Assembly: GCA_943788055.1 (NCBI GenBank)
Contig: CALSOU010000002.1
Span: 62,001-126,000 of the forward strand
Source: an uncultured Saprospiraceae bacterium
GTDB lineage: Bacteria; Bacteroidota; Bacteroidia; Chitinophagales; Saprospiraceae
DNA length: 64,000 nucleotides
Direction: 5' to 3'
Below, one piece after another: positions 1 to 64,000 of this stretch. The translations under genes were made by a program, and so were the position numbers. Every line of letters begins with the position of its first letter. Position 1 is the stretch's first letter. The notes beneath the pieces were generated by a model. That model was not told where the DNA came from, searched no databases, and was given only the letters and a program-made list of their open reading frames with translations.

Positions 1-1337
1 GGCTTCTTCTTACGTTTCTTAATTTCACGGATTTGTTTGTAAGCATTTATCATTGTTTCTTCCAAACCAGAACGTACCAAATCAACTTCGTCTGCGCCTC
101 TCACAATCATTGCTTTTTCCTTGTTGGTAATTTTTTTACCCGTAGTTTTCTCAACGATATCGACGATATTAGAGTAGGTATTCTGATCAAACCTCTTCTG
201 AAGGCGACCAAAACGCATATGAGAAAGGTTCTTTAACCATTCAAAGTACGAAACCGTTACACCTCCAGCATTTAGATACATATCAGGAACCACTACAATT
301 CCTCTTTTTGACAACATGTCCTCAGCAACATCTGTCACTGGACCGTTTGCTGCTTCTCCGATTATTTTTGCTTTAACTAAATCAGCGTTATCTTCTCGAA
401 TCTGGCTTTCAAGTGCTGCCGGAATAAGTATGTCACATTCTATACCTACCCAATCATTTCTTTCTTTCAATGTCGTTGTGCCAGGAAATCCTAATATCGA
501 GCCCGTCTTCTTACGGAACTTCACCAATTTATCAATATCAATACCAGTCTTATTATAAATTGTGCCTTCAATCTCAGAAACTCCGACGATGATAGCACCT
601 CCCTCCTTCTGACATATTGAACCAGTATAGGTTCCAACATTACCAAGACCTTGTATGACAATTGTTTTACCTTTCATACCAGGTTTCAGTCCTAATTCTG
701 CCATATCATCCGCATACGACACGATTTCTCTTAATCCATAAAACACTCCTCGTCCGGTGGCTTCTGTTCTTCCAGCAATCCCTCCATGTGAAACAGGCTT
801 GCCTGTTACACATCCTAAAGCATCAATTTCTCCATTCTTCAAAACTTGATAAGTATCTAGAATCCATGCCATCTCACGAGGACCTGTTCCATAATCAGGA
901 GCCGGCACATCAGTGCCAGGACCAATGAAGTTCTTTCGAATAAGTTCTGTAGTATATCTACGAGTTATTCTTTCCAATTCATTTTCAGAATAACTTCTCG
1001 GTGATACTTTTACACCACCTTTGGCTCCACCAAATGGTACATCAACAATCGCACATTTGTATGTCATCAGTGATGCTAGTGCCATCACCTCTTCTTGATT
1101 CACGTGATGTGAAAAACGAATACCACCTTTCGTTGGAAGTCGATGATGACTGTGTTGGACTCGATATGCTTCAATCACTTCATATTTATTTCCGATTTTC
1201 ACCGGAAACCGCATCTGATACACAGCATTACATGCGCGTATCTGCTTCAGAAGTCCACTTGGAAGACCTGAATAGGCTGCTGCTCTATCAAAGTTTGCAA
1301 GTACACTTTCGTAGAATCTTGCCTGTTTATTGCTCAT
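1..1337 (-). CDS. gdhA: Glutamate/leucine dehydrogenase, 3' end beyond window
   Basis: Oxidative deamination or reductive amination of an amino acid, most likely glutamate, with NAD(P), in the cytoplasm. The translation begins MSNKQARFYESVL and contains the substrate-binding stretch LPTKGGIRFS, the catalytic-lysine region KCAIVDVPFGGAKGG, and a Rossmann segment IQGLGNVGTYT, in the order expected for the Glu/Leu/Phe/Val dehydrogenase family. About 445 codons are present and the C-terminus lies outside the window. The ATG at 1337 overlaps the last 11 bases of the upstream CcmD-like gene, so it is probably co-transcribed with the ccm cluster. Substrate choice between glutamate and other amino acids is inferred from family frequency only. 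Confidence 0.9.
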   Translation of the reverse strand, partial: MSNKQARFYESVLANFDRAAAYSGLPSGLLKQIRACNAVYQMRFPVKIGNKYEVIEAYRVQHSHHRLPTKGGIRFSHHVNQEEVMALASLMTYKCAIVDVPFGGAKGGVKVSPRSYSENELERITRRYTTELIRKNFIGPGTDVPAPDYGTGPREMAWILDTYQVLKNGEIDALGCVTGKPVSHGGIAGRTEATGRGVFYGLREIVSYADDMAELGLKPGMKGKTIVIQGLGNVGTYTGSICQKEGGAIIVGVSEIEGTIYNKTGIDIDKLVKFRKKTGSILGFPGTTTLKERNDWVGIECDILIPAALESQIREDNADLVKAKIIGEAANGPVTDVAEDMLSKRGIVVVPDMYLNAGGVTVSYFEWLKNLSHMRFGRLQKRFDQNTYSNIVDIVEKTTGKKITNKEKAMIVRGADEVDLVRSGLEETMINAYKQIREIKKRKKK

Positions 1338-1542
1338 CTTTAATTTGGTTTTCTAATTTAGTAATCCTCCGCTCCAGAAAGAACAGAAATAGGAAAATAC
1401 CGCTCAATATCGCACAAACAACCATAACGGTTGTCAGCATTTTTCCTTCATTTGGTAAGGGTGTAGTAGATTGAGCAGCTAGAATCGAAGCGCTCAAAAA
1501 AGAACTTAAGAAACCTATAAGTAAAACGATATTTTTTCTCAT
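1327..1542 (-). CDS. ccmD: CcmD-like small membrane protein of cytochrome c maturation
   Basis: A 71-residue protein with an N-terminal signal-like hydrophobic segment (residues 5-23, ending near AAQ) and one further membrane helix (about 36-56), followed by a charged tail ERRITKLENQ. The helix plus charged KLE tail is what CcmD-family proteins show; CcmD stabilises the CcmABC haem-release complex in the cytoplasmic membrane. Position directly downstream of ccmB and ccmC supports the call strongly, since sequence alone is weak at this length. The added signal-like segment is common in Bacteroidota versions but not in the proteobacterial protein. Confidence 0.75.
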   Translation of the reverse strand: MRKNIVLLIGFLSSFLSASILAAQSTTPLPNEGKMLTTVMVVCAILSGIFLFLFFLERRITKLENQIKDEQ

Positions 1543-1654
1543 TGTATTCTGCTTACAGCTTATCGTATAAGTCTCGATAAAGCTAAACGCAACACGAGGA
1601 CGAATCTGATATTATTTTTAGGATTGTACAAACATTTCTCTTGTTATTTACAAA

Positions 1655-2707
1655 TTATTCCATCATTTTTAAATGTACTTTTTCATCGAGTCTCTTGATC
1701 CTAAGGACAAGGCTTGCAATCCAAGTTCCCAATAGTGTAAAGCCAATTATCGCTGGATAAAAAACCATACGCATAGTATTATCCATATCTTCTCCTCCAA
1801 ATGCAGGATTTCCCCCATTGCCTGGATGGAGCGAATCTGTAATCCGAGGAATCACAAAAATTAAGGGTACAATTGTAAAGAACGCAAATATGCTATATGC
1901 AGAAGAGATGCGTGCACGTTTGTCGACGTCATCCATGCTAGACCTAAGTATAAGGTATGCAAAATAGATCATCATAGAAATTGCAGACATATTTAGTTTC
2001 ACGTCCGTTGTCCAATACGCTCCCCAAGTGTTTTTGGCCCAAATAGAACCAGTAGCGAGACCTAAACAACCCATTAAAATTCCTGCTGTAATGAGCGATG
2101 AGGCTTTGTGATCATCATCTATATTTCTCTTCCGCAGATACTTTACATTCATAATCATTGCTCCGAAAAACAAAATAAACATCGAAAACCAAAGCGGTAT
2201 ATGATAGAAAGTATTTCTAATCGTTTCGATCAAGATGTTTCTATATGGGAATAGAAACCCTGATTTCTTGTAGAGTCTTGGCATTTCCTTGATATCCCAA
2301 GTCCTATTACTTGTGGTTGGTTTTGATTGGAGAATGAGCGCATTTGGATAAACTAAGGTGCCGTTTGCTTCATCAGTCAAAAACAAGGTCGTAATGGCGG
2401 TATTATCCTTACCCGGTAAAGTCGCGGGGATATCAAAAGTTACATTAACCGTTCTCCCCTCTCCTACTTCCACCGACTTAGCCTCAATAAAATTTGATTG
2501 ATCAAGCTTAATATAGCTTTTTGGGGCTTGACCCCCATATTCAGCATTGTACACCTCCACGGAGATCATTGCCTCTTCACCAGTTGCGAACACACTTTTG
2601 CCAATGCTCGTTATGCCCGGTTTGAGGGGTACCATGAGACCAGCAATTACCGTGTAAAGTAAGATCAAGATTGCCAAGTATTTCCACCAATTCTTATATA
2701 AATTCAT
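1655..2707 (-). CDS. ccmC: Haem exporter subunit CcmC/CcsA-like, with N-terminal extracytoplasmic domain
   Basis: Membrane protein of the haem-handling family used for cytochrome c maturation. Residues 9-28 form a first membrane segment, about 30-140 look like a soluble beta-rich domain outside the membrane, and about five further helices follow (near 168-188, 200-225, 237-256, 268-288, 318-340). The haem-binding loop reads WGAYWTTDVKLN, a variant of the tryptophan-rich WG.WW.WD motif of CcmC/CcsA in which two aromatic positions differ. The protein is 350 residues, about 100 longer than proteobacterial CcmC because of the N-terminal domain. It lies 19 bases after ccmB. A CcsA-type assignment cannot be excluded. 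Confidence 0.85.
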   Translation of the reverse strand: MNLYKNWWKYLAILILLYTVIAGLMVPLKPGITSIGKSVFATGEEAMISVEVYNAEYGGQAPKSYIKLDQSNFIEAKSVEVGEGRTVNVTFDIPATLPGKDNTAITTLFLTDEANGTLVYPNALILQSKPTTSNRTWDIKEMPRLYKKSGFLFPYRNILIETIRNTFYHIPLWFSMFILFFGAMIMNVKYLRKRNIDDDHKASSLITAGILMGCLGLATGSIWAKNTWGAYWTTDVKLNMSAISMMIYFAYLILRSSMDDVDKRARISSAYSIFAFFTIVPLIFVIPRITDSLHPGNGGNPAFGGEDMDNTMRMVFYPAIIGFTLLGTWIASLVLRIKRLDEKVHLKMME

Positions 2708-2726
2708 ACATCAAGTTCTTATTAAC

Positions 2727-3383
2727 CTAGCTCCTCCAAACAACTGGAAAAATCACAACAGCTAAACCAAATAAAATTAAGTCAATACCCGCTAGCATAA
2801 GTAAGTCAGCGGTAAAACCAGTATCGTTTACAATGCCAAGTGCTCCAGCAGAAAGATTCAGTAACAAAAGTAAAATTGGAATAATCAACGGTAGAGAAAG
2901 GATCGCCATCATTGTCGATTGATTATTCTGAGTACTTAAGATACTTGCAACAAATGTAAAACAAGTAGAAACACCAATTGCTCCCATTGTAATACAAACA
3001 AAAAAGAGCCCTAGAGATTGAACAGGATTAATTGTGAACAAAGCCATAGTCCCGTATAATATAAGGGAAACAAGCATCAACATCAAAATATTATAGATAA
3101 TCTTAGCAACGATAAGATCTCCAGGATGTACAATCTGATAGTAATAGAGGTACTGATTTTTAGATTCCTGATTAAAACTTTTAACTAAGGCATTTAATGC
3201 CGCAAAGAGGAATATTATCCAAAACAATACATTCCACGCCATAACACTTACTGACTGAAAAGCCTTGTAGACTATAAAAGTTGAAGTAACCACATAGAGT
3301 AATATCGCACCAATTGCATACTTGTCTCGTAACTCAATACGAAGATCTTTCATTACAAGCGCAAAAATTGTGCTTACTTTCAT
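2727..3383 (-). CDS. ccmB: Haem exporter protein CcmB
   Basis: 218-residue integral membrane protein, the permease partner of the CcmA ATPase in haem release for cytochrome c maturation. It starts with a short cytoplasmic segment KDLRIELRDKYAIGA typical of CcmB, followed by about six hydrophobic helices and the conserved region around SLPLIIPILLL. The length matches the family. It heads the minus-strand run ccmB-ccmC-ccmD. No ccmA ATPase gene is present nearby, so the ATP-binding partner must be encoded elsewhere, as is common in Bacteroidota. Confidence 0.9.
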   Translation of the reverse strand: MKVSTIFALVMKDLRIELRDKYAIGAILLYVVTSTFIVYKAFQSVSVMAWNVLFWIIFLFAALNALVKSFNQESKNQYLYYYQIVHPGDLIVAKIIYNILMLMLVSLILYGTMALFTINPVQSLGLFFVCITMGAIGVSTCFTFVASILSTQNNQSTMMAILSLPLIIPILLLLLNLSAGALGIVNDTGFTADLLMLAGIDLILFGLAVVIFPVVWRS

Positions 3384-3451
3384 ACCACAAAAGTAACTAT
3401 ATCCAATAGTACTGTAGTCAAATAATAGTCATTTTTTATTGTTTGGAGTGG

Positions 3452-3994
3452 CTAGGATTTGGATATTTTGTATTTGACGCACAGCTGCAGATGACCATAA
3501 TTGGGAAAAATATCTTCAGATAACTTTGGATGCATGAAAGTTGATTCAAATTTCATACCGATACGCTCCATTACTCGCATTGAAGCTTTGTTCGGTTTTG
3601 GTGCAACTGCATAAATTCTATCTAACTTGAGATGATCAAATCCATAACTAATAAACGCTGATGCCATTTCTATTGCTATACCTTGTCTCCAAAATTCTGG
3701 TAACAAACGCCAGCCAATGTCAACAAAATCCTCTGATAGATAGGTCTGGTTACTGAGCCCTACCCAACCTACGAAACGATCTGAATCTTTCTTAAAAACT
3801 GGTGTATACGCAAAAGAGTGCTCTTCAAAAACACCTTACATTTTCAACAGAAATTGTCTACACTCATCATATGTTGCAATTCCAGGAAAGAATCTCATCA
3901 CATCAGAATTCTGATGAAGACTTAAAACATGAGGAAGATTTGATTCAGTCCATGATCGACAATACAAACTCTCTGTTTCAAGTACGGTATTCAT
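3452..3994 (-). pseudogene. GNAT (RimJ/RimL-type) acetyltransferase with internal stop
   Basis: Reading from the ATG at 3994 gives MNTVLETESLYCRSW, the usual opening of RimJ/RimL-like N-acetyltransferases, then an in-frame TAA at 3836-3838 (codon 53), then in the same frame the rest of the fold: FVGWVGL, DIGWRLLPEFWRQG (acetyl-CoA pyrophosphate loop, here R-Q-G) and ASMRVMERIGMKFE. The total, 180 codons plus stop, is a normal length. One base change (for example CAA or AAA to TAA) explains the break. A downstream TTG at 3706 could start only an 84-residue C-terminal piece lacking half of the fold, so the gene is probably inactive unless the stop is a base-calling error. Confidence 0.8.
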
Positions 3995-4060
3995 AAGTTC
4001 GGCGATTAATTATTGCACCATCAAACTGGTTTTGCTCAATACAAAAGAATCATATTCATC

Positions 4061-5236
4061 TTAAAACTGATCGTAAATGTACTTATTGCCTTCGTGGACT
4101 AATTCAAGCAATTCACCATCAAATTTTTCAACATGACCAATCACTTGAGCGTCGATTCCAAGTTGCTTACTAATATCTATCAAACCCTGTGCTGCATTTT
4201 CATCAACATACATTTCCAAACGATGTCCCATATTAAAAACTTGAAACATTTCTTTCCAACTGGTCTTTGACTCCTCTTGGATAAGCGAAAACAAGGGCGG
4301 TACGTCTAGTAGTTGATCCTTTACTATTTTTACATTTTCCACAAACTTCATCACCTTAGTTTGTGCCCCTCCCGAACAATGGATCATCCCATGAATATTG
4401 TCTCTGTATTTATCAAGTGCAAGTTTGATCAATGGTAAATAGGTTCGCGTTGGAGAAAGTACGAGTTTTCCTACATCTACTCCTTCAACTGGTGAAGGGT
4501 CTGTCAACAATTGTGAACCTGCATATACAAGGTCTTGTGCAATATGATGATCATAAGACTCTGGGTATTTGTCGGCATAGACTTTTGAAAACACATCGTG
4601 TCTTGCGCTTGTCAAACCGTTGGAACCTGTACCTCCATTATAAGCATCTTCGTAAACGGACTTCCCATAAGATGCAAATGCAACAATAACTTGTCCATTA
4701 CGAATATTATTTACCACAAGGTTTTTTCTCGGAAGTCTTGCAAACGTAGTGTACCCCACGTCTATCGTTCTTACAACGTCACCAACATCAGCTGTCTCCC
4801 CTCCCGCAAGTTCGATGTTTATATCAAACTCTTTCATTTTTGAGATAAAATCAGTACATGCATTGATAATTTCAGAAATAACCTCACCGGGTATCACGCT
4901 TGCATTTCGTCCTATCGTAGAGGACAAAATAATATTATCAACCGCACCGACGCAAGCCATATCGTCGACATTCATCACGATTGCATCTTGGGCGATTCCT
5001 CGCCAAACAGAAAGATCATTTGTTTCTTTCCAATACATATAAGCTAAACTCCCCTTTGTACCTGCCGTGTCAGCATGCATTATATTACACCAATCTGGGT
5101 CATTGGCAACCAAATCTGGAAGAACCTTGCAAAACGCCTTTTCGTAAAGTCCTTTATCTAGATATTTTATCGCTTGATGGACATCATCTTTAGTTGCAGA
5201 AACTCCGCGTGCCGCATATTTATGAGAATCATTCAT
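4061..5236 (-). CDS. purM: Phosphoribosylformylglycinamidine cyclo-ligase (AIR synthase)
   Basis: Fifth step of purine synthesis: ATP-dependent ring closure of FGAM to AIR in the cytoplasm. The sequence shows the PurM/selenophosphate synthetase fold: MHADTAGTKGS near residue 60, the nucleotide-binding DAIVMNVDDMACVGA near 88, ELAGGETADVGD near 145, and GGTGSNGLTSARHD near 205. It is the longer (391 residues) PurM type usual in Bacteroidota, compared with about 345 in E. coli. The ATG at 5236 is preferred to a TTG nine bases upstream. It stands alone, with a structured RNA candidate on the opposite strand upstream. Confidence 0.93.
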   Translation of the reverse strand: MNDSHKYAARGVSATKDDVHQAIKYLDKGLYEKAFCKVLPDLVANDPDWCNIMHADTAGTKGSLAYMYWKETNDLSVWRGIAQDAIVMNVDDMACVGAVDNIILSSTIGRNASVIPGEVISEIINACTDFISKMKEFDINIELAGGETADVGDVVRTIDVGYTTFARLPRKNLVVNNIRNGQVIVAFASYGKSVYEDAYNGGTGSNGLTSARHDVFSKVYADKYPESYDHHIAQDLVYAGSQLLTDPSPVEGVDVGKLVLSPTRTYLPLIKLALDKYRDNIHGMIHCSGGAQTKVMKFVENVKIVKDQLLDVPPLFSLIQEESKTSWKEMFQVFNMGHRLEMYVDENAAQGLIDISKQLGIDAQVIGHVEKFDGELLELVHEGNKYIYDQF

Positions 5237-5360
5237 TATTGTCAATTATAGCATCAAAAGACCGCCTGTAAATAGTAAACTTTACGATTCTAGACTATAC
5301 CCTTTGATTGATAGAATAAGAAAGGACAAAGATAAAAATTTAAATATATCAAGATAGAAA

Positions 5361-5467
5361 GACTTGGTACGGTTCTTGCGCTATTCTTAATAGCAGAATT
5401 GAAAAGCTGCAACTGTTAAAAGAACCGATCAAGTCCGGCCTTAGAAATAAGGTTGGACTTTTTTATT
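5361..5467 (+). ncRNA. Candidate structured small RNA between purM and smc
   Basis: On the + strand, bases 5361-5377 and 5420-5435 form a long inverted repeat (8 bp perfect, CGGTTCTT with AAGAACCG, then an internal loop, then GACTTG with CAAGTC). Inside it lies a perfect 6-bp hairpin, GCTATT/AATAGC (5380-5394), and a weaker GCAG/CTGC pair. Immediately after comes a terminator hairpin that shares the bases AAGTC with the 3' arm, so the outer stem and the terminator could compete. No start codon or ORF is present, and both flanking genes lie on the other strand. The same place also contains a match to a sigma-54 promoter (GG at 5366-5367, GC at 5378-5379). Function unknown. Confidence 0.5.
5431..5467 (+). 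terminator. Rho-independent terminator of the purM-smc intergenic RNA
   Basis: A 13-bp stem (AAGTCCGGCCTTA with TAAGGTTGGACTT, two G-T pairs, GAAA-like loop) is followed on the + strand by six T and then ATTT. The T run is on the + side only, so it does not serve smc or purM, both on the minus strand. Confidence 0.75.
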
Positions 5468-5487
5468 TCATTATGTTTTGGAACCAA

Positions 5488-8400
5488 CTAGCCAACTGCT
5501 TCTGACATTACAGGATCATGATCGTAGTTTCTAAAGTCAACTTCACTAACAGATGAGACTCCCTTCTCTTCCATATACACCCCATACAGAACATCTAATT
5601 CTGCCATTGTCGCTTTGTTGTGAGTAACTACGAGAAACTGCGAATCTTGAGAAAAAGCACGTATAATATTCGTAAACTTTTGTACGTTTTGGTCATCCAA
5701 CGGTGCATCTACTTCATCAAAGATACAAAAGGGTGCAGGTTTCAGAAGATAGAGACTAAATAGCAATGCCGAAGCTGTAAGTGTTTTCTCTCCCCCACTC
5801 AGTTGACTGAGAGACTGTGGACGCTTTCCCTTTGGCTTTGCAATTATTTCAATATTCGACTGAAGTGGATTTTCAGGATCAAGCAAGACCAAATCGCAAT
5901 CATCATCCTGCGTAAACAAAGATCGAAACACTGTTACAAAATGCTTTCGAACTTGATCAAAAGCTTCCAAGAAAAGTTTCGTGGCAGTAGATTCGATCTC
6001 CTCCATTGTCGCAATCAGTTCTTCCTTTGCCTGATTAATATCATCGCGTTGTGCTTCGATATTTAGTTTGCGCTCCTCCATTTCTTTATAAGCCTCGACT
6101 GCCATTGGATTGATTTCACCAAAATTGCTAAGCCTATTTTGCATTTTCTCAATGCGAATCTCTTGTTCTCCTATAGAATATCCTTCTGGAATCTCATATT
6201 CAAAAGCATCAATATTTTCAGAGAACTCAATGTTTATGCGCTGTTTTATACCTTGCAGCTTGTATTTCAAATCAGCTGCTCTGTCTTTTTGCAAATTGAT
6301 TTTTGATTGAAGTTCTGTAAAAACTTTGTTAAGCTTTCTGACTTCCTGTTCTTCTTCTCCAATTCTATGTTTCGCGTCAAAGTATGATTGCTCTATTCCA
6401 CCTAAATCAGCTTGCTCCACTTTCCTCGCTTGATACTCTTCTTGCAAGGCTCCTTTTAATTTAGCAAGTTCGACAGTTCGATCCTCCTGTGCTTGAATTT
6501 CTCGTCCTTTTCGTTTCTCGATCGATTGAAATTCCTGCTCGGCCTCAGCTAGCTTTTCAGTGTTGAAGGTATTCTCCTTTTCGAAGTTTTCAATTAGGTT
6601 CTGTTGCTTGAGTTTGGCAATCTGATCATCATTCATCTGCTTTGAAAGCCTAGCTAGATCCTCAGATAATTTATTCAAAGTACCTTTATGACTTAATTGA
6701 GGCACCAAAACTTCCAGCTTGTCTGAGATTTCTTGTTTCTCTAGTCTTAGACGTAATAGGTTCTCTTCATTCAATGCAATTGTTGATTCTTGATCTGTTT
6801 TTGCATCATTTTGTTGTGATAGATTTTGCTCAACACTATCAACAGAGGCTTGAAGTTTATACTGTAATCTTGTCTTGCCATCTATATCTCTTTGCAGTTC
6901 CTTGATCTCTGCGGCGTGATTAATTTCGGATTGCGTTACTCGCTCCTTTTCTAATCGTTCAATATTGGATCTGATGGTCTGAAACTGATTGCTCAATTGC
7001 TCTTTATCTGCAATTAACTGCTCTAGTTTCTTCTTACGACCAATTTTTTTACCTTCAAAAAGATTGATCGATCCACCGATAAATTGTCCATTTTTAGACA
7101 TGATTGAACCGTCTTTGGAAATTAGGTTAACATGCTTTAAACCTGTATCATCAAAAGCTTCTTGACCGCTTGCTTGATAAGTGTCATAAAGAATATATTG
7201 AATCAGGCTTTTATACTTATCCGCACATTGAATCAAATTCAACATAGGAACAAGATCAGTTTCATTCTGTTTAACAAGTTTTGGAATTCGATCCAAAATA
7301 AAAAACCTTGCCTTTCCCCGTTTTGCTGTCTTTAGCAGTTGAATCGCTTCTAAAGCATCGTCTGATGTATCAACCACATAATAATCAAGGAAATCACCCA
7401 TTGCCAGTTCAACCGCAGGACGGTCTTGCTCACTACAACTAATTACATCAGAAAGAATAATCTGTTCCTTCTTCCACGTTTTATGCAAGTACTTTACTGA
7501 CTCAGGGAACCCTTCAAGCTTATTTATCATGCTTTGCAAAAGGTCAATTTCGTTCTGCTTAACGTCCCTCTTCCTTTGGATGTCTCTTCGCTCATTCTTT
7601 GCGAGATCAATATCTTCTCTTAAGGCATCGAGCTTTTCTTTCTTTTGATCTTCTGCCGCCTGTAACTCCATTTGCCGGCGTTGTAAATTCTCTATTTCCA
7701 GAGTTAATTTGGACAATTGATCCTTTTCATCTACCACCTTGGCCAACTGATCTTGAGAACGATTCTTAAGAAATTCGATTGTATGTTGAGCTTGCTGGAT
7801 CTTATTATCGGCAATTGCTATTTCTTTTTCGATATGCAACTGCTGCTTCTCAAATTCAATCTTTTGCTGTTCTTTCAATTCAACTTGAGCCTTATTGTCT
7901 TCGTATAAACCTCGAAGATCATTATAAGCTCTTTGACTTTCCTCATATTTCGAATTTAGATCAGACAATTCCACGTGCTCAATAGCTACTCGGTCCTTAA
8001 TCTTCTTAATGGCTTCCGCCAAAAAGTGCATTTTTTCTTTTAATTCATCCTTTCGACGATCCATTCCTTTAAGCTTGTCAGAGCTATAACTAGCTTCTTT
8101 TTCAAGCATTGCCTTACGATTTTCTTGCTTCCGGATATTATCAGTAATTGAAGATATTTTCTGCTGGAATAGGCTTAGTTGCTTTTCGTCATTTATGTTC
8201 TTGAGTTTCTCTTGCTCTAGCTTGGCTTCCTTTCTATCGATAGTAGCCCGTAATTGATGATATTGAACTTGATGCGACGTAATCTCTTTCTCAAGTGCCA
8301 TAAAATCATCACGCAGTGCGGTCAATTTGACAGCATGAAAAAGCAAGCTTGTTTGCTTGTAGTTTGCTTTTAGGTCTAAATATCTTTGTGCTCTTCGCGC

Positions 8401-9024
8401 TTGTTTCTCAAGAGCCTTGAGGTTACCAGAAATCTCAAACAAGAGATCTTCAACCCTATCTAGATCATTTTGGGTGAGATTCAATTTTGATAAAGCTTCT
8501 GATTTTCGCTTTTTGTACTTGGAAATACCAGCAGCTTGTTCGAACATTTTACGTCTAGCGTGATCCTTATCTTGTAGAATATCATCTACCATGCCCAATT
8601 CAATAATAGCATAGCTATTTGATCCAATACCACTATCAACCAGCAGGTTATTAATATCCTTTAGTCTACAAGGCAAATCATTCAAGCGATATTCAGATTC
8701 CCCAGATCTATATAGAATCCTTGAAATTCTGACGATATGATACTCAGAAGGAAGAATACTCTTATTATTTTCAAAAACGATGGAAACTTCTGCTGAAGGT
8801 GCTTTCTTTTTGGACTTGGTACCATTGAAAATTACATCATGCATCTTCTCTAGTCGCAATTCCTTAGACTTTTGTTCACCCAATACCCATCGAATTGCAT
8901 CGATAATATTTGACTTTCCAGAACCGTTTGGTCCTACGATTCCAGTCACATGCTCATTGAAGTGAATGACTGTATCTCGAGCGAAGCTCTTAAATCCTTT
9001 TATCTCTAAACTCTGTAATCGCAT
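5488..9024 (-). CDS. smc: Chromosome segregation protein SMC
   Basis: 1178-residue SMC ATPase, which forms dimers that load on DNA with ScpAB and organise and segregate the chromosome. Walker A is GPNGSGKSN at residues 31-39. Two long heptad-rich coiled coils (about 170-500 and 670-1010) flank a hinge (about 510-665). Near the C-terminus come the ABC signature LSGGEKTLTASAL and Walker B with D-loop CIFDEVDAPLDD. The length is typical. The start MRLQSLEIKGFKSFA is the usual SMC beginning. It is divergent from topB across a region rich in DnaA-box-like sites. No frameshift was found over 3.5 kb. Confidence 0.97.
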   Translation of the reverse strand: MRLQSLEIKGFKSFARDTVIHFNEHVTGIVGPNGSGKSNIIDAIRWVLGEQKSKELRLEKMHDVIFNGTKSKKKAPSAEVSIVFENNKSILPSEYHIVRISRILYRSGESEYRLNDLPCRLKDINNLLVDSGIGSNSYAIIELGMVDDILQDKDHARRKMFEQAAGISKYKKRKSEALSKLNLTQNDLDRVEDLLFEISGNLKALEKQARRAQRYLDLKANYKQTSLLFHAVKLTALRDDFMALEKEITSHQVQYHQLRATIDRKEAKLEQEKLKNINDEKQLSLFQQKISSITDNIRKQENRKAMLEKEASYSSDKLKGMDRRKDELKEKMHFLAEAIKKIKDRVAIEHVELSDLNSKYEESQRAYNDLRGLYEDNKAQVELKEQQKIEFEKQQLHIEKEIAIADNKIQQAQHTIEFLKNRSQDQLAKVVDEKDQLSKLTLEIENLQRRQMELQAAEDQKKEKLDALREDIDLAKNERRDIQRKRDVKQNEIDLLQSMINKLEGFPESVKYLHKTWKKEQIILSDVISCSEQDRPAVELAMGDFLDYYVVDTSDDALEAIQLLKTAKRGKARFFILDRIPKLVKQNETDLVPMLNLIQCADKYKSLIQYILYDTYQASGQEAFDDTGLKHVNLISKDGSIMSKNGQFIGGSINLFEGKKIGRKKKLEQLIADKEQLSNQFQTIRSNIERLEKERVTQSEINHAAEIKELQRDIDGKTRLQYKLQASVDSVEQNLSQQNDAKTDQESTIALNEENLLRLRLEKQEISDKLEVLVPQLSHKGTLNKLSEDLARLSKQMNDDQIAKLKQQNLIENFEKENTFNTEKLAEAEQEFQSIEKRKGREIQAQEDRTVELAKLKGALQEEYQARKVEQADLGGIEQSYFDAKHRIGEEEQEVRKLNKVFTELQSKINLQKDRAADLKYKLQGIKQRINIEFSENIDAFEYEIPEGYSIGEQEIRIEKMQNRLSNFGEINPMAVEAYKEMEERKLNIEAQRDDINQAKEELIATMEEIESTATKLFLEAFDQVRKHFVTVFRSLFTQDDDCDLVLLDPENPLQSNIEIIAKPKGKRPQSLSQLSGGEKTLTASALLFSLYLLKPAPFCIFDEVDAPLDDQNVQKFTNIIRAFSQDSQFLVVTHNKATMAELDVLYGVYMEEKGVSSVSEVDFRNYDHDPVMSEAVG

Positions 9025-9067
9025 AGCCTACAAAAGTACGACTTCAAGGTATGTTTAAGTAAATTAG

Positions 9068-9138
9068 TTTTCCACACTTAGCAGTATTCCACATAATTCA
9101 AGGGCAAAATGTGGATAAGTTGTTTTTGACGTGGAAAA
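9068..9138. other. Cluster of four DnaA-box-like sites
   Basis: Within 71 bases there are TTTTCCACA (9068-9076, +), TATTCCACA (9085-9093, +), the exact reverse complement of TTATCCACA (9110-9118), and CGTGGAAAA (9130-9138), a one-mismatch reverse match to TTTTCCACA. Two match the classical TTWTNCACA consensus exactly and two are one base off. They sit in the divergent gap between smc and topB beside an AT-rich stretch. This could be an origin element or a DnaA-responsive promoter; the sequence alone cannot say. Confidence 0.55.
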
Positions 9139-9312
9139 TCGGAATTACCTAATGGGGCTTTAGCTCAAAAAGAAAGATAGAAGTTAAAAACTGCTGACTT
9201 CAATAAAATGCAAGTCTACTGAATTCAACATAAATATTTCAGTCAAAAGATCAAGTCTATATTACTTCCAAGGGACATGTTCCGCTTTCTCTACTTTATA
9301 TATCTTTACCAC

Positions 9313-11187
9313 ATGAAATTATGTATTGCGGAGAAGCCTTCAGTTGCTAGAGAAATTGCAAAATTACTGAAGGCTAATACAAAAAGAGATGGCTACTATG
9401 AAAGTACGAACTATATAGTGACTTGGACCTTTGGTCACTTATGTTCTCTATACGCTCCTGATGACTACAGAAAGGAATGGAAAAAGTGGCAACTAGATGG
9501 TTTGCCCATGCTACCTGAAAGGTTTGAAACTAAGGTTATGCCTGACAAGGGCGTAAAGAAGCAATTTGATGTAATCAAAAAACTATGCGCCAAGGCTGAC
9601 TTGATCATAAACTGCGGTGATGCAGGACAAGAAGGTGAATTGATTCAAAGGTGGGTTTTGAAGGAAGCAAAATGCACTAAACCAATAAAACGACTGTGGA
9701 TTTCGTCGCTTACTACTGAAGCGATGAAAGATGGATTTAGAAATCTCAAGAATGGTGATGATTTTGATTCATTATACTATGCCGGAATGAGTCGTGCTAT
9801 TGGCGATTGGATTTTGGGAATGAATGCCACTCGACTTTACACACTCAAGTATGGCAGTTACGGAACTGTACTTTCGATCGGAAGAGTTCAAACGCCGACT
9901 CTGGCCATGGTTGTGGAAAGACATCATGAGATCGAAAAATTTGTGAGTACTCCGTTTTGGGAATTAGAAACTTTGTTCCGAAGAGTTAGCTTTCGATATG
10001 AAGAAGGGAGATTTGAGAAAAAGCATGAAGCAGACCGATTACTTGAGAAAATAAAGGATGAAGATTTCAAGATTGCTAATTTTGAAAAGAAAAAGGGTAA
10101 AGAATATGCTCCTCGACTTTTTGATTTAACAAGTTTGCAGGTCTTCTGCAATAAGCGTTTTGGATTATCAGCAGATCAGACTTTAAAGATTGCTCAGTCG
10201 TTGTACGAAAGGAAAGTAATCAGTTATCCGAGAGTGGATACAACATATTTACCTCACGATCAGCATCCAAAAATTGCAGGAATCTTAGCTAAACTAGCAA
10301 ACTATAGCCACCTAACACAAAGTCTTTTGGGGAAACCCATAAAAAAATCAAAGCGTGTTTTCAATGATAAGAAAGTCACTGATCATCATGCAATCATTCC
10401 TACAGGTCAGCAAACTAATTTAGATGCCAATCACGAAAAGGTTTATGACGCAATTGTAAAGGTTTTTATAGCTAATTTCTATCCCGATTGTATAGTTTCA
10501 AATACCACTGTCTATGGAGAAGTTGTTGAAGAAAAGTTTAAGGCAACTGGAAAAGAAATCATAGATCTAGGTTGGAAAGAAGTAATTCCACCGTACAAAT
10601 CAAAATCAAAAGATGATGAAGATTCGGATGAATCCGACAAATTCATCCCCGTGTTCAAGAAGGACGAAGTTGGGCCACATGAATCGAAAATTCTAGAAAA
10701 GAAAACCAGTCCACCTAAGTATTTTACTGAAGCAATGCTGCTAAGAGCCATGGAAACTGCAGGTAAACAAGTCGATGATGAAGAACTTCGTGAATTGATG
10801 AAATCAAATGGAATCGGAAGACCTTCCACTAGAGCCAATATTATTGAAACTCTGTTCAAGCGGGATTACATTAAACGAGTCAGAAAGAACCTTCACCCTA
10901 CTAATACAGGAATTCAATTGATATCGGTGATTGAAAATCCTCTGCTCAAGTCGGCTGAATTAACCGGTATGTGGGAGAAAAAATTAAAAGATATTGAAGA
11001 TCAAAACTATAGTCCAGTTCGATTTATCAATGAAATGAAATCTATGGTTGACAACCTCGTTACCGAGGTTAGAATGTCTAAAAATACAACAAGAATTACT
11101 GCAGCAAATCCGAGAACGTATACTAAAAAGACTAACAAGAAGAAAACAAAAGGTGCACCTTCAAAAAAAAAGAAGTCCACCAAGTAA
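9313..11187 (+). CDS. topB: DNA topoisomerase III (type IA)
   Basis: ATP-independent type IA topoisomerase that relaxes negative supercoils and decatenates replication or recombination intermediates. Starting at MKLCIAEKPSVAREIA it shows the TOPRIM glutamate (EKPS), the TOPRIM acidic patch CGDAGQEGE near residue 101, IGRVQTPTLAMV, the active-site tyrosine in ISYPRVDTTY near residue 304, DHHAIIPT, and MKSNGIGRPSTRA. It ends in a lysine-rich tail instead of zinc fingers. The ATG at 9313 is preferred over one 36 bases upstream because the family begins exactly there. It converges on the MATE gene with a gap of about 30 bases. Confidence 0.95.
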   Translation: MKLCIAEKPSVAREIAKLLKANTKRDGYYESTNYIVTWTFGHLCSLYAPDDYRKEWKKWQLDGLPMLPERFETKVMPDKGVKKQFDVIKKLCAKADLIINCGDAGQEGELIQRWVLKEAKCTKPIKRLWISSLTTEAMKDGFRNLKNGDDFDSLYYAGMSRAIGDWILGMNATRLYTLKYGSYGTVLSIGRVQTPTLAMVVERHHEIEKFVSTPFWELETLFRRVSFRYEEGRFEKKHEADRLLEKIKDEDFKIANFEKKKGKEYAPRLFDLTSLQVFCNKRFGLSADQTLKIAQSLYERKVISYPRVDTTYLPHDQHPKIAGILAKLANYSHLTQSLLGKPIKKSKRVFNDKKVTDHHAIIPTGQQTNLDANHEKVYDAIVKVFIANFYPDCIVSNTTVYGEVVEEKFKATGKEIIDLGWKEVIPPYKSKSKDDEDSDESDKFIPVFKKDEVGPHESKILEKKTSPPKYFTEAMLLRAMETAGKQVDDEELRELMKSNGIGRPSTRANIIETLFKRDYIKRVRKNLHPTNTGIQLISVIENPLLKSAELTGMWEKKLKDIEDQNYSPVRFINEMKSMVDNLVTEVRMSKNTTRITAANPRTYTKKTNKKKTKGAPSKKKKSTK

Positions 11188-11218
11188 TATACTAGAAATT
11201 AAGTAGACAATTTACCTG

Positions 11219-12571
11219 CTAAGCATTTGCTGCCTCTAAGATCTTATCCTTCCATTTGGTGCCAAACATGAAGTATATGGAGATAACCATCACAATAAAC
11301 CAATAATATATCTCCGTTCCCCATGCAGCTTTTAGTCCAAGATCCGTATACTCAACAACGCAATAAAGCAATACTAAATACGATACTGAGGCAAATAATT
11401 TAACGAAGAATCCCCAACCTGTCTTGCCCATTCCAATGATACTATCAAAATAGACAGAACTGCAGGAGAAAAGAAACATAATGACTATCAATAGGTAGAA
11501 CATTGATTGTGCCTCGTAAATAAGCGTCATATCAGATTTACCAAAAAGTGGATATAGAAACTGTTGTGGGAAAACCAAGACAGGTATCGTCAAGACCATC
11601 GTCATCCCAACATTGATAAACATTACTCGATGTGTGGCAGAAACGATTTCAGCAATATTATCTTCACCTAGTAGATAACTTGAGATCGTATTCATAGCAG
11701 ATGAAAAGCCCCACGTTGGGATGGACAAGATCAGATAAATAATCCTGATCATATTGCTTATTGCAAGTTCTTTCCGTCCAAGGTTTTCAATAATACCAAA
11801 GAAAATCAACCAGCTACCGAGTCCAACAATGACTTGTAATACTATATTAAATGATATCAGATAAATCTCTTTGAATCGTTTGAAATCCATTACTGGTCTA
11901 CTAAAAATCCCCTTGACCACTGGATTTCGTTCAAAAATCATATACAGAATAAATAAGAAAAAGGCTGAAGCTTCTGCAAAAGCACTCGCCCATCCAGCAC
12001 CTGCAATACCCATGGCCGGCATTCCCCATTTCCCGAAGATCAAGACGTAGTTCATGACAATATTGATTCCTGCCAAAAACAACGTATCGATAATAATGAA
12101 CTTTGGCTTGGATATACCAGTATAAAAGGCAACAATTCCAACTCCAAGATAGCTAAAAAATATACCCCAAGATCGAGGACGCAAATAGATAGCCCCCCTT
12201 TCTAGGAGTTCCTGATCATTGACAAATAGTCCTAGTATTTCTTCGCTGAAAAAGTGGATCGCAAAAAATAGTGGAATGGCTAGACTCAATTCAAAGATCA
12301 GGAGTGTATAAAAGCTCTTCTTGATTTGCTGTAAGTCTCCACGTCCGTGATCACGTGCTATTAAAATCTGTCCACCCCTTGAAAACCCAAAACCAATAGC
12401 AGAAATTATCAGATAAAACACGCTCGCTATACTTATTGCCTCGAAATCTAAGTCACTGTAGTGATAAAGAAAAATAGAATCAGAAACTGCAATGATATTC
12501 TGCACAGCACTACCCAAGATTATGGGTAGTGCTAAAGCTAAGATCGTTTTATATGATACTTGAGATTTCAC
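11219..12571 (-). CDS. MATE family multidrug/cation antiporter
   Basis: 450-residue integral membrane protein with 12 predicted helices in two six-helix halves, the MATE arrangement. Characteristic stretches are ALPIILGSAVQNII in helix 1 and FGFSRGGQILIARDHGRGD between helices 2 and 3. MATE proteins export cationic drugs or metabolites using sodium or proton gradients across the cytoplasmic membrane; the substrate here cannot be told. Translation starts at GTG (12571). It lies after the S9A peptidase gene, separated by a terminator, so it is probably transcribed on its own. Confidence 0.88.
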   Translation of the reverse strand: MKSQVSYKTILALALPIILGSAVQNIIAVSDSIFLYHYSDLDFEAISIASVFYLIISAIGFGFSRGGQILIARDHGRGDLQQIKKSFYTLLIFELSLAIPLFFAIHFFSEEILGLFVNDQELLERGAIYLRPRSWGIFFSYLGVGIVAFYTGISKPKFIIIDTLFLAGINIVMNYVLIFGKWGMPAMGIAGAGWASAFAEASAFFLFILYMIFERNPVVKGIFSRPVMDFKRFKEIYLISFNIVLQVIVGLGSWLIFFGIIENLGRKELAISNMIRIIYLILSIPTWGFSSAMNTISSYLLGEDNIAEIVSATHRVMFINVGMTMVLTIPVLVFPQQFLYPLFGKSDMTLIYEAQSMFYLLIVIMFLFSCSSVYFDSIIGMGKTGWGFFVKLFASVSYLVLLYCVVEYTDLGLKAAWGTEIYYWFIVMVISIYFMFGTKWKDKILEAANA

Positions 12572-12596
12572 CTTTCGCTAAGTTACCAAAAGTAAA

Positions 12597-12632
12597 GAAA
12601 AAGCCCAGACAAACATGCTGTTCATCTGGGCT
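12597..12632 (-). terminator. Terminator of the S9A peptidase gene
   Basis: On the minus strand, AGCCCAGA and TCTGGGCT form an 8-bp stem around a 15-base loop, followed by TTTTTCTTT. It begins six bases after the peptidase stop codon. Confidence 0.8.
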
Positions 12633-12638
12633 GTAATT

Positions 12639-14846
12639 TTATCCCTTTGGTAATTCAGATTTCCCTGCTAGATCAAGCAAGAAAGAATACTCTTCTGCTA
12701 CTTCTTTAAATCTTTGAAAGCGACCAGAAGCTCCACCATGTCCAGCAGACATATTTGTCTTCAACAGAAGAGGAATTGTATCCGTTTTGTATTCCCTAAG
12801 TTTTGCCACCCATTTCGCTGGTTCCCAATATTGAACTTGAGAGTCAAAATATCCAGTAGTAACAAGCATAGCAGGATAGTCCTTCTTTTCTATGTTATCA
12901 TAGGGAGAATAACTCTTAATATAGTCGTAGTATTCTTTTTCATTTGGATTCCCCCACTCATCGTATTCGCCTGTTGTCAATGGAATTGTTTCATCAAGCA
13001 TCGTAGTCACCACATCCACAAAAGGAACAGCAGCTACAACTCCTTTCCACATCTCAGGTGCTTGATTGATCACAGCACCCATAAGGAGTCCTCCCGCACT
13101 ACCTCCCATAGCAAATAGACCGTCTTTCGCCGAGTAATTGTTTGAAACTAAGTATTCTCCACAATCGACAAAATCATTGAAAGTATTCTTTTTATTCAAT
13201 AGCTTTCCGTCTTCATACCAATGTCTACCCATTTCTTCACCTCCTCGGATGTGCGCAATTGCATATACAAATCCTCGATTAAGTAAGCTCAATCGCACAC
13301 TAGAAAAATATGGATCCAAGCTATTACCGTAAGATCCGTAGCCATAGAGTAAGCATGGTGCTTCTCCATCTAGCTTTGTATCTTTCTTATAAACAATGCT
13401 CACTGGAACTTTGGCGCCATCTCTCACAGGAACCATAATTCGTTCTGATCTGTAAAGAGCGGGGTCATAACCACCTACCACTTCTTGACGCTTCAGTAAT
13501 ACTGATTCCTCGGTCTTCATGTTATAATCATACGTTGACCTTGGCGTTGTCATAGACGTATAACCAAGACGTAGAATATCTGTATCAAAATCCATATTTA
13601 CAGCTGTTCTTGTTGAACTCGCAGCTTCTCCAAAATCAACATAATACGAATCGCCTTCCTCTGGCATAATTCGCACTTTTGAAATACCTTCGATACGCTC
13701 GGAAAGCACCATATAGTTCTTAAAAAGATCAATACCTTCAACTAAAACATCATCCCTATGAGCAATTACATCCTTCCAATTGTCTTTGCTCGTGCTTGCT
13801 ACTGGTGTAGACATAATCTTAAAGTTCTTAGCTTCGTCCTTATTTGTGCGGATAAACCACTTTTCGTCTAGGTGAGCTATACTATATTCCAATCCACGCT
13901 CTCTAGGCTGAAAGATTGTAAACTCACCCAAAGGATTATTGGCATCTACGAAGCGATATTCCTGAGAGAGTGTGGAATAAGAACCAATTACAACATAGTC
14001 TTTAGATTTTGTCTTGTAGACAAAAGCACCGTATGTCTCATCCTCCTCATGGAATATCTCTGTATCCTGTGAAGCGTCAGTTCCCAAAGTATGTCTGAAT
14101 ATTTTATATGACCTAAGAGCATCGTCTTTCTGCGAGTAGAAAACAGTTCTATTATCATTGGCCCATACAACACCGCCTGTAGTATTTGGTATCTCATCTG
14201 AAAGCATTTCACCAGTTTTCAGATTCTTAAAATAAATCGAGTATATCCTTCGACTTACATTATCAACTCCATATGCTAGGATCTCATTGTTACTGCTTAC
14301 AGAACGACCAGCCACATTGTAGTACTCAAATCCTTTCGCTAGATCGTTTACATTCAACATAATTTCTTCGTCAGCTTCTAGACTTCCTTTCTTTCGCGCA
14401 TAGATGGGGTACTCTTGGCCTTCTTCATATCTCGTTAAGTAGAAGTAACCATTGTCTTTGTAGGGAACGCTCATATCTGTTTCCTTAATTCGACCTTTGA
14501 TCTCTTCAAAAAGCTTCTCTTGAAATGGTTCTAAATGCTCCATCATCTTCTCCGTGTACGCATTCTCTGCCTCTAAGTAATTGACAACCTTTTGAGTTAC
14601 GCTATCAGGCGTTTCTGACTCCTTTTGTTCATCGGATAATTTCATCCAGTAATAATCATCTACTCGCGTATCTCCATGCATTTCCATGGTTGTAGCTATT
14701 TGTTCTGCCTCTGGAGGACTTACTTGTCCTACCTGTTCATACATTTTACTTGAATCCACTTTATTTGATTTTGTATTATTTTCACACGATTGGATGCTTA
14801 GACCCATGAATGCAACAACAGATAATAAGAAAAGATACTTTTTCAC
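12639..14846 (-). CDS. ptrB: S9A prolyl oligopeptidase family lipoprotein (oligopeptidase B-like)
   Basis: Serine peptidase of clan SC with an N-terminal seven-bladed propeller (about residues 75-450) and a C-terminal alpha/beta hydrolase domain. The nucleophile elbow is GGSAGG near residue 582, the acid is in GYFDSQV, and the histidine is in AGHGGASGR. RGGEEMGRHWYEDGK is typical of oligopeptidase B, which cuts short peptides after basic residues. The N-terminus is a lipoprotein signal with lipobox LSIQSC, so it is probably periplasm- or envelope-anchored, which is usual in Bacteroidota. The start codon is GTG. The 735-residue length is normal for the family plus signal. Confidence 0.92.
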   Translation of the reverse strand: MKKYLFLLSVVAFMGLSIQSCENNTKSNKVDSSKMYEQVGQVSPPEAEQIATTMEMHGDTRVDDYYWMKLSDEQKESETPDSVTQKVVNYLEAENAYTEKMMEHLEPFQEKLFEEIKGRIKETDMSVPYKDNGYFYLTRYEEGQEYPIYARKKGSLEADEEIMLNVNDLAKGFEYYNVAGRSVSSNNEILAYGVDNVSRRIYSIYFKNLKTGEMLSDEIPNTTGGVVWANDNRTVFYSQKDDALRSYKIFRHTLGTDASQDTEIFHEEDETYGAFVYKTKSKDYVVIGSYSTLSQEYRFVDANNPLGEFTIFQPRERGLEYSIAHLDEKWFIRTNKDEAKNFKIMSTPVASTSKDNWKDVIAHRDDVLVEGIDLFKNYMVLSERIEGISKVRIMPEEGDSYYVDFGEAASSTRTAVNMDFDTDILRLGYTSMTTPRSTYDYNMKTEESVLLKRQEVVGGYDPALYRSERIMVPVRDGAKVPVSIVYKKDTKLDGEAPCLLYGYGSYGNSLDPYFSSVRLSLLNRGFVYAIAHIRGGEEMGRHWYEDGKLLNKKNTFNDFVDCGEYLVSNNYSAKDGLFAMGGSAGGLLMGAVINQAPEMWKGVVAAVPFVDVVTTMLDETIPLTTGEYDEWGNPNEKEYYDYIKSYSPYDNIEKKDYPAMLVTTGYFDSQVQYWEPAKWVAKLREYKTDTIPLLLKTNMSAGHGGASGRFQRFKEVAEEYSFLLDLAGKSELPKG

Positions 14847-15035
14847 AATACTACTTTTTAGTTTTTTTAATAAATGCCTAACTAGAACATATCTGCGTGA
14901 TAATCTCCATAAATATACGGCTGAAATTTATCGCAATAAGCTAGATCACTTAAATATCTACGAAATGGGATGTTATTCTGATTAATACTATAGGCTCATA
15001 GTATATCTAGCGGCTTATCTATAAGGATTGTAAAC

Positions 15036-15067
15036 AAAAAGAGGCCATTTCAAGTAGAAACGCCCTC
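15036..15067 (-). terminator. Terminator of the OmpA/TSP3 gene
   Basis: On the minus strand GAGGGCGTTTC and GAAATGGCCTC pair over 11 positions with a single mismatch around a 5-base loop, followed by five T. It lies about 50 bases after the OmpA stop. Confidence 0.75.
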
Positions 15068-15116
15068 TTTTCAAATCTATGCTCTGCTCTTAATACTCTT
15101 CATATTCTAATAAAAT

Positions 15117-16640
15117 CTATCTTGGAATAAGGTTAAACTCAACTCTTCTATTCAATGCACGACCTCTCAAACTATTGTTATCAGCTATTGGGCGTGATTC
15201 ACCATATCCCGCAAAATTCATTCTTGAAGCTGATATTCCAGCTTGCTTCAAAAATTCGTAGCAAGACTCTGCACGTTTCTGTGACAAAACTTGATTATTT
15301 GTAGCACTACCTGTGTTATCTGTATGACCACTAATTGATAGACTAAAATCAGGATATCTCCGTATGATATCTGCTATCTGATTCAAGATTTTTGCAGACT
15401 CGGATTTCAATGCTGCTCTACCAGTTTCAAACTGCACAGCGCGCATTGCAAGCTCAAGAATTTCTAAGTCTTCTATCGTAATTTCTGGACAACCGTTATT
15501 TGCTACAGAACCCTTCGAATTGGGACATTTATCACGGCTATCATCGATTCCATCTCCATCAGTATCTGGGCAACCACCATAGGCTGCAATACCCGCTTGA
15601 TCTGGACATTTGTCATCAAAATCAGCTATTCCATCTCTGTCTCTGTCTGGACAACCATTTGTTGACGCAGGTCCTGCAATACTAGGACACTTATCTTCAT
15701 CATCGTTAATGCCGTCATTATCAGCATCTAGGATTGGGCAGCCATTATTACTAGCTAATCCTGGAACATCAGGGCAATTATCTACCTCATCTGGAACACC
15801 ATCTCTATCACTATCTTTCGCTGGACAACCCTTATTTGCTTTAGTACCTGCAAGATTCGGACATTCATCATCCTTGTCAGAAACACCATCACCATCACTG
15901 TCTGGACAACCATTTAGTTCCTTGAGCCCTGCATAAGTTGGACAAGCATCTTCATAATCTGCTACTCCATCACCATCACTATCAGGGCAACCTTTCAGTT
16001 CTACAGGACCAGCAACTTGTGGACAGAGGTCAAGATCATCCGTTATACCATCCATATCTGCATCATTCTCGTCGCGCACCTCTTCTACTTTCATTTTTTT
16101 ACCTTTTCCTAGTAAATAAACAAAACCTAGACCATGCTGAAAGTTATCACGATCAACTGAAAAGGATTTTCTATAAGTAGATTCCCAATTGATAAACGCT
16201 CGTTCATTCACTTTGAAATTCAAACCGAAACCTATTGGTGCTTGAAGATTGAATTCACCTTCTAGTTCCCCTACTCCACTTAGACCTGCTACTAAATATG
16301 GTACAATTGCACTTTCTTTCTCATAAAATTGATATTGTAAATGCGCTCCAGCGCCAAAAATCGTGAAATTCGTTTTTCTATCCGTATTATTCTGAGGCAC
16401 TCCTACATGGATGGGAACAACCAAATTTAGTTGCTTTGCAATATTGTAATTCAAACCGATCTCATAGCCTGAGTGATAGTCTCTTAATGCTACTATCTCA
16501 CCACCATTTTGAGATTGATAGTCGAGAAATAACTTTTTAAAACTTAATCCAATTTTATTTTCTTCATTCTGCGCATTTCCGGAAAGGCCGAAAGCGAATG
16601 AAAATAACAACAGAATTATAACTGATTTGACATTCATCAT
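15117..16640 (-). CDS. OmpA family outer membrane protein with thrombospondin type 3 repeats
   Basis: A signal peptide (residues 1-24, cleaved after GNAQ) is followed by a beta-barrel-like domain (about 30-185), then about eight calcium-binding TSP3 repeats (DSDGDGV.D..D.CP, about 200-385), then an OmpA C-terminal peptidoglycan-binding domain (about 400-507, with LSISGHTDNTG and LSQKRAESCYEFL). It should tether the outer membrane to peptidoglycan. ATG at 16640 is chosen over an upstream TTG. The length and layout are typical of abundant Bacteroidota OmpA proteins. The repeated acidic loops make the DNA internally repetitive at about 75-base spacing. Confidence 0.93.
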   Translation of the reverse strand: MMNVKSVIILLLFSFAFGLSGNAQNEENKIGLSFKKLFLDYQSQNGGEIVALRDYHSGYEIGLNYNIAKQLNLVVPIHVGVPQNNTDRKTNFTIFGAGAHLQYQFYEKESAIVPYLVAGLSGVGELEGEFNLQAPIGFGLNFKVNERAFINWESTYRKSFSVDRDNFQHGLGFVYLLGKGKKMKVEEVRDENDADMDGITDDLDLCPQVAGPVELKGCPDSDGDGVADYEDACPTYAGLKELNGCPDSDGDGVSDKDDECPNLAGTKANKGCPAKDSDRDGVPDEVDNCPDVPGLASNNGCPILDADNDGINDDEDKCPSIAGPASTNGCPDRDRDGIADFDDKCPDQAGIAAYGGCPDTDGDGIDDSRDKCPNSKGSVANNGCPEITIEDLEILELAMRAVQFETGRAALKSESAKILNQIADIIRRYPDFSLSISGHTDNTGSATNNQVLSQKRAESCYEFLKQAGISASRMNFAGYGESRPIADNNSLRGRALNRRVEFNLIPR

Positions 16641-16729
16641 CTTATGCAAACACTTTAGTCAGTAAAGAACATACCTAACAAAATTAATATTAATTATTTA
16701 AATAATATGTTTCTATACTATAAATTAAC

Positions 16730-16741
16730 GTGTGATCACAC
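16730..16741. promoter_or_regulatory. 12-bp perfect palindrome, possible operator
   Basis: GTGTGATCACAC sits between the divergent OmpA and asparaginase genes. It resembles a half-spaced CRP-family site (TGTGA/TCACA) without the normal 6-base centre. It could be chance; no further copies were noticed. Confidence 0.25.
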
Positions 16742-16826
16742 AAAAGACGAAGATTTTACTGCCCTTTAATTATTGATCAATCAATCGATGAAATGAATCA
16801 CACTAATATTCCATCTTATTCTTCGG

Positions 16827-16853
16827 TTGAGATAAATATGTTCTCTAAATTTG
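16827..16853 (+). promoter_or_regulatory. Bacteroidota-type promoter of the asparaginase-like gene
   Basis: TTG at 16827-16829 and TAAATTTG at 16846-16853 match the primary sigma factor consensus of Bacteroidota (TTTG-N17-20-TAnnTTTG). The predicted start lies about 35 bases before the ATG at 16898. Confidence 0.5.
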
Positions 16854-16897
16854 CGAGCACTTAAGTTTACACTCAATCCTAAATCTAGACCAAATCT

Positions 16898-17401
16898 ATG
16901 GCAACATTTATCCAACTTTTTGTAACTGGTGGCACATTTGACAAAGACTACAACTTTATTACCGGAGAATTATATTTCAAAGATACACATCTTGGTAAAA
17001 TGTTTGACAGAGGCCGCTCAACATTAAATGTTGACATAAAAACTTTGATGATGGTAGATAGTTTGGAAATGACTGATTCAGATCGCAACATGATAGTACT
17101 TAACTGCATCAAGGCAAAAACACATAGAATAATAATTACCCATGGTACAGATCGAATTGTACAAACAGCAAAAGAAATTGCTGCCAGTCCACAAGTCTCG
17201 GACAAAACAATAATTCTAACTGGAGCCATGATACCTTACGCTTTTGGAACATCCTCTGATGGTTTCTTCAATTTAGGCTCAGCTTTAGCATTTGTACAAA
17301 CTTTGGGACCGGGAGTCTATGTCTGTATGAATGGAAGGTATTGGTTGGCGGACAACGTAAGAAAGAACCTTGATACGGGATACTTTGAGACCTTATCATA
17401 G
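16898..17401 (+). CDS. Single-domain asparaginase-like protein
   Basis: The 167-residue protein matches only the N-terminal domain of L-asparaginases I/II. FVTGGTFDKDY holds the first catalytic threonine region and ITHGTDRIVQTAKEI the second T-D pair, followed by LTGAMIPYAFGTSSDGFFNLGSA. Full-length asparaginases have about 330 residues, and their active site is completed by the second domain, which is absent. Short stand-alone homologues of this length exist in several bacteria, so it is probably a real gene and not a fragment: start, stop and promoter are in place and no remnant of the second domain follows. Whether it is catalytic is unknown. Confidence 0.8.
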   Translation: MATFIQLFVTGGTFDKDYNFITGELYFKDTHLGKMFDRGRSTLNVDIKTLMMVDSLEMTDSDRNMIVLNCIKAKTHRIIITHGTDRIVQTAKEIAASPQVSDKTIILTGAMIPYAFGTSSDGFFNLGSALAFVQTLGPGVYVCMNGRYWLADNVRKNLDTGYFETLS

Positions 17402-17458
17402 GATACGTTTAGCAGTACAATTTTAACTTAGTCTGAGTTTTGGAACAATTTCTTACTC

Positions 17459-17551
17459 ATGCTTATGTTTAGCATATTCTGCAATAATCTCCCCTATTCA
17501 GTGAACTGAATCTTGGAGTGAGTGAACAACTAAATCGCTAAATGCAAGCAT
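17459..17551. repeat. Nested inverted repeats between convergent genes
   Basis: Outer arms at 17459-17473 and 17537-17551 match at 13 of 15 positions as inverted copies. At the centre of the interval lies a 16-bp palindrome, ATTCAGT/ACTGAAT around GA (17496-17511). The element fills the gap between the converging asparaginase and SDR genes. It may act as a two-way terminator or be a short palindromic repeat element; no second copy is in the window. Confidence 0.5.
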
Positions 17552-17606
17552 AAATCATATTGATTTAAGTTCACAAGCTAAACTCTCATCGAAGACGAAA
17601 CAATAT

Positions 17607-19073
17607 TCAATTAGAATTCTTCATTGGTTCATTTATAATTCCTTTGGCCATACCAGGAAAGACTAAAAAATGAAATGGATAAACCATCCACCAATACAAC
17701 CTTCCTAACAGCCCTTTCGGCCTAAAAGTAGCTTTCTGTACAAAGCTATATTGATTTTTATCGATTTTATTGACATTGAACTCTAACCAAGCATCTCCTG
17801 GAAGTTTCATTTCAGCATAAAGCAAAATTCTTCTCTGATCGACATCTGCCACTAGCACTCTCCAAAAATCCAATGGATCTCCAGGAACTAAGTCATATTG
17901 ACTCCTCCGACCTCTTCGCAAACCTACTCCACCTATCAATTTATCTAAAAACCCTCGAATTTTCCATAGCCAAGTACCCCAATACCACCCTTTCGTCCCT
18001 CCGATAGACCACATATTGTGCAAAACCTGTTCAAATTTTGATTCATCAAAACGATAAGATCTCAAATCTTCGTATACAGCTTCTTCAGGTACCTCAATAT
18101 ATCTCATGACATGTGGGGTTATCTTACCGCTACTCAGAGCATCTTTCCAAGAGGATATAACCGAATTTTGTTTGATTCGCCCTAATGCCAACTCAAGAGA
18201 TTCTTCATAACTCAAATTGTCTGTCTTTATCAGTTTACGTAGCTTGTTTGGTCTAGCTATAACTTCATTTTTCATACTGCTAACTAAACTTGAAGCGAGC
18301 GAGTACGACGTCGAGGTAACAAAATAGAGCCAGTAAGAAGAAAGCTTCGGTGAGACAAATGGAACCGAAATAATCCATCTTTTGAAGCCCCTTTGCTTAG
18401 CATAACCAAGAAGCATTTCTTTATAAGTAAGAATTTCAGGTCCCCCAATATCATAGGTTTCTCCATATGTCTGTTCGCAATCTAGTACACTGCTAAGGTA
18501 GGTCAATACGTCACGAATTGCTATAGGTTGGCAGCGAGTCTTGAGCCATTTTGGGGCGATCATGACTGGCAGTTTTTCTACCAAATCCCTTATTATTTCA
18601 AAACTTGCGCTTCCCGATCCGATTATGATTGCAGCTCTTAAAACTGTAAGCGGCACTTTTGAGGTTCTTAATATTTTCTCAGTTTCAAGTCGAGATAATA
18701 AATGTAAAGACAGGGCTTCGTCATTTGCAATTCCACTCAAATAGATGCATTGCTTGCAGCTTGTTGTATCTAAGTAGTCCCTAAAATTCGTTGCCATTTT
18801 TCGCTCCATTGAATCAAACTGTTCAGCAGAGCTAGACATGGAGTGTACAAGGTAGTATGCAAAATCTATATCTTTTGGAAGACTTGAAAGTGTATGAGCA
18901 AGAAGTAGGTCGCACTCGATCAAACTTACTTTACCGGATTCTACTTCAGATTGATTGAGTGACAATCGTTCTGCATCTCTTAAGGCACAGATAACAGAAT
19001 GCCCTTGACGTATTAATACTGGAATTAAACGTCTACCAATATAACCCGTAGCACCTGTTAGTAATACCTTCAT
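17607..19073 (-). CDS. NAD(P)-binding SDR/epimerase-like protein with C-terminal DUF2867
   Basis: 488 residues. The N-terminal half is an extended short-chain dehydrogenase with a Rossmann motif GATGYIGRRLIPVL at residues 7-20 and an NmrA-like layout. The C-terminal part (from about residue 325) is DUF2867, with FDESKFEQVLHNMWSIGGTKGWYWG and a final hydrophobic helix YWWMVYPFHFLVFPGM. This two-domain combination is a recognised uncharacterised family in many bacteria. Cytosolic with possible membrane contact through the C-terminal helix. Substrate unknown. No operon partner: upstream is the DUF1569 remnant, downstream the inverted-repeat gap. Confidence 0.85.
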   Translation of the reverse strand: MKVLLTGATGYIGRRLIPVLIRQGHSVICALRDAERLSLNQSEVESGKVSLIECDLLLAHTLSSLPKDIDFAYYLVHSMSSSAEQFDSMERKMATNFRDYLDTTSCKQCIYLSGIANDEALSLHLLSRLETEKILRTSKVPLTVLRAAIIIGSGSASFEIIRDLVEKLPVMIAPKWLKTRCQPIAIRDVLTYLSSVLDCEQTYGETYDIGGPEILTYKEMLLGYAKQRGFKRWIISVPFVSPKLSSYWLYFVTSTSYSLASSLVSSMKNEVIARPNKLRKLIKTDNLSYEESLELALGRIKQNSVISSWKDALSSGKITPHVMRYIEVPEEAVYEDLRSYRFDESKFEQVLHNMWSIGGTKGWYWGTWLWKIRGFLDKLIGGVGLRRGRRSQYDLVPGDPLDFWRVLVADVDQRRILLYAEMKLPGDAWLEFNVNKIDKNQYSFVQKATFRPKGLLGRLYWWMVYPFHFLVFPGMAKGIINEPMKNSN

Positions 19074-19219
19074 AGAGATATAACTCTTAGAATGTCAGAC
19101 AGTTCAAAATGCGATACTATTTCTAAGAATTCAACAAGCTATCTAGTAATTATCAGATTATTCGATTAACTCCATCTCGGGTTGAAATATAGAAATCTTA
19201 AACAGCATTTCATTAGATC

Positions 19220-19672
19220 TTAAACTCCAAACTGTGTCAAGTGATGATCAAGATGTTTTGAGTAAAAAACCTTCCATTCGTCCTTAGTCAGAGCACCAAA
19301 GGAATGTGACTCTTTCCCGTCAAAATGAGCAGCGCCTAATTCTAGTGTCTTTGTTAGGTAATCTACAAGTCTTTGCTTTTCGTTCTGGAAATCTCTTTCA
19401 GTTGTTATCAAAAACTCAGGTGCAGTCCTAGAGTTTCTAGCATATGGTTTAGGACCAACTACTGCTTACTTAGCTACCAGCGTCACAAACCACCTCTTAA
19501 ATGCACCTGGCTTAGGGTGCTTAGCAGTATAAACCATTTCATATACAACATTGAGATGCGATAACATTTGTCCGACGCTCATTTTTTTCCATAAAGGCCT
19601 AGTGGAGTTAGTTAATCCTTTAATTCTCTCTGTGTACTTATTTACAGCTGATTTTTCGAAAACATCTAGCAT
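19220..19672 (-). pseudogene. DUF1569 (DinB-like) protein with internal stop
   Basis: From ATG 19672 the frame gives a DUF1569 N-terminus (RPLWKKMSVGQMLSHLNVVYEM). After FVTLVAK it meets TAA at 19466-19468, then continues in the same frame with AVVGPKPYARNSRTAPEFL and ends with the family C-terminus KHLDHHLTQFGV. The total of 150 codons is the usual length. Most relatives, as I recall them, have lysine or asparagine at the stop position, so one substitution would do. DUF1569 proteins belong to the DinB four-helix superfamily and often bind metal through histidines; function unknown. It lies 64 bases after the YkuK-like gene and may share its transcript. Confidence 0.78.
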
Positions 19673-19736
19673 AGCAAGCTTTACAGCTTAAAAAAAGTTT
19701 GAATGTACATTATTGCATCTTGAAAGCTATATAAAT

Positions 19737-20210
19737 CTACAAAACTTTATCAGCACATGATGAAGATGCGAAAGCAGACGGTTTGGCTTTGAAAACAAAT
19801 CCCATTCCCAGGATATAACCCATGGCATCTTTAAGCGCTGAATTAGATTTGAACTCTGGATCGGTATTTATATCGGCGTGTACTTCTAGAGCAATATCAT
19901 GTTTTTGAATGACCGATGACAAACGGTAAGCTATATCTATGGATTTGGCAACTTCATTCATCATACGTTGCTTTAGCGCTACTTGACTTTGTTCCTTGGA
20001 TGATTTAATGAACATAAATCCACCTTTACCTTTTCTCAAGAAAACCACTACGGTTGCATATTGAACTACGTCTCCTTTTACTAAAGAGTCTGTACCAACG
20101 CAAATTTTCAATTGAAATCCCGCTTTTTTCTCTCGAATAATAACTTTTTCAACCTCTTCGACTATAGGAAGTTCAAGCTGCTGACCATTTAATTTTCGCC
20201 ATTGATCCAT
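19737..20210 (-). CDS. YkuK-like predicted RNase H fold protein (DUF458)
   Basis: 157 residues matching the DUF458/YkuK family, described as predicted RNase H-like nucleases. Visible hallmarks are the first acidic residue in CVGTDSLVKG (near 38), EVHADINTDPEFKSN (near 112), YILGMGF, and the C-terminal KPSAFASSSCADKVL. No biochemical role is established. The ATG at 20210 is the only reasonable start. It is likely the first gene of a short transcript that also contains the broken DUF1569 gene. Confidence 0.8.
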   Translation of the reverse strand: MDQWRKLNGQQLELPIVEEVEKVIIREKKAGFQLKICVGTDSLVKGDVVQYATVVVFLRKGKGGFMFIKSSKEQSQVALKQRMMNEVAKSIDIAYRLSSVIQKHDIALEVHADINTDPEFKSNSALKDAMGYILGMGFVFKAKPSAFASSSCADKVL

Positions 20211-20350
20211 ATTGTAACGATATTATATTCAAATTTTATTAATAGTAACATAGATTTAGTCATTTTTTGCTTGATGAGACCGCACTATTCCTAAACATTA
20301 ATGTGCTACTACTTTCTATTATAAAGTAGTTTTGAAACGTAGTAGCAAAA

Positions 20351-20379
20351 CAAAAACCCCTAGAAAGTGCTTCCAGAGG
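20351..20379 (-). terminator. Terminator after the susCD operon
   Basis: Minus-strand stem CCTCTGGAAG/CTTTCTAGGGG with a 3-base loop and some G-T pairs, followed by TTTTTGTTTTG. It begins about 30 bases after the SusD stop. Confidence 0.65.
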
Positions 20380-20406
20380 CCTTTGATTTTTCATGTTTAT
20401 ATCTAT

Positions 20407-22620
20407 TTAATATCCAGGATTTTGATCGAGATTAGGATTAGCTGCTCGATCGGCATTTGGTATTGGGAAGATGTTTCGGTAAGACTCAGTTTTTGCTCCT
20501 TCTTGAACTCCACCTTTCCATTGCCACAGATAGTCTCCATCTGTAAATTGGCCAAACCTTACTAAATCAGTTCTTCGATGACACTCCCAATATAACTCTC
20601 TCGCTCTTTCATCTAGTATTAAGTCTAGGGTTAATTCGCCAGCAGATACATTGGCAGAAGTACTTGTATATGCTCTAGTTCTAACTTCATTGAAATATTC
20701 AACAGCATCAGCCTCAGTTCCACCTGCGGCACCTCTTAAGATCGCTTCAGCAGCCATTAAGTAGGCATCAGCTAATCTAAACATCGGAAAATCTGTATCT
20801 GGATGTTCTAAATTAGACCCCGGCTCACCTGTAGAAGTAACGTTTTTGAACTTTCTCACTGCATATCCTTCAGTGAAGGTTGCAACATCTTCAATATCTA
20901 GGTTCTGACCATCGCTCCAGAATATTGCTCTTCTATCAAACGATATCAAATTGATATCATATGTGTAGTCGGGCTTGTCTAGATATAAAAATATCTCATA
21001 TGCTTCTTGATCAACTATTACTATATCGTCACCGTCGTACTCCAAAATAGCATCTAGCTCTCCATCTCCAAAACTCACGTCCCATGATCCATTTGCACGG
21101 AATTTCAGTCCTCCTGGTACCATATCCAATTTGACACGCATAGCATTTAGCTCTTCATCATAGGTCATTGGTGTGTCGTTGTCCCATCCACCAGGAGTAG
21201 CATCTCCAATCACTGAAAAATCTCTTTTCTCAACAACATAGCTATTATCTTTGAGGTCTACTTGTACAAAGTATAAACCCGCATCACTTAGAACTATATT
21301 TGATCCATTCGTTTCAAGCATTCCATCAAGATCACTATCTCCTAATACTTGCGGACTTGAAGATGGAAATTTAGCTATAAAAAACTCTCCATTTGCTTCA
21401 GGAAAATAAACATGTCCTTCATAGACCATATCACCAGTTGAAGCTAGAGAATTGTCTGTATCGGTAGCGTCAAAACCCTGCGTGGAATTTGGTATGTATA
21501 TTTTAGGGTAACTCGCAGTATTTCCTTCTGTTGATTCGATATAACTTCCACCACCTGGGGGGAATTTTTCTACTAATTGGCGGGTTGTACGAACTCCTGC
21601 CCAACCGTTGACTACACCGCTTTCCTCTGCTGGCATTGAACCCCCGAGTCCTGCTCTTATTATAAATGTCATACCACCCCAAGTACGAGTAAAATTTCCA
21701 TCCTGTGTGATTGGAAAAATCATTTCAGGTGATTTATGATTATCAGCTAAGAATAGATTCTGATAGAGTGGATCAAGTTCGAAGCCAGCGTTAATGACTT
21801 TTTGGGCGTAAGCCAACGCATCTGTATAACGATCTTGACTAATGTACACTTCAGCGTTCAAATATAATTTAGCCAGTAGCATTTGCACTGTTGCGGCGTC
21901 TGCACGACCATACTCATTTTGTCTACTCGGAGAAATAGCAGCTTCGATTTCGGTCAACTCAGACTCAATAAAACTAAAGAGCTCCTGTGGAGTAGCTTGT
22001 TCAGGTTGAAATTTTCCAATCGGATCGTCTTCAGTTACAAAAGGTACATTTCTAAACAAATCAAGAGCATGCCAATAAGAAAGTGCTCTCAGAAATCTAG
22101 CTTCCGCTCTGTAAGAATCGATTTCAGCTCTAAAATCAGCAGGTACACCTCGTTCATCTAGGACATCACTTGCAGTTTGACGAAGGTACTCATTACACAA
22201 CGTCACTTGATAAAAAATTCGGCTGTAGTGACCATACTGAAAACCGTCGCTTGCTGTCCAATCTTGATCATGGAAGTCAGTAATTGTCTGATCATTCCAA
22301 CCAACGATTGCCTCATCTGTAGTGAATTCTTGATGGTAATAATAACCTCTCAAGTACTGTCCGAAGCCCTCATCAAGTCCTGAGATATCCCCTTGACCAG
22401 CGGGTCCTTGTTGGCCAGATACTGCCAATCCAGCATATAGTTTTGCTAAAACTCCTTTATAAGACTCTAAGTCATCATATACAATACCACTTGTAATAAG
22501 CTCATCATCTAAAGGAGTTGTATTAAGATCATTAAAACATGAAAATTGAGTCAAAACAAAAACTGTCCCAAGAATCAAGAATAATGACTTTCTATAAGTT
22601 TGATTTATTCTATTTTTCAT
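20407..22620 (-). CDS. susD: SusD/RagB glycan-binding lipoprotein with embedded SusE/F-like modules
   Basis: Outer-membrane lipoprotein (lipobox LTQFSC) that caps a SusC transporter and binds glycan. SusD features include the N-terminal helices, YRAEARFLRALSYWHALDLFRNVPFV near residue 175, and the C-terminal FRLADAYLMAAEAILRGAAGG and FPIPNADRAANPNLDQNPGY. The protein has 737 residues, about 200 more than usual, because residues 395-558 are an insertion of two beta-sandwich modules. The second (FSVIGDATPGGWDNDTPM) closely matches the repeats of the divergent gene at 25,743. The modules resemble the starch-binding domains of SusE/SusF. It lies 38 bases after susC in one operon and is intact although susC is broken. 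Confidence 0.92.
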   Translation of the reverse strand: MKNRINQTYRKSLFLILGTVFVLTQFSCFNDLNTTPLDDELITSGIVYDDLESYKGVLAKLYAGLAVSGQQGPAGQGDISGLDEGFGQYLRGYYYHQEFTTDEAIVGWNDQTITDFHDQDWTASDGFQYGHYSRIFYQVTLCNEYLRQTASDVLDERGVPADFRAEIDSYRAEARFLRALSYWHALDLFRNVPFVTEDDPIGKFQPEQATPQELFSFIESELTEIEAAISPSRQNEYGRADAATVQMLLAKLYLNAEVYISQDRYTDALAYAQKVINAGFELDPLYQNLFLADNHKSPEMIFPITQDGNFTRTWGGMTFIIRAGLGGSMPAEESGVVNGWAGVRTTRQLVEKFPPGGGSYIESTEGNTASYPKIYIPNSTQGFDATDTDNSLASTGDMVYEGHVYFPEANGEFFIAKFPSSSPQVLGDSDLDGMLETNGSNIVLSDAGLYFVQVDLKDNSYVVEKRDFSVIGDATPGGWDNDTPMTYDEELNAMRVKLDMVPGGLKFRANGSWDVSFGDGELDAILEYDGDDIVIVDQEAYEIFLYLDKPDYTYDINLISFDRRAIFWSDGQNLDIEDVATFTEGYAVRKFKNVTSTGEPGSNLEHPDTDFPMFRLADAYLMAAEAILRGAAGGTEADAVEYFNEVRTRAYTSTSANVSAGELTLDLILDERARELYWECHRRTDLVRFGQFTDGDYLWQWKGGVQEGAKTESYRNIFPIPNADRAANPNLDQNPGY

Positions 22621-22658
22621 AAAAAATTTTTCTCTTATTAATAATATGATTCAATGGA

Positions 22659-25629
22659 CTAAAACGTTGCATTGACTCCCAAAAGATAATTCGTTGTTCT
22701 CGGGTAAATGTTGTTATCGATTCCTCCTTGGATCTCAGGATCAAGTCCAGTATAACTAGTCAAGACGAGCGGGTTCTGCACTGATACATAAACTCTGATG
22801 TTTCTATTAGTTAGCTTATTGAAATCATATCCCGCAGTTATATGATCCAATCTAAAGAATGAGGCACTTCTCAAATAATGATCGCTAAATGTTAGACTTG
22901 CTTGTTGCTCAACATTATTATCTATGGCAGCTTGATGTACATTCCAAAGCGCTCCCAAATTACTAATTCTGCTCTTAAATCCCATATCAGTCTCAACATT
23001 TGCATAAACAAACTGTCCGATATTAGCTCTTCCTGCAAATGAAAAATCGAATGATCCAATATTCATATTATTAGTGATTCCAAATGTATAATCAGGAAAT
23101 GGATTTTCGAATCTGTATTTATCATCATCGTTTACAATTCCATCCTCATTACGATCAACAAACTGCCCTTCCAAAATATTACCATCATCATCATACTCTT
23201 GTTCAAAAACGAAAAATGAATTTGGTGAGAAACCAACGGTATGAATTTGAATATTAGAACCAACACCGCCTGCAATTCCACCCGTGAGAATACCTATATA
23301 ATCAGGATCATCTGACGCAGTTAATTTGGTTACTTTATTCTCGTTGTAAGCCATATTTGCGTTAATATCCCAGGTAAAATTCTCTTTTACAATTGGTGTG
23401 TAGTTCAGAGCAATCTCTATTCCTCTATTTTCCATATTTCCAATATTCGTCGTTATTTCATTCGTCAAATTGGATCCTGCAGGAACAGTTATTGTATTTA
23501 ATAGATCCTTGGTCAATCGTTGATAAATATCAATCGAACCAGACAATTTGTTTCGAATAATTGAGAAATCGGCAGCAATATTATAGGTTGAAGTCTCTTC
23601 CCATTTGATGTTTTCATCATAACCATTTGGGCGTATGGTCTGAACAAACTGGTCTCCAAACTGGTACTGAGCATTTTCAAAACCATATTGATATAAACCT
23701 TGATAAGCATAAAGCCTTTGACCGTTTCCGATATTTTGTTGACCAGTTACACCCCATCCAGCTCTCACTTTCAAATTGCTAAAATATTTGTTTTTGTTAT
23801 CAATCACTTTCACCGCAAGTGAAGCTGCCGGAAACAAGCCCCATCTTGATTCAGGTGAGAACCTAGAAGTTCCATCCCTTCTCAATGTAAATGTTGTAAA
23901 AACACGATCATTGATATTATAATTAACCCGTCCAAAAAGTGATACTAGGTAGAGTTCTTCTTGATTGGAGTCCTCAAGCGTTTCAGTAGGTGTCCCGTTT
24001 ACATCGCTATTTCGGAAATTACTATCCCAAAAGAATCTTTGCCAAGAGTAACCTCCCATAATATCAAAATCATGTATTCCATATGATTCTATATAATTTA
24101 AGTATGTTTCTAGCAAGGTATTGTAACTTGTACTTTCATAGGTATTATCTGCACCGCCACCAGTATTCGCATTAAAAGCGATCGCTGAATTTTGGGGTAT
24201 AAAAAAAGATCCTCCTCCGTTAATATAATCATACGCCAAGTTGACATTAGCTCGTAAAGCTGGCAAGAATGGTAAGCGATAGTCCGCATTTAAAGAAGTT
24301 AAGTATCTATTTACGTTCGATCGATCATCCCTATCTGTCAAAAGCGCAACAGGATTTCTTGGAGCCAATTGATTTGGTACTCCAGCAGAACCAGATGTCC
24401 ATGTCGTAAAGCCGTTATATACTTCTTCTCCTGACATAACTGGTTTGGTAGGATCAAACGAAAGCGCATTCCCGATTGCTCCTCTATCAGCAAAATTATT
24501 ACGACTATGCATGCTTTTAAAATTCATTTTCAATTGCAATGTATTGTCAATAAATCCTGGAGTCAAACTAAGAGCAGTAGTAAATCGGCTAAATCTGTCC
24601 GTTTTCAAACACACCATTGTGATCTGTGTATCCAACTGATGCACGATAAGGCAAAGATCCTACAGCTCCCGATGCACTAAGACTATGATCTGTCCATTAT
24701 CGCATTTCGGTATATTTCATCTTGCCAATCGGTATTCGCATCTCCTAATAACTCTAAAGGTGCGTCTCCCTCTTCAAATCTTTCGTTCATCAATGAGCGA
24801 AACTCATCAGCAGATAGGACATCTACTTGTTTTGTATTACTAGCCGTTGGCAACATTACCAGAATAAGTTAGAGAAATCTTTTTTGAATCCAACGATCCT
24901 GATTTAGTAGTAATTAAGATAACACCACCCGACGCTCTACTTCCATAGATAGCAGTTGCAGAAGCGTCCTTCAATACAGTCATCGATTCTATATCATTTG
25001 GATTTACAAACGTTCAATGGATTTCTCGATCCACTTCCTCCTCCACCGTCAATAGGAACACCATCAACAAACAATCAAAGGGGCGTTAGATGCTCCTAAA
25101 GAAGAAAGTCCTCTTATTAAGATTGACGCTCCACCACCAGGACTTGGATCCGTGGTGATAGTAAACCCCTGCTACTTTACCTGCAAGTAATTGCTGAGGT
25201 CCAGCAATTGCACCTTGATTAAATTGTTTAGTTGTTACCGACTGTACTGCTCCTGTTGCGTCTTCTCTCTTAACCGTTCCGTAACCAATCACAACGACGT
25301 CTTCCAATATCTGACCAGATGATAACGCAGCATTAATTTCAGTTTGTCCATCAATTACAATCTCCTGACTAGAATAACCTGTATAGCTAAAAACAAGTGT
25401 TGTTGCCCAATTCACCGACTTTCAATGAAAAATTTCCATCAAAATCAGTGATAGTAGCAGTTGAAGTGTTATCTTTTACAACAATTGTTGCTCCTATTAG
25501 CGCCTCGCCTGTCGTGACATCAGTAACGGAACCTGTTATCACTTTTTGAGCGCTGAGTTGAAATGTACAAAGCGAGCCCAAGAGAATCACACAAATCTGC
25601 CACAGCAAATTATATTTAGTAATTAACAT
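22659..25629 (-). pseudogene. susC: SusC/RagA TonB-dependent receptor broken by seven +1 insertions
   Basis: Outer-membrane importer for a glycan: signal peptide, carboxypeptidase-like domain (VTDVTTGEALIGATIVVKD), TonB box and plug (EDVVVIGYGTVKRED), and barrel ending in NYLLGVNATF. The ORF is shifted at 25406-25408, 25163-25165, 25069-25071, 25008-25010, 24848-24849, 24694-24695 and 24607-24609. At each place deleting one base of a short run restores the expected protein. The length 2971 minus 7 equals 988 codons exactly. The last 1.95 kb is open. Apart from the insertions the protein sequence looks fully conserved, so this is either a very recent loss or a local sequence-quality problem. 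Confidence 0.88.
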
Positions 25630-25742
25630 TGAAAATAATTTAAAATTTCTGTTATGTAAAGGATGTAAAAATAAAAAATTATATCTACTTTGCGTCGTAT
25701 TGACAATAACTTTAATTAATTCTTTTTTAAAAACTAAATAAT

Positions 25743-27506
25743 ATGAATCTACGTCTACTTTTATTTGCTATTCTTAGCACTTTTATGCTAAGTCTGCAAG
25801 CACAGTCAATCGGTATTATTGGTAGCTCAACTCCAGGTGGTTGGGATGCTGATACGGATATGACTCAGGATGCAGGAAACACTAGTTTGTGGTCTATAGA
25901 TCTTACACTAATTGATGGTGCAGCAAAATTCAGAGAAAATGATGATTGGGCAGTAAACTGGGGTGGAGCTGACTTCCCGATTGGAACCGGAACTCAAGAC
26001 GGTGCTGATATTCCTGTATTTGCAGGAGATTACACAGTAACGCTTGACACTTCTTCTGGCGAGTACAATTTCCAACTTCACTCTGATATCGGAATTATCG
26101 GAGACGCAACTCCTAATGGATGGGACTTTGATACTGATATGTACCAAATGGCAGATGATACTAATATGTACTTTATTACGCTTGATCTAGTACCGGGATC
26201 AGCTAAATTCCGTCAATTTGATGATTGGGCAACAAACTGGGGTTCTGCTGACTTCCCAATTGGAACCGGAACTCAAGACGGTGCTGATATCTCAGTTGAC
26301 AAAGCTGGAACTTACTACATTACATTCAACAAATCCACAGGTGAGTATGAATTTGGTGAAGAAATCACATATGGTACTATAGGTATAATCGGTGATGCAA
26401 CTCCAGGTGGTTGGGATACTGATACGGATATGACACAAAATGCAAATGATCCAGATGTATGGAATGTTACATTAGAGCTAGTTGCTGGTTTCGCGAAATT
26501 TAGAGCAGAAGACGATTGGATAGTTAATTGGGGAGGAGAAGACTTTCCTTCAGGAACCGCGACTTTAGGAGGTCCAGACATTCCCGTAACTGCAGGTACA
26601 TATCAGATTAGTCTAAATGTTGAAACTGGTGAATATGAATTCTTGGAAGTGATTGATTACGCGACAGTAGGTATTATTGGCGATGCTACTCCCGGAGGTT
26701 GGGATGCTGATACAGACATGGTAAAAGATCTTGATGACGGTGCAATGTGGAGCTTAAGAGTGATTCTTGTGGATGGTCTTTTGAAGTTTAGAGCAGATGA
26801 TGATTGGGCTGTAAATTGGGGTTCGGGCGATTTTCCAATGGGAGTTGCAGTTCAAGATGGGGCTGACATTCCAATCCCAGCAGGTGAATATATTATTACT
26901 TTCAACACTGTAACTGGAGAGTATAATTTTGAAGAAATTGTTGTTTTCAGTACAGTAGGTATTATCGGAACAGGTTCTCCGACAATGGGATGGGATGAAG
27001 ATACAGATATGACAAAGGACCTAGAAAATGAATTTCTATTTACAATGTCGAGCACGGAGCTATTCGATGGCGAGGTGAAATTTAGAGCTGAAGATGATTG
27101 GGCTGTAAACTGGGGCGCGGAAGAATTTCCAGTTGGAACTGGTACACAAGACGGACCAAACATTCCAATGACTGCCGGAACCTATGATATTTCTCTTATT
27201 ACTGATACTGGTGATTATGCATTCTCCGATCCAAATAGTAATGAAGAAATATTACTGCCTACAGCTATAGCATTGTATCCGAACCCTGCAAGCTCCTATT
27301 TAAGTCTAGAAGTAAACGATAGCAGATTACAAGGTCAAGTTGAAGTAACAATTATTGATATGACAGGTGCAGTTGTGCTTTCGCAAAATGTTGATACTAG
27401 TGCAAAAACACTAATCAATATTGAAACTTTACTTACAGGTCAATACACAGTAAGACTAAGAAATGATAAAAATCTCATCGGAAAGAAATTGACGATCATC
27501 AAATAG
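25743..27506 (+). CDS. Secreted protein of five SusE/F-like modules with type IX sorting domain
   Basis: 587 residues. A signal peptide (MNLRLLLFAILSTFMLSLQAQ) is followed by five tandem modules of about 97 residues (roughly 22-118, 119-215, 216-315, 316-412, 413-497), each starting IGIIG..TPGGWD.DTDM and containing FR..DDWAVNWG..DFP.GT. The C-terminal 85 residues (ALYPNPASSYLSLEV to KKLTIIK) form a type A sorting domain of the type IX secretion system. The modules are homologous to the insertion in the neighbouring SusD, so both probably bind the same glycan. It is divergent from susC and closed by a strong terminator. The ligand is not known. Confidence 0.88.
   Translation: MNLRLLLFAILSTFMLSLQAQSIGIIGSSTPGGWDADTDMTQDAGNTSLWSIDLTLIDGAAKFRENDDWAVNWGGADFPIGTGTQDGADIPVFAGDYTVTLDTSSGEYNFQLHSDIGIIGDATPNGWDFDTDMYQMADDTNMYFITLDLVPGSAKFRQFDDWATNWGSADFPIGTGTQDGADISVDKAGTYYITFNKSTGEYEFGEEITYGTIGIIGDATPGGWDTDTDMTQNANDPDVWNVTLELVAGFAKFRAEDDWIVNWGGEDFPSGTATLGGPDIPVTAGTYQISLNVETGEYEFLEVIDYATVGIIGDATPGGWDADTDMVKDLDDGAMWSLRVILVDGLLKFRADDDWAVNWGSGDFPMGVAVQDGADIPIPAGEYIITFNTVTGEYNFEEIVVFSTVGIIGTGSPTMGWDEDTDMTKDLENEFLFTMSSTELFDGEVKFRAEDDWAVNWGAEEFPVGTGTQDGPNIPMTAGTYDISLITDTGDYAFSDPNSNEEILLPTAIALYPNPASSYLSLEVNDSRLQGQVEVTIIDMTGAVVLSQNVDTSAKTLINIETLLTGQYTVRLRNDKNLIGKKLTIIK
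25809..27228 (+). repeat. Five tandem protein-coding repeats of about 290 bases
   Basis: The five modules of the secreted protein are also visible as DNA repeats. Stretches such as GGTTGGGATGCTGATAC and GGAACCGGAACTCAAGACGG recur nearly unchanged in modules 1, 2 and 4-5, which suggests recent duplication or gene conversion among them. Confidence 0.8.
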
Positions 27507-27530
27507 TTTTTTGATAATTTATCAATAGTT

Positions 27531-27565
27531 AAAAAGCCTGCCCGAGTAAATCGGGTAGGCTTTTT
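27531..27565 (+). terminator. Strong terminator after the SusE/F-like secreted protein
   Basis: AAAAAGCCTGCCCGA and TCGGGTAGGCTTTTT form a 15-bp stem with one mismatch pair around GTAAA; with A and T runs on both sides it can work in both directions. Confidence 0.88.
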
Positions 27566-27639
27566 AAATTCTTAGTTGAAGCTTTGAAATATTAATCTAG
27601 TATTTACATTAAAAAATCGCAGTTTACAAAGACATTTGA

Positions 27640-27801
27640 AACGCCATAGCAGGAAAACACCCTAGAATATATTCCTTCGCTTGGGGAGATCTGACTGAAG
27701 AGGATGTTAAACAATATGTACCAAGCAGCTCCAATTTCTCTATTTTATACAAAGGGGAACCAATGGATGTATTTCATCTATTTCTTGAAAACCACTTTTG
27801 A
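27640..27801 (+). pseudogene. Possible remnant of an unidentified gene
   Basis: An open stretch reads KHPRIYSFAWGDLTEEDVKQ and on to a plausible C-terminus FLENHF before TGA. It has no start codon and is preceded in frame by TGA. The composition looks protein-like, but I do not recognise a family. Its end overlaps the antisense DUF4870-like pseudogene. It could be chance. Confidence 0.25.
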
Positions 27802-28326
27802 AAGGACTCACCAACAAAGGGAAGCACCTCTTATTGCAGGCAAAAGGCTCATCATCAATAATATGAATAAGGCTAGATAAGATACAATTCCCCCGGAAAC
27901 AGCCAAATACCATACAACAAGTAGAGCTACAAAACCAACAACCGAAATGGAAGAAACAATTGTCAGAAAAACAAAATATCCGAATCCCAAAGTCAGACCT
28001 ATGAGAAGTCCAATCATTGATAATCCAGCAACTTGTTTGATATAAAATCCTGCTAGTTCCGATTGATCTCCAACATTCATTACAATAGCGACCATCAAGC
28101 CAAGGATGGGAATATACGCTATCACAGTAATTAGGACTCCCTGATCCTTCAGCAGTTTAAAACACTTTCGAGCATTTGTTTTAATTCTACTCCAAATTCC
28201 ATCTTTTTACATTGTACTTACAGCGAGACTTTGCGATGTTACTGCTGGAATGATCACCACAGCTTGAGCAGGTACTATTGAAGTACATCCGATCATAAAT
28301 AATAACAAGAAAGCTATCTGTTTCAT
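27774..28326 (-). pseudogene. Broken paralogue of the DUF4870-like membrane protein
   Basis: From ATG 28326 the frame gives MKQIAFLLLFMIG and a signal peptide region matching the intact gene 0.4 kb upstream (28,693-29,211). It then meets TAA at codon 41 (STM-stop-KDGIWSRIK against STLNKGGLWSKIK), continues in frame through the membrane helices (PILGLMVAIVMN, SYLALFILLMMSLLPAIRG), and is shifted by one extra T at 27816-27818, after which VGESFQKWFSRN matches the paralogue's VGKMFQKWF. Removing the extra base leaves 184 codons exactly. So a tandem duplicate has acquired one stop and one frameshift. Confidence 0.82.
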
Positions 28327-28601
28327 TTAAAAGAATTTATACTTCTAATACCTCAACAGCATAGAATTGGAGGGTGAAATTATCGACAAACTATTTTCTC
28401 GCATTTATTAAGGTAACTAATGTCCCATTTGCTTAATAAATTTGACAATTAATATTTCGCTCTTTATTGCAACTGCAATTTCTGCTAGTCTTTCTACGAA
28501 TACCCTAGTCGTACAATCCTCGATAAACCTTTTGCTACACGCAAAAGAGAAATAGGTCCATCAGAGTCGAATGAATATGCTCAAGAAGATATTCATTTAC
28601 A

Positions 28602-28633
28602 TAAAAAATCTGCACCAAAAGCTTGATGCAGAT
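28602..28633 (-). terminator. Terminator of the intact DUF4870-like gene
   Basis: Minus strand: ATCTGCATC and GGTGCAGAT form a stem around AAGCTTTT, followed by TTTTT. It lies about 60 bases after the stop at 28,693. Confidence 0.65.
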
Positions 28634-28692
28634 CAGTATTATATTTCTTGAAGTACAAGATCTAAATTAAGAACTATAACTGTTATTTCTTT

Positions 28693-29211
28693 TTACCCTA
28701 TACTCGCAAACCACTTTTGAAACATCTTTCCAACAACTGGAAGTTCTTTTTGCTCACCCTTGATCGCAGATAAAAGACTCATAATTAGCAATACTACCAG
28801 TCCCAGATTAACAAAGAAACCCGCAATCGCAACTATGACATTGACAACAGGAATCAATGACAGTATTCCGACAACTATCGATATAGCGAGACCTAATATC
28901 GATAATCCTAGTACTTGTCTGATATAGAATGACGCCAATTCTGACTTCTTATCCGCATTCATCACAATTGCAATGACCAAACCGATGATCGTAATGTGAG
29001 CAATAACTGCAATCTGTACGGCTTTGTCCTCGATCATTTCAAAAAACTGGTGTACTTTCGTTTTTATTTTACTCCACAAGCCCCCCTTATTCAAAGTACT
29101 TACGGTAAGGTTTTGTGCTGTTACAGCAGGCACAATCACCACTGGTTTAGCTAATGCTATTGAAGAAAAACCTATCACAAATAATAATAGAAAAACTAAC
29201 TGTTTCATCAT
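28693..29211 (-). CDS. DUF4870-like small membrane protein
   Basis: 172 residues with a signal peptide (1-21), a linker (WSKIKTKVHQFFEMIEDKAV), then three or four membrane helices (about 65-165). The motif HITIIGLVIAIVMN, then FYIRQVLGLSILGLAI and VVLLIMSLLSAIKGEQ, resembles the DUF4870/Tic20-like family of small membrane proteins, common and uncharacterised in Bacteroidota. The added signal peptide is not usual for that family. A degraded tandem copy lies just downstream. No function is proposed. Confidence 0.65.
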   Translation of the reverse strand: MMKQLVFLLLFVIGFSSIALAKPVVIVPAVTAQNLTVSTLNKGGLWSKIKTKVHQFFEMIEDKAVQIAVIAHITIIGLVIAIVMNADKKSELASFYIRQVLGLSILGLAISIVVGILSLIPVVNVIVAIAGFFVNLGLVVLLIMSLLSAIKGEQKELPVVGKMFQKWFASIG

Positions 29212-29310
29212 GAACTTTTTTGATTATTAATACTGTAAAAGTAAAAACTTAGAGCATAAAAAACATAGAAAATTTATACTCTCACTCATTTAATTAGTAA
29301 ACTGTCACTT

Positions 29311-29892
29311 TCACTTAGTAACATCAACAACTAGCATTCCAGCTTTTGTTGCTGCTTCAATGCCTGACGGTCCATCTTCAAATACCATGCAATCTTCTGG
29401 TCGAAGACTCATCGCTTCTGCACAAACTTCAAAAATCTCTGGATTTGGCTTTCCGGGAATATCATCAGATCCGGTTACAACTTTAACCCACCAATCTGTA
29501 GCACCAATATCTTCGAGACTACGAATTGCGTTGCCTCGAGAAGACCCTGTAGCAATACACATAGGCAATTTACCCCTTTGATCAAGAGCTATTGTATAAA
29601 TCTTTTCGATAGGCTTGATCTTCCCCTGCTTTAATTTGAATTTGTCGTAAAACTCTGATTTCTTTTTTCGCACAGCCTTTGGGTCTAAACCCCAACCAAA
29701 ATCATTATTGAATCGATTTACTAGTGCTATAGTAGGTGACCCCAAATGTTGATTGATTAATTCTTCAGTAATTGGCACGTTAAAAAACTCACCAACAGCA
29801 ACCCACGACTTAAGATGCAGTGGCATTGTATCTACAAGGGTACCATCTAAGTCAAAAATCAAACCTTTAATGTAATCAGGAACTACTATCAT
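29311..29892 (-). CDS. HAD-IA family sugar-phosphate phosphatase (YqaB/beta-PGM-like)
   Basis: 193-residue haloacid dehalogenase family enzyme. Motif I is FDLDGTLVDTMP near residue 13, followed by a small helical cap. Motif II is CIATGSSRGNA, the motif III lysine is in GKPNPEIFEVCAEAM, and motif IV is CMVFEDGPSGIEAA. The VDTMPLHLKSW segment after motif I is like beta-phosphoglucomutases and the fructose-1-phosphatase/6-phosphogluconate phosphatase YqaB. Cytosolic. The ATG at 29892 is preferred to a TTG 15 bases upstream. It stands alone. Substrate not determined. Confidence 0.85.
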   Translation of the reverse strand: MIVVPDYIKGLIFDLDGTLVDTMPLHLKSWVAVGEFFNVPITEELINQHLGSPTIALVNRFNNDFGWGLDPKAVRKKKSEFYDKFKLKQGKIKPIEKIYTIALDQRGKLPMCIATGSSRGNAIRSLEDIGATDWWVKVVTGSDDIPGKPNPEIFEVCAEAMSLRPEDCMVFEDGPSGIEAATKAGMLVVDVTK

Positions 29893-30067
29893 TTCTTTTT
29901 GAGGCAAAGAAATAGAAATAAATAAGACTTTTCTATAATATTTCCTTTTGCATGTAATACGTGATACAGCGAATCGTTAAAATAAAGATTCTTCCAGCTG
30001 AAAACGATGGCAAGTTTTCCAGAAACTTATTGCAATTAGGAATCGTTATATAAACGAAATATATACC

Positions 30068-30661
30068 ATGAAATATTCTTCTCTACTCTTTGGAATTGTT
30101 CTGTTACTTTCCACCTTACCTTCGTTTTTGGTAAATGACTGGAATTATATTTCTACAAAGGATGGTATTGACATTTACTCTAAGCATGATGTTGAAGATC
30201 GAAATTGGACCAAGCTTGTGGCAACAATAAATGCTAAACCAGCAGAAGTAATGACCTATGCGTCGGATGTAACCAAATTCAACGAATGGATTTACGCTTG
30301 CTCGGAAGCCAAAATTCTTGATAAAGGAGAAAACACCTCCGTATATTACTATGTTACAGATCTCCCGTTTCCTTTGACAGATAGAGATGCAGTGATAAAA
30401 AGGGAAGTTTTTCAAAGTGGTACAAATAGTTACACTTCACGTTCTACCCTTACAACAAGGCACTCTGTCGCTAGCAAACTCGTGCGACTAGAAGGCTTTG
30501 AGGCGATTTGGTTTTTTGATGCCTTACCCAATGCCAAAACTAAATTAACCTATGAATTATTTGCCAATCCAGGAGGGAACATTCCAACTTGGGTAGCGGA
30601 AAAGTTTTCTAGCAATGGCCCCTTCAGGTCCATGCAAAATTTGAAAGCACATTTCGAATAA
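30068..30661 (+). CDS. Secreted START/SRPBCC-fold lipid-binding protein
   Basis: 197 residues with an N-terminal hydrophobic signal (1-20), then a domain matching StAR-related lipid-transfer (START) proteins: DGIDIYSKHDVED, SDVTKFNEWIYACSEAKIL near residue 70, and the conserved YYVTDLPFPLTDRDAVIKRE near 105. The C-terminal helix PFRSMQNLKAHFE closes the pocket in this fold. Such short exported START proteins are common in Bacteroidota and marine gammaproteobacteria; the lipid is unknown. It precedes ftsE by 112 bases without a clear terminator. Confidence 0.85.
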   Translation: MKYSSLLFGIVLLLSTLPSFLVNDWNYISTKDGIDIYSKHDVEDRNWTKLVATINAKPAEVMTYASDVTKFNEWIYACSEAKILDKGENTSVYYYVTDLPFPLTDRDAVIKREVFQSGTNSYTSRSTLTTRHSVASKLVRLEGFEAIWFFDALPNAKTKLTYELFANPGGNIPTWVAEKFSSNGPFRSMQNLKAHFE

Positions 30662-30773
30662 TAATACCCTTTAGATATACGACTCGCAATTATCGAATTT
30701 TCCTCTCCAAGAAGTTTATTTTTCATATTAAATAAAAAAGATATATGTACCTTTACGTTTCAACATTTTCAAT

Positions 30774-31454
30774 ATGAAACGTCCTGAGGCACTTATCGAA
30801 TTTTCAAAGGCTAGCATTTCAAATGGCACTGAAGCGATTTTATCAGAGGTTAACTTTCGATTAAGCAAAGCAGAATCTTGTTATATCGTAGGTGAGACGG
30901 GTAGTGGAAAATCAAGCTTTTTAAAAGGTATCTATGCTGAAGAACAAGTTCTTGAAGGAAAAGCTCAGGTTCTTGGGCATGATATAGTCAACATCAAGCG
31001 ATCAGAAATTCCGACTTTAAGGAGAAAAATGGGCAGGATCTTTCAAGAGTTTCAGCTTTTTCAAGAATGGAGTGTTGCACGAAATTTAGCATACGTACTA
31101 AGTGTTACAGATTGGAAAGATAAGCAACGAATGCAGAATCGAATAGATGAGGTTCTTATGGCCGTTGGGTTACATCACAAAGACAAAGAACCTATTCATC
31201 GTCTTTCCGGAGGAGAGCAACAAAGAGTAGCTATAGCCCGCGCTATTCTAAATCACCCAAAGATAATCGTAGCAGATGAACCAACTGCAAACCTAGACAA
31301 ACACGCAGCTGATTCCATCATCCGCTTATTGAAGCAGATCGCGATACAAGAAGATGCTATAATTATTATTGCAACGCACGATGAGCGTTTAATTGAAAAA
31401 TTCCCCGCAAGAGTTTTCCGTTGCTATAAAGGGAGGCTTCAAGAGGAAGATTAG
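30774..31454 (+). CDS. ftsE: Cell-division ABC ATPase FtsE
   Basis: 226-residue ABC-type ATPase. Walker A is GETGSGKSS (about residues 39-47), the Q-loop FQEFQLFQEW, the signature LSGGEQQRVAIARAI, Walker B IIVADEPTANLD, and the H-loop ATHDERLI. Family resemblance is closest to FtsE, which with FtsX regulates peptidoglycan hydrolysis at the septum. There is no ftsX beside it, which is usual in Bacteroidota. A LolD-type exporter ATPase is the main alternative. It converges on rluF with only 10 bases between the stops. Confidence 0.85.
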   Translation: MKRPEALIEFSKASISNGTEAILSEVNFRLSKAESCYIVGETGSGKSSFLKGIYAEEQVLEGKAQVLGHDIVNIKRSEIPTLRRKMGRIFQEFQLFQEWSVARNLAYVLSVTDWKDKQRMQNRIDEVLMAVGLHHKDKEPIHRLSGGEQQRVAIARAILNHPKIIVADEPTANLDKHAADSIIRLLKQIAIQEDAIIIIATHDERLIEKFPARVFRCYKGRLQEED

Positions 31455-31464
31455 AGATATTTCA

Positions 31465-32193
31465 TCAGCTGGGAACATCTTTGGAAGAGTTTTTTACGAG
31501 TCGATTCAACTCTGCTACCTCTTTCTTGGAAAATGATCTGTATGCACCAAGTTCAAGGTTGGATAGATGCATGTGCATGATTCTTATTCGTTTCAACTTG
31601 GTTACGGTATATCCTAAATACTCGCACATTCTGCGGATCTGTCGATTCATGCCTTGCGTAAGTATTATTTGGAAGCGTTTCTTCCCGACCTTCTCTACTT
31701 GGCAAGGATTAGTCTTTGTACCTAGAATTGGAATACCTCCCGACATTCTATTTAGAAAACGTTGATCAATTATCTGATCTACTTCAACGATGTATTCTTT
31801 TTCATGTGCATTGCCAGCTCGTAAAACCTTATTAACGATATCTCCGTCGTTTGTTAGAAATATCAGACCCTCAGAATCTTTATCTAGTCTACCAATAGGG
31901 AACAATCGCAGTGGGTATCCGACAAAATCTACAATATTTTTAGGTTCCTTTCTATCTGTAGTACAGACTATACCACGAGGTTTATTGAGCGCTAAATAAA
32001 CTGTTTTGGGTTTATCTCCTAAAGTTTTACCATCGAGCTTAACCTCATCCCCCTCCTCTACCCGATTACCTTTTCGGGCGACAACAGAATTGATTGTAAC
32101 TCGACCTGCTTCAATCCATTTATCAGCTTCCCTGCGAGAACAAATGCCTGTTTCGCTGATAAACTTATTTAAACTTTTTGAAGGAGTATCCAT
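31465..32193 (-). CDS. rluF: rRNA pseudouridine synthase, RluF type
   Basis: 242 residues: an N-terminal S4 RNA-binding domain ([30 protein letters not shown]-like, about 6-65) and a RsuA/RluB/E/F catalytic domain. The catalytic aspartate is in [18 protein letters not shown] near residue 103, and [14 protein letters not shown] near residue 182 is typical of RluF, which modifies U2604 of 23S rRNA. Assignment within the RluB/E/F group is by motif and length only. It begins 4 bases after the DUF255 gene stop, so the two are co-transcribed. Confidence 0.88.
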   Translation of the reverse strand: [242 protein letters not shown]

Positions 32194-32197
32194 AATC

Positions 32198-34324
32198 TTA
32201 TCTGGTCATTAAGTCAATTGCTGCTTCTACATCTCGTACCGGAAATTTACATACCTTATTTTGACAGACATAAATAAAGGTCTCATCTCCCTGCAATTTT
32301 CCCTGTAGTAGCTCTAAGCTACCTTCTGTTTCTCCGCCAAGAAACAAGGCATCAGGAACAAACCTTTTCACCATTTCATCTCGTTTTTCAGCTGCTTGCG
32401 GACCAACAATTGCAATTTCATAAGGAGTATTTACAGCCTCGTTATACAAGCTTATCCATGATGCCAAGAAATCACTGCGTTCATTCTCAACTAGATATTC
32501 GTTCATATTACTCAGCATTTGAACAGACAGATTTGTTAGTTCAGGATCATAGCTTAGTGTTCCTAATTCGAATAATGCTCTACCCAGAGCTGAATTACTA
32601 CCCGGAATGACATTATCATTTAGCTCTGTTTTTCGAGCAACTAATGGTGGGTCTAAATCTGAGGTAAAGTAAAACATACCCGTTTCCTCTTCATAGAAAT
32701 GTTCAAGAGCATGTTCAGCAATTTTAGAGGCAGCTTCTAAGTATTTTTCGTCAAAGCTAATTTCATATACGTCGATCGATGCCAAAATCATGAAAGCGTA
32801 ATCATCTAAAAATGCGTTAATGGATGACGCTCCATCCTTATAGTTTCTGTACAGTTGACCATCTTCCTTCATCTGGTTTGACAATATGAAGTCAGTGGCT
32901 TCAATCGCTTTAACTCTGTAAGACTCCTCTCCAAATGCCTTGAACGCATCTACATAACCAGTTACCATTAGAGCATTCCAAGCAGTAATTTGCTTGTCAT
33001 CGAGTGGCGGTCTAACGCGCTTGTCCCTAGCCTTCATCATTTGCCCATTGGCGCTGTCTACAATTGTCATTACTTCCTGCTTTTCTAATTTGAATTTTGC
33101 TGCAACATTTCCTAGCGTAACGGGACGGTGAAGCACATTTGTATTCTCCCAGTTTCCATTATCTGTAACACCGTAATACTCTTTCACAATGGGAAAAGCT
33201 TCCTCTCCCACAACTTCAGCAAGTTCATCACTTTCCCAAACATAGAATTTACCTTCTTCTCCTTCGGTATCTGCATCTAACGAACTATAAAAACCACCTT
33301 CATCATCCGTCATTTCTCGCTCGATATACGTCAAGGTATTTTTTACAACATCTTCATATAACGGGATTTTTGTCGCTTGATAAGCTTTGGAATAGAGGCT
33401 GACCAATTGGGCATTATCATACAACATCTTCTCAAAATGCGGCACCAACCACATTTCGTCTGTCGAATAACGTGCAAATCCACCTCCAATTTGGTCATAG
33501 ATTCCCCCCTCAGCCATATTGGTCAAAGAAAGATTAACATTTCTTAGCAGCTCAGGATCTTCGGTGACACGAAATTGTTTCAACAGATACTCGTAAATTG
33601 ACGGCATTGGAAATTTAGGTGCTCCTGCTCTACCTCCAAAACGCTTATCGGAAACCTTGAGAATATTGCTACTAAATTGTTCCAGTTGAGATTGATTAAA
33701 ATATTGCTCCTCAATTGTTTTTACAATTTCATCCTGCGATCTGATACCCTTGGTGAGCTGTCTGGCTGTTTCTTCCAGTTTCTCGTAGTTAGATTCTTTT
33801 AGATTGACGAATTGATTTAATACATTTAACCAATCGTCTTTTGGAAAATAGGTTCCTGCCCAAACTGGACTACCATCAGGTAGTGCAAAGGCATTCAAAG
33901 GCCATCCTCCACTTCCACTAATCAGTTGGCAAGCTGTCATGTAGATATCATCAACATCTGGTCTTTCTTCCCGATCGACTTTTATCGGCACAAAGTGCTC
34001 ATTCATTATTGATGCGACGAGTGAATCTTCGAAAGATTCATGCTCCATTACATGGCACCAGTGACATGCAGCGTAGCCTATCGAGATAATCAATAATTTG
34101 TTTTCATCTTTAGCTTTTTGTAGAGCTTCTTCTCCCCAAGGATGCCAATTAACAGGATTGTGTGCATGCTGCAAAAGGTAGGGACTAGATTCATCTATCA
34201 ACTGATTTGTGAATTCGTGATCTCCGTCCTTCTTCATTGCACTATTCTTGGGGCTACACCCTGTTGTCAATCCAATAAGGACTGTAATTCCCAAGGTCCA
34301 AAAAGCCAAAATCTTATATGTCAT
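32198..34324 (-). CDS. DUF255/YyaL-type thioredoxin-domain lipoprotein
   Basis: 708 residues. The lipoprotein signal ends at lipobox LTTGC. Then comes a thioredoxin-like DUF255 domain (about 40-200) with [20 protein letters not shown] and a redox motif [15 protein letters not shown] near residue 85, followed by an (alpha/alpha)6 glycosidase-like domain (about 250-600) with [16 protein letters not shown] and [22 protein letters not shown]. This matches the YyaL/SPATA20 family, whose role is unclear. The lipid anchor implies an extracytoplasmic location, whereas most homologues are cytosolic. rluF follows immediately. Confidence 0.9.
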
Positions 34325-34480
34325 ATGTCAATATTTCTGGCCACAAATATAGCTCAAAAACTAGAAAAGTTTAGTTGGTTAGTCTTCTCTGTGATTTTCT
34401 GTCTTAGGGGGCACCCCTTTTACAAAAGACCGTCATATTGACTATGTCATAGGAAACAAATAAGCAGAAGGGTCACTATG

Positions 34481-34575
34481 CCTCGCAGTTCGGCATCGCC
34501 TCATCCTCCTGCCACACCCAATGTCGCTCTCAGGATGCCTCATATATTCGGGACTACTGTACAGCGTTTGGCAAG
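34481..34575. other. GC-rich block in the 300-base gap between DUF255 and RdgB genes
   Basis: The gap 34,325-34,627 contains a stretch in which 54 of 95 bases are G or C, clearly above the AT-rich surroundings. It is open in more than one frame over about 40 codons, for example from ATG 34,478, but no family is recognisable. It may be the end of an inserted element or a decayed gene. The rest of the gap shows nothing I can identify. Confidence 0.4.
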
Positions 34576-34627
34576 TAAACTTTATAAAGTCAACTATATA
34601 TATTATTAAAACAATTAGGCTTGATAA

Positions 34628-36052
34628 TTAACTATTACTTACAATAGGTAATGTTTGATCCAGCGCCCATTCAGTCCATGATCCATCAAAAATTGACATT
34701 GGTACATCAACAAAATCATAAAAAGCAAGCATATCAATACAAGCAGTCATCCCTGAACCACATGTAAAAGCTACAGACTGATCTGTATTCAAGGAATTCC
34801 AGATTGCTTTTCGATCAGCTTCAGATTTGTACTTTCCACCTTCTAAAACCTCAGTATAAGGCAAGCTCAAGGAGTCAGGAATGTGTCCACCTCTTAAACC
34901 AGCCCTTGGCTCGGCTTCCGTAGCATCAAATCGCCCCTTTGATCGTGCATCAATGAGTTGAAAGTCCTTAGTAGCTAGATTATTGCGAACTTCCTCCTTA
35001 GTTTTTAACCACTTAGAATGATAACTTGCTTGAAAATCACCCAAACCTTCTGAGACTTCTGGGGCGGCTTTGGTTTCGTATCCGGCTTTGATCCAAGCGG
35101 GTAAACCTCCATCAAGCACTGCCACATTTCGATGACCAAGTGCTTTCAGCAAATACCAAAATCTAGGACTACTGTACAATCCAAGGTTATCATAGACTAC
35201 AACAATCGAATTATCATTTATGCCTAAGTTGCGGATAGCCTGTTGTGACGTTTGGGGATCAGGAAAGGTATTTGGAAGACTAGATTCTGTATCTACAAAG
35301 TCTGCCTTTAAATTGGCTTTGATTGCATTTGGAAGATACTGATTCGAATACTCAGATGCATTTCCATTCACCGTGGAAGTACTAGCATCAAAAATAACAA
35401 GATTATCAAGGTTTATATTTTCTTTCAGCCAATCTACTGAGATGATCGAAGGTACTTTCGCATCCTTCCTATTCAAGTAATTGGTCATGGCTTCAATAGC
35501 TCTAGCTCGATGGCTTATCGTATTTTTAACCTCATCTGGTAACTGAGCAAAGGTTTCTTCATATCCGGCAGGAATAAAGATTGGATCATATCCAAATCCT
35601 CCCGTGCCCCTTCTCCCAGTTGCAATTTGCCCCTTAACGATTCCTTCAAAACTTTTTCGTTCACCATTCACAATCAAGGTAACCACTGCTCGGAACTGTG
35701 CGCTTCTATCTTCCTTTCTTTTTAGGTTCGCCAGCACTTTGTCCATATTATCGTCGTGGCTCCTCTGCGGTCCTGCATATCTCGCTGTATATATTCCGGG
35801 CTCCATATTCAATGCGGTTATTTCCAAGCCGCTATCTTCCGCAAAACAATCAACTCCAAGTTTAGCTTTCAAATAATCAGCTTTTTGCCAAGCATTCTCC
35901 TCCATTGTCTCACCAGTTTCGGGTATATCTTCATGCACCCCTTTCTCTGACATGGGAATAGCAACAAACGCACTTTCTTTCAAAATCTGATTGACTTCTA
36001 GAACTTTGTGCTCATTACCCGTTGCAAAAACAAGATCTTTCTTATTAGTCAT
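34628..36052 (-). CDS. Fusion of RdgB/HAM1 dITP/XTP pyrophosphatase and a rhodanese sulfurtransferase
   Basis: 474 residues. Residues 1-195 are a complete RdgB: LVFATGNEHKVLEVNQIL, CFAEDSGLEI, YAGPQRSHDDN, GGFGYDPIF, ISHRARAI. Residues about 203-474 are a complete two-domain thiosulfate/3-mercaptopyruvate sulfurtransferase: VSVDWLKENI-like start (ISVDWLKENI), VVVYDNLGLYSSPRFWYLL, LDGGLPAWIKAGY, LIDARSKGRF, GHIPDSLSLPY and the active-site loop CGSGMTAC. The junction is MTNYLNRKDAKVPSI. RdgB removes non-canonical purine triphosphates; the other half transfers sulfane sulfur. The pairing is unusual. ATG 36052 is preferred to TTG 36058. Confidence 0.9.
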   Translation of the reverse strand: MTNKKDLVFATGNEHKVLEVNQILKESAFVAIPMSEKGVHEDIPETGETMEENAWQKADYLKAKLGVDCFAEDSGLEITALNMEPGIYTARYAGPQRSHDDNMDKVLANLKRKEDRSAQFRAVVTLIVNGERKSFEGIVKGQIATGRRGTGGFGYDPIFIPAGYEETFAQLPDEVKNTISHRARAIEAMTNYLNRKDAKVPSIISVDWLKENINLDNLVIFDASTSTVNGNASEYSNQYLPNAIKANLKADFVDTESSLPNTFPDPQTSQQAIRNLGINDNSIVVVYDNLGLYSSPRFWYLLKALGHRNVAVLDGGLPAWIKAGYETKAAPEVSEGLGDFQASYHSKWLKTKEEVRNNLATKDFQLIDARSKGRFDATEAEPRAGLRGGHIPDSLSLPYTEVLEGGKYKSEADRKAIWNSLNTDQSVAFTCGSGMTACIDMLAFYDFVDVPMSIFDGSWTEWALDQTLPIVSNS

Positions 36053-36054
36053 TC

Positions 36055-36540
36055 TCAATTCTCTTTTGTGGACTGGTTATCATGATTAAACTGCTTAAGC
36101 AGTCCCCACAATTGTTTCTTATAGTTTACGTTACCTTGCAAATCAGATAGCTTGTGGGCAAAGAGCACTTTTAGACTTCTAACGTGCATTATCTCATAAG
36201 GAATCGTCTTGCACTGAAGTCCCATTCTCTCAGCATTCATCCCAAAACCCAAAAATCTGTGATTTTGTCCGAGATCTAAATTCTGGGCCAAATGCATTTT
36301 TTCTTCGCTACGTAAACCAAAAATCTGAACTTCGTGTTTTATATCTAGTTGGATAGCTTCTAAGATCTTAAATAGTAATACCTTATTATCAGGGGTAAAA
36401 TCTTCGACATCAACGAACACATGAAAAGTTGCATGTGAATTCTCTAGAAATCGACGAATCTTATCCGATTTATCCAAATAAAGTGGGAAATCAAAATACT
36501 TGAAATTCAAAATTATTTTTTTTGATATCGAAAAGGACAA
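36055..36540 (-). CDS. Hypothetical protein, possibly DNA polymerase III psi-like
   Basis: 161 residues, no signal or membrane segment. The layout (FHVFVDVEDFTPDNKVLLFKILEAIQLD, then FGLRSEE, FLGFGMNAERMGL, and the C-terminal LFAHKLSDLQGNVNYKKQLWGLLKQF) resembles small Bacteroidota proteins with the fold of polymerase III psi or uracil-DNA glycosylase-like proteins. This is pattern memory, not proof. The stop at 36055 is 2 bases before the ATG of the RdgB fusion, so both are expressed together. The start is uncertain because only a TTG is available in frame. Confidence 0.5.
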   Translation of the reverse strand: MSFSISKKIILNFKYFDFPLYLDKSDKIRRFLENSHATFHVFVDVEDFTPDNKVLLFKILEAIQLDIKHEVQIFGLRSEEKMHLAQNLDLGQNHRFLGFGMNAERMGLQCKTIPYEIMHVRSLKVLFAHKLSDLQGNVNYKKQLWGLLKQFNHDNQSTKEN

Positions 36541-36584
36541 AATATAATTCTTTAAACAAATCCTTTTTCCTACGTATATAAAAT

Positions 36585-36592
36585 TACTTTTG
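36585..36592 (+). promoter_or_regulatory. Minus-7 element of the ilvE promoter
   Basis: TACTTTTG matches the Bacteroidota TAnnTTTG element exactly and is placed 18 bases before the ilvE ATG, predicting a short leader. The upstream -33 element is not clear. Confidence 0.5.
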
Positions 36593-36609
36593 CAGTAAAA
36601 ATAAAGAAT

Positions 36610-37683
36610 ATGGCACGATCAATAAACATTTATCCTACTGAAAATAGCAAAATAAGTCAAGTTGATTTTGACAACATACCATTTGGTCAGGTTTTTTCTG
36701 ATCACATGTTTGTTGCTGATTATATCGATGGTGAGTGGCAAAATGCTGAGATTAAGGAGTTAGCACCTTTTATGGTTCATCCTGGAAATCTAGCATGGCA
36801 CTATGGTCAATCAATATTCGAGGGAATGAAGGCAACTGCTATGGCGGATGGCACTCCGCTATTGATGAGACCAGAAAAACATATTGAACGATTGAACGCG
36901 TCTGCGTCTAGAATGTGTATGCCCAATTTTCCAGAAGAGCTATTTCTTGAAGCAATCGACAAACTAGTATGGCTTGATAGAGCATGGATCCCAAAAGAAA
37001 AAGGTTCTGCACTGTACATACGTCCTTTGTTGATAGCGATGGACGATGCTTTAGGCGTGCGTCCAAGTGAAACCTATAAGTTATTGATATTTACACTTCC
37101 TGTTGGGCCTTACTACGACAAACCAGTATCGCTCCTTGCTGAAGACACATATGTAAGAGCTGCCCAAGGTGGGGTTGGTGAAGCAAAAACTGCAGGAAAC
37201 TATGCCGCGTCCCTTCAACCTGCAAAAATCGCAAAGGAAAAAGGATACGATCAGATCATGTGGATGGATGCTAAAGAATTCAAGTACATACAAGAGGTAG
37301 GAACAATGAATATTTTCTTTGTCATTGATGGCAAAGTTGTAACACCTCGCTTAAGTGGAACAATTCTTAAAGGTATTACCCGAGATAGTGTAATCCATAT
37401 TCTTAAATCCGAAGGATACGAGGTGATTGAAAAAGACCTTCATATCGACGAAGTTGTTGACGCTCACAAAAATGGAACTCTGCAAGAAATATTTGGAACA
37501 GGAACAGCAGCAGTTGTTGCTAACGTGCACAAATTTGCGTACGAAAATCATGACTATGATGTTGATGTAGATACCTACAAAATTTCACCATTGTTAAAGA
37601 AGTATATTGAAGAACTTCGAGCTGGAGAGCGTGAAGATAAATTTGGTTGGATTAAAATGCTAGGTGCGGAAGTACTTGCTTAA
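36610..37683 (+). CDS. ilvE: Branched-chain amino acid aminotransferase
   Basis: 357-residue fold-type IV PLP enzyme that interconverts leucine, isoleucine and valine with their 2-oxo acids. It belongs to the longer type II group. Visible are WHYGQSIFEGMKA near residue 75, RPEKHIERLNASASRMCMP, YIRPLLIA, the PLP-lysine region AKTAGNYAASLQPA near 193, and QEVGTMNIFFVIDGKVVTP, SGTILKGITRDS. Cytosolic. It has its own promoter and a strong terminator, so it is monocistronic, away from other branched-chain genes. Confidence 0.95.
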   Translation: MARSINIYPTENSKISQVDFDNIPFGQVFSDHMFVADYIDGEWQNAEIKELAPFMVHPGNLAWHYGQSIFEGMKATAMADGTPLLMRPEKHIERLNASASRMCMPNFPEELFLEAIDKLVWLDRAWIPKEKGSALYIRPLLIAMDDALGVRPSETYKLLIFTLPVGPYYDKPVSLLAEDTYVRAAQGGVGEAKTAGNYAASLQPAKIAKEKGYDQIMWMDAKEFKYIQEVGTMNIFFVIDGKVVTPRLSGTILKGITRDSVIHILKSEGYEVIEKDLHIDEVVDAHKNGTLQEIFGTGTAAVVANVHKFAYENHDYDVDVDTYKISPLLKKYIEELRAGEREDKFGWIKMLGAEVLA

Positions 37684-37703
37684 AATACATGATATATAGA
37701 AAG

Positions 37704-37730
37704 AAGCCGCTCAAGTTGAGTGGCTTTTTT
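37704..37730 (+). terminator. Terminator of ilvE
   Basis: AAGCCGCTC and GAGTGGCTT pair (one G-T) around a 5-base loop and are followed by six T. Confidence 0.85.
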
Positions 37731-37848
37731 ATATCTCAAATTCTAGTCAGATAAACACAGATAGTCTTTGAAGAACTGCATTCACTCTAAACTTCTACTT
37801 CATTATAGGTATCAGTTTGATTCTATTAATGAGTAGAGCTTTATGAAC

Positions 37849-38733
37849 TTACATATTTGCTTGAGCCTTCAGAAACAATTGAAGCTTATACCACTGCAGC
37901 GCTAGAATTGATGGATCATCTGATTCTAAGCGCTTTCTGACAACAGAAGAAAACACTTTTTCATCAATAAACTTCACAACTGGGAGCAAACCCCAATCCA
38001 TCAATTTCTCATAGTGAGAAGTTAGACGTGTCCTAATCTTACCTTCCACATACATTTTTGCTAGATTGCTAATTGCATTTTCTGTCTTCTTCAAAAAAAC
38101 ATCTTGCGTTTCTAGACCTCGATGCACCAAGGGATTATCGATATGCAAAATCGTCCTTCCAGCTAGCTTCATTTCTTGAGCCATCAAAATATCTTCGTAA
38201 CCATAACCTTCGATGGTCTCATCAAATAGATGTTGCATAAAAGATTCCCTAGAAATCATAAAATTATTGCTTCGAAATGACTCAAAGCCTGCTTTCTGTC
38301 GGACTGAGATTGGTTGAGCCTCAACTTTCTTTCCATACTTCCAATGAAGTCTCTTCTTTACAGCTGGTGCTTTCTTTTGATAACTGGTACCACCATACAC
38401 TAAATCTGCTTTACCGATTGATTCGACATATCGTTTAAGATAAGTTGCGTGATCGACTCCAGAATCACAATCCATAAAGATTAACCAATCATACCTAGCA
38501 TTTTTACCTAGCCAGTTTCTAATCTTTGCTCTTCCCAGATTTTTACTGAGCTCCATGTAGGATATTCCCATTTTTTGCCCCACTACCCTATTTTTTTCCT
38601 TGTAACTTTTTTGCGAACCATCGTCATAGCACAAAAATTCAAAAGGAATTCCTGATTTTAGACATTGATCATAGAGTCTATCAACTAAAGTGACGACCGA
38701 GCGATTATAAATAGGAATAAGAATCGAAATCAT
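37849..38733 (-). CDS. Family 2 glycosyltransferase
   Basis: 294-residue GT-A fold enzyme. The N-terminus ISILIPIYNRSVVTLVDRL and a UDP-binding region CYDDGSQKSY are followed by the metal-binding variant of DXD in FMDCDSGVDHATYLKRY near residue 92, and EDILMAQEMKLAGRTILHIDNPLVHRG near 190. It probably transfers a sugar to a surface polysaccharide or lipid on the cytoplasmic side. No other sugar genes are adjacent, so the acceptor cannot be inferred. Confidence 0.85.
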   Translation of the reverse strand: MISILIPIYNRSVVTLVDRLYDQCLKSGIPFEFLCYDDGSQKSYKEKNRVVGQKMGISYMELSKNLGRAKIRNWLGKNARYDWLIFMDCDSGVDHATYLKRYVESIGKADLVYGGTSYQKKAPAVKKRLHWKYGKKVEAQPISVRQKAGFESFRSNNFMISRESFMQHLFDETIEGYGYEDILMAQEMKLAGRTILHIDNPLVHRGLETQDVFLKKTENAISNLAKMYVEGKIRTRLTSHYEKLMDWGLLPVVKFIDEKVFSSVVRKRLESDDPSILALQWYKLQLFLKAQANM

Positions 38734-38828
38734 AAACGTGATTTTAGCAAAGATGCGATTATTCTTTTTTTTTGAATGAAAGGGAAAGACAAACTGAAAT
38801 GTTCAATTGACTATGCAAGTGCTTTTCT

Positions 38829-39053
38829 CTAGAAATTTTTCAGCTTTAAGGGACTTACACCTATCAGAAAAGCACCAAAGGCCAATAGATTGATCAAGTT
38901 TACCCAGAAATAAAAATTACACTCATATTTTCTACTTGAAACCATAGCTGGTTCTTGAATAATACTATATAAAACTCCTAATTTTCGAACTCTTCGAATT
39001 ATCTCAAAATCACGAATGGTATACCTTCTCAAATAACTAATAATGGCTATCAT
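38829..39053 (-). CDS. Small hypothetical membrane protein coupled to the thiolase gene
   Basis: 74 residues, basic N-terminus and one hydrophobic segment (about 48-65). Its ATG overlaps the thiolase stop by one base (TAATG), a standard translational coupling arrangement and the main reason for accepting it. No family recognised. Membrane location is inferred from the hydrophobic segment only. Confidence 0.5.
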   Translation of the reverse strand: MIAIISYLRRYTIRDFEIIRRVRKLGVLYSIIQEPAMVSSRKYECNFYFWVNLINLLAFGAFLIGVSPLKLKNF

Positions 39054-40267
39054 TAGGCTTTCTCAATAATAGTAGCGTAACCCTGCCCTACTCCAACACA
39101 CATCGTCACTAATGCATACCGTTGATTTTGTTTATGTAATTCAAGAGCTGCGGTATGTAATATTCGAGCTCCAGAAGCACCGAGAGGATGCCCAATGGCA
39201 ATGGCTCCTCCATTCGGATTAATACGTGGATCATTATCCTCAAGACCGAGGTTCCTAGTGCAAGCGAGACTTTGAGCTGCAAATGCTTCATTCAACTCGA
39301 TTACCCCCATGTCATCTAATGAAAGTCCTGCTCTCTTCAGAGCTAACTTACTTGCACCAACAGGTCCTATTCCCATGATTCGAGGTTCGACCCCTACAAC
39401 TGCCGAAGATACTATTCTAGCAAGTGGTTTCAAGCCATGCGTATTAATCGCACTCTCGGAAGCTACTAAAACCGCTGCAGCTCCGTCATTGAGACCTGAA
39501 GCGTTCCCAGCAGTTACTGTACCTCCATTCTCTTTCTTCTTGAAAGCAGTTCGTAATTTCGCTAGAACTTCCAAACTAGTAGATGTTTTAATAAACTCAT
39601 CATTTTCGAATACGATTGGATCAGACTTTCTAACCGGAATGTGTATTGGTACAATCTCTTCTTTAAATCGGCCATTGCTCTGAGCTTTTGCAGCTTTCTG
39701 CTGCGACCAGTAAGCAAAAGCATCTTGATCTTCTCTTGAAATTGAGTATAATTCCGCCAAATTCTCAGCAGTATTTCCCATACCATCAACTCCATAAAGT
39801 TCTTTCATTTTTGGATTAATAAATCTCCATCCAAAACTACTATCATGCATCTGAGCATCCCTTCCAAATGCTTTGCTAACTTTACTAATGACCCAAGGAC
39901 CTCTTGTCATATGCTCCACTCCTCCTGCCAAAAACAAATCACCTTCGTCTACAGCGATTGCTCGACGTGCGTGAATGACACTTGACATACCTGATGCACA
40001 CAATCTATTTACTGTTTCACCAGGCACTGACCAAGGAATTCCTGCAAGAAGTGAACCCATTCTGGCAACATTCCGATTATCTTCACCAGCCTGATTGGCG
40101 CATCCCATAATCACGTCGTCCAATAGCTCTGGATGAAAGCCAGGTATTTTATCAATTAAACCTTTAAGAACATGAGCAAGTAAGTCGTCAGTTCTTATTG
40201 GACTCAGAGTTCCTGTAAAATTTCCAAAAGCACTTCTCGCTCCTTCAACTATAAATGCATCTCTCAT
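39053..40267 (-). CDS. Thiolase (acetyl-CoA acyltransferase)
   Basis: 404-residue thiolase that cleaves 3-oxoacyl-CoA with CoA or condenses acetyl-CoA. The acylated cysteine is in NRLCASGMSSVIHA near residue 87. GGVEHMTRGP, NGGAIAIGHPLGASGAR (with the catalytic histidine) and the second cysteine in TMCVGVGQGYA complete the site. The sequence is close to 3-ketoacyl-CoA/3-oxoadipyl-CoA thiolases (FadA/PcaF group). No beta-oxidation partner genes are adjacent. A small membrane protein gene is coupled at the 3' end. Confidence 0.92.
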   Translation of the reverse strand: MRDAFIVEGARSAFGNFTGTLSPIRTDDLLAHVLKGLIDKIPGFHPELLDDVIMGCANQAGEDNRNVARMGSLLAGIPWSVPGETVNRLCASGMSSVIHARRAIAVDEGDLFLAGGVEHMTRGPWVISKVSKAFGRDAQMHDSSFGWRFINPKMKELYGVDGMGNTAENLAELYSISREDQDAFAYWSQQKAAKAQSNGRFKEEIVPIHIPVRKSDPIVFENDEFIKTSTSLEVLAKLRTAFKKKENGGTVTAGNASGLNDGAAAVLVASESAINTHGLKPLARIVSSAVVGVEPRIMGIGPVGASKLALKRAGLSLDDMGVIELNEAFAAQSLACTRNLGLEDNDPRINPNGGAIAIGHPLGASGARILHTAALELHKQNQRYALVTMCVGVGQGYATIIEKA

Positions 40268-40364
40268 CTAAAATCAAATTTAATTATAGATCAAAGGTAA
40301 ATAAACAGTACAAGAAGACAGGACAAAAAAGAAAACAGTAGTAAATGCGGAATATAGATATCTT

Positions 40365-41093
40365 CTATACAAACAATAGAAGTGCGCCAAGAGTAGTTGC
40401 AATCAGAAGAAACCAACGGTAATTCTGCTCGCTAATGTAAGTTACAAGCTTTTTACCTAACAAAAAACCAACTATTGCTGCTGGAATCAAAGTTAGATCA
40501 ATCCACAAGGATTCGAGCGTGATCGTCTCCCAAGAAAATACGTGAAACGGTACCTTAAAGAGATTAATAATAAAGAAAAGCCAAGCTGCAGTTGCGATGA
40601 GTTCATTTTTAGGCAATTGAGTAGCAAGAAAGTAAATATTTGAAAATGCACCTGCAAGATTACCAATCATGGTAGTAAATCCCGCTAGAATTCCCATCGA
40701 TCCTGTAAATAAAGGGTTTCTAGGATAGCTCATTTTTCTGCGTAAATCACGCCAAAGCAAAATCACGACTGAAACCAAAATGATCACTGCCATCCATGAA
40801 CGAAAAGCATTTTCATCTAAATTCTTTCCAACTACAACAGCGATTAAAACTCCAACGACCATTGCTGGTAGAAATTTCCATAAATATTCCCATTTGACAT
40901 ATTTACGATAGAAGCTGACTGCCAAAACATCGCCAACAATTAGTAATGGAAGAAGAATTCCAGTGGACGCTTTTGCACCGTATACATTGGCAAGTATTGC
41001 TACTACAATTATTCCAAGACCTTTCAGTCCTGCCTTTGACATTCCAAGGATAAATACTGCAAGTGATGCTAAAAGAAATGTTGACACTTCCAT
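40365..41093 (-). CDS. TauE/SafE family membrane transporter
   Basis: 242 residues, about eight membrane helices, with the family's internal duplication: FILGMSKAGLKGLGI in the first half and GFTTMIGNLAGAFSNIYFLA in the second. TauE/SafE proteins export sulfite, sulfoacetate or related organic anions, though many members are uncharacterised. The ATG overlaps the stop of the upstream methyltransferase by one base (TAATG), indicating coupled translation. Confidence 0.85.
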   Translation of the reverse strand: MEVSTFLLASLAVFILGMSKAGLKGLGIIVVAILANVYGAKASTGILLPLLIVGDVLAVSFYRKYVKWEYLWKFLPAMVVGVLIAVVVGKNLDENAFRSWMAVIILVSVVILLWRDLRRKMSYPRNPLFTGSMGILAGFTTMIGNLAGAFSNIYFLATQLPKNELIATAAWLFFIINLFKVPFHVFSWETITLESLWIDLTLIPAAIVGFLLGKKLVTYISEQNYRWFLLIATTLGALLLFV

Positions 41094-41812
41094 TATTTGG
41101 TACCTACTGTAATAACAGATAAGCCAAGAAAGCCTTTAAAAGGAATATCGATTAATTTAAATACTGGAACCATCTTATTATATAGACTCATCTTTGACTT
41201 CTTGACAGTGCTATCTCCCATCAACTTGCCACCTATGAACCAAGCGGGGATTCCCATTGTATTGAAGTAGAATGACTTTTCTAATCGAAAACTTGCATCG
41301 ACGAAAATCTCTTTGAGCGTTTTAAATGTGTACCTTCGAAAGTGATAAAGTTCCTTATCTATTTTGTTATATAGACTTTGAAACGCTGGTACTAGAATGA
41401 TAGCTTTACCTCCAGATTTTAGCAGTTTGTTGATGTTCTTCATTGCCTGGACATGATCTTCGATATGTTCAACTACATTAAGTGCAAATACAGAATCATA
41501 TTGTCCAATGAAATCAGCATATTTATGCTCAAAGTCAGGGTGTACGAGATCCATGCAAACTACTCTTGTACTGGGAAACTGCTCATTTAGCGCTGCCAGA
41601 TAATTTGACCTAAGATCGGAAAGTGTCATATCGGCATCCTCCTCTATGAAATAGCGGGAGATATTTCCAATACCGGATCCTATTTCTAGAATCTTGCCTT
41701 GACAATAAGGTCGAATGGTATCGAACATCCATCTGTTAAACTGATGTGCTTCCGTAATGGCCTCGAGTGTCTCTAACCCCTCTTCGTCAATTTCTTTGTA
41801 GTCAAATTTCAT
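41093..41812 (-). CDS. Class I SAM-dependent methyltransferase
   Basis: 239 residues with the Rossmann SAM-binding motif ILEIGSGIGNISRYF near residue 39, acidic motif II in DMTLSDLRSNY, and the post-motif region FALNVVEHIEDHVQAMKNI. The C-terminal part includes KELYHFRRYTFKTL, seen in UbiE/COQ5-like and glycan-associated methyltransferases. Acceptor unknown. It is translationally coupled to the TauE/SafE transporter downstream. Confidence 0.85.
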   Translation of the reverse strand: MKFDYKEIDEEGLETLEAITEAHQFNRWMFDTIRPYCQGKILEIGSGIGNISRYFIEEDADMTLSDLRSNYLAALNEQFPSTRVVCMDLVHPDFEHKYADFIGQYDSVFALNVVEHIEDHVQAMKNINKLLKSGGKAIILVPAFQSLYNKIDKELYHFRRYTFKTLKEIFVDASFRLEKSFYFNTMGIPAWFIGGKLMGDSTVKKSKMSLYNKMVPVFKLIDIPFKGFLGLSVITVGTK

Positions 41813-41917
41813 TGGTCAAAGGTAGGAAAACTAGGACAAAACTATCTAGCTCTACTTGGCCGCACACAAGTAAAAGAAAGATTACAATACGTTGAAAAAC
41901 TGTTTAATTGAAAAGAA

Positions 41918-42136
41918 CTATCCAGCAATTGGTCGATCTCGATCATTTAGGATATCGATACGAAAATCATCTTGATTAATATGCTTTTGAAAATACTGTG
42001 TAGTCATTTCGATGGGGACCTCAGAAAAAGGAAAGAATACATCTAATTTGCCAGATTTTTTATGGACTACCTTCAAATCAGGAGCACTGGAAATTTGACT
42101 AGTTAAATCTAGATTGAAGTCTTTCATATTATTCAT
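41918..42136 (-). CDS. Small hypothetical protein
   Basis: 72 residues, mixed charged and hydrophobic, no cysteine, no signal, ending NDRDRPIAG. It has an ATG, ordinary composition and no overlap with other genes, but no recognisable family. It lies about 105 bases upstream of the methyltransferase on the same strand, so it could be co-transcribed. Confidence 0.4.
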   Translation of the reverse strand: MNNMKDFNLDLTSQISSAPDLKVVHKKSGKLDVFFPFSEVPIEMTTQYFQKHINQDDFRIDILNDRDRPIAG

Positions 42137-42566
42137 ATGATAAAGATTTTTTCTAAAAAAATAACAAACTGCTAATACTGCAACTTTCAGTCTAGCTTAA
42201 AAACATTAATAAAACGACAAATATCTAACTACTAAAGACATGTAATTTATCAGTAATATCAAAGAAAATGGTCCTATTTTATATCTTTAGAAATAAGATC
42301 TAAATTATTTATAATTAATATAGTACATATTATTAAGTATAAATATATAAGTTTTTGATTTTAAATAATTAATACGCTTTTTACTGCACTTTTAGCTAAA
42401 ATATTGACTACGCCTTATATCCATAGCTATTGGTAGTCTAATCGAAAATATCCGTCGAAATAAGTTTAAAAATTGTCCTCTCTCACAAGAATTTAAAGAT
42501 TAGCTGTCAAATCAATTGGTGAAACATCTTAATCTTGTATTTTTGTAATTCTTGAAAAGAAGAAAT
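42137..42566. other. Long AT-rich gene-free region upstream of the helicase
   Basis: About 430 bases, very AT-rich, without a credible ORF on either strand. A Bacteroidota promoter for the helicase lies near its right end. I see no repeats, tRNA or palindromic element in the remainder. Confidence 0.5.
42516..42545 (+). promoter_or_regulatory. Bacteroidota-type promoter of the helicase gene
   Basis: TTGG at 42516-42519 and TATTTTTG at 42538-42545 match the -33 and -7 elements with normal spacing. The ATG follows 21 bases later. Confidence 0.6.
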
Positions 42567-44225
42567 ATGAGCGTGGGACCAGAAGATTCGAATAATAAGC
42601 AAGATACAATAGAGGAAGAGGAGAACGAAGACATCTTGTATGTCAACGGTCAAGAATCCATAGATGAAAAGGACTTTGATGAAGTCACCGAGGATGATTC
42701 TGAAGATAGAATTATTGGTAAGCAGCTTTATGATTATCAGAAAAAATCACTCGATGAGATATTTGTTCGACTAACTTCAGAAGACACTGGAAACATACTT
42801 TTTCAATTGCCGACTGGAGGTGGAAAGACTGTTATATTTTCGGAAATCACACGCAGATATATTGCTGAGAAAAGCAAAAAAGTTCTAATCCTAACACACA
42901 GAATCGAGTTATGTAAGCAGACTTCAAATATGCTCAATGAGTTTGAAGTTGCCAATAAGATTATTGATAGCAATGTAAAGGCGCTACCAAATGACAATCC
43001 TTTCCAGTGTTACGTCGCAATGGTTGAAACCCTCAACAATCGACTAAATGACGAAGTAATCGATGTTGCTAACGTCGGATTGGTAATCATTGATGAGGCT
43101 CATTACAATTCCTTTACAAAGCTATTCAAGTTCTTTGATCAGAGTACTATTCTAGGTGTCACGGCAACGCCTCTTAGTTCTAATATGAAGCTTCCGATGA
43201 AGAATAATTATCGGCAACTTATTGTCGGTGAGACTATTCCAAACCTTATCAGAAAGGGTTTCTTAGCGAAGCCAAACGTTTTCACATACGATGTCGGTTT
43301 GACATCTCTAAAGGTGGGTATGAATGGCGATTATACTGTCAAATCTTCAGAAGTATTGTACACGAACTTTTCCATGAGGGAAAAGCTCATTTATTCATAC
43401 AATCAGCGATCAAAGGGTAAAAAGACATTGATCTTCAACAATGGGATAAAAACTAGTATTTACGTTTACAATACCTTCAGAGAAGCTGGATTAGAGGTAA
43501 GACACTTAGACAATACACATAGCAAAAAGGAACGACAAGAAATTCTAAAGTGGTTCAGGACTAAGCCAGACGCGATTTTAAGTTCAGTATCCATATTAAC
43601 AACTGGATTTGATGAACCTACGGTGGATACGGTAATTCTTAATAGAGCGACGAGATCGCTTACGCTTTACTTTCAAATGATTGGTAGAGGTTCAAGAGTA
43701 ACAGGCAGCAAGAAAGAGTTCACTATTATTGATCTAGGCAATAACGTAGCTAGATTTGGTCCATGGGATGGTGAAATAGATTGGGGAAAAATATTCCGAA
43801 GTCCAGATTACTACCTAGAAAACTTAATGGCTGACGCAGAATTGGAGCGTCGTTTCAAGTATGTAATGCCTGATGAAATCAGAGAGAAATTTGCCAAGTC
43901 AGAAGATGTAACTTTTGATATCAATAAAGATTATGATAAAGTTACAAAACAACGCGAACGACCGCAAACAGTCTTAGAGCATTCTGTTTCACAGCATGCT
44001 AAGATATGTATTGAAAATGCTGATGATTTATTTGACGGTTGGTCTCTTGCAAGGCTTTTACAGGCAGATATTGCTCATCGTGTGAAAGCATATGCATACT
44101 GTATTACGAAGAGCACTCTTAACTACAGAAAATGGTTACAGGAAGACTATATGAGACAGCTTCGTGCCGAAATTAAGAAGCACTTCGATGATCTTGCCTA
44201 CGCTGATGATGACGATGAAGATTAA
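42567..44225 (+). CDS. DEAD/DEAH-box superfamily 2 helicase
   Basis: 552 residues. An acidic N-terminus (about 1-50) precedes helicase motifs: Q-like YDYQKKSLDEI, Walker A PTGGGKT near residue 90, motif Ia LTHRIELCKQ, DEAH in VIIDEAHYNSF, motif III GVTATPL, and, in the second RecA domain, HSKKERQEILKWFR, TTGFDEPTVDTVI and motif VI QMIGRGSR. The arrangement is of the Res/UvrB-like, RAD25-type subgroup (SSL2, COG1061). A C-terminal helical region (440-552) ends in a run of acidic residues. Substrate unknown; DNA repair or RNA handling are both possible. The ATG at 42567 is preferred to TTG 42552. Confidence 0.88.
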   Translation: MSVGPEDSNNKQDTIEEEENEDILYVNGQESIDEKDFDEVTEDDSEDRIIGKQLYDYQKKSLDEIFVRLTSEDTGNILFQLPTGGGKTVIFSEITRRYIAEKSKKVLILTHRIELCKQTSNMLNEFEVANKIIDSNVKALPNDNPFQCYVAMVETLNNRLNDEVIDVANVGLVIIDEAHYNSFTKLFKFFDQSTILGVTATPLSSNMKLPMKNNYRQLIVGETIPNLIRKGFLAKPNVFTYDVGLTSLKVGMNGDYTVKSSEVLYTNFSMREKLIYSYNQRSKGKKTLIFNNGIKTSIYVYNTFREAGLEVRHLDNTHSKKERQEILKWFRTKPDAILSSVSILTTGFDEPTVDTVILNRATRSLTLYFQMIGRGSRVTGSKKEFTIIDLGNNVARFGPWDGEIDWGKIFRSPDYYLENLMADAELERRFKYVMPDEIREKFAKSEDVTFDINKDYDKVTKQRERPQTVLEHSVSQHAKICIENADDLFDGWSLARLLQADIAHRVKAYAYCITKSTLNYRKWLQEDYMRQLRAEIKKHFDDLAYADDDDED

Positions 44226-44321
44226 TATCCTCATTTTAGATAACAATTTATTTAGCCTGGAATTGAATTAATTTCTGATTACAATAAAGATTTTCTTATT
44301 ATTGATAAAACTAATTTGATT

Positions 44322-44738
44322 ATGAAAAATCTTTTCGTGGAAAATATCTTATTACTTTCCGCGTTATTCATCTTTGCCTGTTGTACTGATGATATTTCTG
44401 AAGACAATCCATTACCAGCACACACAGCTGAAGGTAAATGGTTGTGGTCTCCAGTCCCTAATGACAGAACATATGCAAATACAATGTATGAGTTTGAGGA
44501 CGGAAATGTGTACACATCTTATCCAAACTGTGGCAGTATAGATAACCTTTGTACTGATGCAGATTTCAATGCATTAAATGCTACCGATAGAATTCCTGGT
44601 TTTGACACGTACACATTTGATGACAACACTTTAATATGGGATGGTACGCCATTAGGAGTTACATTTGTATGTAATGGCGGTATAATACAATTTGAAAATA
44701 GCAGTAAGCTTTGGAGATTAAATTCTGACTGTAACTAA
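44322..44738 (+). CDS. Hypothetical lipoprotein
   Basis: 138 residues. A hydrophobic signal with FIFAC at the lipobox is followed by a short linker and a domain starting EGKWLWSPVPN, with FEDGNVYTSYPNCG and LIWDGTPLGVTFVCNGG. The G-x-W start and beta-strand periodicity suggest a small lipocalin-like or META-like barrel, but this is only a guess. Probably surface- or periplasm-anchored. No obvious partner. Confidence 0.65.
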   Translation: MKNLFVENILLLSALFIFACCTDDISEDNPLPAHTAEGKWLWSPVPNDRTYANTMYEFEDGNVYTSYPNCGSIDNLCTDADFNALNATDRIPGFDTYTFDDNTLIWDGTPLGVTFVCNGGIIQFENSSKLWRLNSDCN

Positions 44739-44810
44739 ACCATAGGCAGATCTTCCTATGTCAATTCATGTATTTCTAATCCTAGTAAGTAGGTTTAGAA
44801 ATATCTGAAC

Positions 44811-45180
44811 TTAAGCCGATGATTTAAACAGTTTCTTAATGGCGGTATAGAACGTAAGAATACTGATGAAGGCAATTAATCCAATTGCTGGCATAGAAAC
44901 ATTGACAGGGATTGCAAAGTGCTGTAAAAGACCATTAATTAGAAAAAACAAATAAGCTATCCCGATGCTTTATAATACTTTTTTAGCATCTTTTATTTCT
45001 AAATCTGTTTTTAATAGAATTATTATACCAATAACAATAAAAGCAACTGATAAAGACCAATGCATAGCACAGCATTGCCAACAACTAGTCCTCCTCCTTC
45101 TAATAATTCAGCAGGGAAAGACTGTTCTGCCAATGTTTCCCCTGCTATAAAGATCTTACCCTTAAAGAGTATTTAGAACT
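44811..45180 (-). pseudogene. Degraded small membrane protein gene
   Basis: The minus strand shows coherent pieces in two frames: KIFIAGETLAEQSFPAELLE followed by GGGLVVGNAV, then after a shift near 45,065 MHWSLSVAFIVIGIIILLK, DLEIKDAKKVL, an in-frame TAA, and SIGIAYLFFLINGLLQHF to the end FKSSA. A further stop precedes KIF. Three or four membrane helices are implied. Family not recognised. It sits just outside the attC-like array and has at least one frameshift and two stops. Confidence 0.6.
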
Positions 45181-45287
45181 ACTATTACGGTAACTATATT
45201 TTCAGAATTCATTCTTAACTATTTTATGGTTAATAGTTTTTAAATGAACATTCTAAAATATCCAAAGAGAATATGCCGAAGATTTAA

Positions 45288-45710
45288 CTAAACTTTTAAG
45301 ACTCCTTTTTGAGACACATAAAAGAGCCCAATTACGGGAATTAAAGTTAATATCATAATTATAATTGGAGGATGTGTTGCGCCGCCACTTAAAAGAGTTA
45401 CAAAATCTGGTAATGTCCAAAATAAGTGTACAATAAACAACACAAAAGTTGCTGACTTCAAACCCTCGATAGATTTCAATCTAAGAGAGTAGAGGACTGA
45501 AAGCACTGTTCCGAAATAAATAAATCCAAAAGTATAGAACATCGTATCCAATACCTCTAAGGCAGGTGCGCTATCTGCTAATCCTTCAATGTTAAAGTCG
45601 CTTATCATTTGATTTTTCAATTCACCCACCATTTTTGCTAATATTAAAGGAATAAATTGAATAATATCAAGTATCAATGTGACTATCAAGATGGTTTTAA
45701 AATTTTTCAT
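45288..45710 (-). CDS. Hypothetical four-helix membrane protein
   Basis: 140 residues, intact, with four hydrophobic helices (about 5-27, 55-75, 85-105, 115-135) and short charged loops such as SLRLKSIEGLKS. It resembles small uncharacterised Bacteroidota membrane proteins, but I do not recognise a named family. It lies at the left end of the cassette-like array; no attC-like site follows its stop, unlike the genes to its right. Confidence 0.6.
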   Translation of the reverse strand: MKNFKTILIVTLILDIIQFIPLILAKMVGELKNQMISDFNIEGLADSAPALEVLDTMFYTFGFIYFGTVLSVLYSLRLKSIEGLKSATFVLFIVHLFWTLPDFVTLLSGGATHPPIIIMILTLIPVIGLFYVSQKGVLKV

Positions 45711-45811
45711 ATTAATTGATTTATACTTTAAAAAATAGGATACAACTTAGCAATCAAGTTACAAATCTTTGAATACCACAATATCTGTTGGTAAGACTAC
45801 TATTTTAGCAA

Positions 45812-45883
45812 GTGTGATATAAAAATAAAGCCGTTTCGAGCTTGCAACCGAATCGCTATTGCTTTTATACAGTGTCGTACTCA
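45812..45883 (-). repeat. attC-like palindrome D, after the carbonic anhydrase gene
   Basis: The right half contains CGCTATTGCTTTTATACA, identical to the right half of site C at 48.79 kb, followed by GTGTCGTAC in the R'-like position. The left half (TATAAAAATA) pairs with it only partly. It lies 4 bases after the carbonic anhydrase stop. The least complete of the six. Confidence 0.5.
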
Positions 45884-45887
45884 GTTT

Positions 45888-46631
45888 TTATTCCATGAAG
45901 GTTACAATACCCGTCTCCATCTCGTACACTCCACCAACAATTTTAATTTGTCCATTATCTTCCATTTCTTTTAAAATTGGACTTTTAGCTCTTATTTCAT
46001 TGATGGTATTTAGTACATTACTTTCACATACTTTAGCTACAAACTCCTCATTTTTAGATGTTCTGTCACCTTCATAAACTACTTTGTCAACGGCGGGACG
46101 AATTTTAGTAAGCATTGCAGTTATGTTGCCCAACTTTACATCATCAACAGCTGCTATTATAGCTCCGCAATGTTCGTGACCTAAAACTAAGATTAGTTTT
46201 GAACCTGATACTTTACAGCCAAATTCCATGCTACCCAATAAATCTTCATTAACGAAATTTCCAGCTACCCGCCCAACAAAAATATCTCCAATACCTCTAT
46301 CAAAAACATCTTCTACTGGGACTCTACTATCAAGGCAAGACAGTACAACTGCTTTTGGGAACTGTCCTGTTGCACTTTTTCTAACTTGGGCAGAGTGATC
46401 TCTTGCAGTTAGGTTGTTATTGATAAAACGTTTGTTTCCTTCTTTAAAGGATTCCAAAACGTCATCAGGAGTTAAAGCATCTCGTTCTTCTTGAGTTAAA
46501 ACTTCTTGAACAATCCCTCCCGTCTCTTCCATTACAAGAATCTCCGTTGTCTTATCTTCTGGTTTACCGTCGTTGCATGCTACCATAGCGGTTGCGATAA
46601 ACGCTACTACTAAAATTTTAAATTTATTCAT
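45888..46631 (-). CDS. Beta-class carbonic anhydrase, lipoprotein form
   Basis: Zinc enzyme interconverting CO2 and bicarbonate. Zinc ligands are visible in LSCLDSRVPVEDVFD (Cys and the Asp-Arg dyad near residue 98) and in LGHEHCGAI (His and Cys near 152). VAGNFVNEDLLGSMEFG is also typical. The signal ends in VACND, a lipobox, so the enzyme is exported and lipid-anchored; beta-type periplasmic versions exist in Bacteroidota. 247 residues, intact. It forms one unit of the cassette-like array, bounded by attC-like sites A and D. Confidence 0.92.
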   Translation of the reverse strand: MNKFKILVVAFIATAMVACNDGKPEDKTTEILVMEETGGIVQEVLTQEERDALTPDDVLESFKEGNKRFINNNLTARDHSAQVRKSATGQFPKAVVLSCLDSRVPVEDVFDRGIGDIFVGRVAGNFVNEDLLGSMEFGCKVSGSKLILVLGHEHCGAIIAAVDDVKLGNITAMLTKIRPAVDKVVYEGDRTSKNEEFVAKVCESNVLNTINEIRAKSPILKEMEDNGQIKIVGGVYEMETGIVTFME

Positions 46632-46791
46632 TTTTAATTATTTTGACTTTTAAACTGCATTTTATGACTCAAAAGCCTCGTTAACAATGTTTTATATATT
46701 AATCATTATAGTAAAGTGTCAGAAACTAAATTAAAATGACCTTACTTTTTGTTATTTCGTATCATAATTATAATAAAAAAAAACCATAATT

Positions 46792-46848
46792 GCTTGCAAC
46801 GGTCAATGTAAAATGTGTTTTAATGCATTTTTACATAGTGTTGACAGC
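46792..46848 (-). repeat. attC-like palindrome A, after the porin gene
   Basis: GCTTGCAAC and GTTGACAGC form the outer arms (7 of 9 complementary) and TGTAAAATG/CATTTTTACA the inner stem, with a T-rich loop. It starts 5 bases after the porin stop codon. Outer-arm layout is RYYYAAC...GTTRRRY as in integron attC sites. Confidence 0.6.
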
Positions 46849-46853
46849 AGTTT

Positions 46854-47987
46854 TTAAAATTTAACGTCCAGATCAAACCTGATTCTACTTCCAGTTTCTT
46901 TAGTTATCCCGTATGGAATTAGTTGTTCAACCAGATAACATTTCATTGTTAATTTTATTTTTTTATCAATCATATATCCAGCAACAAATTCAACTCCATT
47001 TAAATTAGTTAACCTTCCGTCTGGAGATCCAAATGAGGAGTAGTCCCATCTTGCCCAATCGTTTTGAGCCATTATGTCAACTGCTGCATATTGTTGAAGA
47101 TAGGCATAAGTGGCTGTTATTTTCCAATCTCCTTTTTGTTTGAGCTCCCCGTACTTCAATCCGACTACCATACCCATTTTTTGATCTTTAAAATTGTTTG
47201 GGATGGAATCATTTTTGTTATAGTCCTGTAAGTTGTAGTAATAGTCAAACTCCACGCCCAGAAGCTTGTTTTTCGAAAGATTGAGTCTGGTTCCTACATG
47301 AAGAATGGCATAATCAATATCGAATGATTCAGCCCCATCAGGAATATTAGGCACATTTTTAAACAAGTAGAAGGATGGGAATAACTCGAACCGTTTATTG
47401 AAAAAGGAGGTGTACGACTGGTATCCTTGAAAATAAGCATCATTATTCAAAAATTTGCCTGAGGAATTCATTACGAAATGCCCACCCTTGAGCTCCAAAG
47501 TATCTACTATGCCGGAGTTAAATCGAAAACCCTTTCTCAGGTATATACCCTCTGGGTATACATTATCACTACAAAAAAGTTCATTGCTCTTTTCAAATGG
47601 AAAGGTATTCTTTCCGGCCCAAAACGTAAAAGTCTTCCATACACCTTGAAAGTATGCCTTTTCCAATCCAATTGGCAAGGTTCCAAACTCCTTAAACCCT
47701 TCTCCTAGAGTTAATTGTGGATCTTGCTGTTTATTTGGATTTCCTGTTCTAATACGAAAGCCGGTTTGGTACCACTTGTCGGTATAAGTTACACCGGCTC
47801 TTAACCTATACCGGAGCCTTGTTCGGTCGTCACGAAAAGTTCCGTCTGATTTTTTTGAATTCCAATCCTGTTCTACACGAAATCGAAAGTCCGCATTGAA
47901 ACTCAACTTAGATTTAATAGAGTCTATTTGAGCTGACAATGCCATTGGAATAATCAGCAGTACTAATATGATAGTTTTTTTCTTCAA
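46854..47987 (-). CDS. Putative outer-membrane porin
   Basis: A signal peptide (KKKTIILVLLIIPMALSAQ) is followed by a beta-barrel-like sequence with alternating aromatic residues from LSFNADFRFRVEQDW to the final RIRFDLDVKF, ending in phenylalanine as barrels do. GLEKAYFQGVWKTFTFWAGK resembles alginate-export/putative-porin families. About 377 residues. The frame extends upstream to 48,035, but those codons fall inside attC-like site B, so the TTG at 47,987, immediately after the site, is the likely start. One unit of the cassette-like array. Confidence 0.8.
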   Translation of the reverse strand: MKKKTIILVLLIIPMALSAQIDSIKSKLSFNADFRFRVEQDWNSKKSDGTFRDDRTRLRYRLRAGVTYTDKWYQTGFRIRTGNPNKQQDPQLTLGEGFKEFGTLPIGLEKAYFQGVWKTFTFWAGKNTFPFEKSNELFCSDNVYPEGIYLRKGFRFNSGIVDTLELKGGHFVMNSSGKFLNNDAYFQGYQSYTSFFNKRFELFPSFYLFKNVPNIPDGAESFDIDYAILHVGTRLNLSKNKLLGVEFDYYYNLQDYNKNDSIPNNFKDQKMGMVVGLKYGELKQKGDWKITATYAYLQQYAAVDIMAQNDWARWDYSSFGSPDGRLTNLNGVEFVAGYMIDKKIKLTMKCYLVEQLIPYGITKETGSRIRFDLDVKF

Positions 47988-47990
47988 ATT

Positions 47991-48185
47991 GCTGTTAACG
48001 TTTAGTATATGGCAAGTAGGGCAGTAGATAAGCACTTACTTTCGGATTTATACTGAGCCATACTTTTTGTTTTATTTTTATCTTTTTTCTAAAATACAAA
48101 TTAAAAATTTGGCGGACTTAGCAAACAAACACAAACCTTTGATTTAGCAAAAATAGCCCTATTTTTTATATACATTGTTAGCCAC
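47991..48185 (-). repeat. attC-like palindrome B, after the GyrI-like gene
   Basis: Outer arms GCTGTTAAC and GTTAGCCAC, then GTATAT with ATATAC, then AAGTAGGGC with GCCCTATTT, enclosing a 130-base AT-rich loop. It starts 7 bases after the GyrI-like stop. The long loop is like the larger attC sites of superintegrons. Confidence 0.65.
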
Positions 48186-48192
48186 TTTTTAT

Positions 48193-48663
48193 TTAATTTT
48201 TCTTTAGTGGAATACAAATATCCACTACAGTTTTATTATTTCTTTTCGGGTGATATACCTCAAAAGAGCCAGCCATTGAAAATTCCAATTCGTGATTGTT
48301 GGTATAATTTTTCATATCTGTCCATACGTCTTTGAATTCAAAGAATGAATTGAGTTCATATCTTCTTACTGCACATTTACCTGGCACAAATTCAATCAGA
48401 CTAACTTCATTATTAGGCTCACAAACTTTGTCGACTATTATTGAAGCTCCTTGTTCAAGGTTTTCAATTCCTACTTCATTAATGTCATTTTTATACACAA
48501 TCAGAGTTTTGTTCTTTATTTTATCAGTTAACCCTTGCTGGTTAGCCCATTTAGTCAGTTTTGAATAGGCTTTTCCGATACCTTGAAAATCTCCTTTATG
48601 CTGTACTTGAGCAATCGTTATAGGTCTCAATTCAAGAATTCTAACTTAGTTTAGTCTTTTCAT
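48193..48663 (-). pseudogene. GyrI-like/AraC effector-binding domain protein with early stop
   Basis: The domain (LRPITIAQVQHKGDFQGIGKAYSKL to DICIPLKKN) matches stand-alone GyrI-like small-molecule-binding proteins. The only ATG in frame, at 48,663, lies 12 bases after attC-like site C as expected for a cassette, but reads MKRLN and then TAA (48,646-48,648) before VRILELRPITIA. Initiation at the TTG at 48,630 could still give a 145-residue protein lacking the first strand. So the gene is either slightly truncated or inactivated; the rest is intact. Confidence 0.7.
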
Positions 48664-48674
48664 TATTCTTAATT

Positions 48675-48810
48675 GTGGCTAACGTCTAGTATAAGAGTAG
48701 TAGCGGATTAAATACTATTACTTTAGGAACAAAAAGATACTTAATTAAATACAAAAAAGGTTTAAGATTAAGCCTGAACCGCTATTGCTTTTATACATTG
48801 TTGTATGCCG
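48675..48810 (-). repeat. attC-like palindrome C, after the DoxX gene
   Basis: Left half GTGGCTAAC then GTATAAGAGTAGTAGCGG pairs with right half CCGCTATTGCTTTTATAC then GTTGTATGCC. The loop is about 75 bases. It follows the DoxX stop by 42 bases and precedes the GyrI-like ATG by 12. Confidence 0.7.
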
Positions 48811-48852
48811 TTTTTATTCAGCTCACGTAATTTATAAAGTCATTATTTTACA

Positions 48853-49263
48853 TTAATTCTTGGAAAGTATAGGTGCTTTTTTTCTTCGCCCCCAAGCAAT
48901 AAAAAGTGCAAGTACTAGTAAAATAGCATTCATTCCTATTGCAGAAAATTCTCCTCTAGAAGCATGAAATCCACTTGCTAATATCATAACCAAGGCTAAA
49001 CCAAGAGCTGCCAATATCGTTAAGTTAGATTTCCACCTGAAAATAGAAGGGATTAACAATCCTAAACCACCCAAAAGTTCACTAATTCCTATAAATTTAA
49101 CCAATGCAAGTGGGGTATTTGCTACCCATGGTAGAGCTTCTGTAAGTGCTTCAATAGGTTGTGTAGATTTCATTAATCCAGCCATAATAAACATTACGGC
49201 TAATAATCCTTGTGCAATCCATAATGCTATGTTAATTGCTTTGTTGCTTTTTTGATTTGTCAT
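48853..49263 (-). CDS. DoxX family membrane protein
   Basis: 136 residues with four helices. ALWIAQGLLAVMFIMAGLMKSTQP and FIGISELLGGLGLLIPSI are typical of DoxX-like proteins, whose roles include redox or quinone-linked functions but are mostly unknown. It lies 30 bases after a Crp/Fnr remnant, consistent with an original regulator-DoxX pair. Intact. Confidence 0.85.
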   Translation of the reverse strand: MTNQKSNKAINIALWIAQGLLAVMFIMAGLMKSTQPIEALTEALPWVANTPLALVKFIGISELLGGLGLLIPSIFRWKSNLTILAALGLALVMILASGFHASRGEFSAIGMNAILLVLALFIAWGRRKKAPILSKN

Positions 49264-49293
49264 TATACTTTAGGTTTAGTTATATAGTAAAAT

Positions 49294-49470
49294 TCATTGT
49301 TTTTGAAAACCTATACCTTGATTTACATCAAGAAATGATATTGGATTATCTTTTTTTGAAAGTTCATTTCTAACACGGCTCAAGGCTTCAGGCGTAATTC
49401 CTAAATATGAAGCTACCATTTTAAGCGGAACTCTTTGAGTAATGTTTGGATAAGTTTTAATTAATCTAAG
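49294..49470 (-). pseudogene. Crp/Fnr regulator remnant (C-terminal helix-turn-helix only)
   Basis: The frame gives DLRLIKTYPNITQRVPLKMV then ASYLGITPEALSRVRNELSK and ends GIGFQKQ: the DNA-binding end of a Crp/Fnr-type regulator. The cyclic-nucleotide-binding domain (about 140 residues) is missing. The remnant begins within about 10 bases of the bestrophin stop, so an upstream deletion or recombination joined the two genes. Confidence 0.75.
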
Positions 49471-50324
49471 ATCTCTTTTATATTTTTTTTGATTGTTAAG
49501 CAAATTTCATCTACAGGTAAATCATTGGTGTCTTCCCCAAATGGATCTTCAATTTCTGCAGCTAAAATTTCTAGGCTGCATAGGATGTACAGGACAAAAA
49601 CTGAAATAGGTATAGACCAATAATCAAATCGAGTGGCAAGTCCTAGAGGCAAAGTCATGGTGTAAATAAAGATGAATTTTTTAAGAAAAATATTATAGGA
49701 ATAAGGAATTGGTGTTTTCTTTATTCTCTCACACCCACCTATGATATCAGTAAATTGTTTCACCTGGTCATCAATAGTAAGGTATATATTATCTGTAATA
49801 TATTCCTTATCATACATATTCTTGGTAAGTGAATAGATTTTTTGAGCAATATAATTAGGTATGTGATTGATAGGATGAAGTTCTTTATCTGTTAAATCAG
49901 CGCTTAGCTCTAGTTCTCTTATATTTTTTTTATCTCTTAAGTGATTTTTCAAGGAGTAACAATAATTGCTAATCTGCTTTGAAAATAAATTTCTTTTTTC
50001 AGCTTCGCTTTCTGGTAAAAAGATATTTATTTTAATAGCTAAATTTCTTGATGTATTAACTAAAGCACCTAATAATTTTCTTGCTTCCCACCACCTGTCG
50101 TATGCTGTGTTTGTTCTGAAAACTAGTAACAATCCCAATACGAAACCTAAAAGTGAATGAATTTCTATGGTGCTTTTTAATTTGGTGTATCGTAATTCTA
50201 GAAAAACAATTAAAGTAGCATATAATCCATAAATGAGAAGGATATAAATGAGCTTTCTAAGGGTGTCACTTTTATGAAACTCAAAAATTAAACTGAACCA
50301 ATTTTTTGGATTATACTTTATCAT
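49461..50324 (-). CDS. Bestrophin-family (YneE-like) anion channel
   Basis: 287 residues. MIKYNPKNWFSLIFEFHKSDT, SLLGFVLGLLLVFRTNTAYDRWWEARK near residue 60, and the C-terminal EIEDPFGEDTNDLPVDEI are hallmarks of bacterial bestrophins, which form pentameric anion channels in the cytoplasmic membrane. Complete, and the ATG at 50,324 is unambiguous. Its last bases overlap the Crp/Fnr remnant in another frame. It leads the array unit closed by attC-like site C. Confidence 0.9.
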   Translation of the reverse strand: MIKYNPKNWFSLIFEFHKSDTLRKLIYILLIYGLYATLIVFLELRYTKLKSTIEIHSLLGFVLGLLLVFRTNTAYDRWWEARKLLGALVNTSRNLAIKINIFLPESEAEKRNLFSKQISNYCYSLKNHLRDKKNIRELELSADLTDKELHPINHIPNYIAQKIYSLTKNMYDKEYITDNIYLTIDDQVKQFTDIIGGCERIKKTPIPYSYNIFLKKFIFIYTMTLPLGLATRFDYWSIPISVFVLYILCSLEILAAEIEDPFGEDTNDLPVDEICLTIKKNIKEILD

Positions 50325-50417
50325 TGCTCTTTTTTTTAAAAGGTTTAATGTCTTAAAGGTAAAAAGTTCAATAATTCATCATCTTACTAAATTATATCAA
50401 AAATTATACAAAAAAAT

Positions 50418-50448
50418 ATTCCCTAAAATAAATTTTATTTTAGGGAAT
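50418..50448. repeat. Perfect 31-base palindrome upstream of bestrophin
   Basis: ATTCCCTAAAATAAA, one central T, then its exact complement. It lies about 95 bases upstream of the bestrophin ATG. It could be an operator or a cruciform. The nine bases ATTATTCCC recur in inverted relation just before attC-like site E. Confidence 0.7.
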
Positions 50449-50526
50449 AATGCCGTGGAGTGCAAGGGAGTGAAGTCGAACTTTCTTAGGTCTGATTTAG
50501 CCATTTTTAGAAAAAATTATTCCCAA

Positions 50527-50588
50527 GAATAACGTTCTGTGTATGGGGCGTATCCCGCAGGGTATGCACTATACACCTTGTTAGGCAC
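50527..50588 (-). repeat. attC-like palindrome E, after the haem-motif lipoprotein gene
   Basis: GTGTATGGGGCGTATCCC with GGGTATGCACTATACAC forms the stem around GCA, and GTTAGGCAC is an exact R'-type core. The opposite core (AGAATAAC) is degenerate. It starts 6 bases after the lipoprotein stop. Compact, about 62 bases, as in classical attC sites. Confidence 0.7.
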
Positions 50589-50594
50589 AGTATT

Positions 50595-51468
50595 TTAATT
50601 AAGATTTAAAGTATTACACCAATCTCTAATCGCTTTTCTGTCCGCATCCGAAATTGAACTATGGTCAAAATCAGTTGCATTTTGAAATGGTGGTGGCATA
50701 GTTAATTCATCCAAAGGATAATTCTCAAAGTGTTGGGTGCATTGAGGTCGGTGACAAGATGTACAAGAGTTCTGAATATTTGTAGTATGTGGTTGATGAA
50801 ATTCTTGTCCGATAATAGAATAAGGATTGTTTCCTGTAAATGGTACAAGTGACTCTGATGTGTCAGCAGGATTTCTTAGTTGGTCAACAGCTGGTGTATG
50901 CAAAAATGGACTTGCCATATGACAATTTTGACATTTATCAGCAGCTACAACGCTTGGCGTCATCCATGCTTCATTATATCCATTCTCACCTGGTTTCGGA
51001 GAATTATTCGGGTCACCATCGTCAACGATTGAAAAAAAGCAAGTTTCTCCTGTCGACAATTTGTGACCAATCACTCCTAATCCACCATCACGGCAAAATG
51101 TTATAAATACAACATCTGGGTTTTCAGACCCATCCGAGTTCAAGCCTTGATAACGACCTACCTTATTTCCTGTTTGACAAGCCATTCCAAAAGCCCACGG
51201 ATGGTCGCAGTCATTTGGATTTGTGCTACCATTACCTTCTTCACCCGATGGAAAAGTTACTGGGATTCCATTTTTTGTTGTGGTACTTCAATTGCATCTG
51301 CACAACTGAATTTTGGCAGCGGCCCCAAAACCCCTTCACATTCATAGGCGTGGTCAAGTGCAGTTCTCCTGAGTCAATAATACCATCATCCTTTTCACAA
51401 GATTCAAGAATGATTAGCATTCCGAAAAATCCAATAATGACTAAAACTACAAAGTTTCTTTTGACCAT
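50595..51468 (-). pseudogene. Lipoprotein with two haem c motifs, broken by two one-base deletions
   Basis: The start at 51,468 gives a lipoprotein signal (IILESC) and DDGIIDSGE. The expected continuation ALDHAYECEGVLGPLPKFSC appears only after restoring one base near 51,364 (AA for AAA), and NGIPVTFPSGEEGN only after restoring one in the A run at 51,271-51,276. The remaining 195 codons are open and contain CQNCH and CTSCH haem-binding motifs and a cytochrome-like end SDADRKAIRDWCN. With both bases restored the length is 292 codons exactly. The family is not recognised beyond a cytochrome c-like role. Confidence 0.75.
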
Positions 51469-51516
51469 CTTTTAACTATTTTTTCTAACTAAGAACGTGG
51501 GTCATTTATCTGTATT

Positions 51517-51585
51517 GTGCCTAACGTTAGTATATGAAGCGTAGCATCCCGAAGGGTGCTATGATTTTATATACAGTGTTGGCAC
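51517..51585 (-). repeat. attC-like palindrome F, after the McrBC genes
   Basis: GTGCCTAAC and GTTGGCAC outer cores, GTATAT/ATATAC and GCGTAGCA/TGCTATG inner stems, and a TCCCGAAGGG apical loop. 69 bases, 23 bases after the mcrC stop and 48 before the next gene's ATG. The best match to a classical attC in the window. Confidence 0.72.
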
Positions 51586-51608
51586 CAGTATTTTTTCTAT
51601 TTTATTTA

Positions 51609-52935
51609 TTAATTCTTGTCTTGTGATTCAAACAGTTCGCTCAAATCGGTTTTCGCCTCTAAATCAGTTTCAAGTAATGCTCTATTAATTATTGGCAACT
51701 GAAATGCTCTAATAGATATTTCTTTACCGTCTGCTAAAGCATCTTTAATTGTCAATTCTGTTTCTTCTTCCTGACCTTGTTTAATTGTGTTAGGGTAGAA
51801 TAATATGATTTCATCCACTTCAAACCTTACAGCATATGCGAGCATTTGATATAGGTCGTTCTGAGAAATACCTTTCTTTGGGTCTTTCTCATCTGAATAG
51901 ACAATCTTGTATTTAGTATCAGCAATCAGAGATTTATGATCTGTTTTTAGCCATAAATCGGGTTTTAAATTAAAGGCTTTTCCTTCGTCAAGGTATGTGT
52001 CGCTTCTTTGCGCTTTGGCAGTTACTTTCTCTAGTTCTTTGTCAATGAAACCAAAAATAAAGTCTTCAAAAACATATTCCATTGGAAGTAGAAAAGCGAA
52101 GAGTTTTAAGTCATTTTTATAGTCAAACGAAATACAGTTGGTAAGGAATAATTGGCAATAATCGCGGACTGTTTCAAACTCACCAAACATTGGATTGAAT
52201 GAGATTCTAGAACATTGTTCAGCAGTTGCCCTTTCGTCTGACACTTCATCCAATATGAAGAGTATTTCTCTTAAGTTCTTCTTGCTATCTTGACTTGAGG
52301 TAACATTAAATAGAAGAGTAGTAACATACTTTATTATGCGATTGAATTCATTGTCAAAAACGAAAGCATCATAAGTACAATTGAGTTTATGCCATTTGCC
52401 TTTGCTTAAGTTTTCATTTATGTATTCGTTAGTGTTTAGTCTCCCTTTTATAAATGATAATTCACGATTGACTTCTTCATACTGTTGGTATATAGAAGAG
52501 TTTAAAAGTTCTCGAGTGTATTTTGAGAAGAGATAAATTAAAACTTCAAAAAAGTCACTTTTTGCACTACCTAATGAAGCTTGATAGTTCGGGAATTTAA
52601 TTTTTCGACAATAGCTTAACCACCATAGAATATGGTTTTGAATTTGATTTACTTCATTGGTTTGATATTCCTTTTCAGAGTCGAAAAATATCTTTGGTAA
52701 TAGGTTTATTTTATTTCCTTCATAATGAATTACACCAACGTATTTATTTGATTTTAACTTCATTTGATTTATGAATGAATTGTAAGAATCGTTGAGATTC
52801 TATTTTGTCATTTCCATTTTCTGAATAAAAAGAATTCTTTTCACGACTATTCCAGATTTCATCAAGAAACCCTTCCAAGCCTTCAAATGAGTCTTGAATA
52901 TCTACCTTGTTTTGATATTCAAAAAGGTTAATCAT
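51609..52935 (-). pseudogene. mcrC: McrC subunit of a McrBC restriction system, +1 frameshift
   Basis: McrC is the nuclease partner of McrB that cuts modified DNA. The N-terminus INLFEYQNKVDIQD ... ESQRFLQFIHKSNEVK is joined, after removing one A from the run at 52,752-52,755, to SNKYVGVIHYEGNKINLLPKIFF. The C-terminal PD-(D/E)XK region includes LKPDLWLKTDHKSLIADTKYKI near residue 325. The corrected length is 442 codons exactly. The ATG at 52,935 overlaps the mcrB stop by 8 bases. As it stands the N-terminal 60 residues are separated from the nuclease. Confidence 0.85.
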
Positions 52936-55404
52936 TCTTACCTGATATTTTTAGAGGCCATGAATTTTCTTCTATAATAAGGCCTGCAGAATTCAGAATT
53001 CCTTTAACTTCTTTCTCGTCATTCATATAATACTCAAGAAGCAATGGAATAACTTTCTTATTCATTCTTTGTACAAGGTCTTTATTATCTCCCATAAAAT
53101 AGGCATGTCCAATTTGGAAGTCGTGACCTTTTGACTTAATTATTTGTTTGTTGATTTTTTCAAGAATTTCAACATCATAGATTTCTTGGTCTTCGATTTC
53201 ATATTTTGGATACATTGATTCAAATTCAAATCTTCTTCTTAAGAGCGATATCTAATAGTGCAATTGATTTGTCAGCGGTGTTCATTGTTCCAATGATGAA
53301 TAAGTTAGAAGGAACAATAAATGGATCTCCAGAAGGTAATCGAGCTTCCAATGGAATTGTACCATGAGAACGCTTGTCAGGTTCAATAAGTGTTATAAGT
53401 TCTCCAAAAACTCTTGAAATATTTGCTCTGTTAATTTCATCAATGATTATTACATAATCCTGGCGTTTAATTTGTTCTTTTTTACCCGAAGAGTCTTTTC
53501 CGAGTTTTAGTAATTCAGCTAAAAGAGGGGTGTAGTATGACGCTAAACCTTGTATTTCTAAAACAGATTCGGCCAAATACATTTTCTTAAGTGTTCCAAT
53601 GCTCAATGTATGTGCTGTTCCTCCACTTGCTTTTCTAAAATCGATTGATTTATTAGAAATAGCTGTAATGAAGTATGAAACCTTCTTCATTTTCACTTCA
53701 ATTTCCTCAATTTCACCTTCTACTAGAGGATTTATGAATTCGTTAAATACTTCTTCAAATGGTCTTTTTGATAGCTGTGGTTTTTCGGATTCTGTTAGAT
53801 TTTTTAATGCTTTGTCCGCAATTTCTTTGAAAACACCATCCTTTCTTTCAAAAGTGAGTTGGTTATCATTTTCTGTATCGGGTCTTAATCCTTGTATGAA
53901 ATCTTCATAGCTGTAGTTCTGATGAAAAGTGATAAATTCTATTTTGTCATGAAGGTTAGCTTTAAACACTTCCAGAGCCTCATCATATGAGTCGATTACA
54001 CGATTCTCAATTATTTGTGCAGCTCTTAATATTGTGTTGTATGTTTTTCCAGATTTTTTGGTGCGTGATAATTCTTTTTTAATAGCTGACAAGACACTTG
54101 ACCATTCTTTATCGTTTGGGTCAAATAGATCATAGTAATTGTAGTATGGTTGTGGCGGTTTTCCGTCAAATGGTTCGCTCGAATCTTTTAATTTTTCCTC
54201 TGAGATAATACCAAAATTACCTCTCGCATCAGAAGTGAATATATTTAAACAGTACCGTTGACCAATTATGAGATTTAAGCGATAACCTCTAACGCTGTAG
54301 ACTATTCTTGGGTCACTAGGCTTGATGTCTAAGTCATTGTTTAATTTCCGCAATAATTTGATATACTGGTTGAATATTTTTGGATCAAATTTGTTTTTTG
54401 TTGTTTGAAATTTACTTTCAGCTGTTGCCATCTCTAAAAGGGTATCATACTCATCTTGAGTAGCACTAAAGTTGGTGCCCTGATTACCTACTTTCAAATC
54501 GTTTAATTCATCTACACCTTTGATATCCTCGCTAAGAATTGGATTGTTTACAAGGTTATTTGTGATTTTAATATCTGCTTTTAGCGAACTTTTGTCTTCA
54601 CCTTTCCAAAGATGATCATCAGGTGAAGTTGTTTTTTTGATGGGGTTTTGAGGTAACCTCTGCAAGAGCATAACAACCTGCTTGATCGCCAGTAATCCAC
54701 AGTATTACTTTATCACCAATTTTAATTTTCTCTTTGTGTGCACTAACAGTCCAATCCGTTAGAATTTCTTGACTTAGCGCTGTTTCAAAGTCGAAAACCC
54801 TAGGATTACCTTGAAATACCCAATAATTAACCTTTTTTCTCTCATCATTCCATTTCCAAGCTTCATAAGATAATTCATAGAACGGGATGCTAATCTTTTC
54901 TCTTATTTCTGATAAAATGTCTACGTATTCAGTATATGTGTTGAATTTTGGATCAATACCTAAAACCTCCTTTATATATGGTTTTGTTGGCCCATTTATA
55001 GGTAGATATTTTTCAGGGTTTATATAAAATAGAGCTTCAGTTAATTTTGTCTTACCAGTGCTTCTTATTAATAGAGCATCTGAGAAATCTTGGTCAGTAA
55101 TTTCACCTTTTAGTTCTTTATTGAAAAGATGCCATAATCGCCTAACCTCATTATTATTTCTTTCATACTTGTATGGAAACAACCATACTTTTTGAGCTTG
55201 CGCAGATGGAATACCACTTTCTCCAGATGGTTTTTCAATATTGAGAGTTGTCGCAATTTCTTGTAGGTATTTTAGCCTTCTTTTCGTTCCATATTTATAT
55301 ATGTAACAGTAGAAAGTAAAAGGATCTATTTCATCAAGTTCAATATCATGTTCACCTGAACCAGCTTTATCATTGAAAGGGCCAATTCCAACAGATTTGA
55401 GCAA
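52928..55404 (-). pseudogene. mcrB: EVE-domain McrB GTPase, with two +1 frameshifts and a lost P-loop
   Basis: Layout: helical N-terminus, EVE modified-base reader (YWVFQGNPRVFDFETAL to GCYALAEVTSKP), MrcB-type domain, then AAA+ GTPase (ITFHQNYSYEDFIQGLRP, Walker B VIIIDEINRANISRVFGELI, GTMNTADKSIALLD). One extra base at 54,632-54,638 separates the EVE domain, and one at 53,239-53,240 removes the C-terminus; corrected length 825 codons exactly. The P-loop reads RTKKSGKTYNT instead of GPPGTGKT, as if an in-frame deletion joined ELSRTKKSG to GKTYNT. The start is unclear: only TTG 55,404, with a TAA further upstream. Certainly non-functional as read. Confidence 0.85.
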
Positions 55405-55554
55405 ATCAATAAGGTCCTGCTGAGTATTCTCTTTAGTACTGATATACTGAGTAATTTTTTGATGGGTTTCAACTTATTTGTAAACGACACTAATTTGCAC
55501 CTTTTAGTGCGGAAAAACTCATTTTTTCATTCAAAACTGCTCGTGTAGTCGTTT

Positions 55555-55575
55555 ATAACCGTTATATACGGTTAT
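55555..55575. repeat. 21-base palindrome upstream of mcrB
   Basis: ATAACCGT and ACGGTTAT flank TATAT. Nearby, GTAAACGAC (about 55,491) and GTCGTTTA (about 55,547) are inverted copies. Together they form nested inverted repeats in the mcrB upstream region, possibly an operator or an end of the accessory block. Confidence 0.5.
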
Positions 55576-55682
55576 CTAGAAATATTTCCAACTGCACAAT
55601 GGCTTCGGCCTCAATCGGCGATCTCGTTTGCGCCCGAGGTCAAAATGCAAAATCGGTTGTTGACAAGCTACGCTTGAAAAAT

Positions 55683-55733
55683 AAAAAACCCGGTCCAAAA
55701 AATGAGTGAACTCATTTTTGAACTGGGTTTTCT
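55683..55733 (-). terminator. Terminator of tmRNA
   Basis: Minus strand: AAACCCAGTTC and GGACCGGGTTT plus AAAATGAGT/ACTCATTTT form a stem of about 20 bp with few mismatches, followed by TTTATTTTTC. It lies just past the tmRNA 3' end. Confidence 0.85.
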
Positions 55734-55759
55734 ATTTTACCGATTTTGGCATTCTCTAG

Positions 55760-56127
55760 TGGAGCTGCAGAGATTCGAACTCTGGTCCAGACAAAGCATC
55801 AAAGAGCTTTCTACATGCTTATCTTTTACTCGGGATTTTCGACATCAGGAGAAGTGTAAAAGCAACTGTCCTTCAGCTTAGTTTCTAAATTTTGGTAATC
55901 TATTCGAAACGGGATAGACACCTAGCCTGAAAGTTGGATGATGGGTCAGTACGCTGTGTATCAGGCGTCAAGCGCGTGACCCAAAATGCTTTCTAATCCT
56001 AGATTAGGCAGCAAGTGCGAAGTTATTTTCGCCAATTGTGGTTTGATTGTCATTTTTAAGGAGTGTACAATCTTTCCCCTGCATGCTTACTAATCGATAT
56101 TCTTTCCTGTCGATACCGTTCAGCCCC
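55760..56127 (-). ncRNA. ssrA: Transfer-messenger RNA (tmRNA)
   Basis: Ribosome rescue RNA. The 5' end GGGGCTGAACGGTATCGACAGG pattern and the 3' tRNA-like part (GGACCAGAGTTCGAATCTC then TGCAGCTCCA) are unmistakable, and the 7-bp acceptor stem GGGGCTG/CAGCTCC forms. The tag reading frame at about 56,004-56,051 gives DNQTTIGENNFALAA then TAA, the Bacteroidota type of degradation tag. Length 368. The 3' CCA is not encoded (ACTA follows the stem). The 3' end faces the accessory block, and ssrA 3' ends are classical integration targets for islands. Confidence 0.95.
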
Positions 56128-56349
56128 AGAAATAAATTGAAACACCAAATAAAGTGTTTCGGGCAGAAACATCTTTCCGCGCAGTAAAGCTAACGGTTAT
56201 ATAGTTGATTTAGTTCGCTGAGAGTACATAGTTTTACAAAGTCCTTTAGAAAAGAATCATAATGAACGATGAATCTAAGCTACAAGAGTTATAAATTATA
56301 GAACTTCATTGAATTAGCATTATCGACGATTATTGCGATGAAATCCACT

Positions 56350-56695
56350 ACTAGTGGTTCTTTTGCACATTTAAAGTCAATTCGATACTTAAGTAAACCA
56401 ATATCAGCTCCATAATTCCTCCCCACTAAATAGAGTACCGCTCGGAAAGTCCAGCATTTCGCACGAGATTATAGCAGGTTTTACTTTCTACATAAGCACC
56501 ATTAGCATGTCCAAATTTATCCATCTGAAGGTAACCTGCAGCATAATTATGTAGACAAAAGGGAATACGCCCTACATCTTAATGCCATATGAAACTTAAA
56601 TAACTCAATCCTGCTCTGTAAAATAAGGCCTTAGCACTCACTGCTACCGCAAGTTTCCTGTGGTCGATTGAATCTCTAACATTTGTTTCTGCCTG
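56350..56695 (-). pseudogene. Remnant of a DUF2279 (YfiM-like) protein gene
   Basis: Upstream of ssrA the minus strand has one frame reading RKLAVAVSAKALFYRAGLSY, a TAA, then GRIPFCLHNYAAGYLQMDKF, GHANGAYVESKTCYNLVRNA and GLSERYSI, then TAG in place of a tryptophan, then WGGIMELILVYL. This resembles DUF2279 proteins, which have a D-K-GH..SAY core. At least two in-frame stops, and the C-terminal part is lost or shifted. The rest of the 56,128-56,742 gap shows nothing else I can identify. Identification is from memory of the family and is moderate. Confidence 0.45.
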
Positions 56696-56742
56696 TTAGC
56701 TAACCAGCAATCAGAAAAGCGTTATTGTTCTTAAAGCTTTCA

Positions 56743-58785
56743 TTATAGATCAGTTCGATATTTATCACACCAAGCAACAGTATGTGCAATCTTAGAAATT
56801 AGATTGCTAGGTCTTCGTGCAATCCCATGCGATGCACCTGGAATCTCGACAAGCATTGTCTCAATTTTACGAAGTTTCAAGGCGTGATAGAACTGCTTTG
56901 CTTCACTAGGTGGAGTTCTTAAGTCATTCATTCCTACCATTACCATGGTAGGTGTTTCCACATTTCCAACTAATGAGATTGGACTAAAATTCCAGTATTT
57001 CTCAAAGCTCTCCCAAGGTTGTCCAGGATAGCGATAATCTGCATAACCATAATAGTTGTCAGCAACGAGTGTTTTACTAATCCAATTAATTACAGGTTTC
57101 TGAACCACAGCAGCTTCAAATCGATTGTTTTTACCAATTATCCACGCAGTCATGATACCACCGGCCGATCCTCCTGAAACGAATAATTGGTCTTCACTCG
57201 CATATCCTTTTGCAATCAAATAGTCCACGCCATCCATCACATCTTGATAATCTTCTCCAGGGTAATTGTCGTATAGTAAGTTTCCAAACTCCTCACCATA
57301 ACTGGTACTGCCTCTAGGATTTGGATAGAAAACAAGATATCCTTGTGCAGCCAACAATTGAAGTTCGGCAGTGAAACGCTCTCCGTAATTTAGAATTGGT
57401 CCTCCATGATTTTCAACCATAAGTGGATATGTTTTCCCCTCCTCATAGTTGGGTGGTTTAATAATCCAACCTTGTAAGGCTCTTTTATCGACTGATGAAG
57501 TATACCATATCGATTCTACTTTCCCTAACTTTCGGTGTCCTAATACATCATCATTTAAATTCGTCAACTGCTTCGTATTCTCCTTTCTACTGTTGAAAGA
57601 TTTCAATTCTGACGGATGATAGGGAGAAGTAGCCGTGTATACAATCATATTCTTACCAGAAACTGAAAAAGACCCACTAGCGTAAGGTCTTCCAATTGTA
57701 GTGCCACCAACATGTTGAATTAACTCTGTTCGAAAACCAGCATTGGAAATACTTCCAATCTTGGTCACACCTTTATCATCAAAACTGAAATAAAGCATTT
57801 CAGAATCCGATCGCCATTCAATATCTGTAATGCTGCGGTCTAGATCTGTGACCCACTGCTTTTTGTCTGTACCATCGATATTCATGACGTAGACATTCGT
57901 TAATTGATAAGTTTGTACTTTGTCCTCGTAACCGAGAAATGCAATTCTTTTTCCATCAGGCGAAACCTGAGGCGTATATGCTGGTCCATTATAGGCGGTG
58001 AGCTGTTTGATTTCTCGGGTCTTTAAATCCAAAGAAAAGATATTACTATCTCTGAACTGGAATTCTGGGTCAGTACCTCTATTAGCTGAGAAAAATATCA
58101 TATCGCTTTCTTTGGACCAACTGATATTGCTTCGATGTTGATAATCCCCCGAACTTAACTTCCTAGGTGTTCCACCTGAGGCATCCATGATAAATATGTG
58201 TGAAAAACCGTCAGGGATATAACCGCTTCCATCAGCTTCATGTTTGAGCCTGGTTGTCAACCTTGGAGCAGAAGCCCATTTTGCTCCCTTTGGCTTTCTT
58301 GGCATTTGAACCAAGACAGGTGCAGAAATAGCAACAAACATATTGAAAGCTAAGTTCTTGCCATCAGGTGACCAACACAACTGTGACGGACTATATTCCA
58401 ATTGGCTAATTCTTGCAAAAGATTGACTTTCGAGCCAATAAATAAAAATCTCACTTCCTTGATCTGTCGAGGCTAGAAATGCAATTCTATCACCAGATGG
58501 AGACCAAACAGGCGAATACTCGCTGACATTCATTGAAGTCAATTTACGGTGGTCGGTACCGTCTTCGTTCACCGTCCACAAACTTCCAATTTGCTTATCT
58601 GACATAATGTCGAAGCTTTTCCGAACGTAAACCACTCGATCTCCAGACGGCGAAACTTGCGGGTCTGAAGCGTATTCGATACCAAAAACATCTAAGTAGT
58701 CAAAGTGTGGCAAATCAGTTTGAGCTCCTACGTGAAAAAGGTAAGCTATGGCCAAAAAGATCAAAAATATCCTTCTCATTGTCAT
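56743..58785 (-). CDS. S9 family peptidase (acylaminoacyl-peptidase/DPP-like), secreted
   Basis: About 680 residues. The signal peptide RRIFLIFLAIAYLFHVGAQ is followed by a WD40-like beta propeller with repeated SPDGK/SPSGD blades (for example DPQVSPSGDRVVY, SPVWSPSGDRIAFL, TPQVSPDGKRIAFL) and an alpha/beta hydrolase domain. The catalytic serine is in GGSAGGIMTAW near residue 538, the aspartate in GMNDLRTPPSEA, and the histidine in GASHGIARRPSN. Such enzymes trim peptides in the periplasm. The ATG at 58,785 is chosen because it begins the signal peptide; the frame extends 26 codons further up. It is divergent from the CoA-transferase gene. Confidence 0.92.
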   Translation of the reverse strand: MTMRRIFLIFLAIAYLFHVGAQTDLPHFDYLDVFGIEYASDPQVSPSGDRVVYVRKSFDIMSDKQIGSLWTVNEDGTDHRKLTSMNVSEYSPVWSPSGDRIAFLASTDQGSEIFIYWLESQSFARISQLEYSPSQLCWSPDGKNLAFNMFVAISAPVLVQMPRKPKGAKWASAPRLTTRLKHEADGSGYIPDGFSHIFIMDASGGTPRKLSSGDYQHRSNISWSKESDMIFFSANRGTDPEFQFRDSNIFSLDLKTREIKQLTAYNGPAYTPQVSPDGKRIAFLGYEDKVQTYQLTNVYVMNIDGTDKKQWVTDLDRSITDIEWRSDSEMLYFSFDDKGVTKIGSISNAGFRTELIQHVGGTTIGRPYASGSFSVSGKNMIVYTATSPYHPSELKSFNSRKENTKQLTNLNDDVLGHRKLGKVESIWYTSSVDKRALQGWIIKPPNYEEGKTYPLMVENHGGPILNYGERFTAELQLLAAQGYLVFYPNPRGSTSYGEEFGNLLYDNYPGEDYQDVMDGVDYLIAKGYASEDQLFVSGGSAGGIMTAWIIGKNNRFEAAVVQKPVINWISKTLVADNYYGYADYRYPGQPWESFEKYWNFSPISLVGNVETPTMVMVGMNDLRTPPSEAKQFYHALKLRKIETMLVEIPGASHGIARRPSNLISKIAHTVAWCDKYRTDL

Positions 58786-58911
58786 ATATTTAAGCTCGAA
58801 AATAGAATTATTTATTGATCGAAATTGCTGATTTTCTTTAATATTTTTTGAAAGCATGATCAAAAACTATCTATTCAATCCGTGCTTCATTACATTCAAG
58901 GATATCTTAAA

Positions 58912-59982
58912 ATGGATTTATCAGTTTTCTTCAAAGATTTAAAAGTGGTAGAACTTGCTAGCGTTCTCGCTGGACCAGCAGTGGGTATGTTTTTCGCTGA
59001 GCTTGGAGCCTATGTTTTAAAGGTTGAAAATCCAAATACAGGCGGTGATGTCACAAGAACTTGGAGAATAAAAGGTGAAAAAAATGATCCAGCCGCATAT
59101 TTTAACTCCATTAACTACAAGAAAAAATCTGTCTTTTTGGATTTAAAAGATGAAGAAGATTACAAAAAGCTATTGGTGCATTTCCAAGATGCTGACATTG
59201 TGGTCTCAAATTATAGTGAGGATATAGCTATCAAACTAGGAGTTGACTACCCTACTCTACAAAAGCGGTTTCCAAAACTAATATTTGCTCAATTAAATAG
59301 CTTTGAATCCGATCGTAGTCGTCCCGCCTATGACGTTGTACTTCAGGCAGAAACAGGATTTCTTTCTATGACCGGATTGGACGAGCAAAATCTAGCTAAA
59401 ATGCCGGTAGCCTTGATTGATGTTCTGGCAGCACATCAATTGAAAGAAGGACTTCTATGCGCTTACATTCATCGCCTAAAGACAGGACTTGGAAGTAAGG
59501 TAACTACTTCGCTAGAATCTTCAGCAATTACTTCTTTGATCAATCAAGCTACCAATTATTTAATGGCAAATCATATCCCTAAACCCATGGGTACATTACA
59601 TCCAAATATTGCACCTTATGGTGATATATATACAACTGAAGATAAAGTCAAACTTGTTTTAGCAATAGGAACTGAAAAACAATTTTCAAACCTGTGTAAT
59701 ATATTGAAGTCTTCAAAGCTAGCCAGTGACCCTAGATTTTGCGAAAATGCTTTACGCGTTACAAATCGGGCTAAACTGCAAGGTGCTCTCCAGACAGGTT
59801 TCGATAAGATAGATTATGAATCTTTCAGTAAAGTGGCCAATCAGCTGAAGGTGCCTTTCGGCAAAATAAAAAACCTGAAAGAAGTGTTTCAAACTCAAGC
59901 AGCCAATGATTTACTAAGAACGGAAAATAATGCAGAAGGTCAGAGTGTGCGTGTCAGCAGTATTGCTTTTGAGATAAAGTAG
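58912..59982 (+). CDS. CaiB/BaiF family (class III) CoA transferase
   Basis: 356 residues. FFKDLKVVELASVLAGPAVGMFFAELGAYVLKVENP is the standard N-terminal Rossmann start of family III CoA transferases; SFESDRSRPAYDVVLQAETGFLSMTG contains the catalytic aspartate (YD near residue 142), and HPNIAPYGDIYTTEDK follows. It transfers CoA between organic acids; the substrate is not predictable. Slightly short for the family (about 390-400). ATG 58,912 is chosen by similarity over upstream codons. Confidence 0.88.
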   Translation: MDLSVFFKDLKVVELASVLAGPAVGMFFAELGAYVLKVENPNTGGDVTRTWRIKGEKNDPAAYFNSINYKKKSVFLDLKDEEDYKKLLVHFQDADIVVSNYSEDIAIKLGVDYPTLQKRFPKLIFAQLNSFESDRSRPAYDVVLQAETGFLSMTGLDEQNLAKMPVALIDVLAAHQLKEGLLCAYIHRLKTGLGSKVTTSLESSAITSLINQATNYLMANHIPKPMGTLHPNIAPYGDIYTTEDKVKLVLAIGTEKQFSNLCNILKSSKLASDPRFCENALRVTNRAKLQGALQTGFDKIDYESFSKVANQLKVPFGKIKNLKEVFQTQAANDLLRTENNAEGQSVRVSSIAFEIK

Positions 59983-59992
59983 CCTTATTTTA

Positions 59993-60028
59993 CAAAAAAG
60001 TCTAATCCATACAAGAATGGATTAGACT
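59993..60028 (-). terminator. Terminator of the cyclophilin gene
   Basis: AGTCTAATCCAT and its exact 12-base complement flank six bases. On the minus strand six T follow. It lies 29 bases after the cyclophilin stop and may also stop the CoA-transferase transcript. Confidence 0.85.
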
Positions 60029-60056
60029 AAGAATTTTGAATTTTTTAATATCAGTT

Positions 60057-60560
60057 CTAGTCGATCACTTCGATCGAGTGAATCTTATCTCCCTGCTCTA
60101 TTGCATTTACGACATCCATATCAGCTTCTGATTTAACCATACCAAACACACTATGATTACCATCTAGCCAAGGAGTGGGTAAATGTGTAATAAAAAACTG
60201 AGAGCCGTTTGTGCCGGGACCAGCATTAGCCATGGAAAGAATTCCCATATCATCGTGCTTTAATTCAGGATGAAATTCATCTTCAAAATTATATCCTGGA
60301 GAACCTGTACCAGTTCCTAATGGACATCCGCCCTGAATCATAAAATCAGGGATTACACGATGAAAACTTAAGTCGTCATAATATCCTTTTTTCGCTAGCG
60401 TAACAAAATTTGCTACCGTAATCGGTGTTTTTGTTGCGTATAAATCAAGATAAATATCACCTTTTGAGGTTTTTACCACAGCTTCGATATCTTTATCGAA
60501 AGTAATCCTATGAATGGTTTGTACCATTTCTTGAGCATCTATTTTAGTAAGTGCAGACAT
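60057..60560 (-). CDS. ppi: Cyclophilin-type peptidyl-prolyl cis-trans isomerase
   Basis: 167 residues, cytosolic proline isomerase. Signature [26 protein letters not shown] near residue 65 contains the catalytic arginine, followed by [27 protein letters not shown]. The ATG at 60,560 (MSALTKIDA) is preferred over an upstream codon at 60,599. Monocistronic with its own terminator; divergent from transketolase. Confidence 0.93.
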
Positions 60561-60665
60561 GCTATTTTTATTTGAAAAATGTAAAAAGAAATAGTTCAAA
60601 ATTGAACCTAACGCAAAAGTAACGAAATTGTGAAATTGAACATATTAATATTTTTCATATAAATA

Positions 60666-60696
60666 ATTTTTTAATTGGAATAAGGTGTTATTTTTG
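60666..60696 (+). promoter_or_regulatory. Bacteroidota-type promoter of transketolase
   Basis: TATTTTTG at 60,689-60,696 matches the -7 element exactly; T-rich sequence lies about 20 bases further up at the -33 position. The GTG start is 25 bases downstream. Confidence 0.45.
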
Positions 60697-60721
60697 CGGA
60701 ACAACGAAAAATCCTATTATC

Positions 60722-62752
60722 GTGAGTAAAACAATAACTAAAGTAGCTGCTGACAACATAAGAATCCTGTCCGCCGCTATGGTAGAAAAAGCAAAATCTG
60801 GACATCCAGGTGGAGCAATGGGAGGTGCTGACTTCATTCAGATTCTCTACAGTGAGTTTTTGAATTTTGATCCTGATGATCATTCTTGGCCATTCCGGGA
60901 TCGATTTTTTCTTGATCCAGGTCATATGTCTGCTATGTTGTACTCACAATTGACCCTTATCGGAGCCATGCAAATGGAAGACATCCAAGCTTTCCGTCAG
61001 TGGAAATCTGCAACTCCAGGACACCCAGAGTTCGACATCCTCAGAGGAATTGAGAATACTTCAGGACCTCTAGGACTAGGTCATGCATTTGGTGCCGGAG
61101 CGGCAATTGCGGAAGAGTTCCTTACAACCAGATTTGGACAACTAATCAGCCACTACACTTACATGTATATTTCAGACGGTGGAATACAAGAGGAAATTTC
61201 TCAAGGTGTGGGAAGAATTGCTGGCTTTTTGGGATTGGGTAAAATGATTATGTTTTATGATGCGAATGACATACAGTTGTCAACTACCGTTGGTGAAGTG
61301 ACCGGTGAGGATACAGCTGCGAAATACGAAGCATGGAACTGGCATGTTGTAACCATAGATGGAAACGATGAAGATGCGATCAGAAAGGCAATTGTTGAAT
61401 CCCAGAATGAAAAAGAAAGACCGAGTCTTATTATTGGTAAAACGATTATGGGAAAAGGTGCTGTGAAAGAAGATGGTTCTTCTTTTGAAGGAGAGGTTTC
61501 GACTCATGGTCAACCTTTGGGTAAAAGTAATGCATCATTTGCAAAAACTATCGAGAACCTGGGCGGAGACCCAGAAAATGCTTTCAGTATTTTCCCTGAT
61601 GTTGCTGATTACTATAGAAAAGTACTTGATCAAAAACGAGAATCGATAAGAGAGCAACGGAAGGCATTTGAGGAATGGGAATTATCGAATCCTGAGATGA
61701 GTTCTACACTTCATAAGTTTTTAAAGGGACACCTTCCTAATCTTAAATGGGACACCATCGAATTGAAGGCTAACGATGCAACTCGTAATGCTAGTTCAAA
61801 GGTCCTCTCATATTTTGGTGATAAGATCGAAAATATGATTGTTGCTTCTGCGGATTTATCAAATAGTGATAAAACGGAAGGCTTTTTGAAAAAGACAAAA
61901 GCACTAGAAAAGGGTGATTTTTCAGGTCGTTTTCTACAAGCTGGCGTATCAGAATTAACGATGGGAGCTCTTGCGACTGGAATGGCACTCCATGGTGGGG
62001 TTATCCCTGTGTGTGCGACATTTTTCGCCTTTAGTGATTACATGAAACCAGTTTTACGTGTCGCCGCATTAATGGAACAGCCAGTTAAATTCATGTGGAC
62101 ACACGATGCTTTCAGAGTGGGTGAAGATGGACCAACGCACCAGCCTATCGAGCAAGAAGCTCAGTTACGTTTACTAGAAAAACTTAATAATCATTCAGGC
62201 AAATCCTCCATGATTGCTTTAAGACCAGCTGATTCGTCAGAGACAGTTGCTGCATGGAAATCGATGATGGAGACAAATGATCGTCCTACAGGTCTAATTC
62301 TTTCAAGACAAGGTATCGCAGATTTACCTTCTTACACTTCCGAAAGCCGTCTAGAGGTTTCAATGAAATTGAATAAGGGTGGATATATATTGAAAGATGT
62401 AGAAGATCCTGAAGTAATTTTATTGGCTAACGGTTCAGAGGTGAGTACCCTACACAGTGCGATAGAAGAATTATCGAAAAAGTATCGAACTCGAATTGTG
62501 AGTGTTCCTTCTGAAGGTTTATTCCGCGAACAATCCGCTGATTATCAAGCAAAAGTATTACCAGCAGGTGTACCAATTTTTGGAATGACAGCTGGACTTC
62601 CAGTAACGCTTGAAAGCTTGGTTAGAGGCAACGGTACTGTTTATGGTATGACACATTTCGGTTATTCAGCACCATATACCGTGCTTGACGAGAAGTTTGG
62701 ATATACAGCAGAAAATGTTATTGCTCAGGTAGACGCTTTGATGAGTAAGTAG
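60722..62752 (+). CDS. tkt: Transketolase
   Basis: 676-residue thiamine-diphosphate enzyme of the pentose phosphate pathway. Visible are KSGHPGGAMGGADF near residue 25, FLDPGHMSAMLYSQL, GPLGLGHAFGAGAAIAEE, the ThDP region YISDGGIQEEISQG near 145 (SDG where most have GDG), and in the pyrimidine domain FAFSDYMKPVLR and HDAFRVGEDGPTHQPIEQ. Start codon GTG, 1 base into a clear promoter leader. Complete and unbroken. The SDG variant recurs in some Bacteroidota homologues as far as I recall. Confidence 0.94.
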   Translation: MSKTITKVAADNIRILSAAMVEKAKSGHPGGAMGGADFIQILYSEFLNFDPDDHSWPFRDRFFLDPGHMSAMLYSQLTLIGAMQMEDIQAFRQWKSATPGHPEFDILRGIENTSGPLGLGHAFGAGAAIAEEFLTTRFGQLISHYTYMYISDGGIQEEISQGVGRIAGFLGLGKMIMFYDANDIQLSTTVGEVTGEDTAAKYEAWNWHVVTIDGNDEDAIRKAIVESQNEKERPSLIIGKTIMGKGAVKEDGSSFEGEVSTHGQPLGKSNASFAKTIENLGGDPENAFSIFPDVADYYRKVLDQKRESIREQRKAFEEWELSNPEMSSTLHKFLKGHLPNLKWDTIELKANDATRNASSKVLSYFGDKIENMIVASADLSNSDKTEGFLKKTKALEKGDFSGRFLQAGVSELTMGALATGMALHGGVIPVCATFFAFSDYMKPVLRVAALMEQPVKFMWTHDAFRVGEDGPTHQPIEQEAQLRLLEKLNNHSGKSSMIALRPADSSETVAAWKSMMETNDRPTGLILSRQGIADLPSYTSESRLEVSMKLNKGGYILKDVEDPEVILLANGSEVSTLHSAIEELSKKYRTRIVSVPSEGLFREQSADYQAKVLPAGVPIFGMTAGLPVTLESLVRGNGTVYGMTHFGYSAPYTVLDEKFGYTAENVIAQVDALMSK

Positions 62753-62908
62753 ATTCATTCTTGCTTGAAATGCGGTCAGATTCTTGGAGAAATTCAAGCA
62801 TGCAGCCTGTGATATTCGGAAGTAGAATTTTGAAAAATAGTGGTTTAAAGTTGCAAACTTCAAACTGCTGTATACAAGGGTTCAACATATTTTCTATACA
62901 TTTATCGG

Positions 62909-64000
62909 ATGAAGATCAATTCAAAGTTACCTGACGTAGGAACGAATATTTTCTCCGAAATGTCGGGCTTAGCAAGACAATATGAAGCTATCAATCTAGC
63001 TCAGGGATTTCCGAATTTTAATCCACCGCAAGGGCTCATCGATTATGTTCAGAAAGCGCTTTCAGGAAACTTTCATCAGTACGCACCCATGAACGGCACA
63101 CTAGAGCTGAGGAATGCGATTAGTATCATGATTCAAAATACCAATGAAGTTGACGCAGATCTGCAAAACCAAATATGTGTAACATCTGGTGCTTCACAAG
63201 CCTTATCGACTGCAATCCAGGCATTTGTGCATCCTGGTGATGAAGTAATCTGTATTGAACCTTGCTATGATTTGTATCGTCCGAGTATCGAACTGAATCA
63301 GGGTATTTACAAAGCTGTAGTAACTGAAGGCCCTGATTTCGATATGGACTGGGAGAAACTGAAAGATACAATTACAGACAAAACACGTATGATTATCGTC
63401 AATACACCTAGTAATCCAACTGGTAAAGTTTGGACAGAAGCTGAATGGGATAAGCTTAATCATATTACAAAAAATAATAATATAATAATACTAAGTGATG
63501 AAGTTTATCAGCATCTAGTATTTGACGACAAAAGACATGTAAGCGTACTCGAACATTCTGAACTGAAGCAAAGAGCTATAGCTACTTTCTCTTTCGGTAA
63601 AACTTTTCACTGCACAGGATGGAAAATTGGTTATTGCATAGCACCGACAAATCTTATGAGTGAATTCAAAAAAGCACATCAATTCAATGTGTTTAGCGTA
63701 CCACATTTTCTTCAAATTGGCATTGCAAATTACCTTTCAGACCCAGATACTTATCAAGGACTTGGTAAATTTTATCAAGAGAAGCGAGACCTTTTTGAGC
63801 AGCTAATGGCAGATACTAAGTTTACCGCCTTGCCCTCTCAAGGAAGCTTCTTCCAATTATATGATCATCATGAACTTGATCAAAGCCATGACAAAGATCT
63901 AGCTATACAATTGACAAAGGAGCAAGGTGTCACAACCATACCCATTTCATCTTTTTACAGCCAACCACCAAAAAAACAGTATCTCCGATTTTGTTTTGCT
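62909..64000 (+). CDS. Methionine/kynurenine-type PLP aminotransferase, 3' end beyond window
   Basis: Fold-type I aminotransferase, 364 codons present of an expected 380-385. The start MKINSKLPDVGTNIFSEMSGLA is that of the YbdL/kynurenine-aminotransferase group. INLAQGFPNF, YAPMNGTLELRNAI, VNTPSNPTGKVW, LSDEVYQHLVFD and the PLP lysine in TFSFGKTFHCTGWKIGY near residue 235 are all present. In this group methionine, glutamine or aromatic amino acids donate the amino group. Truncated by the right edge just after KKQYLRFCFA. Confidence 0.92.
   Translation, partial: MKINSKLPDVGTNIFSEMSGLARQYEAINLAQGFPNFNPPQGLIDYVQKALSGNFHQYAPMNGTLELRNAISIMIQNTNEVDADLQNQICVTSGASQALSTAIQAFVHPGDEVICIEPCYDLYRPSIELNQGIYKAVVTEGPDFDMDWEKLKDTITDKTRMIIVNTPSNPTGKVWTEAEWDKLNHITKNNNIIILSDEVYQHLVFDDKRHVSVLEHSELKQRAIATFSFGKTFHCTGWKIGYCIAPTNLMSEFKKAHQFNVFSVPHFLQIGIANYLSDPDTYQGLGKFYQEKRDLFEQLMADTKFTALPSQGSFFQLYDHHELDQSHDKDLAIQLTKEQGVTTIPISSFYSQPPKKQYLRFCFA

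Follow-up and report, generated by a model that had tools for sequence, protein, structure and literature searches.

Is the susC gene at this locus broken in the bacterium that carries it, or only in the assembly that represents it? The gene begins with an ATG at 25629 on the minus strand, its stop codon ends at 22659, and as assembled its reading frame is interrupted by seven single extra bases. We examined it in the window, which is the whole 64,000-nucleotide stretch of DNA that was analysed (positions 62,001–126,000 of contig 2), and in further stretches of the source genome, an assembly of 2,995,115 bases in 13 contigs that is rated 96.85% complete and 2.01% contaminated. The features of the window on which the argument draws are as follows.

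22659–25629, minus strand: susC-type TonB-dependent receptor gene (TIGR04056, TonB_dep_Rec_b-barrel), 988 codons discounting seven extra bases
24599–25415, minus strand: tract in which the frame shifts seven times, each time by one extra base, from 14 of 14 frame-aware alignments and a coding-statistics HMM
22659–24598, minus strand: the remaining two thirds of susC towards its 3′ end (beta-barrel), undamaged, as none of the 14 alignments has a shift here and 22659–24644 is a single open reading frame
20407–22620, minus strand: intact susD-type gene (SusD_RagB, SusD-like_3), no shift called inside
25743–27506, plus strand: intact, divergent SusE/SusF-like gene with a type IX sorting tail (SusF_SusE, Por_Secre_tail)
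52745–54653, minus strand: mcrB/mcrC stretch with further extra-base shifts near 54623–54653, 53230–53248 and 52745–52751, from alignments and domains

The damaged gene belongs to the SusC/RagA family, as its score against TIGR04056 lies above the cut-off of 368.25 bits (496.1 bits counting the neighbouring pieces; 346.4 for the 3′ piece alone) and the adjoining gene, one open reading frame of 737 amino acids with SusD domains, matches SusD_RagB. Its closest named SusC matches in the searched collection are metagenome-assembled genomes of Saprospiraceae, with the genome L058 at the top. The other four SusC genes above the cut-off in the genome are unbroken.

Beyond the start of susC, the SusE/F-like protein (25743–27506) appears by eye to be made up of about five repeat units of 91 to 97 residues, and it has a type IX sorting tail. 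Farther on, adjacent copies of a small gene occupy 27770–28340 and 28660–29220 and share 68% of their DNA letters over 312 bases. An in-frame stop interrupts the first copy, which, in contrast to susC, has the look of a duplicate undergoing ordinary decay.

When the raw susC DNA was aligned to proteins with one-base shifts permitted in both directions, the results for 14 intact orthologues (selected among 98 loci, the window's own counted, with aligned identities of 50 to 65%) were unanimous. Every alignment contains exactly seven extra-base events, no missing-base event and no in-path stop, and none places an event outside 24599–25415. A second, homology-free method, a fifth-order phase-specific Markov model with frame-shift states that was trained on the genome's long open reading frames, gives positions that agree with those of the alignments to about 20 bases.

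Shift 1, minus strand, extra base: alignment 25400–25415; Markov model 25407
Shift 2, minus strand, extra base: alignment 25141–25162; Markov model 25149
Shift 3, minus strand, extra base: alignment 25068; Markov model 25071
Shift 4, minus strand, extra base: alignment 25007–25010; Markov model 25009
Shift 5, minus strand, extra base: alignment 24841–24859; Markov model 24849
Shift 6, minus strand, extra base: alignment 24690–24696; Markov model 24695
Shift 7, minus strand, extra base: alignment 24599–24608; Markov model 24591

The strand-wise model returns these seven insertion calls and no other in 23501–26500 at penalties of 3, 4, 5, 6 and 8. Run over 20001–30000 with penalties of 7, 8 and 9, the both-strand model reproduces these seven calls and makes no others within susC or susD; penalties of 5 and 6 bring two additional calls at the susC/susD junction. 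Judged by a Poisson background of all sampled shift calls, seven same-strand shifts in 817 bases do not arise by chance (probability roughly 8 × 10⁻¹² per interval, or 2 × 10⁻⁵ once the number of intervals is allowed for).

A preliminary description of this DNA had reported seven single-base +1 shifts, all in the 5′ third of a susC gene followed by a whole susD, and both methods bear this out. Its length for the repaired gene is also correct, given that the span of 2971 bases less seven leaves 2964, or 988 codons including the stop. The same description held that each shift duplicates a base of a short run. The sequence contexts match its list of short runs, but a position in such a run is not provable for every event, because homology locates each shift only to a few codons and runs of TTTTT and GGGG lie within about 10 bases of shifts 1 and 2, respectively.

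The hallmarks of a pseudogene, namely substitutions, stops and deletions beside insertions, were sought in the tract, and neither a missing base nor a stop is found there in 14 of 14 alignments. For amino-acid changes, a lineage test with L058 (66% identical) as the sister and L030 as the outgroup gives a ratio of own-specific to L058-specific changes of 20:30 in the tract versus 54:69 downstream (Fisher P 0.74), and with three outgroups the ratios are 6:11 and 18:28. The share of differences at third codon positions is 0.58 in the tract versus 0.55 downstream. Moreover, 71 of the 72 residues invariant in the 14 orthologues are retained, with the proviso that an alignment selecting the best-fitting frame path leans slightly to conservation. 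Lineage-specific changes and invariant residues thus reveal no relaxed selection on the protein encoded by the tract. The substitution test, along with the absence of stops, leads us to reject real decay, in keeping with the earlier claim that the pattern is unlike random decay, which would mix deletions, substitutions and stops. Because the tract carries no excess change, its shifts must be of extremely recent origin if they are real at all. A search for a sister strain found none; the nearest relative is 66% identical at the protein level, and records of the genome itself were possibly omitted from that search.

Shifts are not confined to susC. The preliminary description stated that there are none elsewhere in the 3 kb of the gene, which is true; the statement does not extend to the window, as mcrB and mcrC carry extra-base shifts at 52.7–54.7 kb. 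The region 51609–55404 holds an EVE-domain mcrB and mcrC pair with about three such shifts. The one at 53242–53248 in mcrB is present in alignments to four of four mcrB references, and that at 54623 in the one of the four whose alignment extends there. In mcrC, a shift at 52745–52748 is present in both alignments above the score filter, which are only 25–26% identical. The EVE domain is cut at position 72 of 145 in one open reading frame, and AAA_5 lies in the next. This mcrBC damage may reflect a further patch of errors, or the pair may be a genuine pseudogene of a defence system.

Other contigs contain comparable lesions. The nearest parallel is the start of contig 11 (L188:1-2334), occupied by one conserved gene that encodes CBM6 domains and a type IX sorting tail and is truncated by the contig end. 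Its five nearest relatives have open frames of 697 to 919 codons, and alignment to four of these references reveals eight extra-base and two missing-base shifts, one of the latter at the very contig end. The fifth, shorter reference yields six extra-base shifts and one missing-base shift, and there are no stops against any of the five, at 49 to 55% identity. The only valS gene found (L171:9201-11589; contig 6, 109,201–111,589) is split in two by one frame shift, near position 110,091 of the contig, and falls below the family cut-off, whereas 13 of 14 control genomes have a valS above it. valS is an essential gene. Other matches to the valS model lie elsewhere in the genome, in open frames that range from 512 to 1117 codons, and we infer that they are related synthetases; in principle, a second valS could be missing from the incomplete genome.

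Domain matches reveal further split genes. An ABC ATPase is divided over a frame change (ABC_tran 1–66 and 80–137), as is a Cys/Met lyase (Cys_Met_Meta_PP 6–263 and 265–380). An aspartate/ornithine carbamoyltransferase gene (L142:6233-7106) is split 0.26 kb before contig 13 ends (OTCace 1–40 and 61–144). In the first 1.3 kb of contig 10, an rlmL-like gene is split between its THUMP and UPF0020 domains. A CBM_6 domain that seemed split at position 21 was dropped, as its left piece has no match.

A census of shift calls covered stretches of the genome that total 1,561,317 non-N bases. A version with a high shift penalty detected only one of the seven susC shifts and was replaced. The resulting census is a lower bound: among 60 simulated tracts with seven duplications, nine received at least five insertion calls and 24 at least three, and the same 60 places unmodified received none. 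There are 14 clusters with at least three calls within 1 kb, and the two with at least five are susC and the start of contig 11. Ten of the other 12 were inspected (all except two on contig 10, at about 112 kb and 49 kb); they combine junctions between genes with isolated shifts inside genes, and include those in mcrBC, valS, the ABC ATPase and the rlmL-like gene.

Calls are also unevenly distributed along contigs. Within 3 kb of 23 contig ends there are 32 calls in 69,000 bases where 14.1 are expected (P about 3 × 10⁻⁵), although some of these calls fall right at the contig edge, where context for the model is scarcest. Away from ends there are 307 in 1,497,317 bases, so that ends are 2.3-fold denser; because calls include ordinary gene junctions, only this contrast between ends and interior is informative. 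Five hand-chosen cases among 11 filtered missing-base candidates were checked for domains: three are gene junctions, one in a MopE-repeat gene is apparently in-gene, and the fifth, with EngA beside a dTDP-sugar epimerase, is probably a junction. Missing-base shifts at the start of contig 3 and the end of contig 4 look in-gene. For four insertion candidates (C2:213866, C1:17752, C10:3423 and C2:264969) the check indicated neither in-gene shift nor junction. Events for testing were chosen by hand, and no overall ratio of insertions to deletions was derived.

These observations allow several explanations to be weighed. That susC is a young pseudogene, inactivated very recently by seven mutational single-base insertions, has in its favour that the shifts are present in the sole available sequence and that mcrBC in the same window is also broken. 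However, such a history demands seven insertions with no deletion, stop or excess amino-acid change, in bacteria, where substitutions far exceed indels and indel mutation is biased to deletions, and core genes of the assembly carry the same kind of lesion; we judge it very unlikely. A single real mutational event that put seven +1 shifts into 0.8 kb, for example an insertion-prone repair tract that switched the transporter off in one lineage, is a shade less likely again. Local insertion-biased hypermutation or an error-prone repair patch, in which one event, such as synthesis of about 0.8 kb by an insertion-prone polymerase during repair, introduced all seven at once, would account for shifts that are clustered, share one sign and come with no further decay. 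We know of no such repair patch, and it predicts neither the contig-end cluster nor the split valS; it is extremely improbable.

Conservation of the amino-acid sequence over all seven shifts would also be expected if ribosomal frameshifting or transcript editing yielded a full-length SusC from the shifted gene. Yet the genome's other four SusC genes and the 14 orthologues are open in one frame, so the need for a shift is not conserved in relatives, and inspection of the site contexts by eye found no slippery motif common to the seven. This is the least credible reading and has almost no claim on belief. Collapse or mispolishing through a near-identical repeat within the genome does not explain the shifts, as a search of the genome with 24400–28000 found no second match beyond 39 bases lying outside susC.

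By far the most probable explanation is that the seven extra bases arose as sequencing errors and were left uncorrected in a short part of the assembly with thin support, and that the real susC is intact. This reading is favoured because the tract lacks decay and because the assembly contains other shifts, including the contig-end cluster and the only valS. Lesions of like kind recur at the contig 11 start, and in the carbamoyltransferase and rlmL-like genes near contig ends, and calls are denser at ends generally, which is where read support is usually thinnest. A conserved gene at a contig end with many one-base shifts and no other damage is the expected product of unpolished long reads, and the susC patch looks alike. 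The preliminary description was right that the pattern is not decay-like; assembly error, which it named only as a refutation, is now favoured, given the shifts near contig ends and those within genes that are conserved or essential.

Most likely, the patch would be consensus sequence from a single-molecule read, or from very few of them, that polishing missed. It sits inside a 268-kb contig, away from its ends, which speaks against this reading; the simplest account would be that usable reads were locally scarce or that raw sequence was used to close a gap. We infer both the low read support at this spot and the kind of sequencing. The living bacterium would then have an ordinary, intact susC paired with the adjoining intact susD.

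Published error profiles agree with this explanation in part. One study reports that frame-shift correction has a greater effect in low-coverage contigs (PMC8103633), and another that indels exceed mismatches among PacBio subread errors (PMC7006217). The PBSIM3 ratio for PacBio CLR, given as 22:45:33 and taken as substitution:insertion:deletion, implies a chance of 0.02 that seven of seven indels are insertions under its 45:33 ratio (PMC9713900). The insertion lean therefore fits single-molecule reads in kind, with a 7:0 split that is a little extreme. In error counts given by a further study, deletions outnumber insertions, and long-read errors are reported to fall mainly in homopolymers, unlike the susC shifts, which are mostly at short runs (PMC12007338). 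The pure +1 pattern of susC is not fully accounted for by an artefact, as some other damaged genes include missing-base shifts. Given the extreme 7:0 split, the excess of deletions in those counts (PMC12007338) and the missing-base lesions elsewhere, we leave the sequencing technology unnamed.

The locus offers a caution rather than a discovery: a highly rated assembly can hold short patches where conserved genes seem broken, and pseudogene or loss-of-function calls in this one, whether for mcrBC, valS or susC, are untrustworthy without reads.

As assembled, susC shares a broken reading frame with bacterial pseudogenes, but differs from them in having no in-path stop, deletion or excess of substitutions. 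Its domain, its adjoining susD and its intact Saprospiraceae relatives of up to 66% identity are those of SusC/RagA receptors (TIGR04056), from which only its frame-shifted 5′ third sets it apart. Compared with the indel errors of long-read (metagenome) assemblies, seven insertions and zero deletions in 0.8 kb of a contig interior are atypical. Single-base shifts without other change, which strike several genes, core genes included, and are called more densely at contig ends, are features that this assembly has in common with them.
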